IMG/VR virus record: IMGVR_UViG_3300031920_000068
Span: 1 to 44,451 of that record
Direction: 5' to 3' (one strand)
Source of the DNA: a virus
DNA: 44,451 bases
Shown: positions 1-44,451 of the stretch, in pieces
How positions within the stretch are numbered: the stretch's first letter is position 1
Layout: each line of letters starts with the position of its first letter
Position numbers and translations under genes: made by a program
Notes under the pieces: generated by a model
Seen by the model: the letters and a program-made list of their open reading frames with translations, nothing else
Database searches by the model: none
What the model was told of the DNA's origin: nothing

Positions 1-44
1 TTCCAAACACAAACCCTCTCCGCCGTATCACGTTCGTAGTCTGA
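1..44. repeat. Terminal direct repeat, left copy
   Basis: The first 44 bases are identical to the last 44 (44408-44451). An exact short overlap of this kind is what an assembler leaves when it walks round a circular or circularly permuted molecule. It lies inside an open reading frame that continues across the join, which supports circular closure over a true packaged terminal repeat. Confidence 0.9.
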
Positions 45-386
45 TTTGCATTCAATCATGGCACCAATAGTTCTCACTTCTATCGGTAGAGCGTTCCATT
101 TATCGGACCAGCTCATCCCCCACCCCCCCATAGCTTCGTCGATTGCAGCGTTAGCAATTGCCTTCATATCCTCGATGCAGTTGCCGGCGTGCTCCAGAGG
201 GTCACGCATATATCGACCTTCACCCTTTTTAATTTTCTCCAACGCCTCGATGAGCTTCACTCTGCAACCGCGCTCCAGGGTAAGACTATTTTCTTTATCT
301 AAAACACACTTCTTTAGTGATGAAATTTGTTTATTAAGTTCTCTTTCTACGTCATCTCTTAATGTATACAATCTATCAGTTCCCAT
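1..386 (-). CDS. Small modular phage protein spanning the contig join (N-terminal part), apparently two genes fused at a G-run
   Basis: Reading leftward from ATG at 386 (strong GGAGGGGG ribosome binding site, 3 nt after the upstream stop) gives a frame open to base 1. It resumes at 44407 and ends at TAA 44298-44296, about 165 aa in all. The first part is a charged, probably helical protein ending in NAAIDEAMGG. The relatives at 43356 and 43992 end AAIDxAxGGGG-stop at this point. Here a run of seven G (C-run at 123-129) puts the frame one base out, so translation runs on into a second module: MSWSDKWNALP, then KSDYERDTAERVCVW, then a zinc ribbon FCQHCGGKVEVKDE. Removing one G would restore MGGGG-stop overlapping an ATGA start at 116-114, so this may be two genes with a sequencing or slippage error. 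Function unknown. Confidence 0.65.
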   Translation of the reverse strand, partial: MGTDRLYTLRDDVERELNKQISSLKKCVLDKENSLTLERGCRVKLIEALEKIKKGEGRYMRDPLEHAGNCIEDMKAIANAAIDEAMGGWGMSWSDKWNALPIEVRTIGAMIECKSDYERDTAERVCVW

Positions 387-389
387 CAC

Positions 390-608
390 TCACCCCCTCC
401 ACGTTGCGTCTTTTGTAATCATTGCTAACTCTGCTTCATTGAACATCTTATAATAGCCAGTGCTACGCGAGTGAGGTCCACAGCAACACATACGACCAAG
501 ATAATAACCAGCAGCAGAACAACAAACAATAAGGTACATATCGACATCACATTTTTCACAATGGATAACCTTGAGAGGATCATCTGGAATTTCTCCAGGC
601 ATTACCAT
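390..608 (-). CDS. Small cysteine-rich hypothetical protein
   Basis: This 72-aa protein is not recognised. It carries CEKC near residue 18, a CC pair near residue 29 and CCC near residue 41, so metal binding (zinc) is plausible, though the spacing is not a standard ribbon. The ATG at 608 overlaps the stop of the upstream gene and a second ATG lies two codons on. The stop is 3 nt before the next start at 386, so it is translated as part of the leftward early unit. Confidence 0.65.
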   Translation of the reverse strand: MVMPGEIPDDPLKVIHCEKCDVDMYLIVCCSAAGYYLGRMCCCGPHSRSTGYYKMFNEAELAMITKDATWRG

Positions 609-829
609 TATAGCCTGCCATCTTTAATAGCAACCATGTTAATAAGATTAGCAATCTGTCTTAACGTTTTCATATCAACCCATTTATCTGAAAGGAATTC
701 TCCGTTATGCGGCCCCGTGAGAACTATTGCTCCAATATTAACTGAGTCTTTATACACTTCCCATCTACAGCTATCCGCCTCTTCTTTTATTGCCGTAAGT
801 CCTGACGATTGTATTGATGTTATAATCAT
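608..829 (-). CDS. Hypothetical early protein
   Basis: The start was set at 829 because AAGGAG sits 6 nt upstream. A longer frame from 871 has no such site. The 73-aa product (MIITSIQSSGLTAIKEEADS...) has mixed alpha/beta character, no membrane segment and no motif I recognise. It sits between the AlpA-like DNA-binding gene and the cysteine-rich gene, and its stop touches the next start, implying coupled translation. Confidence 0.65.
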   Translation of the reverse strand: MIITSIQSSGLTAIKEEADSCRWEVYKDSVNIGAIVLTGPHNGEFLSDKWVDMKTLRQIANLINMVAIKDGRL

Positions 830-915
830 TATGTCTCCTTGTTTTTGCTCATTAAAGAAGAATCCCCACATCCGGTTAAGGATGCAGGGAATGTGATTTC
901 GATTCTTGGCGAGTA

Positions 916-1167
916 TTACTTAGGTGAAATACAGACCAGGGCCATGTACTTGGCAGTAAAAGCGTCAACATCAGTCTTCTTATATCCGATCCTTCCACCG
1001 GATGTATAGAACGCAATATTCATTTCCTTTCGTCGCCACTGAGCCAACGTGCCAACGCTGACGCCGATGATCGACGCGGCTTCCTCAGCCTTGAGGTAAC
1101 CCTTGAGCTGCCCGGTGAGCGGTCCTACGGTACGAGTTCTGGTTTTAATTTCTGCTTGATCAGTCAT
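916..1167 (-). CDS. Helix-turn-helix DNA-binding protein (AlpA/excisionase-like)
   Basis: This 83-aa protein has a short basic N-terminus, then KAEEAASIIGVSVGTLAQWR at about residues 26-45, which is the HTH_17/MerR-type winged-helix pattern of phage AlpA and excisionase proteins. GGRIGYKKTDVDAF (58-71) matches the wing and the usual YxxxDVxxF end. The role is transcription control or DNA bending. No integrase is present, so a regulator is a better guess than a true excisionase. GAGGGACATC precedes the ATG. Confidence 0.75.
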   Translation of the reverse strand: MTDQAEIKTRTRTVGPLTGQLKGYLKAEEAASIIGVSVGTLAQWRRKEMNIAFYTSGGRIGYKKTDVDAFTAKYMALVCISPK

Positions 1168-1188
1168 GATGTCCCTCCAGGGAGTCAG

Positions 1189-1389
1189 TTAAGCTGCCAT
1201 CTCTATCTTGTCCGTAAGCGTGACAGCAAATTCAATATCGCAAGTCGGACACTTGCAGGTTACTTCTTCATCCACACCTAACACCATCTGAAATGACAGC
1301 TTGCAGACAGGACACTGAACGTATTCAGTTTCGTCCATTGCCAGCTCCCGGCGCAGTCGGTGTTCGGTGAGAAACATAATGTTTTCCAT
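1189..1389 (-). CDS. Small zinc-ribbon protein
   Basis: Two CxxC pairs, CPVC (about 26-29) and CPTC (about 47-50), about 17 residues apart make a compact zinc ribbon of the Com/rubredoxin-like type within 66 aa. Such ribbons in phages bind nucleic acid or act as translation regulators; which applies here cannot be told. ATGs at 1389, 1377 and 1335 are all possible starts. The gene lies in the early unit just upstream of the HTH protein. Confidence 0.65.
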   Translation of the reverse strand: MENIMFLTEHRLRRELAMDETEYVQCPVCKLSFQMVLGVDEEVTCKCPTCDIEFAVTLTDKIEMAA

Positions 1390-1431
1390 TGAGATGATTA
1401 TAATTCATTCGTTAATCCAATGTCAAGAAGT

Positions 1432-1680
1432 TTACTGATATAATCTAACATTAAATTCAGGGATCTTTATCCTGAATTCAGACTTGGTTCGCATGGCTCC
1501 CTCAATCTTCTTAATCTCTGCTCTGATCTTCTTAATGAATCTCTTATTGTTCCCATCCAGATATGCGTCACGATAGATCGTTACAATATGAGTGATTCCA
1601 ATATTCCCATTGATGAGATGAATCTCAGCGGCAGTATGCTCTTCGCTGACGTCTTTTAATGAGTCACTGAGAACCGTCAT
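1432..1680 (-). CDS. Hypothetical early protein
   Basis: This 82-aa soluble protein has a basic C-terminal half (RFIKKIRAEIKKIEG) and no recognised domain. Its ATG at 1680 overlaps the last base of the SSB-tip-like gene's stop, so the two are coupled. That neighbour suggests a DNA replication or recombination accessory role, but only by position. Confidence 0.6.
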   Translation of the reverse strand: MTVLSDSLKDVSEEHTAAEIHLINGNIGITHIVTIYRDAYLDGNNKRFIKKIRAEIKKIEGAMRTKSEFRIKIPEFNVRLYQ

Positions 1681-1946
1681 TAGAATGGCTCGTCATTGCT
1701 CTGTGGTGGTGTGCTGTCACTTGGAGGTGGCGAGCCTCCCTGCCCTTGATGCTGGCGCTTCTCAATCGGAAAGCACTTGAAGCTCACACCTGGGCATCGA
1801 GCGTCAGCAATGCCGAACCGCTCCTCACCCTCATGGAAAGACTTGAAGAGCGTCAGTCCAGTGTGATTCCAATAAAACGTCCCGAGCTTATTGCCTTGGC
1901 CGTCTTCTTTTTCTTTTCCTTTAACGAGTACATTGTATACAGTCAT
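1680..1946 (-). CDS. Small protein with an SSB-like acidic C-terminal tip
   Basis: The 88-aa protein has a beta-rich N-terminal region (MTVYNVLVKGKEKEDGQGNK...), then a low-complexity Gly/Gln/Pro/Ser linker at about 64-83, and ends SNDEPF. That order (compact domain, disordered linker, acidic tip ending Pro-Phe) is the plan of bacterial single-stranded DNA-binding proteins, whose tip (DDDIPF in E. coli) recruits replication and repair partners. It is shorter than usual SSBs (110-180 aa) and I cannot confirm an OB fold. It sits directly after the primase-helicase and the basic 200-aa protein, which fits. Alternatively it may be a partner mimic carrying only the tip. Confidence 0.65.
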   Translation of the reverse strand: MTVYNVLVKGKEKEDGQGNKLGTFYWNHTGLTLFKSFHEGEERFGIADARCPGVSFKCFPIEKRQHQGQGGSPPPSDSTPPQSNDEPF

Positions 1947-2545
1947 TTTTCTCTCCCAAAGATTGTTTCTCTTGAGCGTTTAAGTAGCTTCTGCAACCTT
2001 AGACTTGCATCATACTCATCTTTAATTGCTTTAGTTACAAGTTTCACTTCATCCCAACCAATTGACCCCTGCTTCTCTCGTATTTTTTTCCTACGTTTAA
2101 TTGCAGCAGCCTTTATCTTCTTTACTTTAATTATTTCATTCTTCAACCTCTCCTTCTTTGCTTCTGATGCACGAGCCTTTGCGTCAAGTTCCATCTTCTT
2201 GTAGTCAATTTCTGTTATCTCTATTTGCTTATAATCTCTATAGGTATTTCTAATATTTTTAATGACAATTCTATATGTAATACTCATCTTGTTTTCTTTT
2301 GCTTCAAGAATTATCAAGTAATCAAATGCAGACTTAGATGCTCCGAACATCCTAGTCGCTTTAGTGGCTGCCTTCGGTATCGTTTGTAGTGCTGCAAGTT
2401 CTTCAAGTTCTCTATCAGAAATAATCTTCCACTCTCCAACGTGAACTTTCTTTATCACAAGTCCAATCTTATCACCAACACGAGAATATGATGAGTTATA
2501 ACTAACGACATCTCCAACACTCACTCTCTCCATTCTTGTTTTCAT
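1943..2545 (-). CDS. Hypothetical basic protein of the replication module
   Basis: The 200-aa protein has an N-terminal beta-rich part beginning with a VSVGDVVSYNSSYSRVGDKI segment that looks like a small SH3-like barrel. It is followed by a long Lys/Arg-rich helical part (about 125-190) including KKIKAAAIKRRKKIREKQG, likely a nucleic-acid-binding coiled coil. No family recognised. It lies 10 nt after the primase-helicase gene and overlaps the SSB-tip-like gene by 4 nt. Confidence 0.65.
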   Translation of the reverse strand: MKTRMERVSVGDVVSYNSSYSRVGDKIGLVIKKVHVGEWKIISDRELEELAALQTIPKAATKATRMFGASKSAFDYLIILEAKENKMSITYRIVIKNIRNTYRDYKQIEITEIDYKKMELDAKARASEAKKERLKNEIIKVKKIKAAAIKRRKKIREKQGSIGWDEVKLVTKAIKDEYDASLRLQKLLKRSRETIFGREK

Positions 2546-2554
2546 GTTTAACTC

Positions 2555-4180
2555 CTATGGTTTTGCTGTATCAAATCTTGTCGTAAATCTTCTGAGCTTT
2601 CTTTCAAATGTCATATCAATTCTGTATAGCTTACCGAACAGTCTGTTCTTAGCACAATCAAAATAGATATGTACTTGGTCACTGCTCATTATTGCTCCCT
2701 TTGGTGGGTACATGAATATGACAATATCAGAAGAGTTCTCAATTCCTCCTGATTCTCTAAGGTCTGAAAATTTGGGGCGTCCACCGGCACCTTGATACTC
2801 CTGGTTCCTGTTGAGGTGTGCAGCAGCAAGTATTGTCGTACCATTTTTGACAGCAGCTTCTTGGAGTTCTTCAATTGCAACCTCAAGCTCCTTCGATCTC
2901 TGAGCGTCCTTACCAGGATAGAACAGCTTTGATAGATGGTCAAGAACAAAAACGTCAGGCTTATGTTCTATTATCATCTCTTTAATTGTGTTTGCATTCA
3001 ACCTCCCCATCTTGTCAAGTACCATTAGGTTCCTGTCCATAAACACTGTCTTCCATCTATCTGGTATAACCATATCATCATCATACGGAACACCATCAAC
3101 AGCAGATACCATCCAGCCAAAAAACATCTTCGGCGTTAGTTCACATGATACAACCATTGTCTTTAGCTTGTTCTCTAGTAACGCATTAGTAACTTGAGCA
3201 AGATATGTTGACTTACCAGCACCGGGTCTAGCAGCGAGCGTATAGAATCCTGGCGCAAGACCACCAATGTCATCAAGCCCAACAACTCCAATCTTTTTAC
3301 CAATGAGCATCGGACTACTTATCTCTGCCCATAATTTTTCATGACTTATGAATTGGTATGTCTTAGGAGGTTCTTCTACTTCAGCTCCTCTCCACTGCCC
3401 TTGATTAACTCGTGTCCATACGTCATGTGCAATCACTCTAATGTTTTCATTCGGAACAATGTCACTATCATCTGGTGACTGTCTAATTGCAAGTGTTGTT
3501 ATGAGTGCAGCGTACAGTTCATCTTCACTGAACCTTGCTGACCTCATCATTGTTCCAGCTAAACTTACGAGGTATTCATGTTTCCTCCCTTTTGGTATTT
3601 GATTGCCAAGGTCAAATTTCTCTTTGTTTGGTTTACTTGTATGCTCCTGTAAGAAGTATTGCATATCCATAGGAAGTGTTGTCATTACGTTGTTACGTAT
3701 CCAAGAGTATACTGTACCTGACTCGTGCATGGACGGAGGTGCTACTACATACCCACCCTCGCCACGAATGTCTACGCTCCATCCATTACCTTGTATGATG
3801 CCAGCCCTATTGCGTATATCAGAATCACTATATCTTAAGTAAACGTGTGCACCACCTCCTCCTGTCCTTGCGACTGTTGTATTCATAATTAACTCTTCTG
3901 TAATTGGAAGGCCAGCGTCAAATAATTCTGACGTTTTAGGTTTACGTCCTTTTATATCTATGTCAATAACGATGACACTTGATACTGACCCTGTTACTAT
4001 TCCAATCCCCATAGACTTATACGTCTCAACCCATTCTTTAACGTCATCCATTGTTGGAGCGTTTGCTTGGTAGTCTTTCCATTTTGCAATACTCTTTTTG
4101 TCTGGTGACACTGGAATGATAGAGAAGCCCTTGTCTAGTAATGCTTCGCATTCATTTAGTATCCGCTGGGACGTATTCAT
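2555..4180 (-). CDS. Bifunctional primase-polymerase / DnaB-type replicative helicase
   Basis: The 541-aa fusion has two parts. Residues about 10-165 resemble the bifunctional primase/polymerase (prim-pol) N-terminal domain: IIPVSPDKKS, then GIGIVTGSVS, the catalytic acidic VIDIDIKG (about 71-78), a GGGGAHVYLR loop and VDIRGEGGYVVAPPS. Residues about 285-541 are a RecA-like DnaB helicase core: Walker A ARPGAGKST (about 317-325), Walker B VFVLDH (about 410-415), AAAHLNR (H2/H3 region) and DLRESGGIENSSDIVIF. It would prime and unwind the phage DNA at the fork. Its start overlaps the upstream HTH replication gene by 29 nt. Confidence 0.88.
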   Translation of the reverse strand: MNTSQRILNECEALLDKGFSIIPVSPDKKSIAKWKDYQANAPTMDDVKEWVETYKSMGIGIVTGSVSSVIVIDIDIKGRKPKTSELFDAGLPITEELIMNTTVARTGGGGAHVYLRYSDSDIRNRAGIIQGNGWSVDIRGEGGYVVAPPSMHESGTVYSWIRNNVMTTLPMDMQYFLQEHTSKPNKEKFDLGNQIPKGRKHEYLVSLAGTMMRSARFSEDELYAALITTLAIRQSPDDSDIVPNENIRVIAHDVWTRVNQGQWRGAEVEEPPKTYQFISHEKLWAEISSPMLIGKKIGVVGLDDIGGLAPGFYTLAARPGAGKSTYLAQVTNALLENKLKTMVVSCELTPKMFFGWMVSAVDGVPYDDDMVIPDRWKTVFMDRNLMVLDKMGRLNANTIKEMIIEHKPDVFVLDHLSKLFYPGKDAQRSKELEVAIEELQEAAVKNGTTILAAAHLNRNQEYQGAGGRPKFSDLRESGGIENSSDIVIFMYPPKGAIMSSDQVHIYFDCAKNRLFGKLYRIDMTFERKLRRFTTRFDTAKP

Positions 4181-5039
4181 CTATCCTCCCCTCTACACGT
4201 TCCATTGCAGCCTCATCAAATAAATTAATTGTATCTTCATATTCTTTTGATGCAGTTATTTTATTCGAGTGGTACGAAATAAATCGCACAGAAAGCACTG
4301 CTTCTCTATCATTTATTCGTGGAGGATTATGTGCAACACACCATATCATAGCATAGAGTTCTCTTCTACCTAGTTTATCAGCTAGACGTTTTAGGACTGG
4401 AATGTCAATAGACATTTTATAATCGTAGTGACGTTGCGTGGATTCATAGTGAAGTAATTGTAATAACCTTAATGCCCTTGTTGACGTTTTAGATGCTTTG
4501 GCAACTTTCTTCTTTTCTTTATCAGTAGCAAACTCCTTCATCTCATTCTCTTCAAACAAAGATTGATTAAATTTATTTACCATAATATTTATCCCTTCGT
4601 CTAAAAGTTCAATGCTCACCAATTTTTTATTTTGCGCCCATTTCCTTTCCTTTACTGTAGTGGAGTTCATAGGGCAATATGCCCCATTCCAAATAGGGCA
4701 ATGTGCCCCATTTGAATCTATCAAGTTCTTCCGTTCAAACATGATACGGATTGTGTAAATATGCGTTCTTTTTCCTGCACCAACTGGCCCTGCTCCTCTT
4801 TGAATTGTTATCAGGTGTTTGGCTGCAAGTGTGGCAAGCGTGGCCCTGACAGTCCTTTGGTTGCTATGCCCTGCCCATTTGGATATTGTACCAATGGACG
4901 GGTAGCATTTTCTTGTCTTGCTGTTAGCGTAGAGACATAAAGCAGTGAGTACATTCTGTTCCGTTCTGTTTAGCTTAAACTTCCTCACCGTTTCTAAGTA
5001 TACTATTCCTATTGGGATGTGTCTCATTTTAGTACCCAT
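4152..5039 (-). CDS. Replication initiation protein with N-terminal helix-turn-helix
   Basis: The 295-aa protein has an N-terminal winged helix of the HTH_36/replication-protein type: LNRTEQNVLTALCLYA, CYPSIGTISKWAG, then RTVRATLATLAAKHLITIQR (about 20-95). A short linker with a repeated GAHCP...GAYCP pattern follows, as seen in phage and plasmid initiators. The C-terminal half is helical and charged. Together with the downstream primase-helicase this resembles a lambda O/P-type arrangement: origin recognition followed by helicase delivery. Replication origins are often inside such genes; I could not identify iterons here. The start overlaps the upstream gene by 11 nt. Confidence 0.75.
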   Translation of the reverse strand: MGTKMRHIPIGIVYLETVRKFKLNRTEQNVLTALCLYANSKTRKCYPSIGTISKWAGHSNQRTVRATLATLAAKHLITIQRGAGPVGAGKRTHIYTIRIMFERKNLIDSNGAHCPIWNGAYCPMNSTTVKERKWAQNKKLVSIELLDEGINIMVNKFNQSLFEENEMKEFATDKEKKKVAKASKTSTRALRLLQLLHYESTQRHYDYKMSIDIPVLKRLADKLGRRELYAMIWCVAHNPPRINDREAVLSVRFISYHSNKITASKEYEDTINLFDEAAMERVEGRIDEYVPADTK

Positions 5040-5505
5040 GTCTTGCCTCTAACTTCTTGGCAATTCTGAGCAACACCTTCCATTGATTAGCTGTTATTGA
5101 TCCAGGCATTCTTCTCGCAAGGCTAATAATAAATCCAACCTCCCAGTCTGTTAGGTTAATTCTATAACGACGATCAATTTCTAAAGCTATTTGATGCCAG
5201 TTACTACGTTGAAATCTTTCTCGCGTATGTTGACCATACGTTGCCCGCTTGACACGTTCTTCAAAGTCCTCCCTTGCCCTCGCGCTGTCACTCCAGATAT
5301 TTTCATACGCTGTTCTAATTTCATCTACATAAGATTCCGTAGAATAACCAGAACCAATCACAGTAATAATAACATCATCAAATGTTTTACCTGCGTCCTT
5401 TACTATCCTAACAATAGCCTTCGCAGCACCAATAACCTCACCATCATAATTCGATTCGAGCAAAGCTAGAGCCTTTATTAACTTGTCCCTTTGTTTACTT
5501 GTCAT
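5029..5505 (-). CDS. Hypothetical replication-module protein
   Basis: The 158-aa, helix-rich protein opens with KQRDKLIKALALLESNYDGE and AAKAIVRIVKDAGKTFDDV, resembling the start of DUF2786-type phage proteins (a tentative match). A charged middle follows, then LTDWEVGFIISLARR and TANQWKVLLRIAKKLEAR at the end. The last pattern is common in small phage proteins lying next to initiators. No catalytic residues are evident. It overlaps the initiator gene by 11 nt. Confidence 0.65.
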   Translation of the reverse strand: MTSKQRDKLIKALALLESNYDGEVIGAAKAIVRIVKDAGKTFDDVIITVIGSGYSTESYVDEIRTAYENIWSDSARAREDFEERVKRATYGQHTRERFQRSNWHQIALEIDRRYRINLTDWEVGFIISLARRMPGSITANQWKVLLRIAKKLEARHGY

Positions 5506-5523
5506 TGTATGCTCCGGTTAAAG

Positions 5524-5739
5524 TTACTCAAAAAGTCCTAATAGCTCATACCTTAAAAATGATTTACCAGGGTTACGTCTTCCAGTTATAGCTCCGAATG
5601 CAATTGCAGTGCTCAATACTTTTCTAATTGATACCTCGGCAACTCCTGTTTCCTCTTTGATTTCTTGTACAGTTAGAGGTCTTGCTTCAAGTGCAGCTCT
5701 TATTCTTTCAGAGATGTTTTTGTTTTCATTGTTGTTCAT
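5524..5739 (-). CDS. Small winged-helix DNA-binding protein
   Basis: The 71-aa protein has LTVQEIKEETGVAEVSIRKV (about 23-42) as a helix-turn-helix, followed by LSTAIAFGAITG and a wing-like RRNPGKSFLRYEL. The layout is that of a minimal winged-helix regulator that would act on phage or host promoters. The start overlaps the preceding gene by 4 nt; 18 nt separate its stop from the next gene. Confidence 0.7.
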   Translation of the reverse strand: MNNNENKNISERIRAALEARPLTVQEIKEETGVAEVSIRKVLSTAIAFGAITGRRNPGKSFLRYELLGLFE

Positions 5740-6299
5740 TTCCCAGTCCTTACTGTTGCAGTGAATTCAGTCTTCACTTCAAGTCCTGGGATGTTACGGA
5801 CTGGTGTTCCTGCTGCATTAACGTACTTATTGATTGCAGTCTCATCAAACTTTACGAAGTGCATGTTACCAGTCTCCATACACCATATGAGAAATGTGCT
5901 CGCACTTATGACCCTCGGCATTAGCTTCGGACCAAGTGTCACACCATCCATTTCAGGAAACAATCTTACTGGAATGTCGCCATCGTCTGCCGCTTCAACT
6001 GCTAACTGATACACATCGTTAGCCCATCCCTCAATCTTCAAACGTCCAGTCGCTTCCGCTGTTGATGCGTCACTAGAAATTGCTCCTCGTTGCTTTGTTA
6101 GGTCTTTATGTACTGCGTTAGCTTTTGCGACAGCCTCCTTAAAGAGCCCAGTGATTTCCTTGTTTGTCCTAGCTGCTTCAACAGTATTGATCGCCATAGC
6201 TTTCGCTGTCTCATCTGTTGTCACTTCAAGTTTTTCGATGCGAGCTAACAGGTCTTTCGCTTTTGTGATTTCTGCTTCTGGAATTGTTACAATATTCAC
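5736..6299 (-). CDS. Recombination-module coiled-coil protein, function unknown
   Basis: In this 187-aa protein residues about 8-95 form a long amphipathic helix pair (AEITKAKDLLARIEKLEVTT...), followed by a compact C-terminal domain with SASTFLIWCMETGNMHFVKF and NIPGLEVKTEFTATVR. Many phages carry a protein of this plan beside their exonuclease and annealing genes, with the C-terminal IPG(V/L) and beta-strand ending. Its exact activity is not known to me; a recombination cofactor is an inference from position. It overlaps both neighbours by 4 nt. Confidence 0.65.
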   Translation of the reverse strand: MNIVTIPEAEITKAKDLLARIEKLEVTTDETAKAMAINTVEAARTNKEITGLFKEAVAKANAVHKDLTKQRGAISSDASTAEATGRLKIEGWANDVYQLAVEAADDGDIPVRLFPEMDGVTLGPKLMPRVISASTFLIWCMETGNMHFVKFDETAINKYVNAAGTPVRNIPGLEVKTEFTATVRTGK

Positions 6300-6931
6300 G
6301 GCGCCTCCATATATCTTTCAAGTGTCATGTCTTTATTATATTCATCAAGTCTATCAATGAACATACCAAAATGTTTGAGCATATTTATTTCACTCTTTTT
6401 TGCCTCCTCTTCCTTGAGTGAAACAAGAAGTCCTGCTTCAACTGCCTCACCCATCTCCTCCACGGCTTTAACGTATGCCGCAACCTGGATACGTCCACCA
6501 GTGGACACTGCTCCAGTCTTCAAATCAATCACTGCTATTCTCTCATCTCGTAGTCGTGCTACTCTATCAACACGTCCACAGTATCCATACTTAATGCTGA
6601 CAATTCCAAGTTCAATTGCAAGAATTTCATCAACGTATTTGTCCTTCCATCTAAGCCATCGTTCAGCATGTGGAATAACATCATCAGTTTTATAATTGGA
6701 CATAATATCCGCAGGAACTAGACCTATTGAATCTAAATACTCTGTTGCGTTATGTACCTCGGTCCCATGCTGCATCGCTATTTGAAACGATGCTTTTTTG
6801 AGAAGGAACTGAGGTATTGGATTTCTGTGCATTACAACTGTTGTCACAGATGGTAGCTTGACTCCATTATGTCTGTAGACATGAGTTATTTCATCATAAA
6901 CTATACCGTTTCCAATATCTTTGAAGCCCAT
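6296..6931 (-). CDS. PD-(D/E)XK exonuclease (RecB/Cas4-like)
   Basis: The 211-aa protein has the active-site order of the RecB-like nuclease superfamily: HGTEVHNATEYL (about 55-66), GYCGRVDRVARL (about 119-130, the motif II Asp), RIAVIDLKTGAVSTG (about 132-147, D-x-K), and RIQVAAYVKAVEE (motif III, catalytic Gln). It would resect phage DNA 5' ends to give single strands for the ERF annealase encoded two genes upstream. This exonuclease-annealase pair is the usual phage homologous recombination module. Confidence 0.85.
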   Translation of the reverse strand: MGFKDIGNGIVYDEITHVYRHNGVKLPSVTTVVMHRNPIPQFLLKKASFQIAMQHGTEVHNATEYLDSIGLVPADIMSNYKTDDVIPHAERWLRWKDKYVDEILAIELGIVSIKYGYCGRVDRVARLRDERIAVIDLKTGAVSTGGRIQVAAYVKAVEEMGEAVEAGLLVSLKEEEAKKSEINMLKHFGMFIDRLDEYNKDMTLERYMEAP

Positions 6932-7164
6932 TAGAATGGTACTTTCATTGCGTTCTCGTATAATGTTGATTCATTAACTATAATTAGAACAATGTCATCA
7001 AACGAGCATTCGCTATTAAGCTCTTCTCTGATTGCGAGTAGTGTACCTGAGCCGATTAGGGCATCACAGTACACACAAGCACTGCTGTGTTCATTGAAAA
7101 AGTCCATAGCCTTTACGATAAATTCGAGCTTCCGTGTTTCTATATGTAGTTTAGTCTTTAACAT
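6931..7164 (-). CDS. Hypothetical protein between annealase and exonuclease
   Basis: The 77-aa acidic protein carries a single CVYC motif (about 31-34) and no membrane segment. It is not recognised. AAGGAG lies 7 nt before the ATG at 7164, and its stop touches the exonuclease start. Its position inside the recombination module suggests a small accessory. Confidence 0.65.
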   Translation of the reverse strand: MLKTKLHIETRKLEFIVKAMDFFNEHSSACVYCDALIGSGTLLAIREELNSECSFDDIVLIIVNESTLYENAMKVPF

Positions 7165-7265
7165 TATTTCTCCTTAATATAATGACGCCGCCCATCACTC
7201 TTGCGTCGTTGTTGCCGTCCCATCTCTGTACGGCACCCTCGATCTGCGTGATACACCTCTACCAC
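7164..7265 (-). CDS. Candidate micro-ORF with hairpin in the ERF-downstream gap
   Basis: The gap between the ERF gene and the next gene holds a frame of 33 codons from GTG 7265, or 19 codons from ATG 7223. It is very basic (MGRQQRRKSDGRRHYIKEK) and its TAA overlaps the ATG of the next gene. The same stretch contains a perfect 7-bp hairpin (CTGCGTG at 7254-7260 with CACGCAG at 7263-... in the same strand, loop about 12 nt; approximate 7254-7279). It could be a real micro-protein or an RNA processing element. No convincing ribosome binding site for the GTG; CGAGGG lies about 11 nt before the ATG. Confidence 0.3.
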   Translation of the reverse strand: MVEVYHADRGCRTEMGRQQRRKSDGRRHYIKEK

Positions 7266-7274
7266 GCAGAAATA

Positions 7275-7973
7275 TTATTCAACAATTGCTACTGCGTTTA
7301 CTCGACCCTTCTTCTTCTCGAATCGAATGTTGACTGAGTTATTTCCTGCCGTTGCCGCATGGCATCCATTTGCAACATCACGTTCAAAGGTCGTGAACTC
7401 TCCTTCTGATGTATCAATTGCGAATAGCGTCCATCCGGCGGATTTATCCTCCTTGATCTTCTTGACACTAGTTGGTGTTGCCTCGTGGACGCCGACACCA
7501 GGCTCCCACTTTGGCCGTCTCGCCACGTTTCCAGCGTTTGATCCACTGGCAGCCGCGCCGTCATCGTCGTCTGTGTCAGGCAAGGCAAGCAGTCCTTTGA
7601 GCGTGTACTTCTTGAGGTATGTGAACCAGCTTCCAACCTTCTGAGGATCTTCAAGGTGTGGAATATAGAATGGAGAATCAATTGCATCTGCTGGGCATTC
7701 AATATTAATGAGCCTAGTGATAATACCCTGTCCACCCTCATTATAGAATGTTCCTTGCGTTACAAGGACACCTTCACTGCTTAACAATTCAAGGCATGTG
7801 TCAATCACATTCTCATGTGTGACATAGTTGTACTTGTGTGAACCAACCTGTCCACTCGCTGTCCTCGCAAGTTTCTCCATGTTAATTCGCGCAGCATGAA
7901 CACGTTGATGAATATTCCTCACAACTTCTTCTGTTACTTTTGGTTTTGCTGTCGTCTTCTTTGCCTCAGTCAT
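7275..7973 (-). CDS. erf: ERF-family single-strand DNA annealing protein
   Basis: The 232-aa protein shows ERF superfamily hallmarks: N-terminal VRNIHQRVHAARINMEKLA, then SHKYNYVTHENVIDTCLELL, VTQGTFYNEGGQGIITRLI, and the diagnostic DPQKVGSWFTYLKKYTLKGL followed by LALPDTDDDDGAA (about 108-143). A linker and a C-terminal domain (about 160-232) complete the protein. ERF proteins form rings that anneal complementary single strands, here probably after resection by the PD-(D/E)XK nuclease. The start overlaps the upstream gene by 8 nt. Confidence 0.88.
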   Translation of the reverse strand: MTEAKKTTAKPKVTEEVVRNIHQRVHAARINMEKLARTASGQVGSHKYNYVTHENVIDTCLELLSSEGVLVTQGTFYNEGGQGIITRLINIECPADAIDSPFYIPHLEDPQKVGSWFTYLKKYTLKGLLALPDTDDDDGAAASGSNAGNVARRPKWEPGVGVHEATPTSVKKIKEDKSAGWTLFAIDTSEGEFTTFERDVANGCHAATAGNNSVNIRFEKKKGRVNAVAIVE

Positions 7974-8241
7974 CTGCTACTCCATTTTCTTTATCAATCG
8001 AAGGTTCAGGCATGTTCCATAGTGTACACTTTTTGACAGTTGCAACTTCTTCATCACATTTGTCCAATTCAAACTCACCTTTATAACTATACCCCTTATA
8101 TACAACACACGTTCCACATAGAGCATTATGAGCAACAATAACCTTTGCTCTCGACTTGAAAACTAAATCAAGTCCATGTAGATGCAGATGCCATGCAGTT
8201 CTATTTAATGTCGCGCCTTCTACCGTACTCGCATCAGTCAT
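7966..8241 (-). CDS. Hypothetical early protein
   Basis: The 91-aa, beta-rich protein has a HLHLHGLDLVF segment and four cysteines (CGTC at about 42-45 and two later). No family recognised. GGAGGGAACG precedes the ATG. It overlaps the ERF gene by 8 nt, so is co-translated with it; a recombination accessory is possible by position only. Confidence 0.65.
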   Translation of the reverse strand: MTDASTVEGATLNRTAWHLHLHGLDLVFKSRAKVIVAHNALCGTCVVYKGYSYKGEFELDKCDEEVATVKKCTLWNMPEPSIDKENGVADD

Positions 8242-8259
8242 TCGTTCCCTCCTTGGAAA

Positions 8260-8460
8260 CTATCGTTTGTTGTTAATTTTCATTGAGATATTCGCACGTT
8301 TTTTAATTGACACCACCTTTACTTTCATTCGTGTTGCTCCCATTGCCCAACAATAAGTAAGAGCACGCTCCATTGTCTCGCCAGGAAAGAATGTAGAACA
8401 CGCATTCCCAACGACCGCTGTTTTGTATCCAACTTTGTCCATGTAGATTATTGCTCTCAT
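8260..8460 (-). CDS. Hypothetical small protein
   Basis: The 66-aa protein (MRAIIYMDKVGYKTAVVGNA...) has a basic C-terminus ending KKRANISMKINNKR. It is not recognised. It overlaps the upstream two-TM gene by 4 nt (ATGA), which supports translation. Confidence 0.6.
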   Translation of the reverse strand: MRAIIYMDKVGYKTAVVGNACSTFFPGETMERALTYCWAMGATRMKVKVVSIKKRANISMKINNKR

Positions 8461-8651
8461 CTGTTGTTCGCCTCAATCACTCCAACAATAATGAATGTTG
8501 ATGAGCATACTGCTGAAATCAATAGCTCAAGCAAGGCCGCTATTTGTTGCATGATTGTCGTTGCATTTATGAAGTCCATTGCTCCAAAAAATCCTAATGC
8601 CATTGCGACAATCGCCAACATGAATACCATAATTCCGAGTACAATTTTCAT
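8457..8651 (-). CDS. Small two-TM membrane protein
   Basis: The start is taken at 8651 because GGGAGGGG lies 4-5 nt upstream; a longer frame to 8702 lacks this. The 64-aa product is almost wholly hydrophobic: KIVLGIMVFMLAIVAMALG (about 2-20) and a second segment about 33-58 with AALLELLISAVCSSTFIIV. It is an early-expressed membrane protein, far from the lysis genes, so superinfection exclusion or host membrane modification is as likely as holin-like action. Confidence 0.65.
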   Translation of the reverse strand: MKIVLGIMVFMLAIVAMALGFFGAMDFINATTIMQQIAALLELLISAVCSSTFIIVGVIEANNR

Positions 8652-8833
8652 TTGCCCCTCCCATTTTTCCAAGGTTTTGAGTCTTTTCTGCACCACGGAC
8701 ACAACACAATGCGATGTCCATTACATATAACAGCATTGTTAATCTCAGGATACCGAGTACCACAGTCCTCACACTCAAAATGTACATAATGTCCATGACA
8801 TTTTCCAACATCTTTGAGCTTACCCTTCATCAC
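8648..8833 (-). CDS. Small zinc-ribbon protein
   Basis: The 61-aa protein has two CxxC pairs, CEDC (about 21-24) and CPWC (about 45-48), with a GTRYPEINNAVIC strand between. This is a four-cysteine zinc ribbon like those in small phage regulators and restriction-alleviation proteins. Overlaps of 4 nt at both ends place it firmly in the operon. Confidence 0.65.
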   Translation of the reverse strand: MMKGKLKDVGKCHGHYVHFECEDCGTRYPEINNAVICNGHRIVLCPWCRKDSKPWKNGRGK

Positions 8834-9081
8834 TCACTCCTTGGTGTCATCATATGCCATCTGTTACCAGTAATGAAGTAAATGACATCATCATTATCAA
8901 CTGTAAACGTTGCAACAATTGTGTCACCGTCATCATTAACCAACAGAGTCTCAAACGTAGTGGTTGTGCTTATTGGAATAACTTTATCCTTATTTGAAAA
9001 TAACATCCAACTAGCTGTTACCATAACAAGCACAGCAAGAGTAAATGAAAATACGCGAGATGCAATATCTAACGCTTTCAT
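8830..9081 (-). CDS. Small single-TM anchored protein
   Basis: The ATG at 9081 gives the ATGA overlap with the DUF932 gene's stop, as used throughout this operon; a longer frame to 9117 would overlap by 40 nt. The 83-aa product has one N-terminal membrane segment (RVFSFTLAVLVMVTASWMLF, about 9-28), then a beta-rich domain of about 50 residues, probably outside the cytoplasm. Function unknown. Confidence 0.65.
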   Translation of the reverse strand: MKALDIASRVFSFTLAVLVMVTASWMLFSNKDKVIPISTTTTFETLLVNDDGDTIVATFTVDNDDVIYFITGNRWHMMTPRSE

Positions 9082-10157
9082 GCTCTTGCTGCTCTCGTTT
9101 GCTGATACTTGTTCCATCCTCCAGGACCAGCCATTGCGACTTTGCCAGCGAACTCTTCAAGCTCAACTTTCCTGTCGTAGTCTTCCAAGTCGCGTGAAGT
9201 TGCAGTCAGAGCGTTCGTCAGTCCCCATATTGTTGGGTCTGCCTCCTTAAACATCTCCTTCATGAACAAAGCGTCTTCAACGTCGCTCAACCCAACAGTT
9301 TTGCTCATTACAACTGCTGCTGCTGGTGGGTCATCAAGTTCAACTTGAGTTGACTGTGCCATCTGCCTGACGACCTCTCTAAAGTTGTCTTCATTGGCAA
9401 GGTGTTCCACAGTGTCCATCACTTCAAGAAGCAACGAATAATCTCCAGCTTGCATCGCCTTGTCGGAAAGCTGAATTACATTGTCTCCACTCTTCGCTCC
9501 AAGGTGTACCTTTCTCATGCCCTTCATTGGGACTACCATTCCGTTCAGGCACACGAGCCTCATCATTTCGAGCGCAATAGAGAACGCGCCAGCTCCAACC
9601 TCACTGTTCGTCATACGTAACGCAAGCGCAACCTCATCATTTAGTTTGATCTCCGCAGTCAACGTCGGGAGAACCATGCGGACGTGTAGTTTTTTTTCAG
9701 TAAAGCTCGCTTCATGTATTTGCCAATCCTTATTTGTCTTGGCTCCAGCCTGAACTCCTTTCAGTAGTATGATGTTGTCTCTACGTTTGTAGGTGTCAGA
9801 AAGGAATGCACCTGTAACCTCGTCTACATTTCGTAGCATCCGACGTTTAGGAGCAAAGTGAAGTCGAGTATTCAAGTTATGAGCTAGTAATTCAGGATTT
9901 TCCTTGTCAAGAATGCGAGCGTACCGTGCTCCCACCTTAGTATGTGTCGCAAACTGTCCAAGTGCGTATCCATTTACACCTGTCGTCACAATATCGTTAG
10001 GAATTGTCGTATTCAAAAGAAGCGTTCCATCTTCTTCCTCAAATTGCATATTGCGTGTATCTGTTATAATGTCAACCGCTGTCTCTCTCCTCCTTTCTAC
10101 TTCATCAATCAGCTCATCCATATTGTATCGCTTACCGTAGTTCGTTTGAATCGTCAT
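9078..10157 (-). CDS. DUF932 family protein
   Basis: The 359-aa protein fits the DUF932 / phage-plasmid-like family (usual length 270-370). The clearest signature is HFAPKRRMLRNVDEVTGAF followed by LSDTYKRRDN (about 103-130), matching the R-A-x-LS-x-RY-x-x-x-DN core, and later NSEVGAGAFSIALEMMRLVC and NGMVVPMKGMRKVHLG. These proteins are common in phage early regions and plasmids; their biochemical role is not established. There are no membrane segments. Confidence 0.8.
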   Translation of the reverse strand: MTIQTNYGKRYNMDELIDEVERRRETAVDIITDTRNMQFEEEDGTLLLNTTIPNDIVTTGVNGYALGQFATHTKVGARYARILDKENPELLAHNLNTRLHFAPKRRMLRNVDEVTGAFLSDTYKRRDNIILLKGVQAGAKTNKDWQIHEASFTEKKLHVRMVLPTLTAEIKLNDEVALALRMTNSEVGAGAFSIALEMMRLVCLNGMVVPMKGMRKVHLGAKSGDNVIQLSDKAMQAGDYSLLLEVMDTVEHLANEDNFREVVRQMAQSTQVELDDPPAAAVVMSKTVGLSDVEDALFMKEMFKEADPTIWGLTNALTATSRDLEDYDRKVELEEFAGKVAMAGPGGWNKYQQTRAARA

Positions 10158-10159
10158 AC

Positions 10160-10435
10160 TTACTCCTTGTTTGAGCCAGCTTGCTTAAGTTCAGTAATGA
10201 GTGTTGCTGTCGCAGAAATAAGAGCATTTAACGTAGAGAGTTCAGACATTTCCATAAGTACTAATGAGAATTCAGATGATGCAATATCCATTTTCATTAT
10301 TTCATCATTCTCTTTTTTTGCTTCATTAAGTGCTATAATTCTGTTTTTAATACCATCAATCACAATATCAAAAGCCTCTGCTTTGATAAGGGTATCCATC
10401 GCGTCTCGATAATCTTTAGGCACTCTTTGCTCCAT
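10160..10435 (-). CDS. Hypothetical helical protein
   Basis: The 91-aa protein looks mostly alpha-helical with heptad-like spacing (KNRIIALNEAKKENDEIMKM at about 30-49). It is a likely small coiled-coil protein of unknown role. It overlaps the end of the upstream gene by 20 nt and precedes the DUF932 gene by 2 nt, so the three appear to be a translational unit. Confidence 0.6.
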   Translation of the reverse strand: MEQRVPKDYRDAMDTLIKAEAFDIVIDGIKNRIIALNEAKKENDEIMKMDIASSEFSLVLMEMSELSTLNALISATATLITELKQAGSNKE

Positions 10436-10697
10436 TCATAAGTTCGTCTGTTATGTGTCCATGATTCTCTTTATTATCATGTCCAAATATTTTATAGACA
10501 CCATCAAGATAATCAGCAGCGAGCTTAACAACTTTTCTAAGTGTCTCTTTTTCTACTGCTTCACTAATCATATTCAGTGAATTCTCATAACATGTTAAAT
10601 TCGCTTCATCAAATTTAGCAATCTTTGCTTCTCGATCAACTAAGTCAATCATAAGAAGCTCAAATGCTTTTGATTGAGCTGCACATTTGTCGCACAT
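10416..10697 (-). CDS. Hypothetical small helical protein
   Basis: The 93-aa protein starts MCDKCAAQSKAFELLMIDL and has one CxxC at its very N-terminus, with helical, acidic sequence after it. A strong AAAGGAGG lies 5 nt before the ATG. Upstream is the structured leader at 10754-10808, so its expression may be set by that RNA element. Function unknown. Confidence 0.62.
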   Translation of the reverse strand: MCDKCAAQSKAFELLMIDLVDREAKIAKFDEANLTCYENSLNMISEAVEKETLRKVVKLAADYLDGVYKIFGHDNKENHGHITDELMNGAKSA

Positions 10698-10723
10698 GGT
10701 TCCTCCTTTCTTTTTCGTTTATG

Positions 10724-10819
10724 TTAATCGTTCAATCCTCTCTTTCCGAGCATTGCTCTTTCATAGCATCCTTGAATGCCATCAAAGAGCACCACCTGAA
10801 TGATGGCACTCTCGTCCAC
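10724..10819 (-). CDS. Candidate leader micro-ORF overlapping the second leader hairpin
   Basis: A 31-codon frame (GTG 10819 to TAA 10724) reads DESAIIQVVLFDGIQG, CYERAMLGKRGLND. It resembles the frame over the other leader (LVLLQDDVEICHVGAMLGKD, coded by 11156-11097 leftward) at V-L-x-x-D and AMLGK. The two could be leader peptides or decayed copies of one gene start. GAGGT lies about 14 nt upstream of the GTG, which is long. The reading frame may be a by-product of the conserved RNA. Confidence 0.3.
   Translation of the reverse strand: MDESAIIQVVLFDGIQGCYERAMLGKRGLND
10754..10808 (-). ncRNA. Structured leader element B (competing hairpins)
   Basis: TGCTCTTT (10754-10761) and AAAGAGCA (10784-10791) form a perfect 8-bp hairpin with a 22-nt loop. 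A second 8-bp hairpin, TGCCATCA (10777-10784) with TGATGGCA (10801-10808), shares bases with it, so the two cannot form together. It matches element A at 11106-11143 in arm length, loop length and flanking GAGCAATGCTCGGAAAG, with the stem bases changed in compensating pairs. It lies in the leader of the gene starting at 10697, suggesting attenuation or RNA processing. Confidence 0.5.
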
Positions 10820-10835
10820 AGTTAATCGTATTACC

Positions 10836-11084
10836 TCATTGTGCTACCTCCTCAACCTCAATGATTCTTCCGGCATTCATACATAAATATCTCTTCAGAT
10901 ATTCAAGTGCATCTTTATGAGTTTTATATTTTGCCACATTACCTCTAATTCTAATTGATGAAACAAACGCAACAAGTTCTCCATCACAATACCCGCACTG
11001 CTCTCCTTTTGATCGTCCAGTCGCTCTACATGCTGGACATGCTGTCTTAATTTGTACCTCATAATGAGTCTTTGTTTTAGACAT
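10836..11084 (-). CDS. DnaJ-like zinc-motif protein (paralogue 1)
   Basis: The start was set at 11084 (MSKTKTHYEVQIKTACPAC...), 82 aa, with AAAGGA about 8 nt upstream. A longer frame to 11159 would run through the structured leader with its ribosome binding site touching the ATG. The protein has CPACRATG and CGYCDGE (CxxCxG-like, about 16-35), as in the DnaJ cysteine-rich domain, then a C-terminal alpha/beta part. It is a paralogue of the protein at 11366-11635 (both begin MSKT, V-Q-(V/I)-K, then CPxC). Likely binds one zinc; function unknown. Confidence 0.65.
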   Translation of the reverse strand: MSKTKTHYEVQIKTACPACRATGRSKGEQCGYCDGELVAFVSSIRIRGNVAKYKTHKDALEYLKRYLCMNAGRIIEVEEVAQ

Positions 11085-11100
11085 CACAACATCCTTTCCG

Positions 11101-11159
11101 AGCATTGCTCCAACATGACATATCTCTACATCATCTTGGAGCAGCACTAGGCTGCTCAT
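11101..11159 (-). ncRNA. Structured leader element A (competing hairpins)
   Basis: In the leftward transcript GAGCAGC (11157-11151) pairs with GCTGCTC (11145-11139), loop 5 nt. TGCTCCAA (11143-11136) pairs with TTGGAGCA (11113-11106), loop 22 nt. GAGCAATGCTC (11110-11100) is a third short hairpin. Neighbouring hairpins share an arm, so they are alternative folds, ending about 15 nt before the ATG at 11084 and just upstream of its ribosome binding site. That geometry suits translation or transcription control. It is similar to element B, see findings. Confidence 0.5.
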
Positions 11160-11163
11160 CCTC

Positions 11164-11364
11164 TCATTTGTTAAGGCTTGGTATCCTCATACCATTGTCA
11201 CACTTGAGCCTCACAAATACAGCTCTGACTATTGGTATTGGGTCTGTTTTATCAAGCATCCTTATTGCGTCTTTCCATTTAAGACCATAAGTTCTCTCAC
11301 TTAACTGTTTTGCTCTTTTCACAAGATCGTCTCTATAATTGTCAAGCACTGTAGCCTCCATCAT
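11164..11364 (-). CDS. Hypothetical small protein
   Basis: The 66-aa basic protein (MMEATVLDNYRDDLVKRAKQ...) has a predicted helical N-terminal half and a PIPIVRAVFVRLKC strand. No family recognised. It starts 1 nt from the stop of the upstream paralogue gene. Its stop is 5 nt ahead of leader element A. Confidence 0.6.
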   Translation of the reverse strand: MMEATVLDNYRDDLVKRAKQLSERTYGLKWKDAIRMLDKTDPIPIVRAVFVRLKCDNGMRIPSLNK

Positions 11365-11365
11365 C

Positions 11366-11635
11366 TTAAATACGACTCATGACTCTTGCTCGTGTTCCAT
11401 GTGGAATCACTGTTATCATATAATTAGTAGCATCTCTGCTACTCTCAAATGTCCTCACAGGGAGAACCTCATTTTTCCTGGTGTGTCTGAAATTGTGCCA
11501 GACTTCCCCATGTCCATCACATAGAGCACAATCGACAATCACTGGTGTTAACTCCTCATCATTGATAAGATATTTTCCCTCTCCATCACAGCGAGGGCAT
11601 GTCACTTTCACCTGCACAAACCATGTCTTACTCAT
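11366..11635 (-). CDS. DnaJ-like zinc-motif protein (paralogue 2)
   Basis: The start was set at 11635 (MSKTWFVQVKVTCPRCDGEG), 89 aa, because GGAGG lies 6 nt upstream. It has CPRCDGEG (about 13-20) and CALCDGHG (about 36-43), two clear CxxCxGxG repeats of the DnaJ zinc-finger type, but no J domain. The C-terminal half is a small alpha/beta region. It is a paralogue of the protein at 10836-11084, so this part of the operon contains a gene duplication. A role in binding unfolded protein or RNA is possible but unproven. Confidence 0.68.
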   Translation of the reverse strand: MSKTWFVQVKVTCPRCDGEGKYLINDEELTPVIVDCALCDGHGEVWHNFRHTRKNEVLPVRTFESSRDATNYMITVIPHGTRARVMSRI

Positions 11636-11650
11636 ATTAGCCTCCAAGTT

Positions 11651-11973
11651 CATTTCAAGTGTGGCGCTAGTGTTCTCTTATTTCAAACACTCTCTCATTT
11701 TAGTTGTCATTCCTCTGGAATTGGGTTGTGTGGCTTCGTCATATTCGATACCAACATGCCTATCAAATACACAATTGTCATCATTTTCGCTCTTCCATGC
11801 AATCACTTGTTTTGCAGAGTTTTTATCATATTCATGTTGATACACGAACACTGAAACTCCATAAATTCGCATAGCTCTCTTAACCTGCATCACAGATTCC
11901 AGAAACTCAATTTTCCTTGTGTTGTCTTTTGTCGTCATAGTGTAGCCTTTCATCATGCGCCACACTTGAAATG
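11651..11973. repeat. Perfect 17-bp inverted repeat flanking early gene 2
   Basis: CATTTCAAGTGTGGCGC at 11651-11667 is repeated as its exact reverse complement at 11957-11973. The arms lie just outside the single gene between them: one ends at the base before an ATG of the upstream end, the other lies 10 nt past the stop. In RNA the 5' and 3' ends of the cistron could pair. Confidence 0.8.
11678..11938 (-). CDS. Hypothetical early protein (second gene of leftward unit)
   Basis: ATG 11938 is preceded by AAAGG at 7 nt; ATGs at 11956 and 11965 are alternatives. The 86-aa product (MTTKDNTRKIEFLESVMQVK...) is a mixed alpha/beta soluble protein with no motif I know. It is bracketed by a perfect 17-bp inverted repeat, a feature it shares in kind with the gene before it. 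Being second in the early unit, a host-takeover role is a reasonable guess. Confidence 0.62.
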   Translation of the reverse strand: MTTKDNTRKIEFLESVMQVKRAMRIYGVSVFVYQHEYDKNSAKQVIAWKSENDDNCVFDRHVGIEYDEATQPNSRGMTTKMRECLK

Positions 11974-11987
11974 AGCTTTTCGTTTGT

Positions 11988-12623
11988 GCAAGTGTACTTT
12001 CAACGGTACAGGGTAGTCGTTAATCGTTTGTGAACGTGTTGCGTTAGCTGGGAACCACGATTTCGAGCATGGCCTTCACATTGGTCTGAGTGAGTTCGAG
12101 GAAGTCGGCAATCTGCTTCACGGTGTCACCTGTGGAGGCGAGCTTGCGAGCAATGCGTTGGTTCGTAGCGAATTCACCAGCCACAGCACCGAGAGTCTTC
12201 GCCTCGGCAACAGTAGTCCGACCAGCACCGGCAGGTTTCTCGGGCTTCACAATGTCAATGCCGTTCGCATTAAGTACCGTGAAGTAAGAGGCAATAGAAC
12301 CGCGCCACCTGTGAATCGAACCGGAGTACACTTCGTTGTCATCAGTGACATCGGCGTCGGTCGAAACAACAATCCCTTGAATGCCGTCATGTGAAACATG
12401 GAAGTCCAAGGCATTAATCATCTGTTCCTCGTACTCAGTGAAGAGTACCTGTCCGACCCATTCATCTTTCTTGGTATTGAAAGCCTCGGTCTTAGCAACA
12501 TCGTTACCAGTCTTGAGGGAAGTATAGTCGGCATTTCTGGTTTCAACTGTCTTTGTGATAAGCATAGTAAACTCCTTGTGAGAATTTTGTGATGCTACCC
12601 TGTACAGTTGAAAGCACACTTGC
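11988..12623. repeat. 29-bp inverted repeat flanking the first early gene
   Basis: The 29 bases at 11988-12016 match the reverse complement of 12595-12623 at 27 positions. One arm lies in the 5' leader between the promoter and ribosome binding site of the gene at 12044-12565; the other begins 28 nt after its stop. In the transcript one of the two differences becomes a G-U pair, leaving a single mismatch in the stem. Confidence 0.85.
12044..12565 (-). CDS. First early protein, probable HTH-containing regulator
   Basis: The start was taken at 12565 (MLITKTVETRNADY...), 173 aa, because AAGGAG lies 7 nt upstream; a longer frame to 12619 would read through the inverted repeat. The N-terminal 110 residues are acidic and mixed. 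A Pro/Ala linker with EKPAGAGRTTVAEAKTLG follows, then RIARKLASTGDTVKQIADFL and ELTQTNVKAML (about 133-166), which has the look of a helix-turn-helix. As first gene behind the strongest promoter seen here it should be the most abundant early product. Its base composition is richer in G+C than the next genes. Function unknown; a DNA-binding host-takeover protein is my best guess. Confidence 0.65.
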   Translation of the reverse strand: MLITKTVETRNADYTSLKTGNDVAKTEAFNTKKDEWVGQVLFTEYEEQMINALDFHVSHDGIQGIVVSTDADVTDDNEVYSGSIHRWRGSIASYFTVLNANGIDIVKPEKPAGAGRTTVAEAKTLGAVAGEFATNQRIARKLASTGDTVKQIADFLELTQTNVKAMLEIVVPS

Positions 12624-12625
12624 TT

Positions 12626-12800
12626 GCATAGTGCATTCCAGTGAAGCGCACCCTATCGTTAAAAAATTAGGTGGGCTAATGAAATTATAGCGGCGAGAAC
12701 ACTGTATCGAAAAATGTATCTTTTCATATGTGCTCCTTTGTTTGTTCTGTTGTGTTGCGTGTTGTTGTTGTGTGCCACGCTTCACTGGAATGCACTATGC
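12626..12800. repeat. Perfect 23-bp inverted repeat flanking the early promoter
   Basis: The 23 bases at 12626-12648 recur as an exact reverse complement at 12778-12800, 129 bp apart. The space between holds the TATAAT promoter of the leftward unit. The left arm is separated from the outer arm of the 29-bp repeat by only 2 bp. It could be a pair of oppositely placed protein-binding sites, a replication feature, or a cruciform or invertible element. Confidence 0.85.
12684..12712 (-). promoter_or_regulatory. Probable early leftward promoter
   Basis: Leftward TATAAT at 12689-12684 is a perfect -10. The -35 at 17 bp (TTTCGA, 12712-12707) is weak, so an activator or up-element may matter. The expected start is near 12677, giving a leader of about 110 nt that carries one arm of each of two inverted repeats before AAGGAG and the ATG at 12565. 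Confidence 0.55.
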
Positions 12801-13528
12801 TATTAGGTTGTCAAAGAGCTGGCCGGTGTGCCGCGTATGCGCCCCGTGTTGTATGGGCCGGTTGTTGCCTGGCCCGCAAGTCGGTGGTTCCTTTCCACCA
12901 ACACCCGTAATATAAGGCTACAGCTACAGCCTGTCAAGTCCTTTCTAAGTAGCTTTAGCTCCAGTAGTTTAGCTATTGTTGCGACCAAAGATTCAATGGT
13001 GGTAGCGTTTATTACCGTTTAGTAATATATGGAAAATTCAAATAAAAGTGGATTTAACTTGTAACCTATTGAATGCAAAGCGTTTACGGCGTAAAGTTTC
13101 TTTTGCCTGTTCTAAAAAAGTTTCGTTAAGCGTTGCTTGTTGCGACGGATAGCCTATACAATGCCTTTCGTTGCGAATGGAATGAATGCTAGTTGTGCCA
13201 GTTAGCCTAACCCGCTTAGAATGAAGAGTTTACGTTGGCTTGCCTTGCTGTGGTGTGCGTTTGGTGTTTGAAGGGTGTTTTAAGCTAAGGGAAGGGGAGA
13301 AGGGTACTGCCTACTGCCTTGTTCATTAAAGCCCATACGCAGCAAGTGTGGCCCATTGTGGGGCATTCTAGGTTGAATGGAAGGGTAGGGTAGGGCCTGG
13401 AAAGCAAATCAAATGCGAGTAAGTCGCAGGTATACCTCCTTCCCTGCCCGTACAATAATCCCACACACACAACCTCTCCCCCAAAAAAATGAGAAAATAA
13501 TGTTACATGCGCGAGAACTTCTTTAGTC
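12801..13528. other. Non-coding control region between divergent units
   Basis: No gene is supported here. Open frames are short and lack ribosome binding sites. Visible features: a hairpin with GGGCC/GGCCC arms around 12856-12876, a GGTGG/CCACC hairpin near 12883-12901, an inverted repeat TATTAC (13010-13015) / GTAATA (13022-13027), a palindrome TTTACG-G-CGTAAA (13083-13095), and GTTGCGA three times (12978, 13139, 13170). A weak rightward promoter-like pair TTGCTT (13133) and TACAAT (13157) with 18-bp spacing is also present. The density of symmetric sites suits operators or an origin. Confidence 0.5.
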
Positions 13529-13537
13529 TGTTATGAT
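13529..13537 (+). promoter_or_regulatory. Candidate rightward extended -10 promoter
   Basis: TG-T-TATGAT at 13529-13537 is an extended -10 sequence with no clear -35. Transcription would start near 13544, just ahead of GGAGG and the ATG at 13557. It could drive the late unit alone or with phage activators. Confidence 0.35.
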
Positions 13538-13556
13538 CGTAGTGGAGGAACTAAAG

Positions 13557-14771
13557 ATGATCGAACATTTACTGACAAAGGCAAATCTATCTAGGATCAA
13601 TGAGTTTCAAGACAATCCTAAGAAACATCAGCTTGAAGTTATCGTTAAGTCTATTATTGAGTTCGGGTTCACTGTTCCTGTGCTTGTTAATAGTGAGAAT
13701 GATACGTTGCTTGCTGGGCACGGTAGAATTGAAGCGTTGAGGCAGATGCTGGCGAGTGGTGGTGATGTTCCTCGTGGAGTTGAAGCTATCGCTGGTGATT
13801 GGGTAATTCCAGTGGTAGAAGTATCAGTACCAGTTGAATTACATGAAGCATACGTTGTTATGGACAACAGAGCAACAGAAGTAGGCGGCTGGGACGGTAA
13901 GAAGCTGATAAGCATACTTGAGCGACAGGCGAAGCTCGGACTACTTGAAACTGCTGGGTACTCTGATACAGAGTTCAGAAAGCTACTCAAGTCACTAGAT
14001 AAGCAACCTGTACCTGAACGGTCGTGGGATGATGGAGGAGAACTGCATGAACTACTTGATAAGTGGCAAGTTAAAGTTGGCGATGTGTTCACTGTTGGAA
14101 GACATCGTGTTATATGCGGTGATTCTACTAACAGCGACGTTATTTCTATTCTTAGGGGTGATGACGTTGAAGGGCTTCTACTCACTGACCCACCTTATGC
14201 AAATGGATTAAGCTCTGGTGGTCGTTCAACAAAAACAACAGACATTAAAGGTAATGCTGATGATGAGGGAGAGTTCAGAAGGTTTATCAGAAATATCCTA
14301 TGTAACACTCTTGCGAACGTCGCGTACATCTTTACGGCGTGGGAACTATGGCCTTCGCTGATAGATGAAGGTGCTGCTGCTGGGTTTGATACAAGGACGA
14401 TGGGCGTATGGGCGAAGACGGCTCCAACGCTTGGTGCAGGATGGCGTAGGCAACATGAACTGTTTTATGTTGGGTATCGTGCAAGCAAGAAGATTAAAGC
14501 AACGATGTCTCTTGGTAACGTCTTTACTATTTCAACGTCACCACATAAGTTTCATCCAACGTCTAAACCTGTTGCATTGATAACTCAAATGCTTCCAGCG
14601 GATACATCTCAGACACCTGTACTTGATACGTTCCTTGGGAGTGGTAGCACGTTGCTTGCGTGTGAAGAATACGGAAGAATGTGTTTAGGTGTAGAGCTTG
14701 ATCCAATGTATCTTGCAGGAGCACTTGAGCGATTTAGTCAACTTGGATTGGAAGTATCAAGAGATGAGTAG
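13557..14771 (+). CDS. ParB-domain / DNA methyltransferase fusion (N6-adenine or N4-cytosine, beta class)
   Basis: The start was set at 13557 since GGAGG lies 8 nt upstream; an ATG at 13533 lies within the promoter. Of the 404 aa, residues about 1-120 form a ParB/sulfiredoxin-like domain (IIEFGFTVPVLVN, LLAGHGRIEALRQM). Residues about 165-404 form the methyltransferase, with DPPY (211-214) before FLGSGST (359-365) and GVELDPMY (378-385), the order of beta-class amino-methyltransferases. It would methylate phage DNA, probably against host restriction. It heads the late unit, overlapping the second methyltransferase by 8 nt. Confidence 0.88.
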   Translation: MIEHLLTKANLSRINEFQDNPKKHQLEVIVKSIIEFGFTVPVLVNSENDTLLAGHGRIEALRQMLASGGDVPRGVEAIAGDWVIPVVEVSVPVELHEAYVVMDNRATEVGGWDGKKLISILERQAKLGLLETAGYSDTEFRKLLKSLDKQPVPERSWDDGGELHELLDKWQVKVGDVFTVGRHRVICGDSTNSDVISILRGDDVEGLLLTDPPYANGLSSGGRSTKTTDIKGNADDEGEFRRFIRNILCNTLANVAYIFTAWELWPSLIDEGAAAGFDTRTMGVWAKTAPTLGAGWRRQHELFYVGYRASKKIKATMSLGNVFTISTSPHKFHPTSKPVALITQMLPADTSQTPVLDTFLGSGSTLLACEEYGRMCLGVELDPMYLAGALERFSQLGLEVSRDE

Positions 14772-15330
14772 AGTTCTTATCGCCTGTGAAGAATCACAAG
14801 TAGTAACTGTTGCGTTTAGAGAACTGGGAATCGAGGCGTACTCGTGTGACGTTGGGCATTGTTCAGGTCTGCATCCAGAATGGCACATACAACAAGACGT
14901 GCTTCCATTACTTAAAGAAGACTGGTCAATCATTATTGCGTTTCCACCATGTACACATCTTGCTGTTAGTGGAGCTTGCAGGTTTGCAGAAAAAAGACTT
15001 GACGGAAGACAGCAAGATGCAATTAACTTCTTTCTCGAATTTACAAAAGTTGTATGTAAGAAAGTTGCAATAGAGAATCCTGTTGGAATAATGAATACTA
15101 TTTATAGAAAGCCTGACCAAATAATACAACCATACATGTTTGGACATAAGGCAATGAAGTCAACCTGTCTTTGGCTTAAAGGTCTTCCAAGGCTTATATC
15201 AACTAATATTGTTGAGAACGATGGCAACAAGTTACAAAACATAAGCTCAAAGGATAGAGCATTAAAAAGAAGTAAGACGTATTCCGGTATCGCTCTTACG
15301 ATGGCAGAACAATGGAGTCGTTATGTCTAA
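14764..15330 (+). CDS. Cytosine-C5-methyltransferase-like protein
   Basis: ATG 14764 overlaps the previous stop; a longer frame to 14698 is unlikely. The 188-aa protein begins MSRVLIACEESQVVTVAFR with a nucleotide-binding-like start, then IIIAFPPCTHLAVSGA (PPC, catalytic Cys of C5-methyltransferases, about 62) and KKVAIENPVGIMN (ENP in place of ENV). The conserved GRQQDAINFF is typical of a widespread phage family. It is half the length of full C5 enzymes and lacks a clear target recognition domain, so activity is uncertain. It pairs with the upstream methyltransferase. Confidence 0.78.
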   Translation: MSRVLIACEESQVVTVAFRELGIEAYSCDVGHCSGLHPEWHIQQDVLPLLKEDWSIIIAFPPCTHLAVSGACRFAEKRLDGRQQDAINFFLEFTKVVCKKVAIENPVGIMNTIYRKPDQIIQPYMFGHKAMKSTCLWLKGLPRLISTNIVENDGNKLQNISSKDRALKRSKTYSGIALTMAEQWSRYV

Positions 15331-15979
15331 TTTAATTATATCCAATAAGAAGAAAAAGAAGAGTAATCTTTCATCGTGGGTCTATCCAGAAGCAAAGAGC
15401 ATTGATCCTGATATTCTTGAGCGTAGAAGGCGTGTTGCTATCTGTTGGAATCAACTTGGTCTGACTGTGCAGAAGACTGCTGAGCACCTTGGGTTCTCTG
15501 CCGCAACAATATCTAAAGATCGTCAATGGTTGCTCAAGATGTGGAGCACACTTGTAAACGCAGATATTGTTGAAATAGTTTCACGAGAGGTTCATAAACT
15601 TGAAACACAAGAAGCGGAGTTATGGGCAGCATGGGAATCATCGAAAGAAGATGAAGTACAAACAACAACTGAACGTAAAGCCAACGCTCAAGGCAACTTG
15701 CTTGGGACAGTCACTAAAACAATGCGAACAAATAGAGTTCCAGAAGTCAAGTTCATGGAAGGCATTCTTAGATGTCAAGAACGTAGGTCGCGCCTACTTG
15801 GACTCGATAAGGCTGTCACGTTTGATGGAGCGACGTTCAACTTCGCAAACTTCGTAGAGCAAGCATACCTTGTTAATTCAGAACACAAGTTAAAACAACC
15901 AGATGAGCTGTTGCCTCCAATAGACGTTACTCCAATATCAGAAGGGGTCAGTGATGAGTTTAAAGCGACGAGTGCCTGA
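15323..15979 (+). CDS. terS: Terminase small subunit-like protein
   Basis: The 218-aa protein has a Lys-rich N-terminus (NKKKKKSN), a helix-turn-helix at about 52-72 (VQKTAEHLGFSAATISKDRQ), a long helical oligomerisation region (about 85-160), and RLLGLDK near 160, a common ending of small terminases of this type. It lies directly upstream of the large terminase and overlaps both neighbours. It should recognise the packaging site and load the motor on DNA. Confidence 0.82.
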   Translation: MSNLIISNKKKKKSNLSSWVYPEAKSIDPDILERRRRVAICWNQLGLTVQKTAEHLGFSAATISKDRQWLLKMWSTLVNADIVEIVSREVHKLETQEAELWAAWESSKEDEVQTTTERKANAQGNLLGTVTKTMRTNRVPEVKFMEGILRCQERRSRLLGLDKAVTFDGATFNFANFVEQAYLVNSEHKLKQPDELLPPIDVTPISEGVSDEFKATSA

Positions 15980-17381
15980 TCACGAACTCTGGAGTGTATA
16001 CGTTAATGATCCTGATGGATTTGTTCGTAACGTAATTGGAGCAAGGCCCCAAGAGTGGCAGACCAATGCTATGAACATGATAGCCACAGGTGGAAATATA
16101 AGGAATGCTGTCAAGAGTTGTCATGGGCCAGGGAAGACAACACTTCTCGCGTGGTTGATCTTATGGTGGATATGCACCCGCCCATTCCCACGTATCGCCT
16201 GTACAGCACCAACAGAGCATCAACTTAATGACAAGCTGTGGCCTGAACTTCACAAGTGGCACAGAACGAGTAAGGCTGAGTTGTGGCGTTGGTTTGAATG
16301 GGAAGGTCAGCGTTACTTTCTTCGTGAAGAAAAGAAGGAATGGTTTGCAGTCGCAAGAGTGGCGAGAGTTCAAAAGACCGAGAACACTGCCGGTGAAGCA
16401 TTTGGTATGCAGGGCTTTCACTCAGAACATATGTTATTCCTTGTTGATGAATCTTCTGGTGTTGATGATGCAGTGTGGGGAGCTATTGAAGGTGCTCTTT
16501 CAACGTCAACTGATGTCAAGGTAGTTGCTTGTGGAAACCCTAATTCTCCAAAAGGATGGTTCTATAACGCATTCAATAAGCATAAATCTTTATGGAACAG
16601 GATGACTGTTTCGTATCGAGATTCGCCAAACGTATCTAATAAGTGGGCAGAGGATATGATCTTGATGTACGGAATTGATCATCCCTGGGTTCGCGTTAAG
16701 GTTCTTGGAGAGTTTCCGAATACGCTTGAGCATGGATTGTTTAATTATCAAATGCTTGAAGCTGCACAAGTCAATAAGATTGTAACAACAGTAGATGACG
16801 CTATTGTTCTTGGTATTGACGTTGCTCGCTATGGTGATAATAGGAGTGTGTTTTCTGTTGCCGTTGGTGGTGATGTGCAATCAATGAAATCATACGAAGG
16901 ACTCGATACAGTGGAGGTTGGACTTGAAGCAGAATATGTTGCCAAAACAATTGGCGTGGACTACATTGTAGTTGACTCGGATGGTGTCGGGGCCGGAACA
17001 ACTGACACTCTCAGGAAATTACTGAAAGGACAGAAGAAAATTAAATTGATTGAATGGCATGGAGGAGTCAACGCTGTGAATAACGCTAGATTCTCAAATT
17101 CAAGGACTGAGCTTGCGTGGAAGATGCGAGATGCTGTTGCTGAAAAGAAAGTATCATTGCCAGAAAATGAAGCATTGTTACGACAAGGCTCAGCAGTGCG
17201 ATATGATTTCGATAGTGTTGGACGAATTCGACTTGAACGAAAAGAAAAACTGAAAAAACTTATAGGAGAATCGCCAGATGAGCTTGACTCTACCATGTAC
17301 TCTCTTGTACCTTTCCTTTATGGGGAATCTCTTTCACAGATCGCCAGCACCGCTCTCACGGCTGAGGACATCATTTTGTAG
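15954..17381 (+). CDS. terL: Terminase large subunit (packaging ATPase-nuclease)
   Basis: In this 475-aa protein (ATG 15954; a GTG one codon earlier is possible) the ATPase has Walker A CHGPGKTT (about 56-63) and Walker B MLFLVDESSG (about 160-169). The RNase H-like nuclease has GIDVARYGDN (about 287-296) and YIVVDSDGVGAG (about 337-348). These four motifs in this order identify the packaging motor that translocates DNA into proheads and cuts concatemers. It overlaps the small subunit by 26 nt. Packaging type (pac, cos or other) cannot be told from motifs alone. Confidence 0.92.
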   Translation: MSLKRRVPDHELWSVYVNDPDGFVRNVIGARPQEWQTNAMNMIATGGNIRNAVKSCHGPGKTTLLAWLILWWICTRPFPRIACTAPTEHQLNDKLWPELHKWHRTSKAELWRWFEWEGQRYFLREEKKEWFAVARVARVQKTENTAGEAFGMQGFHSEHMLFLVDESSGVDDAVWGAIEGALSTSTDVKVVACGNPNSPKGWFYNAFNKHKSLWNRMTVSYRDSPNVSNKWAEDMILMYGIDHPWVRVKVLGEFPNTLEHGLFNYQMLEAAQVNKIVTTVDDAIVLGIDVARYGDNRSVFSVAVGGDVQSMKSYEGLDTVEVGLEAEYVAKTIGVDYIVVDSDGVGAGTTDTLRKLLKGQKKIKLIEWHGGVNAVNNARFSNSRTELAWKMRDAVAEKKVSLPENEALLRQGSAVRYDFDSVGRIRLERKEKLKKLIGESPDELDSTMYSLVPFLYGESLSQIASTALTAEDIIL

Positions 17382-17395
17382 GATCGGATTTTCAG

Positions 17396-18739
17396 ATGAA
17401 TGAACTTAATGCCCTTTCAAAAATCAAGTTGGTGGCTAGTGTTTTATTCACAAAAGGTACGTCGATCTCTACGTTATTCTCGTATGGTGGAAATGCTCCA
17501 GGTCTTACGGATACGACATTACTTAAAGCATACTCTAAACTTCCGTGGTTAAAAGCAGCGTTTGGTAAGGTTGCAGATGGTGTCGCATCAGGCACTTGGT
17601 ACATTGAATCTGCAACTGATAAAGTTACGAAGAAGTATATCTCTGTTCCTTCATTACAGCATGGTAGTTATGAATCAAGGAAAGCTGTGCGGAGGATAAT
17701 GGCAGAGAAGGTTATCCTAGAAAAGACTGTCTCACATCCAATGCTTGACTTGATGGTTGTTCCTAATCCATTTATTACAGGGCATGGATTGATCAAGTTG
17801 ACGCAACTTCATTTAGAGATTACTGGTGAGGCTCTTTGGTGGATTGAACTAAAGAATGGTAGACCAATTCGTATCTGGCCTATTCCTCCTAACTGGATTG
17901 CGAAACGACCTACTCGTAATGGTAATGACTACTTTGAGCTTTCTGTTGATGGTATGCCTGAGAGACTCGGAGTTGAAGAAGTCATTTGGTTTCGTGAGCC
18001 TGACCCAGCAGATCCTTATGAGAGAACTGTAGGCTCAGCAGAGCCGATCGCTGATGAACTTTCAGCAGATGAGTATGCAGCTAAACACGTTAAAGCCTGG
18101 TTCCATAATCATGCCAGACCTGATTTGATTATCAGTGGAACAGGACTTGATAAGGATGAATCAGATAGAGCAGAAGAACGTTGGCTACAGAAGCTCAGAG
18201 GATACTTGAAGGTTGGTCGACCGCATTTCGTCGGTGCAGACATTAAGGTACAGGAAATTGGTCAGAGCTTCGTAAGTATGCAGCTTGTCGAACTTCGTAA
18301 ATTCCAAAGAGACATTGTTATTCAGAGCCTTGGGCTTCCGCCTGAGATTATGGGTATTATTGAATCATCAAATAGGTCAACGATCAATGCTGCATCTTAT
18401 GTGTTCTCGAAGTGGGTATTGATTCCAAGGTTTGACGTTATTAGGCAAACACTTCAAACGCAGTTCATTCCAATGTTTGATAGCAAGTCTATTCTTGAAT
18501 ACGTTTCTCCAGTTGAGGAGGATCGTGAGTTTAGATTAGACGTAATGAAGGCAGCTCCGTATTCATTTACTATTGATGATTGGCGAGCAGTAGTTGGCGA
18601 TGATCCGATGCCGAACGGTCAAGGACAAGTGATCGTTATCCCGAACGCCTCAAGTCTTGCGGAGGCTGATAAGATTCTTGAATGGGAGTCTCCGTATACA
18701 CAACAGTCGCAAGAAGGAAAAGGAGGTACTAATGAATGA
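17396..18739 (+). CDS. Portal protein (HK97/SPP1-like fold)
   Basis: The 447-aa protein is of usual portal length for HK97-type phages. Features: early LPWLKAAFGKVADGVASG, then GEALWWIELKNGRPIRIWPI (about 143-162), VIWFREPDPADPYER, ADEYAAKHVKAWFHNHARPD (about 225-244), and QRDIVIQSLGLPPEIMGIIE (about 309-328), all typical of phage portal families. It forms the dodecameric vertex through which DNA passes. The last 20 or so residues (ILEWESPYTQQSQEGKGGTN) are repeated inside the downstream protease. Confidence 0.88.
   Translation: MNELNALSKIKLVASVLFTKGTSISTLFSYGGNAPGLTDTTLLKAYSKLPWLKAAFGKVADGVASGTWYIESATDKVTKKYISVPSLQHGSYESRKAVRRIMAEKVILEKTVSHPMLDLMVVPNPFITGHGLIKLTQLHLEITGEALWWIELKNGRPIRIWPIPPNWIAKRPTRNGNDYFELSVDGMPERLGVEEVIWFREPDPADPYERTVGSAEPIADELSADEYAAKHVKAWFHNHARPDLIISGTGLDKDESDRAEERWLQKLRGYLKVGRPHFVGADIKVQEIGQSFVSMQLVELRKFQRDIVIQSLGLPPEIMGIIESSNRSTINAASYVFSKWVLIPRFDVIRQTLQTQFIPMFDSKSILEYVSPVEEDREFRLDVMKAAPYSFTIDDWRAVVGDDPMPNGQGQVIVIPNASSLAEADKILEWESPYTQQSQEGKGGTNE
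18672..18730. repeat. 59-bp direct repeat, copy 1 (portal 3' end)
   Basis: It matches 19462-19520 at 58 of 59 positions. It encodes the portal C-terminus and includes the AAGGAGG ribosome binding site of the protease gene. Spacing between copies is 790 bp. Confidence 0.9.
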
Positions 18740-19805
18740 TCTTATTGGTATTGATGAATGGATAAAGTTTAGTCCAGAGATACAAGGTGAATGCAAATCA
18801 ATTATCTGCTCTGAGGGTGAAGGTCACTTTATGCTTATGAAGGATGACTGTATTGTTAATCCAAAGGCAGTAGACGTTGAATCGTTGCTTGATGGTGGAC
18901 AGCTTCGTCATGTTATTTCAGATGAAACAATTGATAGGCATGGTGACATTGTTCGCGCAAGTGGATGGGATCTCACAAACTACAAAAAGAATCCTGTTAT
19001 TCTTCTTGGTCATAACCATAGAGGATTGCCAATTGGTAAATCAATTAGGATTATCAAAAGAATAAAAGAGAAGCAACTTGTTTCAGTTGGTGAGTATCCA
19101 TCTGCCGAATTGCACGAGGAAGCGAACACCGTGTTTCGTTTGGCAGTAAGTGGATACATTAATTCAGTGAGTGTTGGATTCATGCCAAAGGAATGGGAGC
19201 CGATTGATGAAGAGCACCCCTGGGATGGATATGACATCAAGAAGCAAGAGTTGTGGGAGTACAGTATTGTTCCTGTTCCTGCTAATCCTAACGCTTTGAT
19301 AAACGCAGCTAATGAGATCCCCGGTGGCGTTGGATTCATCAGACGTTGGGCTGAAAAGATTCTTGATGAGATGCCAAATGAAAAAGAACTCAAAGACCTT
19401 GATGATGCTCGTAAGATTTTGTCTGGCGACAGGGTTATTCTTACGCCTGGTGGGTCTGCTGAGATTCTTGAATGGGAGTCTCCATATACACAACAGTCGC
19501 AAGAAGGAAAAGGAGGTACTGATGATGGCGCATTTGCTGATTCAGTTAAAGAGTTTGAAATGTCTATTCTTGCAAGAGTGGCAAAGACTGAGGATGCGGC
19601 GCACAGACGTGTTAGTGATGTTGTTGACCCTATTATTGCCGATGTTAAAGATGATCCAGAAGGCAAAGATGCCACTCAGGATGACCCTGTCGTTCTGACT
19701 CTTATTGACGAGCCGACCATCGAAATTGATGAATCGGTGATTACCAACATGGTCGCTGATGTAGTGACCAACGTAACCGGTCGATTGATCGACAGGGAGG
19801 TTTAG
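18732..19805 (+). CDS. Prohead (capsid maturation) protease, S78/HK97 type, with long C-terminal extension
   Basis: ATG 18732 follows GGAGGTACTA; the frame upstream of it is portal sequence. The 357-aa product carries LRHVISDETIDRHGDIVRAS (about 58-77), the catalytic His region LLGHNHRGLP (91-100) and the Ser region YINSVSVGFMP (142-152), which define the U35/S78 prohead proteases. The core ends near residue 190; the remaining 165 residues are acidic and helical, likely a scaffold-like domain cleaved away during assembly. Residues about 244-264 repeat the portal C-terminus almost exactly. Confidence 0.88.
   Translation: MNDLIGIDEWIKFSPEIQGECKSIICSEGEGHFMLMKDDCIVNPKAVDVESLLDGGQLRHVISDETIDRHGDIVRASGWDLTNYKKNPVILLGHNHRGLPIGKSIRIIKRIKEKQLVSVGEYPSAELHEEANTVFRLAVSGYINSVSVGFMPKEWEPIDEEHPWDGYDIKKQELWEYSIVPVPANPNALINAANEIPGGVGFIRRWAEKILDEMPNEKELKDLDDARKILSGDRVILTPGGSAEILEWESPYTQQSQEGKGGTDDGAFADSVKEFEMSILARVAKTEDAAHRRVSDVVDPIIADVKDDPEGKDATQDDPVVLTLIDEPTIEIDESVITNMVADVVTNVTGRLIDREV
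19462..19520. repeat. 59-bp direct repeat, copy 2 (inside protease gene)
   Basis: This is the copy of 18672-18730, in the frame that gives the same peptide, including the unused ribosome binding site sequence. A GATGATGG follows where the first copy has AATGAATG. Confidence 0.9.
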
Positions 19806-19807
19806 AA

Positions 19808-20983
19808 ATGGAAATGACAGAAGCGCAATTGACTGCAATGATTGAGAATGCAGTTAAGAAAACTATTGAGGGTGGAGCATTTGCTCCTCCTAAACCTGTT
19901 ACTGATACGATCATTGCGCCATCTCAGCTTCGTGCTGATTTGCGCTCAATGAGTAAAAAAGATGCTAACCTTGGCTTTGGTCGTGTAATGCGAGCAATGA
20001 TTGGTGGCGGTGGAACTGTTGCCGGTGCAATCGCGTTCTCTAAAAGTGCGTGGGGCGATGGCGAAGATAGTGTAGTTCAAAAGCTGCTCATCGTTGGTAG
20101 CGATCCGAGTGGTGGGTTCCTTGTTCCTGATGAGCTTTCCAACATCTTTATCGAATTACTTTTGCCGTATGCTGTTGTTCGCAACATGGGTCCGACAGTG
20201 CTTCCGATGCCGAATGGAAACCTCAGTCTGAATGGTGGTCTTACTGGTCCGACTGCATACTACATTGGTGAGACGGATGCTATTCCTCCGAGTAGCTCAA
20301 CGTTCCGTAGGGTCAACTTATCTGCTAAGAAATTGGTTGGGCTTGTTCCTATCTCAAATGATCTTATCAGAACTTCAAGTCCTCAAGCTGATGCAGTTGT
20401 CAGCAAGTGGTTGTTCCAGGTGATGGCTAATCGTGAAGACCTGGCATTCATTCGTGGTGATGGTGCAGTGAATACTCCTCAAGGTTTGTTGAACCTCGGC
20501 GGAAACACTTCTGCACAGACCGGCGTGACTGTCGCGAACGTTGCAACTGATCTCGCAAAAATGAAGTTGGCAATGCGTCAGGCGAATCTCAACATGACCA
20601 ATCCAGGCTTCCTGATGTCTCCACGCTCCGAGAGCTTCCTGGAGAACTTGAAGGACGGTACTAATGGTTGGCCGTATCGTGAGTCTATGTCACAAGGTAA
20701 GGTTGGCACTTATCCGTACCTAGTCACCACGCAGATTCCTGAAACTCTCGGCGGCGGAACAGAGTCTGAGGTTTACTTTGTAAACTTCGATGATGTTATC
20801 ATTGGCGATACGATGAACGTTAAAATGGATGTCTCTACTGAGGCTTCTTATATTGATGGTACAACTACTCGTTCTGCATTCCAGAATGACTTGACTCTGC
20901 TTCGCACAATTGCAGAGCATGACATCAATGTTCAGCACACCGCAGCAATCTACGTCTTGTCTGCTGTTACTTGGGGCGCGTGA
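19808..20983 (+). CDS. Major capsid protein (HK97 fold)
   Basis: The 391-aa protein starts 2 nt after the protease with GGGAGG upstream. After a helical N-terminal region (about 1-90, possibly a removed delta domain) come GSDPSGGFLVPDELSNIFIE (about 97-116), RNMGPTVLPMPNG, GLTGPTAYYIGETDAIPPSS and LVGLVPISNDLI, then ADAVVSKWLFQVMANREDLA and FIRGDGAVNTPQGLL: the standard E-loop, N-arm and P-domain landmarks of phage capsid family proteins. It forms the icosahedral shell. Confidence 0.92.
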   Translation: MEMTEAQLTAMIENAVKKTIEGGAFAPPKPVTDTIIAPSQLRADLRSMSKKDANLGFGRVMRAMIGGGGTVAGAIAFSKSAWGDGEDSVVQKLLIVGSDPSGGFLVPDELSNIFIELLLPYAVVRNMGPTVLPMPNGNLSLNGGLTGPTAYYIGETDAIPPSSSTFRRVNLSAKKLVGLVPISNDLIRTSSPQADAVVSKWLFQVMANREDLAFIRGDGAVNTPQGLLNLGGNTSAQTGVTVANVATDLAKMKLAMRQANLNMTNPGFLMSPRSESFLENLKDGTNGWPYRESMSQGKVGTYPYLVTTQIPETLGGGTESEVYFVNFDDVIIGDTMNVKMDVSTEASYIDGTTTRSAFQNDLTLLRTIAEHDINVQHTAAIYVLSAVTWGA

Positions 20984-21177
20984 TGATTAGGGTTCGGCTA
21001 CTCAAGTCAGTGCAGCCGTTCAATTCTGGAGAACGTTGTGCATTTACTAAGGAAGAGTTATCGAACCTTCCTAACGATTCGTATGTTTGCGTTGATGATG
21101 ATGGAAATGATATTGTTGTCGTAAAAACTGATAAGGCTACTCAAGATGAGCCGAAGAAAAAGGGGAATAGGAAATGA
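20983..21177 (+). CDS. Small head-region protein
   Basis: ATG 20983 overlaps the capsid stop (TGATG). The 64-aa product begins MIRVRLLKSVQPFNSGERCA and ends in a basic KKKGNRK tail. A short beta-rich protein just after the capsid gene is common in siphophages, but its role is not settled; it may be a minor head protein. It overlaps the next gene by 4 nt. Confidence 0.65.
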   Translation: MIRVRLLKSVQPFNSGERCAFTKEELSNLPNDSYVCVDDDGNDIVVVKTDKATQDEPKKKGNRK

Positions 21178-21620
21178 AAAAGTCCATTGGAACTTCACTT
21201 CAAGTTCATGCCTGTCATGGCTTGACTACTGTATTAGTTGCTGCTAACACAGTAACACTCGCAACTCCTCCAGAGAAACGTGGGGTTGGGTACTTTCTGA
21301 TTCTCGCGTTTGAGAATGTTGCACTTGCTGGTAATGCGTTGAGTGCACTTGCAATTCGGAATGGTGGTAACACTGGTGATCTTGCAACATTCACAGCGTT
21401 TACTATGGGTCCGACAACTGCTGATGCTGATACTGCACTTATACTGTCTCTTGATAAGTATCTTGCTGATGGTGCTGGCAGTGGTGGTTCAATTCGCTTC
21501 TTGTTTACTCCTGCTGCTGCTCCCACGAGCTATGTGGCGATGATTGTAAGTGTGCCGAAGAACGAAGCACCGGGCTACTACGACGGCAACGGAAACACTT
21601 ACTATCTCGAAGAGGCGTAA
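21174..21620 (+). CDS. Putative capsid decoration protein
   Basis: The 148-aa, Ala/Thr/Gly-rich beta protein has no membrane segment or charge clusters. Its position straight after the capsid and its beta-sandwich-like sequence (KRGVGYFLILAFENVALAG, then GSIRFLFTPAAAPTSYVAMI) suit a capsid decoration or head fibre protein, but no specific family is recognised. It lies 9 nt before the connector gene. Confidence 0.55.
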   Translation: MKKSIGTSLQVHACHGLTTVLVAANTVTLATPPEKRGVGYFLILAFENVALAGNALSALAIRNGGNTGDLATFTAFTMGPTTADADTALILSLDKYLADGAGSGGSIRFLFTPAAAPTSYVAMIVSVPKNEAPGYYDGNGNTYYLEEA

Positions 21621-21629
21621 GGCAAGACA

Positions 21630-22328
21630 ATGATTAAAATTATCGACCCAGCGACTTCGCGTGATCTTACTACTTCGGACATGGTCTTGAGTAGATGGGT
21701 TGGTAAAGAACCGGACGCTGATCATATTGCGTTTGCTATTGCATCTGCATCTGAAACGATTGCGAGATGGTGTAGGCGTGAGTTTGTTCAGCAAGAATAT
21801 GAAGAGTTGCTTGAGGCCCCTGAAAGGGTTAAGCTCCTTCTTGCAGAGTCACCGATCATTTCTGTAAGTGAAGTTTTAGTTACTGGTGATCCAGTTACAG
21901 ACTACGCTATTTTTGCTCAACAGGGGATTCTACTGAGGGATGAATACTTACCTTGGACGGGGCCTGTTCGCACAGGTGGATTATTTGGTAACGATATTCT
22001 CGTTGACGACTTGCCACTAAGTATTAAGGTTACATATATTTCTGGTTGGATTACAAGAGTGATGGATGAGCCTACAATGACGCTTCCTCCAGATGTTGAG
22101 GACGCAACAATTGAGTTTGCTACTGAACTTTTGAAGATGCAAAAAGATGAACCAATTGGAGATCCTGCATCAGTTAAGATTGGAAACTTTACTACAGAGT
22201 TTGGTGCAACTGATACTATGACTGGTTCAGGTTCAGGCTATTGGGCAGAGGCTGTTGGTGATCCAACGATGCTCTGGCTTCCATTGAAGGTTCGTAGAGT
22301 CTTAATGCTGTATAGAAGGACAATCTAA
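21630..22328 (+). CDS. Head-tail connector (adaptor, gp6/gp15-like)
   Basis: The 232-aa protein has an N-terminal helical bundle (AIASASETIARWCRREFVQQ, about 37-56), a central insert, then IKVTYISGWI and LPPDVEDATIEFATELLKMQ (about 155-174), which is the pattern of DnaP/YqbG-type connector proteins. It should dock to the portal ring as adaptor 1. Gene order (capsid, connector, stopper, gp10-like, terminator) agrees. Confidence 0.78.
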   Translation: MIKIIDPATSRDLTTSDMVLSRWVGKEPDADHIAFAIASASETIARWCRREFVQQEYEELLEAPERVKLLLAESPIISVSEVLVTGDPVTDYAIFAQQGILLRDEYLPWTGPVRTGGLFGNDILVDDLPLSIKVTYISGWITRVMDEPTMTLPPDVEDATIEFATELLKMQKDEPIGDPASVKIGNFTTEFGATDTMTGSGSGYWAEAVGDPTMLWLPLKVRRVLMLYRRTI

Positions 22329-22645
22329 TGTACAGTACGATTAAACGATTCTTGCCAGAAGAAGTTACAGTGAATAGGATTGTTGGACGTACAGAAGACC
22401 TTATTGCTGAGACTGCTTTTGTTGGTACATATCCAGCAAGAATCCAAAATCAGACAATTAACGTAACAGATATAAATGGTGTTGATTACAAGCAACCGTC
22501 AATGAGAGTGTTCATTGCTGAAATAGATAACCCTGTTTCTATTGGTGATCTTATGACTCTCCCCGGTGGAGAACAAAGAGAGATTACTGCTGTTGGGGAT
22601 GGAACTGTTACAGGTGACTATAGATACGTTGAGGTTACGTTATGA
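22328..22645 (+). CDS. Head closure (stopper) protein
   Basis: The 105-aa beta-barrel-like protein contains AETAFVGTYPARIQNQT, MRVFIAEIDNPVSIGDLMTL and a C-terminal YRYVEVTL. This is the size, position and strand pattern of SPP1 gp16 / lambda FII-like head completion proteins, which close the portal channel. It overlaps its neighbours by 1 and 4 nt. Confidence 0.68.
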   Translation: MYSTIKRFLPEEVTVNRIVGRTEDLIAETAFVGTYPARIQNQTINVTDINGVDYKQPSMRVFIAEIDNPVSIGDLMTLPGGEQREITAVGDGTVTGDYRYVEVTL

Positions 22646-23040
22646 GGCTTAACGTCATTCTACAGTCACGATTAGATGCAGAACTTTCAATCAGGAAAAC
22701 CATTACTCGTAGAGCCGCAAGAGGCAAAGATGCGATGGAAGAATCTGCTGAAATGATTCTGTCTGAGGCAAAAGAAATTGCACCTGAGAAGAGTGGTGAT
22801 CTACGAGCATCAGGTAGAGTAGAAATGAGCGAAGGGTTTGTTGGTGTTACTGAGGCTTTTATCATTTTTGGTAATAGCGTTGTTGATTACGCTGCGATGC
22901 ACGAGCATTGGCGTACTGATGAATACGTGAGCCCAACGCTACCAGGCACTCTTCCGCATTTTCTTGCTCTTGGGTTTAAGGCCGCTGGAGGATCAACTCC
23001 AGTAACGAAAAATATAGCAAGGGCAATTGGTAGAAGGTAA
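22642..23040 (+). CDS. HK97 gp10-like tail completion / neck protein
   Basis: The 132-aa protein has a helical N-terminal half with MEESAEMILSEAKEIAPEKS, then GDLRASGRVEM, and VVDYAAMHEHWRTDEYV followed by PHFLALGFKAA. The APxxTGxLRxSI-like step and the YAxxxExG-like step are the usual marks of the HK97-gp10 family, which joins head to tail. Overlaps of 4 and 1 nt with neighbours. Confidence 0.78.
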   Translation: MRLNVILQSRLDAELSIRKTITRRAARGKDAMEESAEMILSEAKEIAPEKSGDLRASGRVEMSEGFVGVTEAFIIFGNSVVDYAAMHEHWRTDEYVSPTLPGTLPHFLALGFKAAGGSTPVTKNIARAIGRR

Positions 23041-23414
23041 TGAGTATCTATACAAACATTAAGGCATTGATAAGACCGTTCATTGACGGTATTGAAGTGT
23101 TCTTTGATGGTCTTCCTGATGCTCCAATAACTGCTATATCAATTCAAGTTACTGCTGGTACTGTTGAAAGGCGCCAAGGAACATCTCATGTTGAATACAG
23201 GATTAAACTTGTTTCAAGGAGTAATGATCCAGAGTTAGCGAGAACATCACTTTATGATGTTTATGTTGGTGTAGACGGTAGAACAAACTTTTACGCAGAG
23301 CAAGATTCATTTGTATCTTTATTTTGTGATGGTCCTCCAGTGTTACGCGGTCGTGGCGTTGGCGGTGAGGCTACCTACACGATGTTATTAACTATTAAAA
23401 GGAGGGAAATGTAA
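23040..23414 (+). CDS. Tail terminator protein
   Basis: The 124-aa protein has DGIEVFFDGLPDAPITAISI then VEYRIKLVSRSNDPELARTS and a C-terminal ATYTMLLTIKRREM. Length, alpha/beta pattern and place between the gp10-like and tail tube genes match gpU-type tail terminators, which cap the tail tube. The sequence is too divergent to name a subfamily. Confidence 0.65.
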   Translation: MSIYTNIKALIRPFIDGIEVFFDGLPDAPITAISIQVTAGTVERRQGTSHVEYRIKLVSRSNDPELARTSLYDVYVGVDGRTNFYAEQDSFVSLFCDGPPVLRGRGVGGEATYTMLLTIKRREM

Positions 23415-23632
23415 TGACGACTGTCAACGAATTTGGTTCAGGAAAGAAGCAGAAGAAATCAAGAATCTATCAATGCCGCCGATGCTCTTTTGAAACTCGC
23501 AATGAAGAAGCGTTTAATGAACACGTTTCATCTGTGCATGTCATGAAGAATAGAATCGGAACGCCAATTCTCGACAGGTTTGGTGTACCTGTTAGAGAGC
23601 AAATCGTTGCACCAATGATAAAGGAGAGTTGA
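23414..23632 (+). CDS. Small C2H2 zinc-finger protein in the tail module
   Basis: The 72-aa protein has a basic N-terminus (SGKKQKKSRIYQ) followed by C-x2-C-x12-H-x4-H (Cys21, Cys24, His37, His42), a classic C2H2 finger, and a 30-residue tail with GTPILDRFGVPVREQIVAP. The start overlaps the previous stop (TAATG). C2H2 fingers are uncommon in phage morphogenesis genes. The role may be structural or a late regulator. Confidence 0.7.
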   Translation: MTTVNEFGSGKKQKKSRIYQCRRCSFETRNEEAFNEHVSSVHVMKNRIGTPILDRFGVPVREQIVAPMIKES

Positions 23633-23633
23633 C

Positions 23634-23978
23634 ATGGCAATTGTTCCGATTACTGCAACAAACGTTGGAAATCCGTACACGACACCTGGTGGAACGTTGA
23701 CTGTCTGGACTGCAATTGGAGCAGACACGATTACGATTCGCCCTGGTAATGATGACATTCTTTTATTTCGCAGTTCTGGTGGTTCTGGTACTGCAATTAT
23801 CGCCTCTGTAGCCGACCCGCAGCAACGCCTTGGCGATGTAACTATTTCGCCGGTCCCTGCTGCTGCTGTGTTCGCATGGGGTTTCTCGAAACAAGTCGGT
23901 TTTGCCGATAGTGGTGGACTTATTTCTATCACTGGTACTGGTGATACAGAAGTCTGTATTATCAAGATGACTCAGTAA
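23634..23978 (+). CDS. Putative decoration or tail accessory protein
   Basis: The 114-aa, all-beta, low-charge protein has TTPGGTLTVWTAIGADTITI and GLISITGTGDTEVCIIKMTQ. It lacks named motifs. It precedes the tail tube gene by 11 nt and is similar in character to the proteins at 21174 and 33840 (Gly/Ala/Thr-rich beta sandwiches). Head or tail decoration is an inference. Confidence 0.58.
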   Translation: MAIVPITATNVGNPYTTPGGTLTVWTAIGADTITIRPGNDDILLFRSSGGSGTAIIASVADPQQRLGDVTISPVPAAAVFAWGFSKQVGFADSGGLISITGTGDTEVCIIKMTQ

Positions 23979-23989
23979 GGGAGTTAGAA

Positions 23990-24445
23990 ATGGCTGAAAC
24001 TCAGGCATATGCGTCTTTTGGGACAAAGATTGCTGTTGGTGATGGAACTAACGCCAGCATCATTCTTGAAGGATATATTGACGTTGCGGAAATTCATGAC
24101 ATCTCCGGTCCAGGAATCGAGCTGTCAACTATTGAAGCAACACATCACTTGTCGCCTGATGCTACTCGTGAGCACATGGCGAGCCTCAAGGATCTGACAG
24201 AACTGTCATTTGAAATTGCGTTTCTTCCACAGGATGCGCAACATAGTCTTGACAGTGGATTCCTTGCAGACTGGAAAGCACGAACCCGACGCAGTTATAG
24301 GATTTCATTTACTGATCTTGACGCTACCATTTGGTACGTTAAAGGTTTCGTGACTGGATTCGAGATTGGCGCACCTGTTGAGGGTCTGCTGACTGCAAGT
24401 GTTACGATTAAGCTCACTGGTACTATTACAGAAGTGAAGTCGTAA
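23990..24445 (+). CDS. Major tail (tube) protein
   Basis: In the 151-aa protein the residues GTKIAVGDGTNASIILEGYI (about 11-30), IHDISGPGIELSTIEATHH (about 36-54), ELSFEIAFLPQDAQHS and YVKGFVTGFEIGAPVEGLLT (about 119-138) follow the lambda gpV/phage tail tube pattern. It should stack as rings around the tape measure. GGGAGTTAG precedes the ATG. The next gene is the tail chaperone, as expected. Confidence 0.85.
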   Translation: MAETQAYASFGTKIAVGDGTNASIILEGYIDVAEIHDISGPGIELSTIEATHHLSPDATREHMASLKDLTELSFEIAFLPQDAQHSLDSGFLADWKARTRRSYRISFTDLDATIWYVKGFVTGFEIGAPVEGLLTASVTIKLTGTITEVKS

Positions 24446-24480
24446 TTTAATTGATCTGATGTTCTGGAGGGAACGCTGTT

Positions 24481-24828
24481 ATGAAACTTGATGCAAAAGT
24501 AGATATGTTAATTGGCGGGAAGACTCGCACACTTTGTTTGACACTGAACACCCTTAGCGAAGTAGAGATTGAGCTTAACGTAAACCTTATGCAAGGTGGC
24601 GAAGAGTTCTTTGGATCTCTTACATTCACAAAGATGCGAGTTCTTGTCTGGGCAATGCTTTACAAAGAATCCCCACGCCCGTCTATTGCTGACGTTGGTG
24701 AATGGATTAGTGAAGTAGGCATTGAATCTGTTAGTGCAGCAATCGGAGAGTTGTTCCTTATGGATAAGGGTACTGAGAAAGCTGGGCCTAAGTCGATAAA
24801 GAAAGCATCGGACCCTATGAAGGGTTGA
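24481..24828 (+). CDS. Tail assembly chaperone (gpG-like)
   Basis: The 115-aa protein starts MKLDAKVDMLIGGKTRTLCL and continues LNTLSEVEIELNVNLMQG then FTKMRVLVWAMLYKESPRPS, ending with a helical region. This is the common N-terminal chaperone of siphophages (GTA gp10/gpG-like). The next gene is in the -1 frame, the geometry used for lambda G-GT frameshifting. The shared open window is only about 30 nt (24799-24828) and has no textbook slippery heptamer. Confidence 0.75.
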   Translation: MKLDAKVDMLIGGKTRTLCLTLNTLSEVEIELNVNLMQGGEEFFGSLTFTKMRVLVWAMLYKESPRPSIADVGEWISEVGIESVSAAIGELFLMDKGTEKAGPKSIKKASDPMKG

Positions 24829-25145
24829 GTTATCGTCAGCGGTGGCTCAAGATGTGGGCTACTGCAAGATATACTTTCAACCTTACTGATAAGGAGTTTT
24901 GGGATATGAGTCCTGGAATGTGGACTGCGTTAAATGACGCTCGTTACAATGAGCTAAAAATATACGACGCATTCCAGGCTCGCATCTCTTCTACTATTGC
25001 ATCAACTGTTCCAAGGAAAAGTAAGAAGAGAATAAAAGAGGCGGACTTCCGTATGTTTAAGGATAGTCAAGTTCGATCAATGAACATACTTGATAAAATG
25101 AGAGCGTTTACATCTGCTACGGGGATTGAAGTCAGGAGCGCATAG
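24825..25145 (+). CDS. Tail assembly chaperone, second part (gpT-like)
   Basis: The frame begins with TTG 24825 overlapping the stop of the first chaperone, or may be reached by -1 frameshift. The 106-aa product has YRQRWLKMWATARYTFNLTD and EFWDMSPGMWTALNDARYNE, the F-W-x-M-(T/S)-P core of phage tail chaperones that recruit the tape measure. The tape measure gene follows directly. Confidence 0.7.
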   Translation: MSYRQRWLKMWATARYTFNLTDKEFWDMSPGMWTALNDARYNELKIYDAFQARISSTIASTVPRKSKKRIKEADFRMFKDSQVRSMNILDKMRAFTSATGIEVRSA

Positions 25146-25146
25146 T

Positions 25147-28100
25147 ATGACTGAGTATACAGACAGTGTTGTGACTAGACTTGTAATGGATACAAGTAGT
25201 TATAAGTTAGCAGAAGCTCAGATTGCCTCGTCATACGCTAAAATTGCAGCCACGACAAAATCTGCGGCCGGTAAAATAAACATGGCGCTCGGTGGGATCA
25301 CTGGTGCCAATACAAGATTTCAGAACAAAACAAAAGCTGCAATGATTGAGTCTGGTAAACAGATAAATAATACTGCCAAGTACATACATAATCTCTCTAG
25401 GGTTACTACTCAATGGACAGACTCGAATAGCATGGGGCTGAATAAGGTCGGTGCCGCTCTTGCTGGTTATCATAGCAATGTAATTAATGCAGGTAGTCAA
25501 ACTAAGTCGTTTGCAGAAAATGCTAAACGTTTTGGCGGTATGGTAAACCTTAATAAAGTCGCAACTGATAGATGGGCTGCCTCATTAGAGAAGGTGCCAG
25601 GAAAACTCAAGCCTGTTGGTAATCAGCTTGGAGGAATTCAGACTTGGTTAAGGCGTGTTGCATCTGCAATGGGTGTAATGGCAACGATGATGGCAATACG
25701 TGGAGTTGCTGCCATTGTTAGTTTCGCAGCAGAGTTTGAAGCATCAATGACAAAGATCATCTCACTTGTTGGGATGTCTAAGCAGCAAGTGGGAGAATGG
25801 TCTGATGCTCTTTACGGTATCGCAGAAAGATCGCGTACTGGCTTACTGGAACTTGGCGATGCTTTATATTATATTACATCTGGTGGCATTCGAGGAGTTG
25901 AGTCTCTTGAATTACTTGAGCAGGTTGCAATGGCTTCGTCTGCCGGTCTTGGCGAGATGGGCAGTGTTGCAAATACTGTAGTTTCTGCAATGAATGCCTG
26001 GGGTAAAGAGAATCTATCCGCTTCACAAGCTACTGGAATACTACTCGCTACTGTCCGTGAAGGAAAGATTAAGACTGAAGAGTTAGCTGGGACATTCAGC
26101 AAGGTCATCCCAATTGCATCTTCATTGGGTGTCAGTATGGGCCAGCTTGGAGGGGCGCTTGCTGTTGTATCAAGAGATGGCATGGATGCTGCGAAGGCTA
26201 CTACTGGACTGAGACGACTACTCATTGCGCTTGCCGCTCCTACTGTTGAAGCTGAGAAGGCGTTAGAAAAGGTTGGCTTAACGTCAGCGTTTTTACGAGA
26301 GGCCTTAGCTGGTCCTAATGGCCTACAAGAGGCGATGGAATATCTTGCTATTGCTACAGGTGGATCGTTTGCTGAAATAGAAAAAGTAATTCCTCCACTC
26401 AGGGCGTTGACTCCAGCACTTTCATTGATGAATAAGAGTCTTGAAGAATCAAGAAAAATATTCTCAAGTGTTGACGCAGATCAAACAGCGGCAGTATTAA
26501 AAGCACATACAGTTGGAGCAGACACAGCAAAGCGTAAAATAGATGCAATGTCATCTGCATGGTCAACATTCAAAATAGTTATTGGTGAGTCAGATACAAT
26601 AATGTTTGCAGTAGATGCGGTCGCTCTTGGGCTTAACAGAATTTCTAGAGCAATGAAAGAAATTAGTGATTCTAGCGGAAGGCTTGAGAAAGAGAATATT
26701 GGCGCTGGTCTTGCTAAAGACTTTAATAAAATAAATGATACTGGACTATCACTATTAAAATTAAATGATGCGTTAATTGAGCTTGGGTATAGCGGAAGCG
26801 ACCTTAACGATGTCATGCACGGGTTCAAGATGCAGATGAATCTTGCTAATAAAGATTCATTCTATTTAACTGAACAAGTCAGACTTCTTGTTAAAGTTGT
26901 TGAGAAAGAGTTCGCCGCAATAAGAGAAACAGAGAACGCATTAGTATCTAAGACTGCGGCAGAAAAAAGTGCTATACTCGCTACTAATTTAGCAATAATA
27001 GCTGATGAAAACGCAACGCAAGCATCTAAAGAGAAAGCGATAGCAGACAGAGATTCAGCAAGAGCGTTACTTGAGTCTACAATGCAAGACAGACTTAAAG
27101 CGCTCGCTCTAAAAAAGGCAAACGCTGAGATTAAAATTGCAATTAAAAATGGTGCAAGTTTTGTTGATCTTCTCAAGAGGCATGGTAAAGCTGTTCATAT
27201 CGCAACTGCTGGTACAGGAGATTACGCTAAGATATTTAAGTTACTTGAAGATAGACTTAAAAAAACACAGGACGAATTAAAGAAAACGGCAGAAGAGCAA
27301 GCCAAGCTAACAAAAGAGCAAGAAAAAGCTGATGAAGCATCATTTAATGTAACGCAGAAGTTCGTAGATCAAGCAATGGTGATAGGTGAATTTGCTGATA
27401 CGCTTGGGATTGCCGGAGTTGAACTTAGTGATACTACTGATGAACTAATTGATGAAGCTATTGCATTATATGAATCTGGAAAGTGGACTGATCTTCTATC
27501 GGCTAAAATAGAAATATTCCTTGCAAGATTAAAGGAAATGAAAGATGGACTCGGCGGTAATATAGATGATCTTAATGATTATCAAAAAGCTGTTGAAAAG
27601 GTTGCAAGCGCATTTCAAAATATAGCAAACGAAAATTTGTCTAATAGTTTATTCGCTGCAATGACTGGAGATTTTGGTGATCTCATTGACAGCTACCAGA
27701 CATTAGGAGAAGACCTCGCATCAGCAATAGCAGACGGAATAGCATCATTTGGCGGTGGTACTGGATTCGATGAAATTAAGAAATATATAAAAGAATGGGT
27801 TGGAGAACTAGATACTGACACACAGAGAATAATTGGTAACGTTGCATCTGGTATTGGTGCTGCTGCTACAGCTTATGGAATTTATCAAGGTGCTCAAGAA
27901 GGCACGATGTCAGTTGGTGAAGGTGCGTTGGCTGGGGCCGCCGCAGGGATAGCGTTCAGTGGAGTTGGTGCTCTTGTCGGTGCTGTCGTTGGTGCTGCTT
28001 TAGCTGGTATGTCACAAAGGGATGCAGACCAGGCATACATAGGATACAGAGGAGACACTGGAGCAACAAGCACACAGGGGTCTCGTGGTATAGATACGCT

Positions 28101-29517
28101 AGGATTAGAGACGTTTCAAGCAGACTTTAAAGAAATAGTACGTCAAATGAAGGGGTCATTCTTTGACCTTGCTGAGCTATTTGATGATCCTGATTTGTTT
28201 ATTGACTTGGCTGAGACGTTTAAGGATATGAGGTTTTCATTTGGTCAGACTGGTGATGACTTAGGAGCCATCATTGAAAACATCTTCACTAATAGATTGC
28301 CTCGCGCTCTACTGAATCAAGTAGCTCCTGCATTCATTGGCGCATTTGAAGACATGGGATTTGGTGATCTAGCGAGTGCTGCTTTCGCGCAAGCATTTGA
28401 GATGTCTGGTGATGCTGCTACTGAATTCATTATGGAGGTAGCGCAAGGTGTATTTGCATTAAATAACGCCATGCAAGACTTAGACTTTGAATCACTAATT
28501 GAACAACTTTCAATGACACAGATGGAAGTGTTTAGTAAATTCATGACAGAGAGTCTTGCTGATATAGCGTTAATACAACAGAGGATGGCGTCTGAGTTTG
28601 ATGCTGCTGGGTTAGCAAATGATGCAGAACGAATAGCTGCTATCATAATAAGTGCAAGAGAAGCAGAACTGCAAATGCTTAGTCAAATTAAGCAGATGCA
28701 GGATGGTATCAATGCAACGTTTGATTCAATTGACAGACAGCTACGCATGGCTGATAAATCAGGTCAATTTAATGTTCAGGTATTTGCTAACGATCTTCAA
28801 GATGCAATGGAAGGACTACGAGGAGCACTTTCACCAGAAGAGATAACGCAGTTTGGTCAAGCCGGACAAACAGCACTACAGAATATGATGAGTCTCGTTG
28901 AAGAGGGTCAATGGGATATGGATATACAGTCCTGGTTTGAGGACCCTGTAATTGGTGGTCTTAACTGGGGAGATGAAATATTTGATACGTTTGGTTTAGA
29001 TCCATCAGAATTTGATGGAACAATTAGAGAATTCTTCCAAGAGATCAGTAAACTTATGCGTGGTGAAACCGACATTGCATTTGATGGCGCAACTGAACGT
29101 GTTGAAGAATGGGCTGATGCGCTTGAACAGGCTGCGCTTGACACTGCTGCTGCATTGAACGCTCTTGCTATTGAGATGGGCCAGTGGTCCGAATACGTCA
29201 GCCCACCGCCTGATCCAACTCCATTTGATATAGATCCAGATACAGGTGAGCCGGTTGATCCGAACTCTAGTATCCCATGGTGGAAAGATGTTGAAACATG
29301 GTCACCAATAGTAACGACAATGACTGATCTTGGAACAATTGATAATGATATGAATGCCTCAATACTTGCATCTGGAGAAACTAGGAATGATTTACTTAAT
29401 GAGTATATTGCGACTCCTCCAACTGTTGAAATAAACATTGACGGAACTCTTGACCCACTCATTGCATTGATTGATATGAGAATACAAACAGCAAGAGATT
29501 CAGGTGGTGGGCCATGA
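25147..29517 (+). CDS. Tail tape measure protein
   Basis: ATG 25147 (AGGAG upstream) gives 1,456 aa, the longest gene. It has an N-terminal helical region with a hydrophobic stretch at about 175-197, then the TP901-type tape measure domain (about 195-400: ASMTKIISLVGMSKQQ, LGDALYYITSGGIRG, TVREGKIKTEELAGTFSKVI, DAAKATTGLRRLL). Long coiled coils follow (about 590-740, Ala/Lys/Glu rich), then a Gly/Ala hydrophobic segment at about 921-955 likely to enter the host membrane, and a helical C-terminal half. At about 1.5 angstrom per residue the tail would be near 200 nm. No lytic-transglycosylase motif is seen. Confidence 0.92.
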   Translation: MTEYTDSVVTRLVMDTSSYKLAEAQIASSYAKIAATTKSAAGKINMALGGITGANTRFQNKTKAAMIESGKQINNTAKYIHNLSRVTTQWTDSNSMGLNKVGAALAGYHSNVINAGSQTKSFAENAKRFGGMVNLNKVATDRWAASLEKVPGKLKPVGNQLGGIQTWLRRVASAMGVMATMMAIRGVAAIVSFAAEFEASMTKIISLVGMSKQQVGEWSDALYGIAERSRTGLLELGDALYYITSGGIRGVESLELLEQVAMASSAGLGEMGSVANTVVSAMNAWGKENLSASQATGILLATVREGKIKTEELAGTFSKVIPIASSLGVSMGQLGGALAVVSRDGMDAAKATTGLRRLLIALAAPTVEAEKALEKVGLTSAFLREALAGPNGLQEAMEYLAIATGGSFAEIEKVIPPLRALTPALSLMNKSLEESRKIFSSVDADQTAAVLKAHTVGADTAKRKIDAMSSAWSTFKIVIGESDTIMFAVDAVALGLNRISRAMKEISDSSGRLEKENIGAGLAKDFNKINDTGLSLLKLNDALIELGYSGSDLNDVMHGFKMQMNLANKDSFYLTEQVRLLVKVVEKEFAAIRETENALVSKTAAEKSAILATNLAIIADENATQASKEKAIADRDSARALLESTMQDRLKALALKKANAEIKIAIKNGASFVDLLKRHGKAVHIATAGTGDYAKIFKLLEDRLKKTQDELKKTAEEQAKLTKEQEKADEASFNVTQKFVDQAMVIGEFADTLGIAGVELSDTTDELIDEAIALYESGKWTDLLSAKIEIFLARLKEMKDGLGGNIDDLNDYQKAVEKVASAFQNIANENLSNSLFAAMTGDFGDLIDSYQTLGEDLASAIADGIASFGGGTGFDEIKKYIKEWVGELDTDTQRIIGNVASGIGAAATAYGIYQGAQEGTMSVGEGALAGAAAGIAFSGVGALVGAVVGAALAGMSQRDADQAYIGYRGDTGATSTQGSRGIDTLGLETFQADFKEIVRQMKGSFFDLAELFDDPDLFIDLAETFKDMRFSFGQTGDDLGAIIENIFTNRLPRALLNQVAPAFIGAFEDMGFGDLASAAFAQAFEMSGDAATEFIMEVAQGVFALNNAMQDLDFESLIEQLSMTQMEVFSKFMTESLADIALIQQRMASEFDAAGLANDAERIAAIIISAREAELQMLSQIKQMQDGINATFDSIDRQLRMADKSGQFNVQVFANDLQDAMEGLRGALSPEEITQFGQAGQTALQNMMSLVEEGQWDMDIQSWFEDPVIGGLNWGDEIFDTFGLDPSEFDGTIREFFQEISKLMRGETDIAFDGATERVEEWADALEQAALDTAAALNALAIEMGQWSEYVSPPPDPTPFDIDPDTGEPVDPNSSIPWWKDVETWSPIVTTMTDLGTIDNDMNASILASGETRNDLLNEYIATPPTVEINIDGTLDPLIALIDMRIQTARDSGGGP

Positions 29518-30344
29518 GTAGAGGATTGACAGTATCACAGGTCGCGTTACTTCAAATGGAAGGCGCCGAAGTAAAGATACTCATTGAGATAGATTCATCT
29601 CCTGATTTTACATGGAGGTTCTGTACTGGAAGTATTAGTGCTGAGTGTGATGGAGATATGTATTTGCCTAGAGCAATTGCAATGTCTGTTACTAGCTCTG
29701 GTAAAATATCAGGAACACACTGCACGTTATCAATTGATAATAGAGACGACATGAGTGGAGATGTTAAGCTAACTGGCGTTAATGGGGCGAATGTTAAGAT
29801 AATTCTACTTACTGTCGTTAATGATATTCCACAAGAGCCTATAGTATTAGAAGTTGGCGATGTTAATAGATGTAAAATATCAGAAGACCTAACACTTGAC
29901 GTAGTCCCATTGAATAGGGGATTGAAAGAGTCTGGTCTTTTAAGATGCTCAAGGATGTGTCCTTATATCTTCGGCGGTCTATTGTGTGGTCACACATTGA
30001 TACCAGGAGAGGCGTGTGATAGATCATATCCTGATTGCGTTTCCTATTCTAATGAGCTTAGATTTGGTGGATTTGCATGGGCGTTAGATGCTGGTGAAAA
30101 TATTTTAGTACAGCAGCCTGTTACAGTTAATCCTCCATCAGCATCTAGCTCAGGTGATGGTTATGATATTGAATGTCATAGTGGTAGATTTGTTACAGCC
30201 TTATATGCAGACGGACATCGTGAAAGAATTGAATTACGTTGCGATATTGAATCTGTGTCTAATGGGGCCACTGGTGAACTTGATGGCATCTATACTGATC
30301 CGTGGGAATTTCACGTTAATGAAGAGGAGCAGACACTATTATGA
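29514..30344 (+). CDS. Distal tail / hub protein with BR0599-DUF2163-like cysteine motif
   Basis: In the 276-aa protein the C-terminal half carries GLLRCSRMCPYIFGGLLCG and then GEACDRSYPDC (about 141-182), the cysteine pattern of phage BR0599 and GTA DUF2163-type hub proteins that often bind an Fe-S cluster or metal at the tail tip. The N-terminal half is beta-rich, with ISGTHCTLSIDNRDD. It follows the tape measure and precedes the tip proteins, so it should form part of the distal tail ring. Confidence 0.72.
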   Translation: MSRGLTVSQVALLQMEGAEVKILIEIDSSPDFTWRFCTGSISAECDGDMYLPRAIAMSVTSSGKISGTHCTLSIDNRDDMSGDVKLTGVNGANVKIILLTVVNDIPQEPIVLEVGDVNRCKISEDLTLDVVPLNRGLKESGLLRCSRMCPYIFGGLLCGHTLIPGEACDRSYPDCVSYSNELRFGGFAWALDAGENILVQQPVTVNPPSASSSGDGYDIECHSGRFVTALYADGHRERIELRCDIESVSNGATGELDGIYTDPWEFHVNEEEQTLL

Positions 30345-31375
30345 CTGAACTTGCAAAACAGATCGTGTGGCCGCTAAATATTCAGCCTGTTAATGAGTTA
30401 GGCTACAATCCACAGTCTGGAATAACGAGAGCTGCATACCTGACTGGTGCCGAGATACGAAGAACGTACCAGACTAAAGCACTTGAATCATTTACTGCGA
30501 AGTTCTTTCTATCTCCGCTACTTGATAACTATGAAGATGACATGGTCTGGTTCAAATGGCTTGAGAAGGGTACTGCGTCATTTCTATTCATGGACCCACA
30601 TAGAAGCGTCTGGCCTAATGATGTCATTGGGGTTGGTGATGGTACTAGGACAACGTGGGTGCTACCGTATGTGAATTGGCTTGGCGATCCAATGATATAT
30701 TCTGACGGTGCTTATGATGATGCTGTTACAGTATATTCAGATGGACCAAATTTACTTAACTTTAATCAAAGCGTTGGTAATTTTGGATCTATGGAGTTTC
30801 GAGAATATGGTACAGCGGTGATAACTAAAAGCATTGAACAGTTTATTATTAGAGGATGCTATAACAGGGGAGTTACAAAAATAGTTAATACATTATTAGT
30901 TAATGCGTTTGTGTACTCTCCTCTTTCGATAGTTCCTCTTGAAATTGGTGACACTGTAGTCATGCTTTGTGATGTAATGGGCAAATCTTCTGTTGAGAGC
31001 TGTGCGGTTATCAATGCGTCGGTTGGAGCTACAGGATACCTTACTGATGGCGAATGGTCTGTCCAGGAAACGTCATTTCAGGCTACAGTAGCAACAAACG
31101 TAGGAGGATTTGGTGGAGGGATAGCAAATACATCAGGCACAGCATACGTTGGTGCAATGATTGCAGCTAGGGGGGATATTAATGTATGGTATCCAGGTAG
31201 TCTCAGGATGCCAGTTGTTGTGTTTGATAGTGCCCCTGCTGCTGGTGCTGTAATATCATCAAGAGTAGACAGGGCAAACAAGATGCTACGGATGGTATGT
31301 CGTTCAGTATCACACGCAATTAAACCTGATGGTAATAGATTTGTCACTGTTAAGATGCAAGAGGTTCCTGAATGA
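30341..31375 (+). CDS. Tail protein, function unknown (distal tail region)
   Basis: The 344-aa, beta-rich protein lies between hub and tip genes, overlapping both by 4 nt. N-terminal part: KQIVWPLNIQPVNELGYNPQ, ALESFTAKFFLSPLLDNYED, FLFMDPHRSVWPND (about 85-98), resembling the first domain of distal tail proteins such as DUF2460-type (tentative). The C-terminal half is Gly/Ala/Val-rich. A tail-tip structural role is likely from position. Confidence 0.65.
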   Translation: MTELAKQIVWPLNIQPVNELGYNPQSGITRAAYLTGAEIRRTYQTKALESFTAKFFLSPLLDNYEDDMVWFKWLEKGTASFLFMDPHRSVWPNDVIGVGDGTRTTWVLPYVNWLGDPMIYSDGAYDDAVTVYSDGPNLLNFNQSVGNFGSMEFREYGTAVITKSIEQFIIRGCYNRGVTKIVNTLLVNAFVYSPLSIVPLEIGDTVVMLCDVMGKSSVESCAVINASVGATGYLTDGEWSVQETSFQATVATNVGGFGGGIANTSGTAYVGAMIAARGDINVWYPGSLRMPVVVFDSAPAAGAVISSRVDRANKMLRMVCRSVSHAIKPDGNRFVTVKMQEVPE

Positions 31376-33498
31376 AATTCACATTCAAATCTGGAATTGG
31401 AAGCAGCATCACGCGGCCTTCTATTGGCCCTCTGCCGCCGGTTCGTCCTCCAGGGGGCGCTGCTCACCCGTCGTCCATTACTGGGCCTGTGGCGTCAGCT
31501 ACGGGGGGTGGCACGGTGCTCGGGGCCACTATTCCCATCATGTACGGTGAAACTAGAATCAAAGGGTTCCTTGCGCTCGCAGAACGCTATGATGAGATGC
31601 TTACGTTGGTGTGGGTCTTGTGTTCTGGAGAGTGCGCAATACCATTAGCAACTGAATGCTATCTTAACAATGAATTAGTTGATTCTGGCGGCGGTAGTTA
31701 TCTTGATTATATAGTTGCAACAAGCTCAGCTCCTGGTTCTGTGTCGCAAGGTGGAGCAATAATGCCAGTAATGTCATGGCTTAACACTGAGTCAGGCACA
31801 ACTGATTACTCATTCTTATATCCAGGGCAAACAATATTTGCAGCTCGCATCAATACGTTACTTGCAGACTTAACATCGTTTAATCTTGAGTGGGATGGCA
31901 ATGGTAGAAGGTTCGCTGATTTCAGGACACCTTATACAGTTGCAGCACATAAGAATCCAGTGTTAATCGCATGGGACATCCTTACGTCAGAATGGCCCTG
32001 GCCCGGGGTGCTGAATGATGAACTAGATCCATCGCTTAATTTAGATATTGACATTGATCAGTGGACTGAATGGGCTGATTGGTGCGATGGGACTACAGTT
32101 TACAAATATGATTACACAACAAAAGTTCGTGATCCAATTGGTGTTGCTCTTGGAAGACCACGCTGGGAGTTCAATGGCGTTGTTAAGAATACTAATCCGT
32201 GGGATGCAGCAAACGCAGTACTTTCTAATTCATTTTTAACTCTCGTGAATGTTAACGGAAGAGTGCAAATTAGAGCAGAAGCTGACGTTACTCCATCTGA
32301 TGTATACATACCAGAGGGACGCTTTTTAAGTCATGTAGAGATCAATGATGCTGATCCAAATACGATACCAACTGAAATGGAAGTTGCTTTTATAGCAGCG
32401 GAGAACTATTCAGAATGCAAGATCGTATACCAAAGACCGTCAGTTCCAGGGGAGTATGTAAAATTAGCCTCGACGCTTTATGGATGCAACTTGCAAAGTC
32501 AAGCGTTAAGATGGGCAGAACAATCGGCAAAGATATACCGGGAGCGGTGGAGCGTAAAGTTTCTTGCAGGAACAGAGGTTGCAAACGCCGCACCTGGAGA
32601 TATTATCGAGGCTTACTTACCATATGGATTCGGAGACACATTCATTAGAGTGATGTCTATAATTGCACAGCACGACAAGGGTAAGTATCAGATAATGGGG
32701 AGGCTTGTTCTTGAGTCTGTTGAATCAGTTGATCTTGGTTCAACGTATAGCCCAGAGAATCCTGATGGTGGGTGGTCAACTGGAACTCCTAATGTACCGC
32801 GTAATTTTTTGATAAATGTTTATTCAAAAAAATCATCTAGAGACACGTATGCACCAATGATTAACGTATCATGGGATCCTCCGCTATCAGGGCCGCGAGT
32901 TAGATTCTATGAACTGAAACAGGAATCAACTATCATTGCAAGAGTGTTTGGTGTAAAATGGTCTGGCCCTGTAATGGATACTCAATCAAGTGCTAGATTT
33001 TATGTGAGTGCAGTTGGATTTAATGGAACAGAAAGTACACTCGTAATGTCTAGAGCAGTTAATCTTGACGTTGGGTTTGTTTCTGGTATTGGCGGAACTC
33101 CAGTTGGCGGTGGGAGTGGCTTAGATGGTGGTGTTCTGGTTTTTAATGATAGTGTTGGTGAATATCAACCTGTTGTTCATCCACATAACTTTGAATTACA
33201 TTCTCTCATTGTTCAAGCTGGTCTTACAGTAAGTAATACTGGATCTATAAATGCAGCAGGAGATAGTGAAATAGTAAGTGCAATAGCAACACCAACAAGT
33301 CTCGTTCCAAGCACTTTGAATTATTTTGTTAACAGGGCGCTGTCGACGCCGCCTTATACTTTCCAAATAGAGCAGGGATACGCATTAGCGTACCCTGTTT
33401 CATACGATGTTGTTGTTGGGATAACAGAATCATTCGGCGCTTATGATCCAGACAGTGGCAATGGATTAACAATTGAAGAGGAGATTAACACATCATGA
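31372..33498 (+). CDS. Tail tip attachment protein (gpJ/GTA hub-like) with FN3-like domain
   Basis: The 708-aa protein has a Gly/Pro-rich N-terminus with GTVLGATIPIMYGETRIKG (about 48-66), the usual start of tip hub proteins. It continues through KNPVLIAWDILTSEWPWPGV, YDYTTKVRDPIGVALG, NPWDAANAVLSNSFLTLVNV and APGDIIEAYLPYGFGDTFIR, as in J-like hubs. Residues about 480-570 look like a fibronectin type III domain (PMINVSWDPPLSGPRVRFYE). A Gly-rich linker and C-terminal region joins fibres. The first 150 bases are more G+C-rich than the rest. Confidence 0.75.
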   Translation: MKFTFKSGIGSSITRPSIGPLPPVRPPGGAAHPSSITGPVASATGGGTVLGATIPIMYGETRIKGFLALAERYDEMLTLVWVLCSGECAIPLATECYLNNELVDSGGGSYLDYIVATSSAPGSVSQGGAIMPVMSWLNTESGTTDYSFLYPGQTIFAARINTLLADLTSFNLEWDGNGRRFADFRTPYTVAAHKNPVLIAWDILTSEWPWPGVLNDELDPSLNLDIDIDQWTEWADWCDGTTVYKYDYTTKVRDPIGVALGRPRWEFNGVVKNTNPWDAANAVLSNSFLTLVNVNGRVQIRAEADVTPSDVYIPEGRFLSHVEINDADPNTIPTEMEVAFIAAENYSECKIVYQRPSVPGEYVKLASTLYGCNLQSQALRWAEQSAKIYRERWSVKFLAGTEVANAAPGDIIEAYLPYGFGDTFIRVMSIIAQHDKGKYQIMGRLVLESVESVDLGSTYSPENPDGGWSTGTPNVPRNFLINVYSKKSSRDTYAPMINVSWDPPLSGPRVRFYELKQESTIIARVFGVKWSGPVMDTQSSARFYVSAVGFNGTESTLVMSRAVNLDVGFVSGIGGTPVGGGSGLDGGVLVFNDSVGEYQPVVHPHNFELHSLIVQAGLTVSNTGSINAAGDSEIVSAIATPTSLVPSTLNYFVNRALSTPPYTFQIEQGYALAYPVSYDVVVGITESFGAYDPDSGNGLTIEEEINTS

Positions 33499-33830
33499 TT
33501 AAAGCATCAATTAATGAGTTTGGACAACTTTTTCCAAATGCTGTTGTCGCCATTGAAAAGATAGTGATAAGACGTAGTCCTACTGCTAAATCTGGATATG
33601 TTATTGTGGCTATTACAAAAGCATGGGCCAGTAAAGAGGCTATGAATAATAACGCACAACATATAAAGTCAATAACTCATATTATATCAGAGTGTGAAGA
33701 GTCAGCCGCCCCAGCAGGTCACGTTAGCATGAGTAAAATCGTTGATGGTAAAGCTGGACTTTGCATCATTGAAGACATTGAAGAAGCATTACTAACACTG
33801 CCGCAATTTGTCGGTGCAACCATTATTTAG
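33495..33830 (+). CDS. Hypothetical tail-region protein
   Basis: The 111-aa, alpha/beta protein (MIKASINEFGQLFPNAVVAI...) contains AQHIKSITHIISECEESAAP and a C-terminal CIIEDIEEALLTLPQFVGAT. No family recognised. Unlike its neighbours it does not look like a fibre; a small tail chaperone or accessory is possible. It overlaps the tip gene by 4 nt. Confidence 0.55.
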   Translation: MIKASINEFGQLFPNAVVAIEKIVIRRSPTAKSGYVIVAITKAWASKEAMNNNAQHIKSITHIISECEESAAPAGHVSMSKIVDGKAGLCIIEDIEEALLTLPQFVGATII

Positions 33831-33839
33831 GAGGATCGT

Positions 33840-34151
33840 ATGGCAACTGTAGTCGCAACTTTTTCTGGAAATCTTACTGATACGTCAAATGTGGCTACTG
33901 CCGCAAACCCTGCGACTAAACCAGTATTAATGATTTATGGTGGAGCTGGTGGATATGTTAAGGTATCTGTTGCAGTTCGTGCTGTTGCTTCATCAAATGC
34001 TGTAATGACAGAAATATCACCTGCTGTAAAGGCTGGTGAAACTATTCAGTGGACACCGGAGTTATTTAAATCACCATTTCATGAAGTTATCGTGACAACT
34101 ACTGGATACGGTACTGTTACTGGGATTATCGTACAGCTTGTAGAGGTTTGA
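33840..34151 (+). CDS. Small beta-sandwich tail-region protein
   Basis: The 103-aa, uncharged, Val/Thr/Ala-rich protein (MATVVATFSGNLTDTSNVAT...) with GGAGGYVKVSVAVRAVASSN and a C-terminal TTTGYGTVTGIIVQLVEV. It resembles other short phage structural proteins of this locus in composition, not by a named domain. GGAGG lies 7 nt upstream of its ATG. A decoration or fibre-associated role is inferred. Confidence 0.55.
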   Translation: MATVVATFSGNLTDTSNVATAANPATKPVLMIYGGAGGYVKVSVAVRAVASSNAVMTEISPAVKAGETIQWTPELFKSPFHEVIVTTTGYGTVTGIIVQLVEV

Positions 34152-34152
34152 T

Positions 34153-35055
34153 ATGCCATGGGACATTTGGAATGCATGGAGTGGGAGTTGGGGAGGCAGC
34201 ATGTCCACCTCCGCCTCAGTCGCCGCACCATCCGAAGGCGAGACGATCAACGCCGGCGCCGACCTAACGGTGACGTTGGATGTGGATACTTTGCCGTCGA
34301 ATTTGGTACTCAATCCAGGGTTTGAAGCTGCAGGTGCTGGCGATCCTGATTTCTTTGAAGATTGGGTAGAGACGGCAGTTACGGGGACAATTGCCGATGA
34401 GGGAGTCGATGTAAAAAGCGGCTCCCACGCAGTAAAGTTGACATCGTTAGTTGGTGACCTTTGCCAGGTGCGTCAAATTATTTCTGTAACAGCAGGGAGA
34501 ATTTTAGAAGCGTCTTCGTGGGCGCATGGTGACGGCTCATCTGGCGGTGAATCCTATAATCGGACGCAACCGAGTTTTAATTTATTGGACAATTCGGCAA
34601 CGGGGAGTGGTACATCATACATACGAATTTCGGCTGGCCCGAAAGTAATTCCTGTTGGAGATGATATATACAATTTTGTCACAAGGGGACTTGCCGCGAC
34701 CGCGAACTCATCCTATTTTGATGACACGGCCTTCTCCGAGCCCGTCTGCCTCGACGTGCGCCGAACCGACGATGACAACAAATGGCATGTCGTCGTGGAT
34801 ACCAACGGCCGCCCGGTGCTGTACGAGCGGATCAGCGGCACGGATAATCCGCGGATTGTCGGGATCGACGGGGACCACACCAACGGCGACACGATAGAGA
34901 TCATCTGCAACGGTGACGACTACACGCTCAACATTGCATCAGTGCAGATCGGCACCTACAACGGGGCATCGGCGCTGTCTAGTGCGACGATCGTCTATCT
35001 CAAACAGATTGGGTCCGGCGCTGCGGTGTCTGATCTGACAGCGGATTGGAGCTGA
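34153..35055 (+). CDS. Putative receptor-binding protein with carbohydrate-binding-like domain
   Basis: The 300-aa protein (start 34153, or 34201 where GGGGAGGCAGC precedes ATG). NLVLNPGFEAAGAGDPDFFE (about 54-73) is the opening motif of CBM4/9-like jelly-roll domains, with SGSHAVKLTSL and FDDTAFSEPVCLDVRR closing a first sandwich. A second beta domain follows (DNKWHVVVDTNGRPVLYERI, EIICNGDDYTLNIASVQIGT). It would bind surface glycans. From about 34200 the codons are clearly richer in G+C than in the preceding genes, hinting at recent exchange. Confidence 0.62.
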   Translation: MPWDIWNAWSGSWGGSMSTSASVAAPSEGETINAGADLTVTLDVDTLPSNLVLNPGFEAAGAGDPDFFEDWVETAVTGTIADEGVDVKSGSHAVKLTSLVGDLCQVRQIISVTAGRILEASSWAHGDGSSGGESYNRTQPSFNLLDNSATGSGTSYIRISAGPKVIPVGDDIYNFVTRGLAATANSSYFDDTAFSEPVCLDVRRTDDDNKWHVVVDTNGRPVLYERISGTDNPRIVGIDGDHTNGDTIEIICNGDDYTLNIASVQIGTYNGASALSSATIVYLKQIGSGAAVSDLTADWS

Positions 35056-35057
35056 TT

Positions 35058-35330
35058 ATGGTTCATGGTGAACTTTTCTGCCAAGTGATTATCGAACAAG
35101 AGACGTTCGATGACGATGGAAACAGCCTCGGCATACAGCCGGTCAATCCTCACGTCATCACAGCCACGCGCCACGGGTTGAGAGTAAGTGACCGCACATC
35201 TGCGAAGGCGGCTGATAGGTCGCTGAGTCCAAACATCGAGAGTTTCTATTGCTCTGCGAATACGGCGGGGCCGTTCGAGAGCGCCGATGCTGACCCGGAG
35301 ATAGGAGTAATTTGGTATGAGCAAGCCTAG
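35058..35330 (+). CDS. Hypothetical protein of the receptor-binding region
   Basis: ATG 35058 lies 2 nt past the previous stop. The 90-aa product (MVHGELFCQVIIEQETFDDD...) is acidic and beta-like, with SIVLNIES-like strands lacking motifs I know. Its base composition matches the G+C-rich island of 34200-35500. It overlaps the next small frame by 14 nt. Confidence 0.55.
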   Translation: MVHGELFCQVIIEQETFDDDGNSLGIQPVNPHVITATRHGLRVSDRTSAKAADRSLSPNIESFYCSANTAGPFESADADPEIGVIWYEQA

Positions 35331-35493
35331 AGACGAAGAACTTACAATACCGATGGTGATTGAGTTACGGAATATTGCCATCAGCCTCGGCATGGAGACC
35401 GACGACGCAGCCGAACTATTCGTCGCCAACAACGACCGAGAGAGTACCGCCCGTGGAATGGAAGAGTGGACGAGAGGAAACCGACCGCAGTGA
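35317..35493 (+). CDS. Small helical protein (58 aa)
   Basis: ATG 35317 with GGAG about 9 nt upstream opens a frame to TGA 35493: MSKPRDEELTIPMVIELRNI, then AISLGMETDDAAELFVANND. It is acidic and helical, of the type seen for tail-fibre accessory or helix-turn-helix-like small phage proteins. It overlaps both neighbours, typical of tightly packed coding sequence. Function unknown. Confidence 0.5.
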   Translation: MSKPRDEELTIPMVIELRNIAISLGMETDDAAELFVANNDRESTARGMEEWTRGNRPQ

Positions 35494-35576
35494 AAACCCT
35501 CGACGGATGGCATGACAACCACTCAGACGCAACGCCACGAGAGTTTGGCGAGGCGTTCAAGGCTTTCATTCAGTGA
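35490..35576 (+). CDS. Candidate 28-aa micro-protein
   Basis: A GTG at 35490 overlaps the previous stop (GTGA) and gives KTLDGWHDNHSDATPREFG then EAFKAFIQ. The sequence is not low complexity and has the same codon style as the preceding frame. It could be a real micro-protein, or the decayed 3' end of a larger gene. Confidence 0.35.
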   Translation: MKTLDGWHDNHSDATPREFGEAFKAFIQ

Positions 35577-35617
35577 AAATAAGAACAAGTTAAAACATTT
35601 ATTTAATAGGAGGGAAA

Positions 35618-35980
35618 ATGTCAAGAGAATATGAGGCATCATTACCAATTAAACAGGGCGCAAATCTAAAATATAAAATCACATGGTCAGTAGACGGAAC
35701 ACCCGTTAACTTATCATCTGGATTTACAGCAGCATGTCAAGTTCGTAATGGAATTGACGGATCAACTGCAATACTTGATCTCACAAGTGCAGGTGGAACT
35801 ATCACATTAAGCGCACTAGGAGTTATCTATCTTCTTGCTACAGCAGCAGTGACAGCGGCAATCACTGGACTTGAAACAGGGGATGGCGTTTGGGATCTTG
35901 AAATAACTGAAACTGCTACTGGATTTGTTACAAATCTTATTGGTGGTCCTGTTGACTTCACTCAAGAGGTAACGCGATGA
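35618..35980 (+). CDS. Tail fibre adaptor-like protein
   Basis: The 120-aa beta protein has LPIKQGANLKYKITWSVDGT (about 9-28), ACQVRNGIDGSTAILDLTSA and TGDGVWDLEITETATGFVTN. The opening (P-x-x-Q-G-x-x-x-x-x-x-x-W) is typical of small upper-baseplate/fibre adaptor domains found just before fibre genes. GGAGGGAAA precedes the ATG. The fibre gene overlaps by 4 nt. Confidence 0.65.
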   Translation: MSREYEASLPIKQGANLKYKITWSVDGTPVNLSSGFTAACQVRNGIDGSTAILDLTSAGGTITLSALGVIYLLATAAVTAAITGLETGDGVWDLEITETATGFVTNLIGGPVDFTQEVTR

Positions 35981-37983
35981 GTGTAACGATTGACGTAACG
36001 AGTACCAAAGTGATTGAAGTTGGTGATAGTTCTAGTGAAGTCACAATAGAGCAAATTGTCAATGAGATTGTTATTGAAGGTTCTACGTCAGTCGTTGAGG
36101 TTGCTACTACTCAAGTAGAGATAATTGTTTCACCAATTGTAAATGAAGTTGTTATTGACACTGGTGGAGGCGGCATTGGTGGGGCAACAACATTTGATGA
36201 ACTTGACGATACTCCTGGATCAAAAGTAGGACAAGATGGTAAAGCTGTAGTCGTTGATGAGGCCACTAATGAACTCAAATACGTCACGTTACCAGGAGGA
36301 ACCTCATACGCTTTTGACGATCTCTCTGATACTCCAGCGAACAAAACTGGTAGTGCTCTTAAAGGAGTTGCTGTCAACGCTGGTGCTACTGATCTTGAAT
36401 ATGTTGACTTTGTTTTAGATACTGCATTTCAACTTCACGCTCTAAATACAGCTAATCCTCATTCAGTAACAGCGTCACAATCAGGAGCCGATACTATTGG
36501 TAGTGCAGCGGCAGTTCAGGCTAACTTAGATACGCATGAGGCTGACACAGCTAACCCACACGCGGTTACAGCGGCGCAGGCAGGCGCAGACGCAGTAGGG
36601 AGCGCGGACGACGTACAGGACAACCTAGACACCCATGAAGTTGACTTAGCAAACCCACATGAGGTAACGCAAGCTCAAGTTGGAGCACTTGAAAATCAAG
36701 AGTACATTACAGGTAAGACGACAGGAGCAGTTGTTGAGAATTTGATAGGTATTGATGGATCAGATAAAACAGTTGTTGGAAATGAATCAACTGACATGCT
36801 ATTAATTGGTAGTGTAACCAGACCAGCATATAAGAGTTTATTATCGTCATCTGATATCGCTTTGTTATCTGATGTTAATGCTCATGCGAATAATACAAGC
36901 AATCCACACCATACTACATTCGATCTTTTAGATGATGTAACGTCACCTAAGCTCGCATATTCTAGGCAAGGAGTCACTGTTAATAATGGTGGAACTGCAC
37001 TAATATACGAGTGGGTCATAAAAGCTGATGGATCTATAGAGCTTACTGCTGATTGGGACTGTGGTTCGTTTGGAATTAAAGTCCCATACGTTGACTTTGA
37101 TATATCCTATTCAGATAGCGTTGTCGAGGGAAGACAACAGTGGAATAGCGATGATGGAACATTAGAAGTTGGACTGCCAGGAGGCAATGTAGTAGGACAG
37201 CTTCTACAAGAGCTTCTAGTTCGTGTAAAAAATACATCAGGAGCGCAGATTGATAACGGATCAGTAGTAGTGCTAGCTGGAGCGACTGGACATCGTCCAG
37301 AAGTTGGACTTGCTGATGCGTCAGACGTGGCGTTATCAGGAGCTATTGCATTAGCAACAGAAGATATTGCAAGTAGTCAACTTGGATATTCAAACATTGG
37401 TGTTGGAATTGTTAGAGATGTTGATACGTCCAAATGGACTAGTACTACTCCTCTATATCTTTCAGCAACTACACCAGGCGCATTAACTGATACTATTCCA
37501 GATGCGCCAAACACTAATGCACAAGTTGGATTTGTTATTTATCAACATGCGACTGAGGGAAGTATTTATTTCTTTCCTAATATAAAACCGCGCTTAACTG
37601 AGCTTTCTGATGTTACACACACTGAAGGATCAGTGGGCGACCTACTTGTTGTAGAGTCTAGCGATGTTAAAGCATATCAAACACCTGCTGAAATTGGGAT
37701 CATATCTACAGTTTCAACAAAGACGGCGAACTACACCATGACAGCCGCACCTGAAACGGTGTTAGCTGATACATCAGGCGGCGCGTTTACAGTAAAACTA
37801 CCTGCTGCTGATGTAAGTATTGGTCGCGTTTGTACAGTAACTAAAATAGCTTCATCTACAAATGCTGTCACGTTTAGTGGAAATCGTGGTGAGTTAATAG
37901 CCGGTGTCGCGTCCTGGGATATTACGGGGCAGTGGGACAGTATGAGTGTTGAGAGTAATGGGACGTATTGGGTGTTCAAATGA
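35977..37983 (+). CDS. Tail fibre protein with NPHxVT repeats
   Basis: In the 668-aa protein the N-terminal Val/Ile-rich beta region (1-60) is followed by FDELDDTPGS and FDDLSDTPAN repeats. Three 33-residue units beginning NPH(S/A/E)VT (36454, 36553 and 36652, exactly 99 nt apart) include the LDTHE(A/V)D pattern of phage fibre repeat families, with a further NPHHTTFDLLDDV later. The C-terminal half is a beta-structured fibre region with a final APETVLADTSGGAFTVKLPA domain common at fibre ends. It forms trimeric fibres for host contact. Confidence 0.82.
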   Translation: MSVTIDVTSTKVIEVGDSSSEVTIEQIVNEIVIEGSTSVVEVATTQVEIIVSPIVNEVVIDTGGGGIGGATTFDELDDTPGSKVGQDGKAVVVDEATNELKYVTLPGGTSYAFDDLSDTPANKTGSALKGVAVNAGATDLEYVDFVLDTAFQLHALNTANPHSVTASQSGADTIGSAAAVQANLDTHEADTANPHAVTAAQAGADAVGSADDVQDNLDTHEVDLANPHEVTQAQVGALENQEYITGKTTGAVVENLIGIDGSDKTVVGNESTDMLLIGSVTRPAYKSLLSSSDIALLSDVNAHANNTSNPHHTTFDLLDDVTSPKLAYSRQGVTVNNGGTALIYEWVIKADGSIELTADWDCGSFGIKVPYVDFDISYSDSVVEGRQQWNSDDGTLEVGLPGGNVVGQLLQELLVRVKNTSGAQIDNGSVVVLAGATGHRPEVGLADASDVALSGAIALATEDIASSQLGYSNIGVGIVRDVDTSKWTSTTPLYLSATTPGALTDTIPDAPNTNAQVGFVIYQHATEGSIYFFPNIKPRLTELSDVTHTEGSVGDLLVVESSDVKAYQTPAEIGIISTVSTKTANYTMTAAPETVLADTSGGAFTVKLPAADVSIGRVCTVTKIASSTNAVTFSGNRGELIAGVASWDITGQWDSMSVESNGTYWVFK

Positions 37984-38729
37984 GTTATTACGGAAGTACT
38001 ATTTTCGGGCTTGAGGTATCACAGGGTAAAATTGACGGCTGGTCATCAGTCAACAAATTCGGAGAGAACCAGGACATCGCGTCAGGCGCGACCGAGGACA
38101 TCTGGGACGGGGGCGGGACATACGTTTACCCGACGACCGCTGATATCACTCATGTGTCTATGGCCGTCGATCAGACAGCAATGAGGGGCGAGACTATCGA
38201 GGTGCAGGGGCTTGATGTCAATTGGGCGCTCACTGTCCAAGATGTCGTACTCGACGCATCTGATACTACGACTGCCGTAGCTCTGACAACTGCTCTATTG
38301 AGGATCTTCCGCATGAAGGTCAACGCAAATGTCGTCACTGATCAAGACCTTGCCGCTCATAATCTCGGAGATACGCAAGACTACGCAATCATTCTGGCCG
38401 GCAACAACCAGACGCTGATGAGCCTCTACACGGTCCCGGCCGGGAAGACAGCCTACATTGTCAAGTTCTACGTCTCTCAGAGTCGGGCCACCAACAAAGA
38501 CCCTGACGCGGTCAACGTCCGGTCGTGGGCCAGGGACAACGTCAACGGATATGAGTTCCAGCTCAAGCACTCAATGAACCTCGCATCCGGTGGGGTAACA
38601 GCATTCGAGCGGACCTTTGGGATACCATTGAAAATGGGTGAAAAGACAGACCTGAAAATGTCGGCAACAGCGATCGGTGATATTGCTTTCGTTTCCGCTG
38701 GGTTTGATCTGTACTTGCTAGACAACTAA
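37980..38729 (+). CDS. Putative receptor-binding or fibre-tip protein
   Basis: ATG 37980 overlaps the fibre stop (ATGA). The 249-aa beta-rich protein begins MSYYGSTIFGLEVSQGKIDG, with NKFGENQDIASGATEDIWDG (about 30-49), AMRGETIEVQGLDVNWALTV and QTLMSLYTVPAGKTAYIVKF (about 141-160). Proteins of this plan recur in phage structural regions; a tip or host-range protein is an inference from position at the end of the late unit. It is noticeably richer in G+C than the fibre gene, suggesting exchange. Confidence 0.62.
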   Translation: MSYYGSTIFGLEVSQGKIDGWSSVNKFGENQDIASGATEDIWDGGGTYVYPTTADITHVSMAVDQTAMRGETIEVQGLDVNWALTVQDVVLDASDTTTAVALTTALLRIFRMKVNANVVTDQDLAAHNLGDTQDYAIILAGNNQTLMSLYTVPAGKTAYIVKFYVSQSRATNKDPDAVNVRSWARDNVNGYEFQLKHSMNLASGGVTAFERTFGIPLKMGEKTDLKMSATAIGDIAFVSAGFDLYLLDN

Positions 38730-38737
38730 TATAAGAA

Positions 38738-38758
38738 TACCCTCCAGCTTAAAGGGTA
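38738..38758 (-). terminator. Weak leftward terminator candidate
   Basis: Leftward TACCCT (38758-38753) and AGGGTA (38743-38738) make a 6-bp hairpin followed by a T-rich ATTCTTATATT. It would end the lysis unit after the o-spanin gene. The stem is short. Confidence 0.35.
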
Positions 38759-38770
38759 GTTCCCTCCTAT

Positions 38771-38798
38771 GACTCGGTGTGCTGGCATCGGGTCTTTT
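38771..38798 (+). terminator. Intrinsic terminator of the late unit
   Basis: GACTCGGTG (38771-38779), loop TGCTGG, CATCGGGTC (38786-38794) then TTTT. The 9-bp stem includes two G-U pairs. It follows the last late gene by about 40 nt, and its T-run overlaps the stop codon of the converging spanin gene. Confidence 0.7.
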
Positions 38799-39123
38799 AC
38801 TGTATAGAATTATTACTTGCTTCTACGCGACGAGTAATAGAATCTGCCCATACCTCTAGTCGCAGTACATAGCTGTTGATCTTAACAAGAATATCTTCAA
38901 TGGTTTCATCAGTTCTCCACATGGGCTTAGATGATCGCACTGGGATAATGATTTCTTTTTGTTGCTCATGTACTGGCTTCTCAATAACGTCTGGCATCTT
39001 TATTGGTTCTTGTTGTGTTACAGTTCTACATCCAACATTCATTGATATGACTATAATAAGACAAGCTATCCAAATTGTAATAAGAAGCAAATATCCTGCG
39101 CACTCTGCTTTTTTTCTATTCAA
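38797..39123 (-). CDS. Outer-membrane spanin (Rz1-like) candidate
   Basis: The frame overlaps the i-spanin 3' end. No good ATG exists nearby; I place the start at TTG 39123 (about 108 aa), but the frame is open to 39297. It has a hydrophobic segment YLLLITIWIACLIIVISMN followed by GC (a possible lipobox N-V-G-C, imperfect at -3), then a Pro/Gln-rich periplasmic part and an amphipathic C-terminus. A small lipoprotein overlapping or next to a coiled-coil membrane protein is the Rz/Rz1 spanin arrangement, which fuses inner and outer membranes at lysis in Gram-negative hosts. Confidence 0.6.
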   Translation of the reverse strand: MNRKKAECAGYLLLITIWIACLIIVISMNVGCRTVTQQEPIKMPDVIEKPVHEQQKEIIIPVRSSKPMWRTDETIEDILVKINSYVLRLEVWADSITRRVEASNNSIQ

Positions 39124-39568
39124 TTGCCGCACCAAGTATTGAGCCTGCAAAAGCGCGTATCTTGTTCTCAACGGACTCTGCCCTTCTAATTGCATTCTCC
39201 GACCTGCCCTGCTCGTCTTCGAGATCCCGTAAGCCTTCACGATCTCGCTCGTTTGCCAGTCTCGTAAGCTCAGAAAATCTAACGCTTGATTCTTCATGCT
39301 TTAACATCCATTCTGCTACTGCATCCTGTTGTTTGATTGATTCCTCTGCGACATCTTCACATGTAATTCTATCTTGCTCTCTTATGGTGTCACATGTTTC
39401 AATATCTATTTTTAATCCATCAACTTTTGATTCAAGTTTTGAGATGCTTCCACTCTGTACCTTAATGACAGAGTACATAGATCCCATCCCCATCAACGCA
39501 AGAACTAAAACAACACTAGCGCCAGACGCTATACCCTTCCACTCTTTGAGTATAAATGTTAGAATCAT
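39116..39568 (-). CDS. Inner-membrane spanin (Rz-like)
   Basis: ATG 39568 makes an ATGA overlap with the holin candidate. The 150-aa protein has a short basic N-terminus, a transmembrane segment GASVVLVLALMGMGSMYSVI (about 16-35), then a long charged periplasmic coiled coil (about 38-140, including SKLESKVDGLKIDIETCD). This is the class II i-spanin plan. The partner gene begins inside or just at its end, 8 nt overlap with the chosen start. Confidence 0.75.
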   Translation of the reverse strand: MILTFILKEWKGIASGASVVLVLALMGMGSMYSVIKVQSGSISKLESKVDGLKIDIETCDTIREQDRITCEDVAEESIKQQDAVAEWMLKHEESSVRFSELTRLANERDREGLRDLEDEQGRSENAIRRAESVENKIRAFAGSILGAAIE

Positions 39569-39825
39569 TTTCCACTCCCAGGAAATGGTGACCACTTCTG
39601 TATAACATTCATGCCAAGATACCAACCACTCACTGCAAACACAGCATAACTCCACATTGCAACGTAAGAAATTGTTGCCTCTTTCCATACATCAACTGGT
39701 ATAATACTCTTGACAAGAAATACGCTACCAGTAATAAATAAAAGACCATATATGAATGTGTAAAGTGCAATCATCCAAAGTGTTAGTTTCCATTTCCTAC
39801 TTATTGTTTGATCTTGCTCAGACAT
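39565..39825 (-). CDS. Holin candidate (two TM segments)
   Basis: The 86-aa protein has a charged N-terminus (MSEQDQTISRKWK), TM1 LWMIALYTFIYGLLFITGSV (about 16-35), TM2 SYVAMWSYAVFAVSGWYLGM (about 53-72) and a short basic tail. Size, two membrane passes and place beside the spanins suit a class II holin or antiholin. A one-TM protein at the head of the unit (40776) is the other membrane component, so which of the two is the pore former is open. Confidence 0.62.
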   Translation of the reverse strand: MSEQDQTISRKWKLTLWMIALYTFIYGLLFITGSVFLVKSIIPVDVWKEATISYVAMWSYAVFAVSGWYLGMNVIQKWSPFPGSGK

Positions 39826-40031
39826 GATGAAATCTCCCTTGCTATATCTTCTGCTCGTTCAATGTCACAACTGATAACTGAATCTGCTAATCGTTTTGCT
39901 ATGTTACGCCATCGATGTTCTGCTTTCCTGGCTCTGTCAATTCTTGACTTCCATTCAAGGACTAGAGCCTCCTCGAACGCTTTACTTCTATTAGTCTTGC
40001 TGACCTCACGCTTTATTAATGGTTGAACCAT
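39801..40031 (-). CDS. Small charged protein in the lysis unit
   Basis: The 76-aa, strongly helical protein is rich in Arg/Lys/Glu (SRIDRARKAEHRWRNIAKRL), with no membrane segment or known motif. It overlaps neighbours by 16 and 25 nt. It may be a regulator of lysis or an unrelated passenger. Confidence 0.58.
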   Translation of the reverse strand: MVQPLIKREVSKTNRSKAFEEALVLEWKSRIDRARKAEHRWRNIAKRLADSVISCDIERAEDIAREISSCLSKIKQ

Positions 40032-40324
40032 TTAGATAAATCTCCAGTCTCAAACCCATCATTAAATATTCTATTAGGGTCTGGTATCTCGCCGCACTCC
40101 ATGATAGCTCCGCCTAGTATCTGTATTGAATATCCAATTGGATGCCCTTCGCCTCCTGCTGAAACTATTGCAGGACCAGGCATCCACATTCCAATAGATG
40201 CAGACCATGTGTACTCACCATCCTGTGGGTAAACGTGTGCGTAATGAGCTGTATTTATTACATAGTTTCCACCTGGAGGAAGATATAATGTACAAAAGAT
40301 AGTGGCTGCAAGTAGAAATTTCAT
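40016..40324 (-). CDS. Secreted protein with C-terminal FNDGFETGDLSKW motif
   Basis: The 102-aa protein begins MKFLLAATIFCTLYLPPGGN, a signal-peptide-like start, and continues with a beta-rich region (WSASIGMWMPGPAIVSAGGE). It ends NRIFNDGFETGDLSKWFNH. From memory, F-x-DGFE-x-GD-x-S-x-W tails are common at the C-termini of surface or secreted proteins in several Proteobacteria; here it occurs on a phage protein exported during lysis. Envelope targeting is an inference. Confidence 0.6.
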   Translation of the reverse strand: MKFLLAATIFCTLYLPPGGNYVINTAHYAHVYPQDGEYTWSASIGMWMPGPAIVSAGGEGHPIGYSIQILGGAIMECGEIPDPNRIFNDGFETGDLSKWFNH

Positions 40325-40779
40325 CTCAAGCCAAGTAAATTCATTGGGTTAATCCATACATATGTAATAATGTTTTCATTTGCTGGAATGTGACTATCAA
40401 GAAGAGATCCAACTAAAATGTCCCAATGAATATGTGGAATCATTTTATCACCATGCCTGTCCTGAATATTCTGAGCGTGTCCTATTGGGTCTCCCTCTTT
40501 AAGACGCGCTCCAGCTATCACACATGGTTTAATATAAAGTATTCTATGCTTAAATGATAGACTTGAAACAGCAATAAGATGAAATTCTGGATCTGATCCG
40601 TAGCAAATACCAAGTCGTTCAACAGTACAGTCTTCTGGAGCAAAGATTTGTTCGCCTGGAGAAACAATTATGTCAACACCAGTGTGAGTATGTCGTTTCT
40701 TGCCTCTTGTTCGTGGTGTTCCAAAGTAACCTGATCCCATTTCATCATTACGAACAGTAATACCAACAGGTGATCTCAT
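40321..40779 (-). CDS. M23-family peptidase, probable endolysin
   Basis: The 152-aa protein has RHTHTGVDIIVSPGEQIFAP (H32 and D36 of the HxxxD zinc motif) and IPHIHWDIL (H116 and H118 of HxH). These are the three metal ligands plus catalytic His of LytM/M23 endopeptidases, which cut peptidoglycan cross-links. It has no signal peptide, so release needs a holin. It overlaps the upstream membrane gene by 4 nt. Catalysis would act on peptide stems, unlike the glycosidase endolysins of many phages. Confidence 0.85.
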   Translation of the reverse strand: MRSPVGITVRNDEMGSGYFGTPRTRGKKRHTHTGVDIIVSPGEQIFAPEDCTVERLGICYGSDPEFHLIAVSSLSFKHRILYIKPCVIAGARLKEGDPIGHAQNIQDRHGDKMIPHIHWDILVGSLLDSHIPANENIITYVWINPMNLLGLR

Positions 40780-41129
40780 CTTGCGACTCTCTGTGGTGGA
40801 TTTACGCCCATCATTTTTGTGTACATAGGGTCAAGCATGTCTTCCATGCGTTGCAACCTTGCATCACTATGATCGTTACCCTTATCGACGATATGTTCTA
40901 CAGTGATATATATTTTACCATTTTCAGATAGTTCATGCTCAAGCCTATGTTCAAAGTTGATTGAAGCAGTAGAAGTCATAATGTTTGCGATGATTACACC
41001 TGCTCCCCACGTTGCTGCAATTATTGTAATAGCAAGAACGATTGTGCCTTTGTATAGTAAAATTTTAGATGGGTTAAAGGATGTTGTTTGTTCTGGCTTT
41101 TCGCCACTCATGTCTGATACACTGAACAT
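40776..41129 (-). CDS. Single-TM membrane protein heading the lysis unit
   Basis: The start was taken at 41129 (GGAGCGGAG upstream); 41150 is an alternative. The 117-aa protein has an N-terminal cytoplasmic region, one TM segment LLYKGTIVLAITIIAATWGA followed by GVIIANIM (about 24-52), and a charged helical outer part (HRLEHELSENGKIYITVEHI). A holin/antiholin or a membrane partner of the endolysin is possible. It is the first gene after a good promoter. Confidence 0.6.
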   Translation of the reverse strand: MFSVSDMSGEKPEQTTSFNPSKILLYKGTIVLAITIIAATWGAGVIIANIMTSTASINFEHRLEHELSENGKIYITVEHIVDKGNDHSDARLQRMEDMLDPMYTKMMGVNPPQRVAR

Positions 41130-41179
41130 TGATCTCCGCTCCTTACACATGGTTTCGTCCGCTCCGCTCCCTCAGATAC

Positions 41180-41208
41180 AATATAACACGCCGAAATTGA
41201 AGCCGCAA
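41180..41208 (-). promoter_or_regulatory. Probable promoter of the lysis unit
   Basis: Leftward TTGCGG (41208-41203), 17-bp spacer, TATATT (41185-41180). Start near 41173, about 44 nt before ATG 41129. It lies just past the terminator that ends the upstream unit, so lysis genes can be timed separately. Confidence 0.55.
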
Positions 41209-41295
41209 ATTTTCGCCCTGTAAGCGCTCCTGTCGGCTTGGCATAGCAGAGGCCCGGAACATTCCAGAACGCCCGGAGACAGGCAGACACGCGGC

Positions 41296-41329
41296 AAAAA
41301 AAACGGGCCGCAGCGTTACACCACGGCCC
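41296..41329 (-). terminator. Strong intrinsic terminator of the long leftward unit
   Basis: Leftward GGGCCG (41329-41324), loop about 13 nt that can extend the stem with G-U pairs, CGGCCC (41310-41305) and then a run of eight T (41303-41296). It follows the last gene (41363) by about 35 nt and separates it from the lysis promoter. Confidence 0.82.
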
Positions 41330-41362
41330 ATGAATTCAATTTCTGAAATGTAAGCTATTCAG

Positions 41363-41638
41363 TTAAAAAACTTCCTCAAAGACATGCACAACAAAGTTAC
41401 CCATCTCTAGCAATATCGTTCCGAGGAATACCTCCGCTTTTCTATTACTGAAAGCGACTCCAGTTATTTTGACATGAAACACACGTTTTATTGTTTGTTT
41501 TTCTCCGTAGTAAAATAGATACCACATTACCATGTTGTTCTTTTGTGCCGCTACACTTAAAATTTCAGCACCAAGAGGAAGCTCGATCTCATTTCTGTGC
41601 ATATGTAACTGAACTTTATGTATTACTACGTCACTCAT
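41363..41638 (-). CDS. DUF7352-like small protein
   Basis: ATG 41638 overlaps the RusA stop (ATGA). The 91-aa protein has HKVQLHMHRNEIELPLGAEI then ILSVAAQKNNMVMWYLF and a terminal FLGTILLEMGNFVVHVFEEV. The P-x-G-A-x-(I/V)-L-x-V-x-x-Q and final V-W/V-H-V-(F/Y) pattern is that of a widespread phage early protein family (DUF7352) of unknown function. It is last in the long leftward unit, directly before the terminator. Confidence 0.7.
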   Translation of the reverse strand: MSDVVIHKVQLHMHRNEIELPLGAEILSVAAQKNNMVMWYLFYYGEKQTIKRVFHVKITGVAFSNRKAEVFLGTILLEMGNFVVHVFEEVF

Positions 41639-42111
41639 GATCCCATCTCCCAATCATTAGGCTCAAGCATATCAACAAACGCGACAATACCTGGAGACAT
41701 ATCCCTTTCCACCCATTTTTTAATAAGGTGTTGATCAAATACTTGTCCGTCATCAACATACACGATACTGGTTAGTGCATCCATGATAGCTCTAAGTAAC
41801 TTATCGCCGTCAGGTGCTTGAATGTGCTTTGGTGGAGCATCAGCTCTCAATATATCTGAGAACTTTCCAGTTCTGTAGTGTTTCTTTGGTCGTACTAACA
41901 TTGCTTCAACGTAGACTCTAACAGGCCCATCCCATACTTTAAAGTTCTGTGATATCATACTCTTCTGAGCAGATGCACCAACCCATCTTCTCCAATCGAC
42001 AAGACCTTCTTTATGCTTCATAAAGATACGACCAGTACTCTTGCTTCTAATTGGAGTCATGCTACCTTGCGTGAGTGGTCTTCCTGTAACGTCAAATCTA
42101 ATCGTTTTCAT
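41635..42111 (-). CDS. rusA: RusA-family Holliday junction resolvase
   Basis: The 158-aa protein begins with FDVTGRPLTQGSMTPIRSKS; PDGDKLLRAIMDALTSIVYV (about 107-126) then DDGQVFDQHLIKKWV is the RusA core (acidic PDxDN-like site, here PDGDK, followed by the YxDDxQ site). RusA cuts four-way junctions and trims recombination and replication intermediates before packaging. It pairs functionally with the exonuclease and ERF protein. AAAAGGAG lies about 7 nt upstream of the ATG. Confidence 0.85.
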   Translation of the reverse strand: MKTIRFDVTGRPLTQGSMTPIRSKSTGRIFMKHKEGLVDWRRWVGASAQKSMISQNFKVWDGPVRVYVEAMLVRPKKHYRTGKFSDILRADAPPKHIQAPDGDKLLRAIMDALTSIVYVDDGQVFDQHLIKKWVERDMSPGIVAFVDMLEPNDWEMGS

Positions 42112-42139
42112 TTTTACTCCTTTTTATTATCATTTACCT

Positions 42140-42331
42140 CTACCTTTCCTCCATAATCTTTACAAAATGTTTCATAAATATGATTAACTGTGCCCGCTCA
42201 CGCTCCAGGGCGATGTCGCGCTCGTAGTCTGAGTTGAGGACGTAGCCTCCAGTCGGAAACGGCTCCAACTCACAACAGCACGGCACCATCGGATCAACGA
42301 AAAATCTATACCGCTGCACTGTGTTAGTCAT
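42140..42331 (-). CDS. Small modular protein, C-terminal module out of frame
   Basis: The 63-aa protein MTNTVQRYRFFVDPMVPCCC, then FPTGGYVLNSDYERDIALER, ends IMEER. It carries the VQRY and SDYERD modules of this cluster. The bases just past and across its stop encode, one frame over, FCKDYGGKVEVND, the zinc-ribbon module of its neighbours with one Cys changed to Tyr. It therefore looks like a frameshifted member or a recombination scar. The VQRY...GxYV...SDYE plan is common in small phage proteins of unknown function. Confidence 0.65.
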   Translation of the reverse strand: MTNTVQRYRFFVDPMVPCCCELEPFPTGGYVLNSDYERDIALERERAQLIIFMKHFVKIMEER

Positions 42332-42573
42332 CCCAACCGCCCTATTCCAGCATGAATCTCGCTAATCCCGAGACCACCGTCAATAACATCAATTGTCAAC
42401 ACAATCCGCTGCCTTCCAGTGTTCATAAAACTGTCATCACACAGGCTCTTCACTACCACATGGTCTTGCGCGAGTTCAATGTTGGTCATCTGCACATCAC
42501 GCATCTTTTCCTCGATTACGTCGGCAATTACTCTGAGCACTCGTACAGTGTACTTTTTTTCTTGTTCACTCAT
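42328..42573 (-). CDS. Hypothetical protein in the modular cluster
   Basis: The 81-aa protein MSEQEKKYTVRVLRVIADVI is alpha/beta with QRIVLTIDVIDGGLGISEIH, acidic. It does not carry the modules of its neighbours but begins with the same 8-nt overlap (ATGAGTGA) to the upstream gene's KDE stop, suggesting insertion behind a duplicated junction. Confidence 0.62.
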   Translation of the reverse strand: MSEQEKKYTVRVLRVIADVIEEKMRDVQMTNIELAQDHVVVKSLCDDSFMNTGRQRIVLTIDVIDGGLGISEIHAGIGRLG

Positions 42574-42835
42574 CCTTCACCTCGACCTTTCCTCCGCAGT
42601 ATGAGCAAAAGTTGGGGGTATCAAATCTGTAATCTGGCTCAGATCCACACTGAGGATTCCAGTCACCCCATGTTTCGCATGATACCCAAACACAAACTTT
42701 CTTCGCTGTGTCGCGAATGTAGTCCCTGAATAGAACAACACACCCATGTTCATCATCATCTAAGAACGGAATCCATTCTTCCGTCCCCTTGTCTTGATAA
42801 ACACGAGGACTATACCGCTGAACAGAATCACTCAT
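42566..42835 (-). CDS. Small modular protein with zinc ribbon
   Basis: The 89-aa protein has N-module MSDSVQRYSPRVY, the middle FRDYIRDTAKKVCVWVSCET and the C-module NFCSYCGGKVEVKDE. The Cys pairs (WNPQC and FCSYC) suggest a zinc ribbon. It closely matches the join-spanning gene in RDTAxxVCVW and FCxxCGGKVEVKDE. The final KDE-stop and next start share 8 nt. Function unknown. Confidence 0.68.
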   Translation of the reverse strand: MSDSVQRYSPRVYQDKGTEEWIPFLDDDEHGCVVLFRDYIRDTAKKVCVWVSCETWGDWNPQCGSEPDYRFDTPNFCSYCGGKVEVKDE

Positions 42836-43121
42836 CCCCCACCTCGACCTTCCCGCTGCGCCACGAGATGGGCAATGTCATCCATGCTTCAATGGTGTAG
42901 TATTTAGTCCATTCCCCACGAAAGAGGCAATCAACATCAAGAGCGCCGGATATCGTTGTTACTAGATATTGACCATCCTTTTTTGGATGGCCGGTTTGCC
43001 AAACCCTCACCGCCGTATCGCGCTCGTAGTCTGAACCTTTAACGTAACTGCCAAACTCGGGCTTACTTACGGCACACATTCCAACTGAAGACCATGCCCA
43101 CCGCTGCACTTTGTCACTCAT
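42828..43121 (-). CDS. Small modular protein
   Basis: The 97-aa protein has N-module MSDKVQRWAWSSVGMCAV, middle YVKGSDYERDTAVRVWQTGH and end SGKVEVGDE. It keeps the N and middle modules exactly but has replaced the cysteine ribbon by IEAWMTLPISWR, leaving only the last nine residues. It overlaps both neighbours by 8 nt. Confidence 0.66.
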   Translation of the reverse strand: MSDKVQRWAWSSVGMCAVSKPEFGSYVKGSDYERDTAVRVWQTGHPKKDGQYLVTTISGALDVDCLFRGEWTKYYTIEAWMTLPISWRSGKVEVGDE

Positions 43122-43359
43122 CTTTCACCTCGACCTTCCCGCCACCACTGACTCGATTCCATCTCTGCACAAGCCTCTGCCCTTCTGTCGGCTTTGGATA
43201 TGGCTTGAACATCGCACATGACCAATGCCCACTAACGCATGGTGCTGTACTGTCCATGTGTTCAATCCAATTGGCAACGCCGCGTGTGATTCTCATTGCC
43301 CTGAGTCTTACCCTTTTCCCACAGATGCAGTCACGCATCCTTCGTTGCGCATCACTCAT
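43114..43359 (-). CDS. Small modular protein, Arg/Cys-rich
   Basis: The 81-aa protein begins MSDAQRRMRDCICGKRVRLR (N-module shortened, CxC-like), has a middle unlike its neighbours (IEHMDSTAPCVSGHWSC) and ends VSGGGKVEVKDE. Basic overall. The same C-terminal tail and 8-nt junction to the next gene are kept. Function unknown. Confidence 0.62.
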   Translation of the reverse strand: MSDAQRRMRDCICGKRVRLRAMRITRGVANWIEHMDSTAPCVSGHWSCAMFKPYPKPTEGQRLVQRWNRVSGGGKVEVKDE

Positions 43360-43649
43360 CCTCCACCTCCCATAGCCGCATCAATTGCTGCATCGGTGTC
43401 TTTGTCGATGATCGGCGTTCTTTGGATATAGCCATCCGCGTACCATGCGATTTGAGCACGCCCGTCATCATCGTAGGTGATCGCGACCTCGTGTTCTATC
43501 CACCAATCCCTGCGCCCGCGCTCCAGGGTGAGTCTGGCCTCGTGGTCCTCCTCTGTGACATATTTCTTACCGCCAGAGCGCACCATGAAGCCATTTGATG
43601 GTTGCATTACACCAATGGCACACACCCACCGCTGCACTGTGTCACTCAT
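43356..43649 (-). CDS. Small modular protein with AAIDAAMGGGG tail
   Basis: ATG 43649 is preceded by GGGAGG (7 nt), giving 97 aa: MSDTVQRWVCAIGVMQPSNG, then YVTEEDHEARLTLERGRRDW, ending TDAAIDAAMGGGG. An upstream frame to 43703 reads CYCQQCAEREVGMSD, which looks like the cysteine module of the family joined in front of this start: a remnant of a neighbouring copy. The GGGG-stop tail is shared with 43992 and the join-spanning gene. Function unknown. Confidence 0.66.
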   Translation of the reverse strand: MSDTVQRWVCAIGVMQPSNGFMVRSGGKKYVTEEDHEARLTLERGRRDWWIEHEVAITYDDDGRAQIAWYADGYIQRTPIIDKDTDAAIDAAMGGGG

Positions 43650-43692
43650 CCCAACCTCCCTCTCCGCGCATTGTTGGCAGTAGCATAGGTTG

Positions 43693-43995
43693 TCATGTGA
43701 CATGGTCGTCTCCTGTCATGGCCCTGGCATCAAAGAGCGCCTGTTCAGAGCAAGACAACTGAAACTTCAATATCTTAATCTGACTCTTCTTCCGGCACAC
43801 GAACGACTCAAGCGCGAGCTTCTTGGTTGGGTAGGCATACCGTTTCCTGGCATCATCGAGAACGAACCTCCTGACGTCAGAGAATAACACTGCTCTAATC
43901 CACACACCGCACTCGGTTTCTTTAATTACTTCAAATTCAAGATGTTTGAGTTTGTAATTAAAAACAGGTGAGTTCTCAAATCTGTGGTACGTCAT
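43693..43995 (-). CDS. Hypothetical protein in the modular cluster
   Basis: The 100-aa basic alpha/beta protein MTYHRFENSPVFNYKLKHLE, with ETECGVWIRAVLFSDVRRFV, ends with a helical tail. It lacks the cluster's modules. The start overlaps the GGGG-stop of the upstream gene by 4 nt (ATGA), a second type of junction in this cluster. Confidence 0.62.
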   Translation of the reverse strand: MTYHRFENSPVFNYKLKHLEFEVIKETECGVWIRAVLFSDVRRFVLDDARKRYAYPTKKLALESFVCRKKSQIKILKFQLSCSEQALFDARAMTGDDHVT

Positions 43996-44303
43996 CCCCC
44001 ACCTCCCCTAGCCTTGTCGATCGCGGCGTTGATGTCTTTGTTGAGGATCGGAGCTGATGATCCAGACAAGTCCTCAAGTGTCCACCATAGGGTTTTCCCC
44101 TCCACCCCGGCGGCGTGCCTCAGACACCACTCCTTGCGCTCTCGTTCTTTGGCGAGCGCATCAAATACCTCGCCCAGTAGCTCAGTTGTATGCTTTTTGC
44201 AATTCTCCTCTGTTGCTCCCTCTGTAGAGTAGTTCAGTAGTATTGCTCTTGCTTCACATAGTTCGTTCGGGTCACGCTCTATCCCACACTCACATTTATT
44301 CAT
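43992..44303 (-). CDS. Small modular protein with N-terminal Cys pair and GGGG tail
   Basis: In the 103-aa protein MNKCECGIERDPNELCEARA opens with CxC...C (metal binding possible), a helical middle follows with LAKERERKEWCLRHAAGVEG, and the end is NKDINAAIDKARGGGG. The tail matches 43356 and the join-spanning gene. The ATG (44303) overlaps the stop of the join-spanning gene by 8 nt. Confidence 0.64.
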   Translation of the reverse strand: MNKCECGIERDPNELCEARAILLNYSTEGATEENCKKHTTELLGEVFDALAKERERKEWCLRHAAGVEGKTLWWTLEDLSGSSAPILNKDINAAIDKARGGGG

Positions 44304-44451
44304 CTTTCACCTCGACCTTCCCTCCGCAATGTTGGCAGAAAGACCCAGCCGCATCCAATGAAGCACACTGACACGATGTCCACCATTCTTCGAGCTGTTT
44401 GTTCCACTTCCAAACACAAACCCTCTCCGCCGTATCACGTTCGTAGTCTGA
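44296..44451 (-). CDS. C-terminal part of the join-spanning modular protein
   Basis: This is the continuation of the frame that leaves the window at base 1. It encodes YERDTAERVCVWKWNK, then LEEWWTSCQCASLDAAGSFC and QHCGGKVEVKDE, ending at TAA 44298-44296. Two Cys pairs (CQC and CQHC) form a probable zinc ribbon. The terminal module is nearly identical to that of 42566. See the entry at 1-386 for the N-terminal part and the G-run frame problem. Confidence 0.68.
   Translation of the reverse strand, partial: SDYERDTAERVCVWKWNKQLEEWWTSCQCASLDAAGSFCQHCGGKVEVKDE
44408..44451. repeat. Terminal direct repeat, right copy
   Basis: Identical to bases 1-44. It marks the assembly overlap of a circular or circularly permuted genome. 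Confidence 0.9.

Follow-up and report, generated by a model that had tools for sequence, protein, structure and literature searches.

Among phages, the closest counterpart to repeated start sequences of the kind considered here is the start-associated sequence (SAS) of the cluster K mycobacteriophages, a 13-bp consensus (GGGATAGGAGCCC) that lies within 3-7 bp of gene starts and recurs across the right half of the genome (PMC3203893). In lambdoid phages short stretches of homologous DNA at gene boundaries, the boundary sequences, have been proposed as guides of a recombination by which genes are assorted (Clark et al. 2001, for HK620; Susskind and Botstein 1978; as given in the passage of PMC3029335 that cites them). 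Two classes of overlap between neighbouring genes, NTGA (-4) and NTGNNTGA (-8), are common and are recognised as classes of translational coupling (PMC12548453). Finally, Erf recombinases and Erf-exonuclease pairs act on homology that is diverged and short (PMC3945230).

The window, that is the whole stretch of 44,451 nucleotides analysed here (IMG/VR record IMGVR_UViG_3300031920_000068), is a tailed-phage contig with genes for terminase, portal, protease, head, tape-measure and tail proteins on its plus strand and a minus-strand block that holds prim-pol/DnaB helicase, Erf, exonuclease and RusA. Its two ends carry an exact 44-bp repeat (1-44 = 44408-44451), so the circle measures 44,407 bp and the join falls within a module. 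Distal in the minus-strand block lies an array of ten small, tightly overlapping genes, which runs from gA (389) across the join to gJ (42140) and is followed directly by RusA (gK). The array is probably an operon of translationally coupled small phage genes, enlarged over time through duplication and recombination.

Table 1. Positions of the array genes, their junctions and the recombination genes in the window
Feature	Position	Strand	Sequence features
gA	113..389	-	GTG start 389; LTLERG segment 287-262; type-2 end AAIDEAMGG 149-113, out of register through one additional G (seven-G run)
gB, 5' part	1..116	-	MSWSDKWNALPIEVRTIGAMIECK-SDYERDTAERVCVW; runs on across the join
gB, 3' part	44296..44451	-	SDYERDTAERVCVW ... 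FCQHCGGKVEVKDE-stop; type-1 end
gC	43992..44303	-	unique N part; ALAKERERKEW; type-2 end NAAIDKARGGGG-stop
Type-2 junction	43992..44051	-	78% identity over 60 nt with 43356-43415
gD	43693..43995	-	member of the phrog_13631 family (E 1.6e-23); itself without shared module
Short in-frame stretch ahead of gE	43650..43703	-	CYCQQCAEREVG; 3' part is type-3 junction DNA
Type-3 junction + N-module	43628..43671	-	84% identity over 44 nt with 42310-42353; different upstream frames
gE	43356..43649	-	N-module MSDTVQRW; DHEARLTLERGRR; type-2 end DAAIDAAMGGGG-stop
gF	43114..43359	-	ATGAGTGA start, no VQR module there; type-1 end GGGKVEVKDE-stop
gG	42828..43121	-	MSDKVQRW; SDYERDTAVRVW; type-1 end SGKVEVGDE-stop
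gH	42566..42835	-	MSDSVQRY; RDYIRDTAKKVCVW; type-1 end FCSYCGGKVEVKDE-stop
gI	42328..42573	-	MSE start behind type-1 junction, rest unique; end in type-3 DNA (GIGRLG-stop)
gJ	42140..42331	-	MTNTVQRY; SDYERDIALERER; frameshift at the 3' end with respect to KVEV
Out-of-frame copy of type-1 end	42129..42167	-	FCKDYGGKVEVND
gK, RusA Holliday-junction resolvase	41635..42111	-	own Shine-Dalgarno sequence
Erf-family single-strand annealing protein	7275..7973	-	Pfam E 3e-14; possible recombination engine
Phage exonuclease	6296..6931	-	phrog_298

A preliminary description of this DNA had proposed that the genes are assembled from interchangeable modules, and all of the modules that it named are found, on the minus strand. 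The N-module MSDxVQR(W/Y) starts at 43649, 43121 and 42835, with the variant MTNTVQRY at 42331. The SDYE-type middle is present at 44 (in the gene across the join), 43034, 42727 (as RDYIRDTA) and 42232, with a diverged form, DHEARLT, at 43550. The GKVEVxDE end closes the genes ending at 44296, 43114, 42828 and 42566 and recurs out of frame at 42149 as the remnant described past 42140, and the AAIDxAxGGGG end is seen at 43992, at 43356 and, with an extra G, at 149-113. Although the N-module and the middle were presented as separate units, they are adjacent parts of one conserved region in four genes, and gB alone combines the middle with another N-terminus. The other remnant, ahead of gE, is also present; it is a brief stretch of open sequence, MSHDNLCYCQQCAEREVG, that shares the frame of that gene.

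The claim that these segments are alike beyond chance holds, since an ungapped self comparison of the 2.9-kb cluster returns 25 repeat pairs (score at least 14), whereas 60 first-order Markov shuffles give 0.3 on average and never more than 3, and stretches of 2.9 kb elsewhere in this phage have 0-3. Across the whole genome, eight of the nine direct-repeat pairs that score at least 22 are inside the array. The arginine of VQR is encoded by CGG in 4/4 copies, a codon that makes up 4% of the arginine codons of the phage, which argues for common descent and not convergence. The shared DNA reaches into coding parts, and the VQR(W/Y), SDYERDTA, FCxxC and PI(I/L)xKDxxAAID segments are homologous pieces of paralogs.

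What, then, is shared where one gene gives way to the next? Alignment of each start together with its upstream DNA yields three classes of junction. Type 1 has GGRAAGGTCGAGGTGRRRG ahead of the ATG and precedes gC, gG, gH and gI; type 2 has GGGAGGTGGRGG in this position and precedes gD and gF and, with the G run, gB; type 3, with AGGGMGGTTGGG, precedes gE and gJ. Start and stop overlap in the manner of translationally coupled genes, by -8 in four pairs and by -4 in three. The stop/start sequence reported as common to several junctions, ATGAGTGA, does form the -8 overlap at gF/gG, gG/gH and gH/gI, but the other junctions differ, with ATGAATAA as the -8 overlap at gB/gC and 4-nt ATGA overlaps at gC/gD, gE/gF and gI/gJ. 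GAGG is placed exactly 6 nt ahead of the start in gA (a GTG start), gC, gD, gF, gG, gH and gI, and 5 nt ahead in gE. The 6-nt spacing is attained in two unrelated coding contexts, GTC GAG GTG AAA GAT G and GGA GGT GGG GGA TGA, such that the C-terminal peptides GKVEVxDE-stop and AAIDxAxGGGG-stop differ and yet place GAGG identically with respect to the next start. The predicted energies of pairing between the Shine-Dalgarno (SD) sequence and the 16S 3' end (anti-SD) at the array junctions range from -7.2 to -12.5, with a mean of -9.9 as against -6.1 kcal/mol for the other overlapping minus-strand junctions (Mann-Whitney P 0.005), and the predicted pairing is also stronger than that of all other starts scored (P 0.0015).

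The combination of a -8 overlap with GAGG-N6-ATG forces the upstream frame to read GAG GNN NNN NAT GNN TGA, which is to say Glu, a codon beginning with G (Val if the SD is the longer GAGGTG), any codon, NAT (Asp here), GNN (Glu here) and stop, whilst the downstream frame is held to Met, any NNT codon and Asp/Glu. VEVxDE-stop/MSD is therefore largely what a strong start site so arranged must encode. With the amino acids taken as given, synonymous resampling of each junction finds a fraction of 0.10-0.38 to be as strong (0.03 for gI/gJ alone), so the codons of the C-modules are mostly not significantly SD-optimised. The type-3 copies read ...EREVG up to the M of the start in one case and ...GRLG-stop in the other, and the unit that they share is thus DNA rather than peptide. 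At the end of the array the next gene, gK, is served by an SD of its own, and the copy of KVEV found there is out of frame and shows codon drift, from GTCGAGGTG to GTAGAGGTA. A scan of ~85,000 genomes located FGKVEVIDE-stop/MSD in two Firmicutes MAGs, where it joins, in the same frame as here, a pair of unrelated cellular genes that we take from their sequence to be dnaX and recR; the number of matches is about the chance expectation for the pattern, so that only position and frame are telling, and the pair illustrates the coding rule of the start site without proving it. Taken on sequence, the C-modules are best read as the translation-initiation regions of the next gene and not as free-standing protein domains, and we infer that the genes of the array are coupled in vivo. 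The similarity of type 2 extends ~46 nt upstream of the SD, and that of the Cys part of type 1 ~15 nt, which means that some protein homology past the start site is shared as well. Promoters and terminators show no excess over shuffles at the junctions, and as Rfam gave no match the idea of a structured RNA was dropped.

The mosaic nature of the array is apparent from the way in which upstream class and N-module assort, in four combinations: type 1 with the N-module (gG, gH), type 1 without it (gC, gI), type 3 with it (gE, gJ) and type 2 without it (gB, gD, gF). Small genes that share parts in varied combinations had been described, and this much stands; such assortment needs recombination or repeated replacement. 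In gB the middle and end of the family are joined to an unrelated N-terminus, and in gF a type-1 end is found on an unrelated body, with the ATGAGTGA start behind a type-2 junction. The nearest relative of gG changes along its length, being gE for the start (24/27), gB for the middle (91% over 35 nt) and gC for the upstream junction (23/28). Could the same picture arise if a single ancestral gene had simply been duplicated in tandem and the copies had then diverged with no exchange, their ends kept alike by selection on start sites and a few residues? The paralogy of gE, gG, gH and gJ through their N and middle segments would suit this, as would the expectation that start regions stay conserved. 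However, gC, gD and gI have only junctions or ends in common, a single tree without exchange does not easily produce the mosaic distribution of the segments, and for gB and gF plain duplication is disfavoured unless their bodies have diverged beyond recognition, which leaves this an unlikely account.

Past recombination or gene replacement at the junctions is the best account of the module combinations, because these change where junction DNA is shared. Several of the genes probably go back to a single ancestral small protein, VQR(W/Y)...GxYVxxSDYERD, of which the N part, the middle and the end have been exchanged. At each junction an SD lies within the upstream gene's final codons, followed by a start/stop overlap of 4 or 8 nt and the opening codons of the downstream gene. 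As the ribosome-binding site would thus be coding DNA of the preceding gene, a cistron copied or exchanged together with its own start site would re-tip the C-terminus of its neighbour, and hence the look of interchangeable C-modules. Exchange would most likely have proceeded via short junction homology, with Erf and the exonuclease as a plausible engine; Erf, exonuclease and RusA genes are all present in the phage. The mosaic is most simply reached by homologous or homeologous recombination at the junctions, with the role of Erf and the timing of exchange being what we infer.

The preliminary description went further, and saw a locus that makes new small proteins by recombination. Homologous DNA modules in varied combinations are indeed there, but a device is not supported, since the overlap belongs to a common class (PMC12548453) and the end-modules are explained as embedded ribosome-binding sites. 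The pattern is striking and real; active shuffling is without direct support here. It is quite unlikely that the array is a hotspot where parts of small proteins are actively being reassorted within the phage population, with coding ribosome-binding sites as recombination joints; were this so, each exchange would preserve the translation of the next gene and alter the C-terminus of the previous one. A dedicated diversification locus, whose conserved junctions are recombination sites steadily yielding new small fusion proteins across the phage population, is very unlikely: it would agree with the four-combination mosaic, the sharp segment boundaries, the partial modules, the two frameshifted ends and a contig that ends within a module, as would be seen had the assembly been broken by reads of variant arrays, but the junction sequence wholly suits ribosome binding, occasional ordinary recombination yields the same result, no inverted repeats and no recombinase gene are seen inside the array, and no relatives or variants were found in the collections searched. 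An inversion or site-specific shuffling system was rejected, as the array has no inverted repeat pairs of at least 12 nt and neither its proteins nor RusA match a site-specific recombinase.

The assembly itself calls for some care. In the assembled frame gA and gB are fused because of the seven-G run at about 123-129; with one G fewer, the first of them would terminate in AAIDEAMGGGG-stop and the second would start MSWSDKW. A -1 ribosomal shift at this run would end gA at the overlapping TGA; programmed frameshifting here was considered and dropped. The gA/gB fusion and the end of gJ are frameshifts, either real or possibly sequencing errors, and gB, which spans the join, is to be treated with caution as a possible product of the assembly. 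The terminal repeat sits exactly in the SDYERDTAERVCVW module of gB, where a repeat-caused assembly break is possible; given that the shared segments make up 1.6% of the genome and yet the contig ends inside one of them, this may be chance, such a break or a sign of variant arrays. That the array as a whole is an artefact of chimeric joins caused by repeats, foremost at gB, is barely credible, for although the 44-bp terminal identity falls exactly in a repeated module and two frameshifts lie at or near homopolymer runs, the copies differ from one another at many positions, all lie within one contiguous stretch, and have exact repeats of less than ~25 nt within the array, which short-read assembly should resolve.

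Relatives carrying the modules were found in none of INPHARED, IMG/VR and GTDB contigs. In INPHARED nothing significant was returned by the cluster DNA, the proteins gG, gH and gE or the consensus N-domain; in IMG/VR no close relative was found with single array proteins, RusA or prim-pol, and the exact junction pattern had no match. The IMG/VR pattern matches were set aside: the one to the N-module is inside an unrelated gene, the three to DYERDTA are in unrelated contexts and the four to type 2 are all in a terminase gene in another frame. A profile search of GTDB contigs gave 170 pattern matches and 0 relatives, and the junction pattern found only the dnaX/recR-like pair there. Searching with the terminase identified two relatives (42-45% identity), both partial contigs without detectable modules. 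For the module genes Pfam, PHROGs, NCBIfam, PADLOC and PDB sequences offered nothing convincing, gD (phrog_13631) excepted. That family is scattered among Achromobacter, Sinorhizobium, Rhizobium and Cellulophaga phages, and gD is placed like an insert within the array, with type-2 DNA ahead of its start. The G+C content of most array genes (42140-44303) is 0.45-0.56, as against mostly 0.34-0.47 for most other minus-strand genes, which suggests that they were acquired from elsewhere. With gH, the only Pfam zinc-ribbon matches are sub-threshold (E 0.013) and the AlphaFold2 model is unusable (pLDDT 35); gB and gH could, on the pattern of their cysteines, bind zinc, and the ends of gF and gG lack cysteines.

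Elsewhere in the genome, a 70-bp segment occurs twice with 94% identity (18666-18735 and 19456-19525). It stems from the portal gene's 3' end, where it takes in the ribosome-binding site of the protease gene, and the copy lies in frame inside the head protease gene, so that the portal C-terminus and the protease share ILEWESPYTQQSQEGKGGT. The repeat may encode a head-assembly peptide that both proteins share, or it may be a further gene end that was recently copied along with its start site.

The array bears on how small phage proteins are read, for overlapping start sites can make separate proteins look modular, with the shared C-terminal peptide a by-product of an embedded ribosome-binding site; shared terminal motifs in such proteins should not be taken for domains. 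It also provides a concrete candidate for coding start sites that serve as recombination homology between coupled genes.

How does the locus compare with the systems introduced above? Like the SAS of cluster K, it has a short sequence repeated just upstream of many starts, mostly in one orientation, with a core able to pair with 16S rRNA and adjoining genes of different families. Unlike SAS, it has three junction classes, is clustered and is built on -4/-8 overlaps, and its junction sequences, read directly, differ from the SAS consensus. Its ATGA and ATGAGTGA are exactly the overlap classes of translational coupling, but unlike ordinary coupling overlaps the neighbouring ones here also share flanking DNA by descent. 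As with Erf/Rad52-like relaxed recombination, the phage encodes Erf and an exonuclease. With the lambdoid boundary sequences the array shares the same short sequence at the boundaries of different genes; in contrast to these, its boundary DNA is coding, is present in several copies in one operon of one genome, and doubles as a start site. With boundary sequences of the lambdoid type the genes between boundaries would be expected to differ among related phages; the array is known here from one genome. The array may thus be viewed as a boundary-sequence mosaic whose boundary is a putative coding ribosome-binding site, each ingredient of which is already known.
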